A stretch of 27,283 nt of DNA. Source: Spirogloea muscicola. Its lineage: Eukaryota; Streptophyta; Zygnematophyceae; Spirogloeales; Spirogloeaceae. Below, piece by piece: positions 1 through 27,283 of this stretch (its first letter is position 1; each line of letters begins with the position of its first letter). Location: the NCBI GenBank assembly GCA_009602725.1, contig WELB01000017.1, positions 494,786-522,068 of the forward strand. The letters run 5' to 3'. The position numbers and the translations under genes are program-made. The notes under the pieces are model-generated. The model saw only the letters and a list, made by a program, of their open reading frames with translations, searched no databases and was not told the DNA's origin.

Positions 1-383
1 CCCCCCATCTGATCCCTTCTCCCCCTCCAAATCAAACCTCGGGTTTAGCGCCAAAACCGGAGCCTTTCCCAACTTGGCCAAATGGGGCTGAGGCCTTCAA
101 AAGGCTCGAGGCCGCCGCCGTTGACGTCCAGTGGGAGGTCCATCCACGTCAAATCACGCAACCCATGTCCAGTCATGTCCACAACGCCGACACCACCACT
201 GAGTGGACAGCTGACGGGCGCAAACGCCTCAAAACGAACAACCTGCCATATAAGCGTCGGCGACTAAGACTGTGACTTCTGCCAATCGTGGAGCTGGGCA
301 CAAAGCGGCTAACCGGCCATGCCGTATGATCCCAAGGCTACCGCGGCTGGTGCAGCAAGCCGGAAGTGCCATGGGTCCTCGAG
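1..383. other. Left-edge intergenic DNA
   Basis: I see no supportable gene here. Two frames are open for a few dozen codons but resemble no family and lack splice-consistent extensions. The stretch should contain the 3' flank of the TRMT61A gene, whose stop is at 384-386 on the minus strand. I did not find a clear TGTAA poly(A) motif for that gene in this short piece. Confidence 0.5.
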
Positions 384-2350
<1,967 letters not shown>

Positions 2351-2589
2351 GCGGCTTCCGCCGCCGTGCTCGGCGGCCGTCCCTACGCCAGTTGGCGCTG
2401 GTGCCAGCAGCATCTTGCCAGGCCCTTGTTCCCTGGTTGTTGACAGCAATGATAGTGTAGCTGCTTCGCAGTCGACGAAAGTAGGATCACCTGCGCAGTA
2501 CTTTCGAGAAGCTATATCAAAGCGAGCCCGCTGCCTTGGTGAAACAAGCTGTGATCTGATGGTTGCAAAACAACGACGATGCCGTGCTG

Positions 2590-2603
2590 AGCATATATAT
2601 GCT
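2590..2603 (-). promoter_or_regulatory. Possible TATA element of the TRMT61A gene
   Basis: The 14-bp palindrome AGCATATATATGCT lies about 240 bp upstream of the ATG chosen for TRMT61A. A TATA box here would give a transcript starting near 2565 and a 5' leader of about 200 nt. Assignment rests on sequence and position alone. Confidence 0.3.
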
Positions 2604-3994
2604 GGCTGGCTGAAAGCCTCAGACAGCTGCAAGAGCGGGTGTGCGCCATTGAAGTCTGCAGGCGCTTTTGCGCCGGTTGGGTTCCCCCTGCTGCGCAGGA
2701 GACCAGCAGCGCCTGCAACTAGCGCACGTGGTTGTCGCATCATCGGCAGCCAGCGGTGGGCATAGGTAGCGGCAACACTTTACCAACACGCTACTGGTCA
2801 AGCTACTGAAGACTCACCAAAGGGTTATGCAAAACGCCCTGGTTGCAATGGTACTGTGTCGACAGCGCAGGCAACGGGCATGCAGCCTCCGAGACCGAAC
2901 GTGGGCGACCGCTGCTGCAGCAACGACGCTACGAGCTTAGCAATGTTCCTAGTATAGAATGTCAGTGGTCGGCAGTCATCATGGCCCTTCACCGTGTGAT
3001 GGGTACCCGTGCGGCAGCTCTCGTTAGCGGCGGCAGCAGCGGCGTTGGGAGATGTCATCTGCATGGTCTGTCCAAAAGGGTAATGGCAGCGACGCTGCTC
3101 CCCATGGCGATGGAATATGCAGAGGCGCGCTGCGGCGGGCTGGCGCGGGGCGCGGGAGCCCCGGCGAGGGGGCTCGACCGCGCGGCCCGCAGCCGCCGCC
3201 GCGGCGCTCGATCGTCGACGTTCTCGCGGGACTGTGCAGCGACGGGGGGNGCCGCCGCCGCCGCCGCCGCGGCCGCCGCGGCGCTGGACTGGGCTGGGTT
3301 TAAGGATCTGACCTGCTGGCTGGCTGGCTTGGGGTTTAAGCCCACTAAGATCTCTCCAGCCGCCGCTGCGCCCAGCAACATGCCGAGCCTGCTGACCGAC
3401 GGATGCGGCGCATCGAGATCGTCCCCGTGGCAACTGAGACCGTAACGTAACTACGTAAAGCTCTCAACAGGCCCGTTGAGACCTCCTGAGCTGAGGATCT
3501 GCTGCCTAAGTGCTTAAAGTAAGGAATGCTGCGCAACTATGCCCATGGCTTGTGCCCCAGCGTGTGCAGCGTAACGGCGTAAGCACTGCACACCAGCTCA
3601 TGCACTTCCACACGGACTTCTGCTGCGCACATCGTGGACCACCAGGCATCACAAGACATGCACCTTACACACCGGGCATGGACAGAGGCTAGCATAGTCA
3701 GCATGTATTGACCTCAGTACCCACCATCCCAAATAGCAGCACGATGTACAGTTCTGCTAACTCTCTGTGCACAATTGAGCTCTCCCAAGTCCTGGCAACG
3801 AACAGTTTCTCGTATGTTGTTGATTTGATTTAAGCTGGAACTGTATGAGTGGTGCTTCCTTGATGCTCGTTCGATGTGGTGCTCATTTCTTCTGTTTTTA
3901 CAACATTCAGTAGCTCATGAAAATTGCCACCGATTTCTGTCTATCTAGACTGAAGCAGCTTGCATTTACAGTCTTACTGAGCTGGGCCTACAGA

Positions 3995-4036
3995 AGATGG
4001 TTAAGCTTCTTGACATGTCAAGAAGCTTAACTATCT
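3995..4036. repeat. 42-bp near-perfect palindrome
   Basis: The core 4000-4031 is a perfect 32-bp palindrome with no loop, centred on TTGACATGTCAA and flanked by GTTAAGCTTC and its complement. After one mismatched pair the symmetry continues for four more bases each side (AGAT...ATCT). It is far longer than expected by chance and could form a cruciform or an RNA hairpin. Confidence 0.85.
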
Positions 4037-4281
4037 CCTTGCACCAGGACTTGATGTCGGACTTTCTCAACAGCAGCAAGCCCAAAGCTGTGACTCAGAG
4101 TTGAAAGTTCTCCAACCTAAGTATAAGATTTGTGTAGCACTGAACACGAGGAGCGCAGCAGGCACAGTGCCGGCTTCGGCATTGATGCTGGCGTTAAAAA
4201 TGGGAAACCGTCTTGACCTTTGGCTGGGCCTGAAGGTCTGTTTGATAGACTCAACACAACCCCCTTCGTGAAATCTAAAAC

Positions 4282-4286
4282 TTACA
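4282..4286 (-). terminator. Probable poly(A) signal of the CDPK gene (TGTAA)
   Basis: TTACA on the plus strand reads TGTAA on the minus strand, about 208 nt past the CDPK stop. TGTAA is the usual chlorophyte poly(A) signal. The motif is short, so the call depends on its position. Confidence 0.4.
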
Positions 4287-4288
4287 AG

Positions 4289-4346
4289 CCTGGAAAACTT
4301 CCAGGTAATTCCTCCCTAGGGGGAGGAGTGTTGCTCGAGTAACACT
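4289..4346 (-). promoter_or_regulatory. Three adjacent hairpins in the CDPK 3' flank
   Basis: Three inverted repeats lie in a row: CCTGGAA-3 nt-TTCCAGG (4289-4305), TCCTCCC-4 nt-GGGAGGA (4310-4327) and AGTGTT-8 nt-AACACT (4327-4346). On the minus strand they fall 148-205 nt after the CDPK stop codon, directly before a TGTAA motif. They may be 3'-UTR structures. Confidence 0.5.
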
Positions 4347-4493
4347 TATTTAATGCTCTGCCGTGTGGCTGCATAGCTTTGCTATAAGGAGGGGTGAGGA
4401 GCTGTGTTTCAAAGAGCGAGAAGTCGAGGCCAAACCATGACTGTGCAACGCTATTGTATTAGGTGTTGCCAGGTCCGAGGCCACTGCTCATCG

Positions 4494-8203
<3,710 letters not shown>

Positions 8204-9229
8204 CGAGGGCTCCCGGCGACCAACTCAGGGCACTCGAGGCCAGAAGCGAAATCCTCCGCTTTGCTGCCGCTGCCCTTGGGCGAGCTCGACGGCGGCGGAT
8301 CGCTCCCACTCTCGCCGCGTTCGTCAGTGCTTCTGCTTCGAGCCGACACGAACGAGCTTGCGCAGCAACGAAGGCAGTGGTTGCCCGAGTGCCAAAGGAG
8401 GCTGCGGAGGCTGGGGGGCGGGGATGGGATTGGGAGTGGCTCGGAGCGCTAGTGGCTGATATAGAGGTCAATGACGGCCAGCTCTGGCCAGCAGGCCGTC
8501 CTTTTGAGGCGGCGCGCGGGGGGGCTCAGCAATGGCGGCCTGTGAGTGGAGGTCGGGAGTAGCGTCCATGGAGGGCCAAGCGGGGGGGAGGTTTCCGCTC
8601 CCCCCCTCCCTCCTCGCGCACCTCTCTCCCCGGGGCCCACTCTGGGACTATGTGCTGGCGGCTGCCTTCCCGGGCGGCGGGGGGGGGGGGGCGTGAGGCG
8701 CAAGTGCCGAGCCTCCATAGCCGGGGCTGCCGGCCCGCCGCCATAGCCAAAGGGGGGGGGGAGGAGTTGGGAGCGGCGACCCGGCGCCGCCTCAGGCCCA
8801 TCATCTCCCTCCCTTTCTCTCCCCTCCCCTCTCCCCTGTAATCTCTGTTTCCCTCCCATCGTGCTGCTACTACATGCTTTACATCACTCTCCCGTTCTCT
8901 CCACCTCTCTCCCCTCGTTCCTCACCACCCTCTTACCCCGGGACCCCGCGCCCCCTTGCCCCCTACCCACGTATGCCTCGCCGGCTTACGGCAGCCGCTG
9001 ACGACACCGGCGGTCAGCAGTCGCCCCGTGGCGGCAAGCGCTGCCTGGCCCTTGCGCACGTGAGGCGACGGCCGGGCGGCCCCCGTTGCGCCGCGTGGCG
9101 CCTCCGGGGGAGGCGGGGCGCGCCCCCTAAAAACTCGGACCCCTCCTCCCGCTTTCTTCTCTGCTGCGCCCCGAACCCCGCGCCAGATTGCCGCTCCTTC
9201 CTGGAAGCTCCACTCCTTCAGGGGCTTCC
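8204..9229. other. GC-rich low-complexity 5' flank of the CDPK
   Basis: No gene is supported. The stretch contains C- and G-runs (12 or more G near 8681, ten near 8750), CT-rich tracts (8800-8960) and proline/arginine-rich frames with no family resemblance. Part of it should be the promoter and 5' leader of the CDPK, which starts at 8203 on the minus strand. I see no clear TATA box. The G-runs could form G-quadruplexes. Confidence 0.45.
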
Positions 9230-9390
9230 ACAAGGAAAGAAATAGCTCTTCCAGATACACAGCAGTGGCTGTGAGAAGCCAGCCCAAAGGATGGACAAGG
9301 TCTGAAAGGAATGGACAAGGTCCAAAGGGCCTCCTTCGAGAAAAAGAAGAAGAAACCCGGCCGCTCGGGCTCGCGCCAGCGCCCAACTGC

Positions 9391-9454
9391 AGAAGAAAGT
9401 GCTCGCCCATTGAGAATAGGGGCTGGAACAACCAGCCCGAAAAAGAATGAACAG
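9391..9454 (+). repeat. Exact long copy 1 of the hairpin repeat
   Basis: About 63 bp, from AGAAGAAAGTGCTCGCCC to AAAAGAATGAACAG, are identical to 9528-9591. The same segment, with one base change in the hairpin loop, occurs inverted at about 10945-11007. Confidence 0.85.
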
Positions 9455-9527
9455 AACTGCAGAACTGCCCCCTGAAGCTAGGGATCCGGTCTACTGTGGC
9501 GGGCACTACCAACAGAAGAAAGATAGA

Positions 9528-9591
9528 AGAAGAAAGTGCTCGCCCATTGAGAATAGGGGCTGGAACAACCAGCCCGAAAAAGAATGAACAG
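9528..9591 (+). repeat. Exact long copy 2 of the hairpin repeat
   Basis: Identical to 9391-9454, 137 bp further on. This copy continues into AGTACGAGAAGGGGG, which also follows the copies at about 10940 (inverted) and about 16350. Confidence 0.85.
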
Positions 9592-10013
9592 AGTACGAGA
9601 AGGGGGATAGCTCTCCCAATCAATGTAAGGCTGTGGCCGTGAGAGACCAGCCCAAAGGAATGCACAAGAAATTGCTCGCCCATGAATGTACAAGGTCTGG
9701 AGGGCCGGAACGCGCAAAGAAGAAGTGGCTTGCCCAAGAAGAAAAGACGCTTCCAGGAGAGGGCGGTGGCTGGGAGAGGCCAGATTCAACAAGTCCGAAG
9801 GGACCACGGAAAGGAAAAGCTCGCCCATAGAAGAGAGGGACTGGCAGAAGCCAGCCAAAAAAGAATGGACAAAATCCAAAGAGCTACAGTAGAATCACTC
9901 AGTAACCTCTGCTAAGCAGCCGCAGGTCGGAGACCACGGAAAGCGCTAAAGCACACACGGAAACAAGTAGCTACTGAAAGAACTAAGTAACCACTAGCAA
10001 ACCTCAGGTCGGA

Positions 10014-10259
10014 GAAGTGGCTCTCCCTATGAGAAGTGGCTCTCCCTTTGAAACAAAGTTTCAAAAGGGGCTAAATGACGGCGGGGCCTAAAGCCACAAT
10101 GACGGAGGGGCCTGAAGATGCTATGTCAGAAACGGGTGGAGGATGGACCACTCAGTAGCTACGAGTGAGGAGCCTCCAATCCGGCGGACTAGCTGCCGGA
10201 ACTTTATCCCCCTGACGAAAGCCTGAGGAGAAACTAGTCCCAAGAAGTGGCTCTCCGAA
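10014..10259 (+). repeat. Triplicate of AGAAGTGGCTCTCC
   Basis: The 14-nt motif AGAAGTGGCTCTCC occurs at about 10014, 10030 and 10244. The first two copies are adjacent. It is probably another module of the composite repeat in this block. Confidence 0.6.
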
Positions 10260-10454
10260 GAGCAGGATACCATCCTCCATGACTTCTGTAAGTGGGCGCT
10301 CAATAACCTCTAGTCAGCGGTGCAGATCAGAATGACGAGAGCGTGGAAAAGCATCGCCCCAACGGAACCGGGGGGCAGCAGCCAAGACGCGACTTCCTCT
10401 CCTTGGAGCCTGCCAGAGTAGGTTAGGACACTGTATGTCACCGACTGAGAGAGA

Positions 10455-11040
10455 CTGTGTCCAGTAGAGGGCGATGGCTGTGATTGGCCAGCACAGCGGG
10501 AAGAATAAACAAAGTTCGAAGGGGGGCGGGGCAGTAAAGAGAGAAGGAAGTGCGGCCAGATTAACTGGTGGCTGGGAGAGGCCAGCCCAATGGAATGGAC
10601 AAGGAAAGAGGAAGGGCTCGCCCATTGAGGATAGAGGCTGGACAAGCCAGCCCAAAAGAAGCAGCAAAGCTTTTGGAGCAACAGCGAATCAACTGGCCAC
10701 TGGTTGCTCATAATCCCCCTGTTGAGCAGTGTAGTCCTTTTTCGGCACTTCTTTCTTTGGCTTTGGACATTGTCCATTCTTTTTGGGTTGGCTTTGCCAG
10801 CCCCTCTTCTCTGTGGGCGAGCTCTTCTTCTTCCCTAGCCCAGCATCTCTGATCTGCGGCTGCTTAGCAGGGGTTACTGAGTGTCTCGTAGCAGCTTTGT
10901 TTCTGTTACTTAGCGCTTCCCCTGGCCCCCTTCTCGTACTCTGTTCATTCTTTTTCGGGCTGGTTATTCCAGCCCCTATTCTCAATGGGCGAGCACTTTC
11001 TTCTTCTTCTTCTGCTGCTGAGCAGCCCCGCAGGTCAGAG
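10455..11040. repeat. Cluster of dispersed hairpin repeat, right block with orientation switch
   Basis: Copies near 10467, 10568 and 10617 are in plus orientation. Near 10720 the orientation flips: about 10765-10830 and 10940-11007 are reverse complements of the same unit (GGGCTGGTTATTCCAGCCCC followed by CAATGGGCGAGC). The inverted part also holds the reverse complement of a block around 15830-15880. Confidence 0.75.
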
Positions 11041-11620
11041 AAACTAGTCTTCGACTCCACTAATCGTCAGTCGTCGGGACAGCCACCCAGGTATGAGCTC
11101 GGCGTGTGGACATGATGACGCTCGAATGACGATTCTCGGTGTGTCGGGGTTCAAGGGGGTCAGGGTTTACCCGCGCCCAAGCCGCGAGCTCGTCCACCAC
11201 GACCCCGGATCCCACGCCACGCCACAGCCAGAGCCGAGCTCGACGCGCCTGCGCAGGCTCGCGCTGGGCGCCCACTCGCGCGGTGGCGGCAGGTTACTCT
11301 TGGAGTGACAGAAGAGACAGCCGGTACCGTCTTCGTGCGCTGGGCGGTGAGGCCCTCGGACCCTTGTGGAGCTGGGCCAGCACAGTATGCGACGCCCGTC
11401 TCTCCGGGAGACGGCGCCTCCGTCAGACCGCCACCGCGTAGCATTTTGCGGGCTGTAGCGGCGGCGGTGGCACGCAGCGACGGCATTCATGGCGGTGGAG
11501 GCGGCAAGGAACGAGCCTGACTGTTAGCCGCAGGCTTCGGCCAGCGCCGCCGAGGTGGACTCGGCGCCCCTGCGAGCATCGTTGGCGCCAGGGCCGCTGC
11601 TGCGGCAGGACCGCCACAGC

Positions 11621-12825
11621 ATGTCGATGAAAAACAGTTTGGCGACTGCCAAGCGGCAGCACGAGCACAGCCTCAAAAGTGAGTGCTCGTCAAGGTGGCT
11701 CCTGCTCCCCACAGCTCTGCCTCAGGGCTCTGAGGAATCACGAGTCTCCAGCCAAGGCCCGCCTGTACTAGACCACTGAACGTCTGAGCCACTAGTCTCA
11801 AACTCAAGGGGTGCACGACCATGGGGTGCTGGGGTGAACGCACAGCAAAACTGGAGCCAGCTCCACTTACTTCGTACGCCAGATTCTCCAACACACAGCG
11901 TTGGCTAGGGCGGCCAGTTTGCGAGTCGGCAGTGCTGGACCAGAGTCGAGGCGCCGCAGGAGAGGGGGGCTCTATGCTTGCACCTGGCCTTAACCCAAGA
12001 CCTGATCCAGACCCTTGACCCTGAATCGACCCCAACGCTGAGAAGCCTAGTCAATCCAGCAGAGCCAAATTTAGCTCTACTGTACACGCAAGCAGAGGTG
12101 CTACCTCTGGAGTCCTATTGACTATGCCCTGATGGCATTGCCGACTTCCAGCTTCTCACTCCTTACAGTCAATTGTTTGGGCTCAATTTTAGATCAACTC
12201 CTCAAGCTCTCTTATACAATGTCCATGAACCCTGAGAATCAGCCTCAAAGCCTGCAGGACATGGCAGATGGCAGCGCCCGGCCACTGCCTCGGCCCACTA
12301 CATGCTTGCAAGCCAGCAGCGACAACGGGCTTTCCTCTTTATGATGCTCTGTTGCACTGGTATGCTGCCCTTTCGATCAACACTGACCAGGCCGCCCTGT
12401 ATGTGCTGCCCGTCTACCGCCGTCGGCTGCAGAGGAACGGGAGCTGAACGAGGCCAAGGCGAGGAAGAGGCAGCGTGCCGAGCAAACGATGAAGGTTTGT
12501 GGGCTTCACCATGCACCAGCGGCAAACCTGGCATTCAATGCGTCTCAATTCGACCTGGCTGCTGCTAGCAGTAGCTTAGCTCAGTGGTACCAGAGTTGGC
12601 TTAAATTGTGGGGGAGTCAAGTGCAGTTTGCGTCCTATTGCCGGTGTTCTAGTCTCCGCCACTCATGCTGCCGCCTCATTGCAAGTGCAGGTGAACAGCG
12701 GCGCCAAGATCAAGAAGCAACGGAAGGGCTTCAAGGTGGCGAAGAAGCGCAAGGTGCAAGTGAAAGGTGGCACCGCCGACAAGAAGGGCAGTAAGGCGGT
12801 AAACCAGGGCATGGAGCTGGATTGA
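11621..12825 (+). CDS. Small lysine/arginine-rich protein of unknown function
   Basis: Three exons: 11621-11678, 12433-12494 and 12691-12825. The GT-AG sites are phase-consistent (1, then 0) and give 84 residues. The protein starts MSMKNSLATAKRQHEHSLK and has a charged stretch KKERELNEAKARKRQRAEQ, likely helical. It then becomes strongly basic (KIKKQRKGFKVAKKRKVQVK, about 46-65) and ends NQGMELD. Its composition suggests a nuclear or nucleolar RNA-binding role, perhaps ribosome biogenesis, but I recognise no family. A short upstream ORF (ATG at about 11489, MAVEAARNEPDC) may lie in its leader. The 754-bp first intron holds no other clear gene. The exon joins are inferred. Confidence 0.5.
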
Positions 12826-13638
12826 GCTCGCATTGGCGAGTAGTCAAGCGCCTAAAAGTCAAGAAGCCAGCTTGATCTGCCGTCCAAGGACTGCCGCAAC
12901 AGGCATGCCAGTAAGTGGTACCTCGAAGCCCCTGCAAGGTGTGCCAGCAGCGATGCAACATTCTCATTAGGGACCCTGGCTGAAGGGGCCTCTCATGAGA
13001 GGACCCGCTTAGGCACTGAAGTTCGTATAGAGGCAATACAGACAGTACAGATACAGACCCTTGGCTCCTGCTCGAGCAGCCGTGGCCAAATCCCTCTCTG
13101 CACCTTGTCAGAGTCAAGTCCCCCTGGAACGCATGCCAGTTACAGGCGAGGGGGGAGTTGCTAGTGACTGACCGTTTCTTTCACTAGTGCTTCCAGCCAT
13201 AAGCAGATCATGCAAGCTAGAGTCACTTTGTTACAGTCGATCTGATACTTGATCAGAAAATCGAGAAACTCAGAGTCAAGTTGTTACAATTGTTCTCATA
13301 CTTGATCAGCAGAGATCGAGGTCTAGGCTTCAGTTTACGAATCGCCTTAAGTAATGAGTAAGCAAAGCTGGCAAAACTGGCAGCAATGGCTTCACGAAGT
13401 TTAAGGTGAAGCTAGGACTAGGACAGGACTTGTTGGCCGCAGAATCGAAGGCCAACACATTTATCATGGCCTGCTTGCTACGACGAAATCTGCAGTATTG
13501 TGCTTCACTTGGGAGCCCTATCACAGAGAGACACATATCTGCGACTTTGGACAGCGTAACAGCATTTGCTACACTGTCCTCCGTTTGCACTCCCTTGACT
13601 CATGTTGAAGTGGGGTGGCAAGTGTCCTCTCCAGGCAC
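12826..13638. other. Intergenic, between two convergent genes
   Basis: No gene is supported. It holds the 3' flanks of the small basic protein gene (+) and the unknown two-exon gene (-). TTACA motifs at about 13230 and 13284 read TGTAA on the minus strand and could be distant poly(A) signals for the latter. Confidence 0.5.
13219..13315. repeat. Imperfect 53-bp tandem repeat
   Basis: Two diverged copies each contain AGAGTCA, TTGTTACA and CATACTTGATCAG (or GATACTTGATCAG) in the same order with a period of about 53 bp. It lies outside coding sequence. Confidence 0.65.
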
Positions 13639-14905
13639 TCAGGCCTCGGGCTTGTAGAAGGTTACGCACTGGAGCACATTGCGGGCGTCATTCCAGTCGC
13701 TGCTGGCGAATTGGAACTGCACACCGAGCTCCCGGTAAGCAATGAGGACTGGCCCCGACGACCGCCCGCCCGCCTTGGTCTCCGGCTCGCCCAAGAGCCG
13801 CACGACATCTCCGCTTGTCATGTCCAGCCTGAGAGCAAGCAAGCGAACTTCATACAAAGTTGACAACCTTTGGCAAGTCCCACACATGTGACCCTGAGCG
13901 TGAGCATCTTGAGCGGAAAGTGCATCATGCATCCCAAGCTCCGGTGACCGAGAGCTGCTCAGGTCTAGAATCTAGCCGATGACTTTGCAACATTCCAAGT
14001 CGAGTACATAGTTGGTAGTGTGTTGCAGCTTTTGATCATCTGTTTAACAGGCTGTTTGTGAGGACAATGCATAACGAGCCCCATCATGGAGACTTAAATA
14101 CTGCAAGCGTGTCACTCAGTGAGCATATCCCATACTTGCCCATGCGAGAGCAAGTGTGCCAGATGGACTGCTGCAGCCGGAGCGAGCGAGGAATGCGCCT
14201 GACATGCAAGTGCCTGCGGCGGTGCTTGCACTAGGCCGCCTGGCGGCGCAGCTCTGGACTCTGCTCTTTGACCCAACAAAGCTTAATCTCAACCTGCGCT
14301 TCTCCAGTCAGCTGCTTTCCAGGACCGCGGGGCTGGAGCGCAGCTCGTCTCGCCGGCACCACTGGCGACTAACTCTGACTCGTGGTCGCTGAGCGGGTCA
14401 GCTTGGCAACAGGTGATGTACAGCTGTCAATCTGCTTGCCCTTGTACTTGGCCACTCAGGCCCCCCATCACCCAATTCACACTCCATCACACCGGCGGGG
14501 CGGGGGTTTACCAAGGGTTCACGGTTTAGGGTTTAGGATTCAGGGTGTAAGGGGTTAGGGTCAGCATATAAGGGGTTTAGGTTAGGGGTCAGAGTGTAGG
14601 GTTTGGGTTTAGCTCAGCTCGGGCGCGGCCGCTGACCTGAGGCCGCGCGGCAGCGGGAGCGGGCAACGCCCGAAGCCCTGCGCGGAGTTGTAGGCGTGCA
14701 CGGCGGCCAGCGAGCCGCCCTCGAAGCAGAGCGAGAGGCCGGCTTCGCGGAAGCTGCGGTATCTGCAGGCTGGGCGGCCGGCGGCTGCCGGGTAATCTTT
14801 GACCTCCGGCGGACCCTCCGGGCCGTGGTCGGCCAGCCAGGCGGCGAGCGCGGCATCGTCCTCGGGAGCGCCCAGGAGGTCGACCAGGGCGCCGATATCC
14901 GACAT
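13639..14905 (-). CDS. Conserved-looking protein of unknown function, about 152 aa
   Basis: Two exons, 14905-14637 and 13828-13639, joined by a GT-AG intron in phase 2. The join restores a continuous reading LPLPRGLRLDMTSGDVVRLL. The N-terminal half (MSDIGALVDLLGAPEDDAAL) is acidic and helical in character. Next comes YRSFREAGLSLCFEGG and VHAYNSAQGFG, then LPRGLRLDMTSGDVVRLLGE, PETKAGG, VLIAYRELGVQFQFAS and SDWNDARNVLQCVTFYKPEA at the C-terminus. The pattern of alternating hydrophobic strands with a central 'LPxGL...LGEP' turn looks like a small compact beta-rich domain. I do not recognise a named family and assign no function. There is no signal peptide or membrane segment. The 808-bp intron carries a telomere-like tract and a copy of the 15.3-kb repeat. 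Confidence 0.7.
14384..14457 (+). repeat. Diverged copy of part of the 15.3-kb foldback element
   Basis: The sequence with GTGGTCGCTGAGCGGGTCA ... CAATCTGCTTGCCCTTGTACTTGGCCA matches 15260-15342 (GTGGTCACTGAGCGGGTCA ... TGTGCTTGCCATTGTACTTGGCCA) with scattered changes. It covers the inner end of the left arm and the start of the spacer. Confidence 0.7.
14505..14612 (+). repeat. Interstitial telomere-like tract (TTTAGGG variants)
   Basis: Over about 108 bp the sequence repeats degenerate units such as GGTTTAGGGTTTAGG, GGGGTTAGGG, GGGGTTTAGG and GTAGGGTTTGGGTTTA. The consensus is the plant/green-algal telomere unit TTTAGGG. It lies in the intron of the 13639-14905 gene, 25 bp past the donor site when read on the minus strand. 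Confidence 0.8.
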
Positions 14906-15063
14906 GCGGAGCGGCGGCGGCGGCGGCGGCGAGTCCGACGAAGCAGTTGATGCTCGCCCCTGACTGAGGCGCCTGGCTCAGTTCCAGAGACTGGTGTTGC
15001 CACAGACACGGCTGGAAAAGACAGACCGGAACCAAGTCAGAAGAGCTCAATGACCCTCCAAGC

Positions 15064-15710
15064 TGCAGATGTGTTTCCGGCTGAGATGGGATTGCCAGCT
15101 GCTTATCGGTCGTTCTTGCGACGACGAGTTTCGGCCTGTTTGCAGCGTGCTCAGGCTAATGCCTTGCACCAAAAAGCTGGGCGAGCTCTGATTGGTGGCA
15201 GAAGGAGCTTCGTATCTGACATCTAGTATTCAGGCATCAATTAGGACCTTAATATTTTGACCCGTGGTCACTGAGCGGGTCAATCTGCTGTAGGTCATGT
15301 AGGTCTTCAGATGTGCTTGCCATTGTACTTGGCCATTTGGTTTTCGTTTAGTTTTCTAAGCTTCTCAATATGAGGAGAAATGAAAGGATCTTCCAGTAGA
15401 GAATGGAGTTCTGTGTATTGAAACAAACCAGGGCCAAATGGGCAAGTACCAAGGCAAGCACATCTAAAGACCTGCATAACCTTCAGCAAATTGACCCGCT
15501 CAGTAACCACGGGTCAAAACATAAAGGTCACTAATCGATGCCTAAGTACTAGATGGCAGATATGAAGCCCTTCTGCCACCAACTAGAGGTCGCCCAGCTT
15601 TCTGGTGCAAAGCATTAGCCTGAGCACGCTGCAAACAGGCCGATACTCGTCGCAGCAAGAACGACAGATATGCAGCTGGCAAGCCCATCTCAGCCGGAAA
15701 CACATCTGCA
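15064..15710. mobile_element. Foldback structure with 227-nt inverted arms
   Basis: The left arm (15064-15290) and right arm (15484-15710) are equal in length and highly similar inverted copies around a 193-bp spacer. Outer ends read TGCAGATGTGTTTCCGGCTG and inner ends include GTGGTCACTGAGCGGGTCAA. Both arms keep a related open frame pointing inward (see the next entry). The layout fits a foldback or MITE-like element, or an inverted duplication of a gene fragment. No target-site duplication is obvious, and no transposase is visible. Confidence 0.7.
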
Positions 15711-15796
15711 CGACGTGTGTAGCCTAAATTGGCAATATTCTGGAGAAGTGTGTGGAAACGAGGATCCACCCAGGAAAGAGAGAAGAGCTCGCCCAT
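15542..15796 (-). pseudogene. Coding-like fragment spanning the right foldback arm
   Basis: A frame of 84 codons reads ...LLQNIANLGYTRRADVFPAE then MGLPAAYLSFLLRRVSACLQ, RAQANALHQKAG and RPLVGGRRASYL before a stop. The left arm on the plus strand (about 15064-15225) encodes a parallel version with MGLPAAYRSFLRRRVSACLQ and GRALIGGRRSF, also ending in a stop. Two diverged copies with the same frame suggest an origin in a protein-coding sequence, perhaps a transposon gene. I recognise no family. Confidence 0.35.
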
Positions 15797-16480
15797 AGAG
15801 AAGAGAGGCTAGCAAAGCCAACCCAAAAAGAATGGACAATGTCCAAGCCAAAGAAAGAAGTGCCGAAAAAGGACTTCACTACAAAGCACGAGACGGTGCA
15901 GAGGGAATTTCAGATGGATGCTCAGTATGCACGTGTGAGCAACAGCAGATCAGAGTAACTCGAAGCAGGAAAAGCGGCACTCTGCCGAGACCCGGAAGCA
16001 GCAGCCATAGCACGGCCAGCGCGCGCGTGGACCGCATGAGCCAAAGAAGAAAGGAAGCGCCAGATTGACTGGTGGCTAGGAAAGGCCAGCCCCAAGGAAT
16101 GGACAAGGAGCGCTGTAGCGAGACCGCCAGCCTCATCCGAAAGACCTGCGCGAGGGAGCCGGCCGCATTGAAGCCTGGCGAACCCGGCCGCCGCTCGATG
16201 GCCTCCAGGGCAAGCCGCTGGAGGAGATCCAACCAGCCACTGCCGAAGGCCCCGTGTACGTCAAGAGCCAGTGCCGCGAAGGCATCGCCTTATAAGGGCT
16301 CGACAGTTGAGGATAGGGCCTGGAAAAGCCAGCCCAAAAAAAGAATGTACAAAGTACGAGAAGGGGGCCAGGAGAAACGCTAAGAAAAACAGCACAAAGA
16401 GAAACAAAGCAGCTACGAAGCACTCAGTAACCAGGAGCTGGCGGAAAGCCGCTACGAAGCACTCAGGAGCTGGCAAAAAG
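15752..16480. repeat. Hairpin repeat family, second cluster
   Basis: Plus-orientation copies occur near 15787-15840 (GCTCGCCCATAGAG, then GCTAGCAAAGCCAACCC, AAAAAGAATGGACAATGTCC), 16066-16110 (GGTGGCTAGGAAAGGCCAGC, GGAATGGACAAGGAGC) and 16300-16365 (GAGGATAGGGCCTGG, CCAGCCC, AAAAAGAATGTACAAAGTAC). The last continues through GAGAAGGGGGCCAGG to AGCTACGAAGCACTCAGTAA, as the copy inverted at 10860-10945 does. The first copy abuts the foldback element. Confidence 0.7.
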
Positions 16481-16482
16481 AC

Positions 16483-17416
16483 AGGCCAGCTCTCGAGCTT
16501 GTTGTGAGCACACCCTTGGACCGCCTTAATGTAGAGTACCTGAACCCTACCCCCTGAGCCCTTAACGATTGTCTACACTGATGGCAAGGGAAAAAAGAAC
16601 GGAGACGATACCATTTGCTGAGGAAAGAGTGGCCGTGACCTGACGAGAGACAAATGTACCCTTTGCAGTAACAACCTCAGAGGTCTTTTCTAACCTGAAC
16701 TGCAAACTCGAGATCTCTTTGTGCTGCCCAGCCAGAGCTGTCCTTGTCACGTTCTTATACGGGCAACTTTCACTCAGATACGAGCCAAGCTTTCTCAAAG
16801 TGTTCTTTGGAAGAGCGAAGAAAGACGACACCCGGAGAGGGCGGTCGCTGTGAGAGGCCAGCGCAGAGAAAAGAAGAGCATATGACTGTACTTGCCAGAT
16901 CACCGCTGCCAGCATATACGACTTGGTATAGTATTTACGTATGTGTTCTATATATCTGATTAGCAATTTCACATCTGAGTGCAGCCGTTACCGTTATGTC
17001 CTAACGGAACTGGCAAAGAGCACCTCGGGTGCCCTTCTAACAAGCATCCCAAGCACGGCTGTTGGTGGCGGTAGCACCAATCTGCGCAAGCGACTTCCAT
17101 GGAAGCTAATAACTATTTGCGACATGACTTTGTCATCCATACCTGTGTCATTATCATAAACACAACAGCATACCAAAAGCCCATCCTGCTCGTCACCACC
17201 ATCCCGACAGAAGAAAGGCAGTTGTATAGAGGGTACTCTGCTTGCGTAGCCTAGGATTTGTTAAAAGCTCTTGCGCTGGCTCAGAAAGCAGATGCTCTGA
17301 AACAGACCCATGGGCGACAAGACCAGGTGCAAAGAATGCAGACCTAAAGACTTGCGGACCACCCTAAAGTGCAGTCACAGCGCATCAGTTTGCTAATAAG
17401 TAATGACAAAGACGAT
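16483..17416. other. Intergenic region downstream of the ABC1K gene
   Basis: Apart from the isolated repeat copy, I see no gene. Open frames of 60-136 codons exist on both strands but have no recognisable motifs and no splice-consistent partners. The part close to 17416 should be the ABC1K 3' UTR. Confidence 0.45.
16830..16882 (+). repeat. Isolated copy of the hairpin repeat
   Basis: GGAGAGGGCGGTCGCTGTGA followed by GAGGCCAGCGCAGAG resembles the copies near 9755 and 10460. It is shorter and more diverged than the clustered ones. Confidence 0.5.
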
Positions 17417-20400
17417 CTACACCTTCTTTGACCACTGATGAAGCGCTTTTGAAAGGTAAAGAACCGCAGCCTCTAATGCGTTGCCCTTGTATGACCTTAC
17501 GGAGTACTTGCCTATGTCTATGCCCGTCTTTCTGGCTTCAGGACGACCTATCATATCAGCCAAAAGTGGGAGCCAGAGTTCTGGTGCAGAGCCCACCGCA
17601 GTCCCCGCGGCCTGCAGGCCGAGTATCAGGCGCTTGACAAGCCTCTCTTGCTGCAAACGTGGTAGCAACAACATATAATCGTGAGCTCGGCCCAGCTTCT
17701 CTGCTGTGTCAATGGTCTTATAGCTTGTCATTCGCAGATTATGCAAAGATGCCATCAAGTCAAGCAGGGGTGATGTAGTACTGCATGCCTTCCTCAAGCA
17801 GCAGCAGTTGCTACTTGTTGAAGGGGCCGCGCATATGCACCTCTGACAGGGAGCCTGAAGGCTGCGCAGCATGTTCAGATCCCTCTGCACTTATTTGGCC
17901 TGCAGGTGCCTCCTGCTGCGCTTCTTGCTGATCCTGATTCAGCTCACTGGAAGGTGAATGCTCCAGTAAGCCAGACGAGTATAAGCTCTCCTGCAGACCC
18001 TGCAAGCTGCTCTGCAGCCCAACCTGCCACTGTCTCGCCTCTATTTTCCGCAACCACTCGCCCTGCCACGACTCTTTCAGAACGCTGTCCAGAGCACCGA
18101 CGACGTCTCTCACCAACACCGTACGGACGGGCCTCCCAGCCTCAGAGAACACGTAGTCCAGCATGTCAGACGTTGCTGAGGCTACTGCCCGCCTGTCAAA
18201 GGAGCCTCTGATGCCCTCCTCATCTGGGGACGTCCTTCTGAAGGTGCCGCCAGGGACTTGCTGTGATAGAGGGCTTGCAGTTCCAGCAACTGCTGTCACC
18301 TGAACCAAAGGCAGCTAGGCCATCTTACAGATCGCTCCTCCAATGCAATTGATGAGAGAGTGGTTGCTTCATTGAGCTGTTTCTGTGAGTATAATACATG
18401 CCCACGTACTCAAACACATGTCAGCAGGCTGCAGCACAACAAAGAATATGCAAGTTATTGTAGTCACCAGGCGCTCCAAACGGCCCCATCTGATGGAGCC
18501 ATTGGGGCGGAAGAGCAGCTCCAGAAGAATGCTGCGCATCTCCGGGTCAGGGTCCGAGAGCAGACGGCCAACTATGAAAGGGTAGGCACTGGCAACTACC
18601 TGCAACAGCAAGCTGATGGCATTGTCGAGACAAGAACGAATCTGTGACTTGCAGTGCTTCAGGCATTCGCAAGTACAGAGTGGGACATTCTTTCATCAGG
18701 ACTACAAGAACTAAGATAGAAAGCCTGGTGCCTTGTGCTCTGAGGTACAGCAAACTGGCGCCACCAAGGAGTCAATAGAAGAGCACCAGCAGTGAACCTT
18801 GAATTCTGGGTCCAGCGTTGTGGCAGTCCCTTCCAAAGAGCCCAGCGCCCGAATGACCATGGCGAATTCAGCAGGGAGCCTGAAGTTGAACTGCTGCATC
18901 ACCGTTGACAGCTGTGTGATGATGCCCTGAAGCAGCACGCCAGATGCTAAAGAGAGGGTCAGGAGAACCTATCCACGTATTTTGTTGAGCATGTAGGAGC
19001 CACTAAGCAACCTCAATATCAAATTTATTGCAAACCCGAGTTCTGATCAACAAAGAGAACTGAAGCTTATGCACTACACATGCAAAGAGCCGGTGAAGGA
19101 GGATGTCGTGTAGATTCCACACCAAAGTTGCCCACAACTGTGCCGCATGCAGATGCAGCTGATGGCCATCACAGCTGCAGGATGAGACCGGCCCTCAAAC
19201 CGTGATCTATTCTGACCTGGAAATCCATGTTGGAGCGGCTCCCCTCGACTCCAAAAGACTCACGCAACGCTCTCGCTACAGGCACCAAGTCCGACCCAAG
19301 AGGGAGGAAGCCCAGCACCTCGAAGTCTCTAGCAAGCCCAAGTGCGTCGCGATTTACGAAATGAACCAACTGGAAAGAAACAACACGGCACAAGCACTAG
19401 TAGTATCAGCCTATAGAGCAGCATAGACCAATGAGCAGAGACGATGGGCTAGGCTACTGTCAGCGAGAAAAGAATCAAGGTCGACTGACAGCCTGAGTCT
19501 ATGCCTAGTGAGCTTCGCAGTGGAAGGTTGCTCCGAACCGTTCGTATTAGCCCGATACGGTACTCTCGGCGCATTTCGCTCATCATCCCAAAGTCGAAGT
19601 AGGCCAACTGTCCCATGTGCGTCACAACCAAGTTCCCAGGATGTGGGTCCGCATGGAAAAAGCCCTCCTCAAGCAGCTGCTTCAGAGAGCACAGGACGCC
19701 CTGCAAGTCATGCAGGCAAGATGAGACCTTGACATACTATCATACCGGAGTACACGATCAGCAACCAAGGCATTATATACTTGTCCAGGCTCAGCACAGA
19801 GAGTAACAAGTGAAGCTGAACACGCATTTGGTCCACGAGCTGCTGCGTATTCAGATGCGCTTGAGCCAGAGCGGCGTGGTCTGTCAGCTTGATTCCATCC
19901 ACCCACTCCATTGTCAGGACCCCCCTGCTTGTCAAGTCCCAGTAAATGCTGGGCACCTTCACGCCTCTGTCATTGCCCTTTGCATCAGATTCTCCTGCTC
20001 ATGTGCATCCGCTAACACATGTAAACGCTGGTCAATCACAATCTGCAGCTTCTGATTGTGGCTCGTTCTGCTGAGGTCAAGGATGGGTGGGTGTGGATTG
20101 CAACATTGTGGTAGCCAAGACATCGCCTCTTCAGAGTAAGACCACATGACTAGCTTGTCAAAGGCTGGTGAAGAACCAAATAAGTGCTTCAAAGCTTGCA
20201 AATTTCATTACCTGCAGCATACAACCTCGCAAAGCGCTCTGCGTTGTTGGCCTCCTTTACGTAATCCACCTCCTCAAACATCCTGCCGACCATCTCGTCC
20301 ACTATAGCCACCACATCGCTCCTCCACTTGAGATACTTCTGAAGCCAGGGTTTCTGTAACCAGGAGCCCAACGTGCGGAGAAGGTGTGCGTCCAAGGCCA

Positions 20401-22259
20401 GCCGTGTGGCCATGCCGGGTCGCTGCACTTTCACAGCCACAACTTCGCCACTGGGGAGGTGGGCTGCAATAAGGAAGGTCATGCCATTGAGCTGGTTTCC
20501 AACATTCTCAATCTTAGATATGAATCAGAGACCTTGCAAATGATGGCTCAAAGTAGTTGCAGGGACTGCCAGAGGAGATGGACCATGGGTCTTGTGCTGA
20601 AAAAGAGTGTAGACCTTTGTAGACCTGACCCAGTGAAGCCGCGGCTACTGGCGTTGGACTAATGTCTTGAAAGAGAGTCTGAACAGGAGCCCCTAGCTGG
20701 TGCTCCAAGTATCTGATTGCCTCGGGAGTGGGAAATGGTGGTATTTGGTCCTGCAAGGCCAGCCGAAAGCACTCTCGCACTGAGCTATCTCCAAGTCATG
20801 CAGTCGTCCTAGGCAGATGCCTGTACTTGTAGCAAATGCAGTCAAGCATTTCAATGAGCTCCATAGTGCACTGGTGAAGGAGCCCCTTGAGTCTTCATCC
20901 AGTGCCAAAAGCTGGCAATCACTTTCTCTAGCAATGTGGCAACAATATGACAAGGTGGAGGACCAGTCACTGTCTCTACCTGCAACTTTGCAAGCTCAAA
21001 GCAGTACTCAGGTGGCAAAAAGTCCGGCCTGGTGCTGAGGGCTTGACCTAACTGCAACAAGCAGCACCAAGCACCAGCACCCGGTGTAGCAAGTTAAGTT
21101 GCTCTTTTGTGTGCCTAAAGAAGAGCATGTTGCATAGAGACTGCTGGTGAATGTCCAAGCTTTCATAAGTAGTGGGAGTGGCGGAATGCTAAGTACTTGC
21201 AATGTGGCCTGATTTTGCCTGCTTTCTTTTAGAGCTGAATAGAAAAGTAGAACCCCTGCAGCCTACAGGCAACGATTTGCGAGCTACCTAGAATCTGGAC
21301 AGCCTGGACATAATTCTCACTGTATGCCAGCTTTTCTGCAAGCCTTACCTTCACATAAAACGGCCCAAGCCTGATAAGAGCGCATCGCAGCTGCATTTCC
21401 CAAGGTCAGCACAGCATTACACAAGAACCACTGCAGGATTGATGTACCTTGACTGCACAGCGCCTGAGATTGCACTCAGTACAGCCACTAAAGCTCAAAC
21501 TTTGAAGAGTAACACGGCAAGTCCAAAGGACTCACATTATCGGCTCGTCGTTTTATGTCCTTGACGGTGTATCGGCCAATCTGTAGCAATGCCGCCTCCC
21601 ACAGAAGCAACACAGCTCTGCGGAGTAAAAGCAGCGGTCTCCACTTATAGTACTCCGCAAAGGCCTCAGGATCATAGTATTGCCACTCTGGAGGCCTGGT
21701 CCTGTTCTCTTCCTCTATGAAATGGACGCCTCTCTTCACCTTTTCATCGTCCTGCTCAAGTGTCATCCTCCTGGCATGCCCAGGAACACGCCTTGCAAAT
21801 TCGGGTGACGCAGCCTCCTCATTGGGTGCAGTTGTGTCACGGATTTGTGGAAGAGCGGGGTCATGGAGGACTGCCTGTGCCTTACACCGCGTGCCCCAAG
21901 GGTGGACAGGCTCTGCACTTGAGCTGCAACGATATAATGATAGGAGGTCAGAACCCGTGGCACAAGCTCGCATGGCATTAGCTGATTGATGAGTCGCTTG
22001 CGATGGCCTGATGAGAGTGTTGAAAGCGGCAACTTTGCCAGCTTTCATCCGCAATTCTGCCCAGAGTCTGATCAAGCAGTGATGAGGTTGCGGTACCGTT
22101 GATAGGCCGTTCCAAGTCCTCGGCAGAGTGTGAAAAGCTTCGGGATAACAATGGGATGTCCTTGTGGTTGAGCAACTTTCGAAAGGAGGGTCTTGTCCTG
22201 CACGAGCAGCACTGCACAGAGGCAGTCACGAGGAGCGTGTTGGCTGTGGCGTCCAGGCA
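17417..22259 (-). CDS. Plastid-type ABC1-like (ABC1K/UbiB family) atypical kinase
   Basis: ABC1K proteins bind ATP and act in prenylquinone metabolism and stress responses, in plants mostly at plastoglobules or envelope. Supported exons: 21923-21536, 21390-21349, 21051-20980, 20750-20615, 20463-20212, 19994-~19837, 19700-19539, 19369-19217, 18926-18798, 18599-18468, 18299-17815 and 17780-17417, about 824 residues plus an N-terminus. The first listed exon has [20 protein letters not shown]. Then come the KxGQ motif ([20 protein letters not shown]), the Ala-rich loop ([12 protein letters not shown]), the lysine strand [10 protein letters not shown], the ExD motif ([15 protein letters not shown]), HADPHPGNL and DFG (YFDFGMM). 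Neighbours with PsaO support a plastid setting. Uncertain points: the first exon (an ATG at 22445 or a transit-like frame near 22259), the end of the exon at 19837, and a 34-nt putative intron near 17800. Confidence 0.9.
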
Positions 22260-23386
22260 CATCGATGGTTTGTCACTTAAATTCATTGACAGACACCAAA
22301 ATCATAAGTCTCTTGCATTTCTGAATGCTCCCAAACAACACTCTGGTGCTAACTGCTCACATGCGCACAGATTCGTCCACTTTAGGAAACAGACCGCCAG
22401 GCATTGACACACTTTACGTAATCGGTTGCCGCGACCCGTCGCCATTGTAGTAAGTTTAAGCTCTGACTGCAGCACGAATACTTCTGTGGTGCTTACTCCA
22501 TCGCTGTGAGCTGATTGTGTACGGATGCACAGCGCCGCGCCTCCAGAAGCGTGAGCATAGTTGTGCTGGTACTCGAGACCACCGGTTCCACATCAAGCTT
22601 GCGCCGCGCAGCCCTCAGCCATGCACGTCAGTGAGGTACCCCCGCAAGCGGAGCCTCCTGCCGACACCTGACTCCATCGCCAGAAGCCTGCTGCAACCGC
22701 TCGCAGGAGCAGCGTTGCGCCCTTCAGGCGCTGGCGGTGCGCGGCAGACGGCTCAGTTGCACGAGCTTGGAGGTCGGACCAACACGGAGTGGCCTTGTCC
22801 TTCCCGTCCCCGCCGTTGCAGCGGTGGCACTCCAGGAAGGTAATGATAGGGGCCCCTACTGTTGGGCGTGAATGCTGCGACGGGGATGGCGACCGGACGC
22901 GGGCTTCTGAGAAGCGCAACAGCAGTGGCTGCGAGCGCGATCAGGCGGCAGCGGCAGCGGCGGCGGTAGCGGCGGCGGCGGCGGCGGCGGCGGTCCCGCC
23001 GCGATCGGCGGAGCGCCTAGGAGGCAGACTGCGTGGGCTTTCAAGGTACCAGAAATTGAACTCCCAAGGACCTCCTGGGTTGCTGTGTCCTTGAGCGCTT
23101 TTCAGGCCCCTTCAAACTTTATTCTCTTCTGGGCTGTTTAATCACAGCCATTCTCACTTCTGGAAGTGTATCTGTTACCCAAGGCAGCTCAAAACTCGAT
23201 AGAACTCACTTCAACCCTGTTTATGGCTAGATGGTTTCGGGTCACATCGAAACAACAGTGCTGCTGCTGCAAATTTGTTTATAATGCCTCCATCTAACGA
23301 TTTGAGCTCGCTGTTTCGATGTACATTATAAAGGCGGGTTGCACAATGGCTTGCTGGGTTGAGGGCAACTGCAACCAGGGGCGGTC

Positions 23387-23416
23387 GAGGCGCCACTTGC
23401 GACCAAGTGGCGCCTC
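23387..23416. repeat. 12-bp stem hairpin
   Basis: GAGGCGCCACTT and its exact complement AAGTGGCGCCTC flank a six-base loop (GCGACC). It lies in the ABC1K-PsaO divergent region. Confidence 0.7.
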
Positions 23417-23466
23417 TTCAAGCTGTCCAAGTGGCTCGCTCAGGCGCGTGCAGGAAGTTGATGCTG

Positions 23467-23484
23467 ACGGACTGTACAGTCCGT
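23467..23484. repeat. 18-bp perfect palindrome with a GTAC centre
   Basis: ACGGACTGTACAGTCCGT is perfectly self-complementary. It could be the site of a dimeric DNA-binding protein in the region upstream of PsaO, about 670 bp before its start. Confidence 0.5.
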
Positions 23485-24154
23485 GACGCTGACGACCGCT
23501 GAGAATGTTGCGGGGAAGCGTGGAGTCCTTCAAATGTCGCCAAAAAGCCGAAACGGGGGAGCCCGGCCGAAGCGGGCGAAGGAGCTTGCCCTCAATAGTC
23601 GGCGGCTCAGTAAGTCAACATTGACAACAGGGAAAGCGGGGCTGCCTTTTGGGGGAAGCGCCCCGCGCCCTTATCTGAGCACGCGATCTGCGGCCAATCA
23701 GTGGCCGCCGCGCCGGCCGCCCATTGGCGCGCCCCGACGGGGGGAATCCGATCAACTGCCTGAGGGTTGCCCCCCCCTGGCGACAGCTCGTTGCAGACCA
23801 AACCAGCTGACGCCGCCGACGCCGCCCTCACCGCCGTCGCCGCCGCCGCAGCTGCGTCGTCTGCCGCCGCTGCCGCGATGGCTGCCGCCACCGCCGCCGC
23901 CGCCGCGGTCGTACCTGTCGCCGGCCTCGCCGGGTCGGCCCTCTCCACGCGGCGCGCGGCGCGGACTCAGCTGAGGACCGGTCAGCACCTCCCTCCCTCA
24001 CCTGTGCAGCTGCTGGGGGCGCACTAGCGCTGCCGATCTCCACGCTCTTGGCGCCAGATGTGGCCAAGCCGGCGCACAGAGCTAGTATCTGCACTGCCGT
24101 TCATTAGTCCTGCCTTCCCTTGTTGTATCACGAAAAGCAATGTGTACGCCGTCC

Positions 24155-25246
24155 ATGCTGGCTGCTGTCACTACCATACATTCGCCTTCAAAGGCAACTG
24201 CGAGCATGCGTACTCTGCAGGGCCAGTGCAATCGGTTGTATCATATCGGTCCTGTTTTGTTCCTGCAATGCAGCCTTCACCTCGGGTTCCCGGTCCGCAT
24301 TCGCTGGCCAGAGGGTTGCGGCTCCTATGGCGATGGCGCGCACCACCTGGTAAGCCTATGGTGGATAGAGCAACGGGGGTCAAGGCGTGGGGGTGGTCCC
24401 CCAAACTGGTCTCTGCTGCCAATGACTGACAGGACGTCATGCAAAGGCTGTATGTTTTTTAAAAATGGCAAGGAGCAGTCTTGACCACTGTTACCGTCGA
24501 TTGCCTCCTTATTCATGTAACGTGACCCAGGAGCTGACCGTGGCCATGCATATTAGGCTTGGAGCCAAGCCTGTTGGAAGCCTAGTCGTTACACTGATGG
24601 GGTAGGCAGCTTAGCAGGTGACTCTGGGAGGGCAGGATGCAATCGCCTACGTCTGTCTGTGTCCAGCAGGCATAGCACCAGCCCTGACTCTATCCTTTAG
24701 CCTGATACCTGACTTTCTCGAATTACAGCTTCAACCGCAACTGGTTGAGGACAGACTTCACCGTCATTGGATTCGGACTGCTGGGCTGGATTGCCCCTTC
24801 CAGCTTGCCCCTGATCAGTGGCAACAGCCTGACTGGCCTCTTCTTCAACAGCATTGGTGCTGAGCTGGCTCACTTCCCCACCGGCCCTGGGGTGGACTCC
24901 CCATTCTGGTGAGCAAAGCCACGTGCATTTAGCTATGATTACTGCAGGCCAGCATATGGACGGTATCCAGCAAGATACTCCCTTACCTTCTGGCTACCCT
25001 GTTGTCAGCTTTAGTTGGCGATTGAGGACGTATTGGCATCGATCAAATTGACTTAACTTTCTGTTTCTTAACAAGAGTCAGCATTGCAGCATTTGTTTTC
25101 AGTCGATGTTTCTTATTACCTGCTTTCTTACAAGATCTTTTCCTGCATACAGGCTGTGGCTTCTTACCTGGCACACGGGTCTGTTCATTGTTCTCACTTT
25201 CGGCCAGATTGGATTCAAGGGCAGGGGTGATGGCTACTTCCAGTAG
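24155..25246 (+). CDS. PSAO: Photosystem I subunit O precursor (PsaO)
   Basis: Small thylakoid membrane subunit of eukaryotic photosystem I, near the LHCII docking side and involved in state transitions. Four exons, 24155-24209, 24274-24349, 24729-24908 and 25153-25246, give 134 residues in consistent phase. The first two encode a chloroplast transit peptide rich in Ala, Ser, Thr and Arg (AAVTTIHSPSKATASM, SGSRSAFAGQRVAAPMAMAR). The mature part starts FNRNWLRTDFTVIGFGLLGW and continues with the family motifs SSLPLISGNSLTGLFF, IGAELAHFPTGPGVDSPFW and LTWHTGLFIVLTFGQIGFKG, ending RGDGYFQ. Two hydrophobic membrane helices are visible (about 54-66 and 104-120). The exons at 24729 and 25153 are certain. 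The first exon and its 64-bp intron are inferred; an in-frame ATG at 24140 is an alternative start. Confidence 0.93.
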
Positions 25247-25293
25247 AGCAGAGGATCTGGAAGCTCAGCTTTCCCTGGCCCCTGGTGACCCCT

Positions 25294-25298
25294 TGTAA
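25294..25298 (+). terminator. Probable PsaO poly(A) signal (TGTAA)
   Basis: TGTAA occurs 48 nt after the PsaO stop codon, at the spacing expected for a chlorophyte poly(A) signal. Confidence 0.55.
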
Positions 25299-25380
25299 AT
25301 GAACTTGGTAATGACAGCAATGACCCCCACCAGGGTAACAAGAATTGTGATCTTTCCGTCTGCGCAGCAATTTATTTATG

Positions 25381-25385
25381 TTACA
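25381..25385 (-). terminator. Probable poly(A) signal of the zinc-ribbon gene (TGTAA)
   Basis: TTACA on the plus strand reads TGTAA on the minus strand, about 82 nt past the stop of the convergent gene. Confidence 0.45.
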
Positions 25386-25466
25386 ATGCAGGCCTATTGC
25401 AAGGTGGACTAGCATGTGCATTGTCCATGACATGACCAGAGCATGAGAGGTGCGCTTGACTAATGA

Positions 25467-26915
25467 TCAGGGTCGGAGAATCACATCTTTTTGCATGGCT
25501 TCTGAGAGCAGTTCAGGGAAAGTGTTCGACATAGTGAAGTCCAGCTCAAGCAAGTGTATCATCCCGTCCTGCATATCACTAATTGCTCTTTCTGGAGGGT
25601 ACAAGGCAGTGTAGTGTGTATGCCGCAGCTATAGCAGCACTTATTCACAGTTTTTAGCCGAGGATTAGGGGATATCTGAAGCCCCTAAGCCCCTAACCAG
25701 AGAAAAACCGCTTCCAAGATTGCCAGGGCAAGAAGCCACCTGTGTGCTCCACAGAAGCAGTCAATGTCTAGTCACTAAGCATACCCATAGTGCTAGCTAA
25801 CGAACAGAAGTATGTCAGGACGTTCTAGTACTCACCACATGCTGAACACCTTCGATAGTATCGTCCTCTCAGCTCAAGGCCTGTCCCTCGGCACACCTTG
25901 CATTGCTGCTGTGCAATCTGGCAGCACACCATCACCACCTGTTCGCTGTTAGCATCACGTTCCACAAATCGGCGATGCTCTGCACAGCTCCTGTCATGAA
26001 CTAGTTCTTGTGCTAGGGCCCGCTGCTTTAAGCAGAACAGGCAAGTAAGTCCACACAATCAGGCTTTAAGTCAGTCGCCTCTTTGCTGAGCTACAAGAAT
26101 AATTTGTTCTTTCAGATAAGTGAGCTTACAAGTGTCCAGGCAGTCGGGCCTGGTCATGGGGGCAGAGTCGAGTCAAGTCAAGGCTTACAATTCGCTTGCT
26201 GAACTTGATGCCAGCAACCACAAAGGGCAGCACACCAGCTGCACGCTAGGTGTACTGTCAGCAGTATTTAATTTCGCGCTTGCTTCATTCCAGCTTGGCA
26301 CTTACACGTCGACGAAGATTTAAGGTCTAGGATTTGATTTTAGGGTTTACGTTTTAGGGTGATCTGCTGGCAGAGACGAGCTCGAGTAAGATCGCAAGTG
26401 ATGCAGGGCCCCTAAGCTGACCTGCAGCTCCAAGGGCAACCTCGGGCGTGATCTCGGACCTGCCGACTGCGTAAGCCGCGTCGCCTACGACCTCCACAGA
26501 TGCGCGCGCGGCGCCGCTGCGCGCCCGTCGCCGGCCTGGCTGAACAGCCCAGAGGGCACTACATGAGGATCCAGGAGAGGTGTTGAGCAGTGCAGGTGAG
26601 GATAACAAAGGCGCTCGCTCGAGATCGGTCACCACCATCAGCTGGCACACGCAAGGAGGCCGTCGTGCCGCAGCCAGCCAGTCAGCCGTGGTGATGTAAA
26701 AGCAACGGAGCGGGTAGCCCGTCGGTCGGCGTGCTCACCTCCTGGCCCGTCGCGGCCCACCGCCGCGCCGCGCCGGGCTGTACCCGCGAGACCCGGAGAC
26801 GGTCGCCCGCCGGAGCTGGCCAGGCTCGGCTCTCAGAGCTCGGCGCCGGTGGGGCGCCCGCCGCGGCGGCGGCGCCGGCGGCGGCGGCTGCGACGGCTCC
26901 ACCGGGGCCCGCCAT
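25467..26915 (-). CDS. Probable plastid membrane protein with C-terminal zinc ribbon
   Basis: Five exons, 26915-26739, 26539-26422, 26238-26189, 25917-25836 and 25591-25467, all GT-AG and phase-consistent, give 183 residues. The start ATG lies in CCGCCATGGCG. The first 75 or so residues are Ala/Arg-rich with few acids (MAGPGGAVAAAAAG ... RRRARSGAARASVEVV), as in a chloroplast transit peptide. Next come VGRSEITPEVALGAAAG and a hydrophobic segment VLPFVVAGIKFSKRI (about 101-115), then IAQQQCKVCRGTGLELRG and RYYRRCSACG. Cys121, 124, 139 and 142 form a two-CxxC zinc ribbon. The pattern 'LPFVVAG..F.KRIIAQ..C..C.GTGL' resembles small plant plastid proteins of unknown role. The last exon adds a tail (ERAISDMQDGMIHLLELDF ... 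DVILRP). The gene converges with PsaO. Confidence 0.7.
25665..25698. repeat. Telomere-like inverted pair in an intron
   Basis: TTAGGGG and, 10 nt on, CCCCTAAGCCCCTAACC form a short hairpin of degenerate telomere units. It lies in the last intron of the zinc-ribbon gene. Confidence 0.45.
26324..26360 (+). repeat. Short telomere-like tract
   Basis: GGATTTGATTTTAGGGTTTA followed by CGTTTTAGGGT contains variants of TTTAGGG. It lies in the second intron of the zinc-ribbon gene, in the same orientation relative to the gene as the tract at 14505-14612. Confidence 0.6.
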
Positions 26916-27283
26916 GGCGGGAGCCGGAAGAGACAGACCTCTGCACCTGGCTATCTTTCACAGCATAGCAGCTACTACCAGCATGTTATCAGCATATCAG
27001 TTATATTCTTTCTCTTCCAGGCTTTAAATCATCTACTATGGGGAAAAGCTGGCTTGGTCGGAGAGAGCGCGTTGGGAGGGCCACGTGGCGGGCCCTGCGG
27101 GGAGCGCAGGGGGCAAACTCTTGCCCGTTGGGGCCGTCAGCTACCAGTTTTGCCGTTTGCTGGCGCCGTCAACACGGGCCCGCGGGCCCGCGCCCGGTCA
27201 CGGATTCAAATCCTGGCCAGCCCGCGCCGCCCTCCTCGCCGCCGCCACCCTTCTCGCCGCCGCCGCCGCCGCCGCCGCGGCCG
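26916..27283. other. Right-edge GC-rich DNA with CCG repeats
   Basis: No gene is supported. It should include the promoter of the zinc-ribbon gene. CGGGCCCGCGGGCCCG near 27177 is a perfect GC palindrome, and the last 50 bases are a CCG trinucleotide run. Confidence 0.45.

Follow-up and report, generated by a model that had tools for sequence, protein, structure and literature searches.

The closest described relatives of the repeats reported here are R2 and the other RLE-type LINEs (CRE, R2, R4, NeSL/Utopia and HERO), with which they share a single ORF, a reverse transcriptase, a Cys-rich stretch and an R2-like C-terminal region. Dualen/RandI is a non-LTR element with an RLE that is known from green algae, and Zepp of Chlorella, which is L1-like with poly(A) and clustered at particular chromosome regions, is a case in an alga of nested insertion of copies into copies. 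The zebrafish LINEs ZfL2-1 and ZfL2-2, eel UnaL2 and silkworm SART1 carry another endonuclease type. These stringent-type LINEs resemble our family in a short stem-loop near the 3' end with a common stem and a variable loop (PMC4176376, PMC5135761), and for ZfL2 of zebrafish the stem is described as recognised generally and the loop specifically (PMC4176376; PMC5135761), the same pattern of a kept stem and a variable loop that was noted when the present repeats were first read. Of the five RLE clades, four are said to consist mostly of target-specific elements and HERO to include many non-specific ones, and Dualen is described as encoding both APE and RLE (PMC4640811). LINEs insert by target-primed reverse transcription, in which the nicked target primes copying from the 3' end of the RNA (PMC10499050), and R2 is described as under development for RNA-directed DNA insertion (PMC12222951).

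We analysed a 27,283-nucleotide stretch of an assembly contig, hereafter the window, in which hairpin-bearing repeats lie in two clusters. These repeats are very probably 5'-truncated copies of a multi-subfamily non-LTR retrotransposon (LINE) with an R2-like protein, in what is probably the genome of Spirogloea muscicola. Read in the sense direction, the complement of the one first used, an element runs from an ORF end (SDLxLLxRGY-stop) through a spacer of about 65-100 nt, a TTGTYCATTCTTTT box, a GGGCTGG-loop-CCAGCCC hairpin and GGGCGAGC to a CTT-rich 3' end, with the hairpin in a 3' UTR of about 125 nt. The preliminary description of this DNA had the orientation reversed, its "5' box" being the element's 3' terminus on the complement strand, and it erred in stating that the repeats resemble no transposon class: they represent the 3' terminal part of a non-LTR retrotransposon whose protein is R2-like. 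The longer tail that it saw shared by some copies is indeed a shared extension, whose identity is the ORF end (SDLRLLSRGY-stop) plus 3' UTR of the LINE. Its count of about ten copies in both orientations between 9230 and 11040 agrees with our box and arm scan of the window, which finds ten hairpin-bearing tails there, eight on the minus strand and two on the plus strand. The scan gave 12 rows in this interval, from which 9681 and 10623 were left out as arm-like matches in the end of a neighbouring tail; hairpin-less box fragments lie near 9318 and 9693. A further cluster at 15772-16886 was absent from the preliminary description. The copies are listed below; each arm position is that of the initial G of GGGCTGG.

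9240-9307, minus strand: LINE 3' tail with hairpin, arm 9285
9391-9455, minus strand: subfamily A tail truncated to 65 nt, arm 9438; flanks share AACTGCAGAA (target-site duplication)
9528-9606, minus strand: subfamily A tail of 79 nt, arm 9575; flanks share GATAG
9608-9675, minus strand: LINE 3' tail with hairpin, arm 9653
9812-9931, minus strand: tail with hairpin, arm 9857; 5' of the hairpin, ORF end SDLRLLSRGY-stop at 9899-9931
10449-10516, minus strand: LINE 3' tail with hairpin, arm 10494
10543-10610, minus strand: subfamily C-like tail with hairpin, arm 10588
10608-10675, minus strand: subfamily A2-like tail with hairpin, arm 10653
10728-10836, plus strand: subfamily B tail, arm 10785; 93.6% identical to 15772-15880
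10848-11008, plus strand: subfamily A copy with ORF end SDLRLLSRGY-stop (10848-10880), 3' UTR, hairpin (arm 10957) and CTT-rich 3' end
15772-15954, minus strand: subfamily B copy with ORF end SDLLLLTRAY-stop (15922-15954) and tail with hairpin, arm 15824
16047-16114, minus strand: subfamily C tail, arm 16092, between pieces of ORF C-terminus
16104-16286, minus strand: ORF C-terminal piece, matching residues 1249-1311 of the protein of intact copy L049 with 63% identity across 63 aa
16290-16367, minus strand: subfamily A2-like tail, arm 16335
16819-16886, minus strand: diverged LINE 3' tail, arm 16864

By eye, pieces resembling GAGAAGTGGCTCTCCC at 10016-10050 and 10243-10258 match only the last approximately 17 nt of subfamily D tails and look like extreme truncations or microduplications.

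The protein was read from an intact copy of about 4.1 kb (L049), which carries one ORF with an RVT_1 reverse transcriptase (Pfam E 8.4e-16), a Cys-rich stretch and an R2-like C-terminus. R2 proteins were the only PDB sequence matches of this ORF at E <= 0.1, and R2 took ranks 1-7 in a Foldseek search with the model of a homolog. The C-terminal motif alignment has a nearly invariant D, and the R2 structural alignment reaches residue 1107; both favour a C-terminal restriction-like endonuclease, for which Pfam gave no hit. Two C-x2-C...H-x4-5-C/H stretches are visible by eye at the N-terminus, where Pfam zf-C2H2_4 (E 0.097) fell below the cut-off. In contrast to Dualen/RandI, no APE domain turned up in the L049 ORF when it was scanned with Pfam (E <= 0.1). 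Searching with the ORF C-terminus returned 18,401 first-look candidates, and 18 of the 150 scored lie in open frames of 1,142-1,550 aa. One pair of stretches (C20:1130796-1135995 and C338:9309-14508) lies on two contigs and carries an identical set of two C-terminus matches, oppositely oriented and in frames of 283 and 1350 aa in each; it is probably duplicated or doubly assembled. The family most likely belongs, as a new member, to the R2-like, predicted RLE-type LINEs, from which it differs in being dispersed and very abundant with no single target seen; insertion into 28S rRNA genes, the habit of the R2 clade proper, was not found, the flanks of 100 junctions among those listed being diverse. 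The family is plausibly undescribed. Among the open-access papers listed in literature searches, no title or abstract start describes it. Pieces of the ORF are embedded in predicted gene models; the best protein matches have names beginning SM000, the prefix of Spirogloea muscicola models, with identities of 100% across 9% of the query, 86% across 19% and 63% across 41%.

Hairpin tails fall into several subfamilies. In the DNA examined, an upstream-box-like stretch is combined with a GGGCTGG-like arm at 143 places; a stricter test of the box leaves 133 of them, and in 116 the 3' arm is present as well. This box and arm scan replaced an earlier loose one (494 matches, 166 with stem, against 368 in a reversed-core control). 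String rules divide the 116 into groups A (31, of which 20 are selected copies), A2 (8), B (8), C (16), D (7), E (10), F (3) and other (33), and the hairpin is kept in the tails of all seven named groups. An ORF end, taken as an SDLxLLxRGY-stop-like word with up to 3 changes within 260 nt upstream, precedes 50 of the 116 tails (29 of 85 without A) compared to 315 of 13,362 random stretches, some of these ends belonging to a neighbouring copy at long spacings. Because ORF ends were found upstream of at least one tail in every named group, we assign the hairpin to a LINE superfamily. All 21 ORF ends of subfamily A read SDLRLLSRGY, mostly at 76 nt, as do three of four in A2; C has H in that variable place in 5/7, B has L or M in 3/5, and D has SDVRLL in 2/3. 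Judged from these sequences, tail type tends to go with ORF type; the trend is clear in A and C and weak in the other groups. Of six 5' regions of long-ORF copies that were read, four (L060, L061 with two copies, L062 and L063) have an A2-like tail upstream that is oriented like the element, and at L064 an A2-like tail in the opposite orientation adjoins the ORF region.

We examined the hairpin in a set of 81 representative tails picked by upstream box and 5' arm and hand-pruned to 58; the 23 dropped looked truncated, nested or chance, and this pruning biases the set towards hairpins. Standard pairing is found at each of the five core stem positions in 52-55 of the 58 distinct tails, which bears out, as a description, the earlier remark that the stem is kept while the loop changes. 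For 56 of the 58 segments with the hairpin, folding energy lies below the mean of their dinucleotide shuffles (z averages -2.2 and is below -2 in 29 of the 58), but compensatory change, which the preliminary description had proposed to look for by folding and covariance analysis, shows no excess over shuffles. Paired positions made up 73.1% against 72.7% in shuffled alignments of the 58 tails (164/500), and three pairs had a double change (22/500 shuffles), fewer than the six obtained when the partner was slid by one column. RNAalifold predicted no consensus pair for the aligned tails, and an Rfam gathering search of the window found no known structured RNA. Of the suggested selection or copying, spread by copying is supported; the covariation, which is not significant, does not demonstrate selection for structure.

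We propose target-primed reverse transcription as the source of new copies: it would start at the CTT-rich end and usually stop early, which would leave most copies as a 3' tail only. Priming would involve pairing of a target ...AAG with the CUUCUU end of the RNA. Among 100 junctions listed, AAGAAAG is preceded directly by G in 88, and one base further out stands an A in 68, which fits such pairing or just an ambiguous border. The reverse transcriptase would recognise the box and hairpin of the tail: box and hairpin arms are the best-conserved part of the aligned tails, and for this reason, and by analogy with described LINEs, we lean towards box and hairpin as the recognised element. A broader scheme is more tentative and, in our judgement, rather doubtful as a whole: a radiation of R2-like LINE subfamilies in which the stem would be recognised by all, the variable loop and terminal approximately 25 nt would act as subfamily key, and tails would be favoured landing sites so that clusters grow by self-insertion. 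If it were true, each subfamily would be a naturally matched RNA-enzyme pair.

Nested copy-into-copy insertion, a likeness to Zepp, occurs in this algal family too. Flanks lie inside family sequence at 16 of 100 junctions among those listed compared to 5.1% of random stretches, an excess that includes some plain AAG-rich words and that survival in repeat-rich regions could also explain. The family's own tails, and A-tracts in tails, look favoured as insertion sites, and growth of the clusters because tails themselves are favoured landing sites is an attractive possibility to which we give slightly less than even weight. A narrower version is unlikely, although several counts speak for it: here the loop itself would be specifically targeted as DNA, perhaps in cruciform shape, and the element would build clusters by preferring the loops of older copies. 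Ten junctions lie directly after GGCTGGCAAAG against 2226 empty hairpins of the same sequence, whereas another CAAAG of the same tail has one junction against 1785 empty, a within-tail control that reaches only p 0.029 (Fisher). Junctions directly after CAAAG number 114 in all, and one tandem array supplies at least six of these; given an estimated 468,000 CAAAG sites, 0.5 of the 114 would be expected at hairpins. In total, 68 junctions fit GGCTGG plus 2-6 nt where base rates with a guessed 1,733-2,500 junctions predict 6-9. Eleven loop loci were read (L031, L050-L059), with inserts of 21 nt to more than 400 nt; the rest of the hairpin follows beyond the insert in nine, but L050 is without it and L057 stops at its contig end. 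Against loop targeting, AGCGCTAAG, an A-rich tail site outside the hairpin, has 22 junctions over perhaps 2,200 sites, a number based on two in the sample; this rate is no lower than that at the loop. The tandem array itself, on contig C353 at about 50,200-54,700 and beyond, carries a LINE tail and shows at least six junctions at an exact spacing of 882 bp.

The reading of the repeats as truncated LINEs is supported by their ends. Twenty of the 100%-identical copies were fetched with flanks, and since they had been selected for a perfect match, only the sequence beyond the match is informative. Beyond the AAGAAG end all 20 differ, while on the other side they follow one common sequence to varying points, from 126 nt to 417 nt (the fetch limit), three being cut by masking. 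For duplications, nine of the 20 were unusable (masked or too long), and the remaining 11 plus two window copies gave 13, all of subfamily A. Twelve of the 13 share 5-10 nt across the insert (full range 4-10 nt), as expected of a target-site duplication; the shared flank words, which include a few insert bases at either border, average 7.6 compared to 4.3 with re-paired flanks (0/2000 re-pairings, n=13). A fixed 3' end, variable 5' truncation and shared flank words together indicate LINE anatomy. The features of a non-LTR LINE seen here are a reverse-transcriptase ORF, a common 3' end with 5' truncation and, in subfamily A, target-site duplications; by eye, neither the 3' ends nor six 5' regions show long terminal repeats.

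Many units are short, and 66 of the 116 tails have no ORF end within 260 nt, as would be expected if the short units were independent SINEs, non-autonomous retroposons with a borrowed LINE 3' tail. We consider this very unlikely, since subfamily A copies stop at varying points along a continuous 3' UTR and ORF with no common 5' head, the 11 usable ones measuring 126-305 nt and the others at least 370 nt or masked; no SINE-type fixed 5' head was found in subfamily A. A search of the window gave no tRNA gene (ARAGORN) and no Rfam family, and a tRNA-headed SINE was rejected on the ARAGORN result.

A search across the genome had been proposed in the preliminary description, and in the window's 153-Mb assembly (471 contigs) the 15-mer AAAGAATGGACAAGG has 643 + 600 = 1243 exact copies, against 0/0 for the reversed control, so that the hairpin unit is not a chance occurrence and the family is genome-wide. 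The 21-mer of the subfamily A 3' end, preceded by 14 more bases of which the first is not G, has 1265 matches in the assembly. A 117-nt query spanning box, hairpin, 3' box and longer tail gave 1060 first-look candidates, the best 40 of which are all 100% identical across the full query, with seven weaker pieces adjoining them. We sampled 18 stretches of 10 kb outside the window, two of which consist of N throughout, and counted 39 tails in 136,285 unmasked bases; a few of the 39 look like chance by eye. This extrapolates to about 44,000 tails, and our estimate is approximately 40,000. Family DNA makes up 4.1% of the sampled unmasked bases, or 5.4% including protein matches, and we estimate its share of the genome at approximately 4-5%. 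The family is most likely very abundant and in part very recent. Within the window, 9391-9455 and 9528-9592 are 100% identical and the inverted pair 9525-9606 and 10926-11007 is 99% identical; such near-identical units close together, and the tail-bearing 882-bp array on C353, recall local tandem duplication or a satellite, a reading with next to no probability given copies over contigs in both orientations with differing truncations and target-site duplications. Purely local duplication was rejected for the family as a whole on the 1243 dispersed 15-mer copies, in line with the original claim of a dispersed multi-copy family.

Since this R2-like family is dispersed, was active recently and comprises several subfamilies with a short 3' tail, it offers natural material on how a reverse transcriptase reads its tail, in a host that is probably a close relative of land plants. 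With a stem that stays constant and a loop that varies, the tail would open the question of recognition to testing. For annotators, 4-5% of the genome as LINE debris and ORF pieces in predicted gene models are a warning.

We also observed other features in the window. A 647-bp near-palindrome at 15064-15710, 82% self-complementary and with arms matching other loci (e.g. L007 and L008), has the look of a foldback element. A second dispersed repeat, also short (...GTGGTCACTGAGCGGGTCA...), occurs at 14376-14454, 15258-15335 and 15439-15516 and also in L007 and L008, and degenerate TTTAGGG-like repeats are visible by eye inside the contig at 14510-14610. Exon-like frames on the minus strand at 1429-1824, 6926-7324, 17420-18314 and 21491-22225 resemble, by eye, a tRNA methyltransferase subunit, a calcium-dependent-type kinase and pieces of an ABC1-type kinase.
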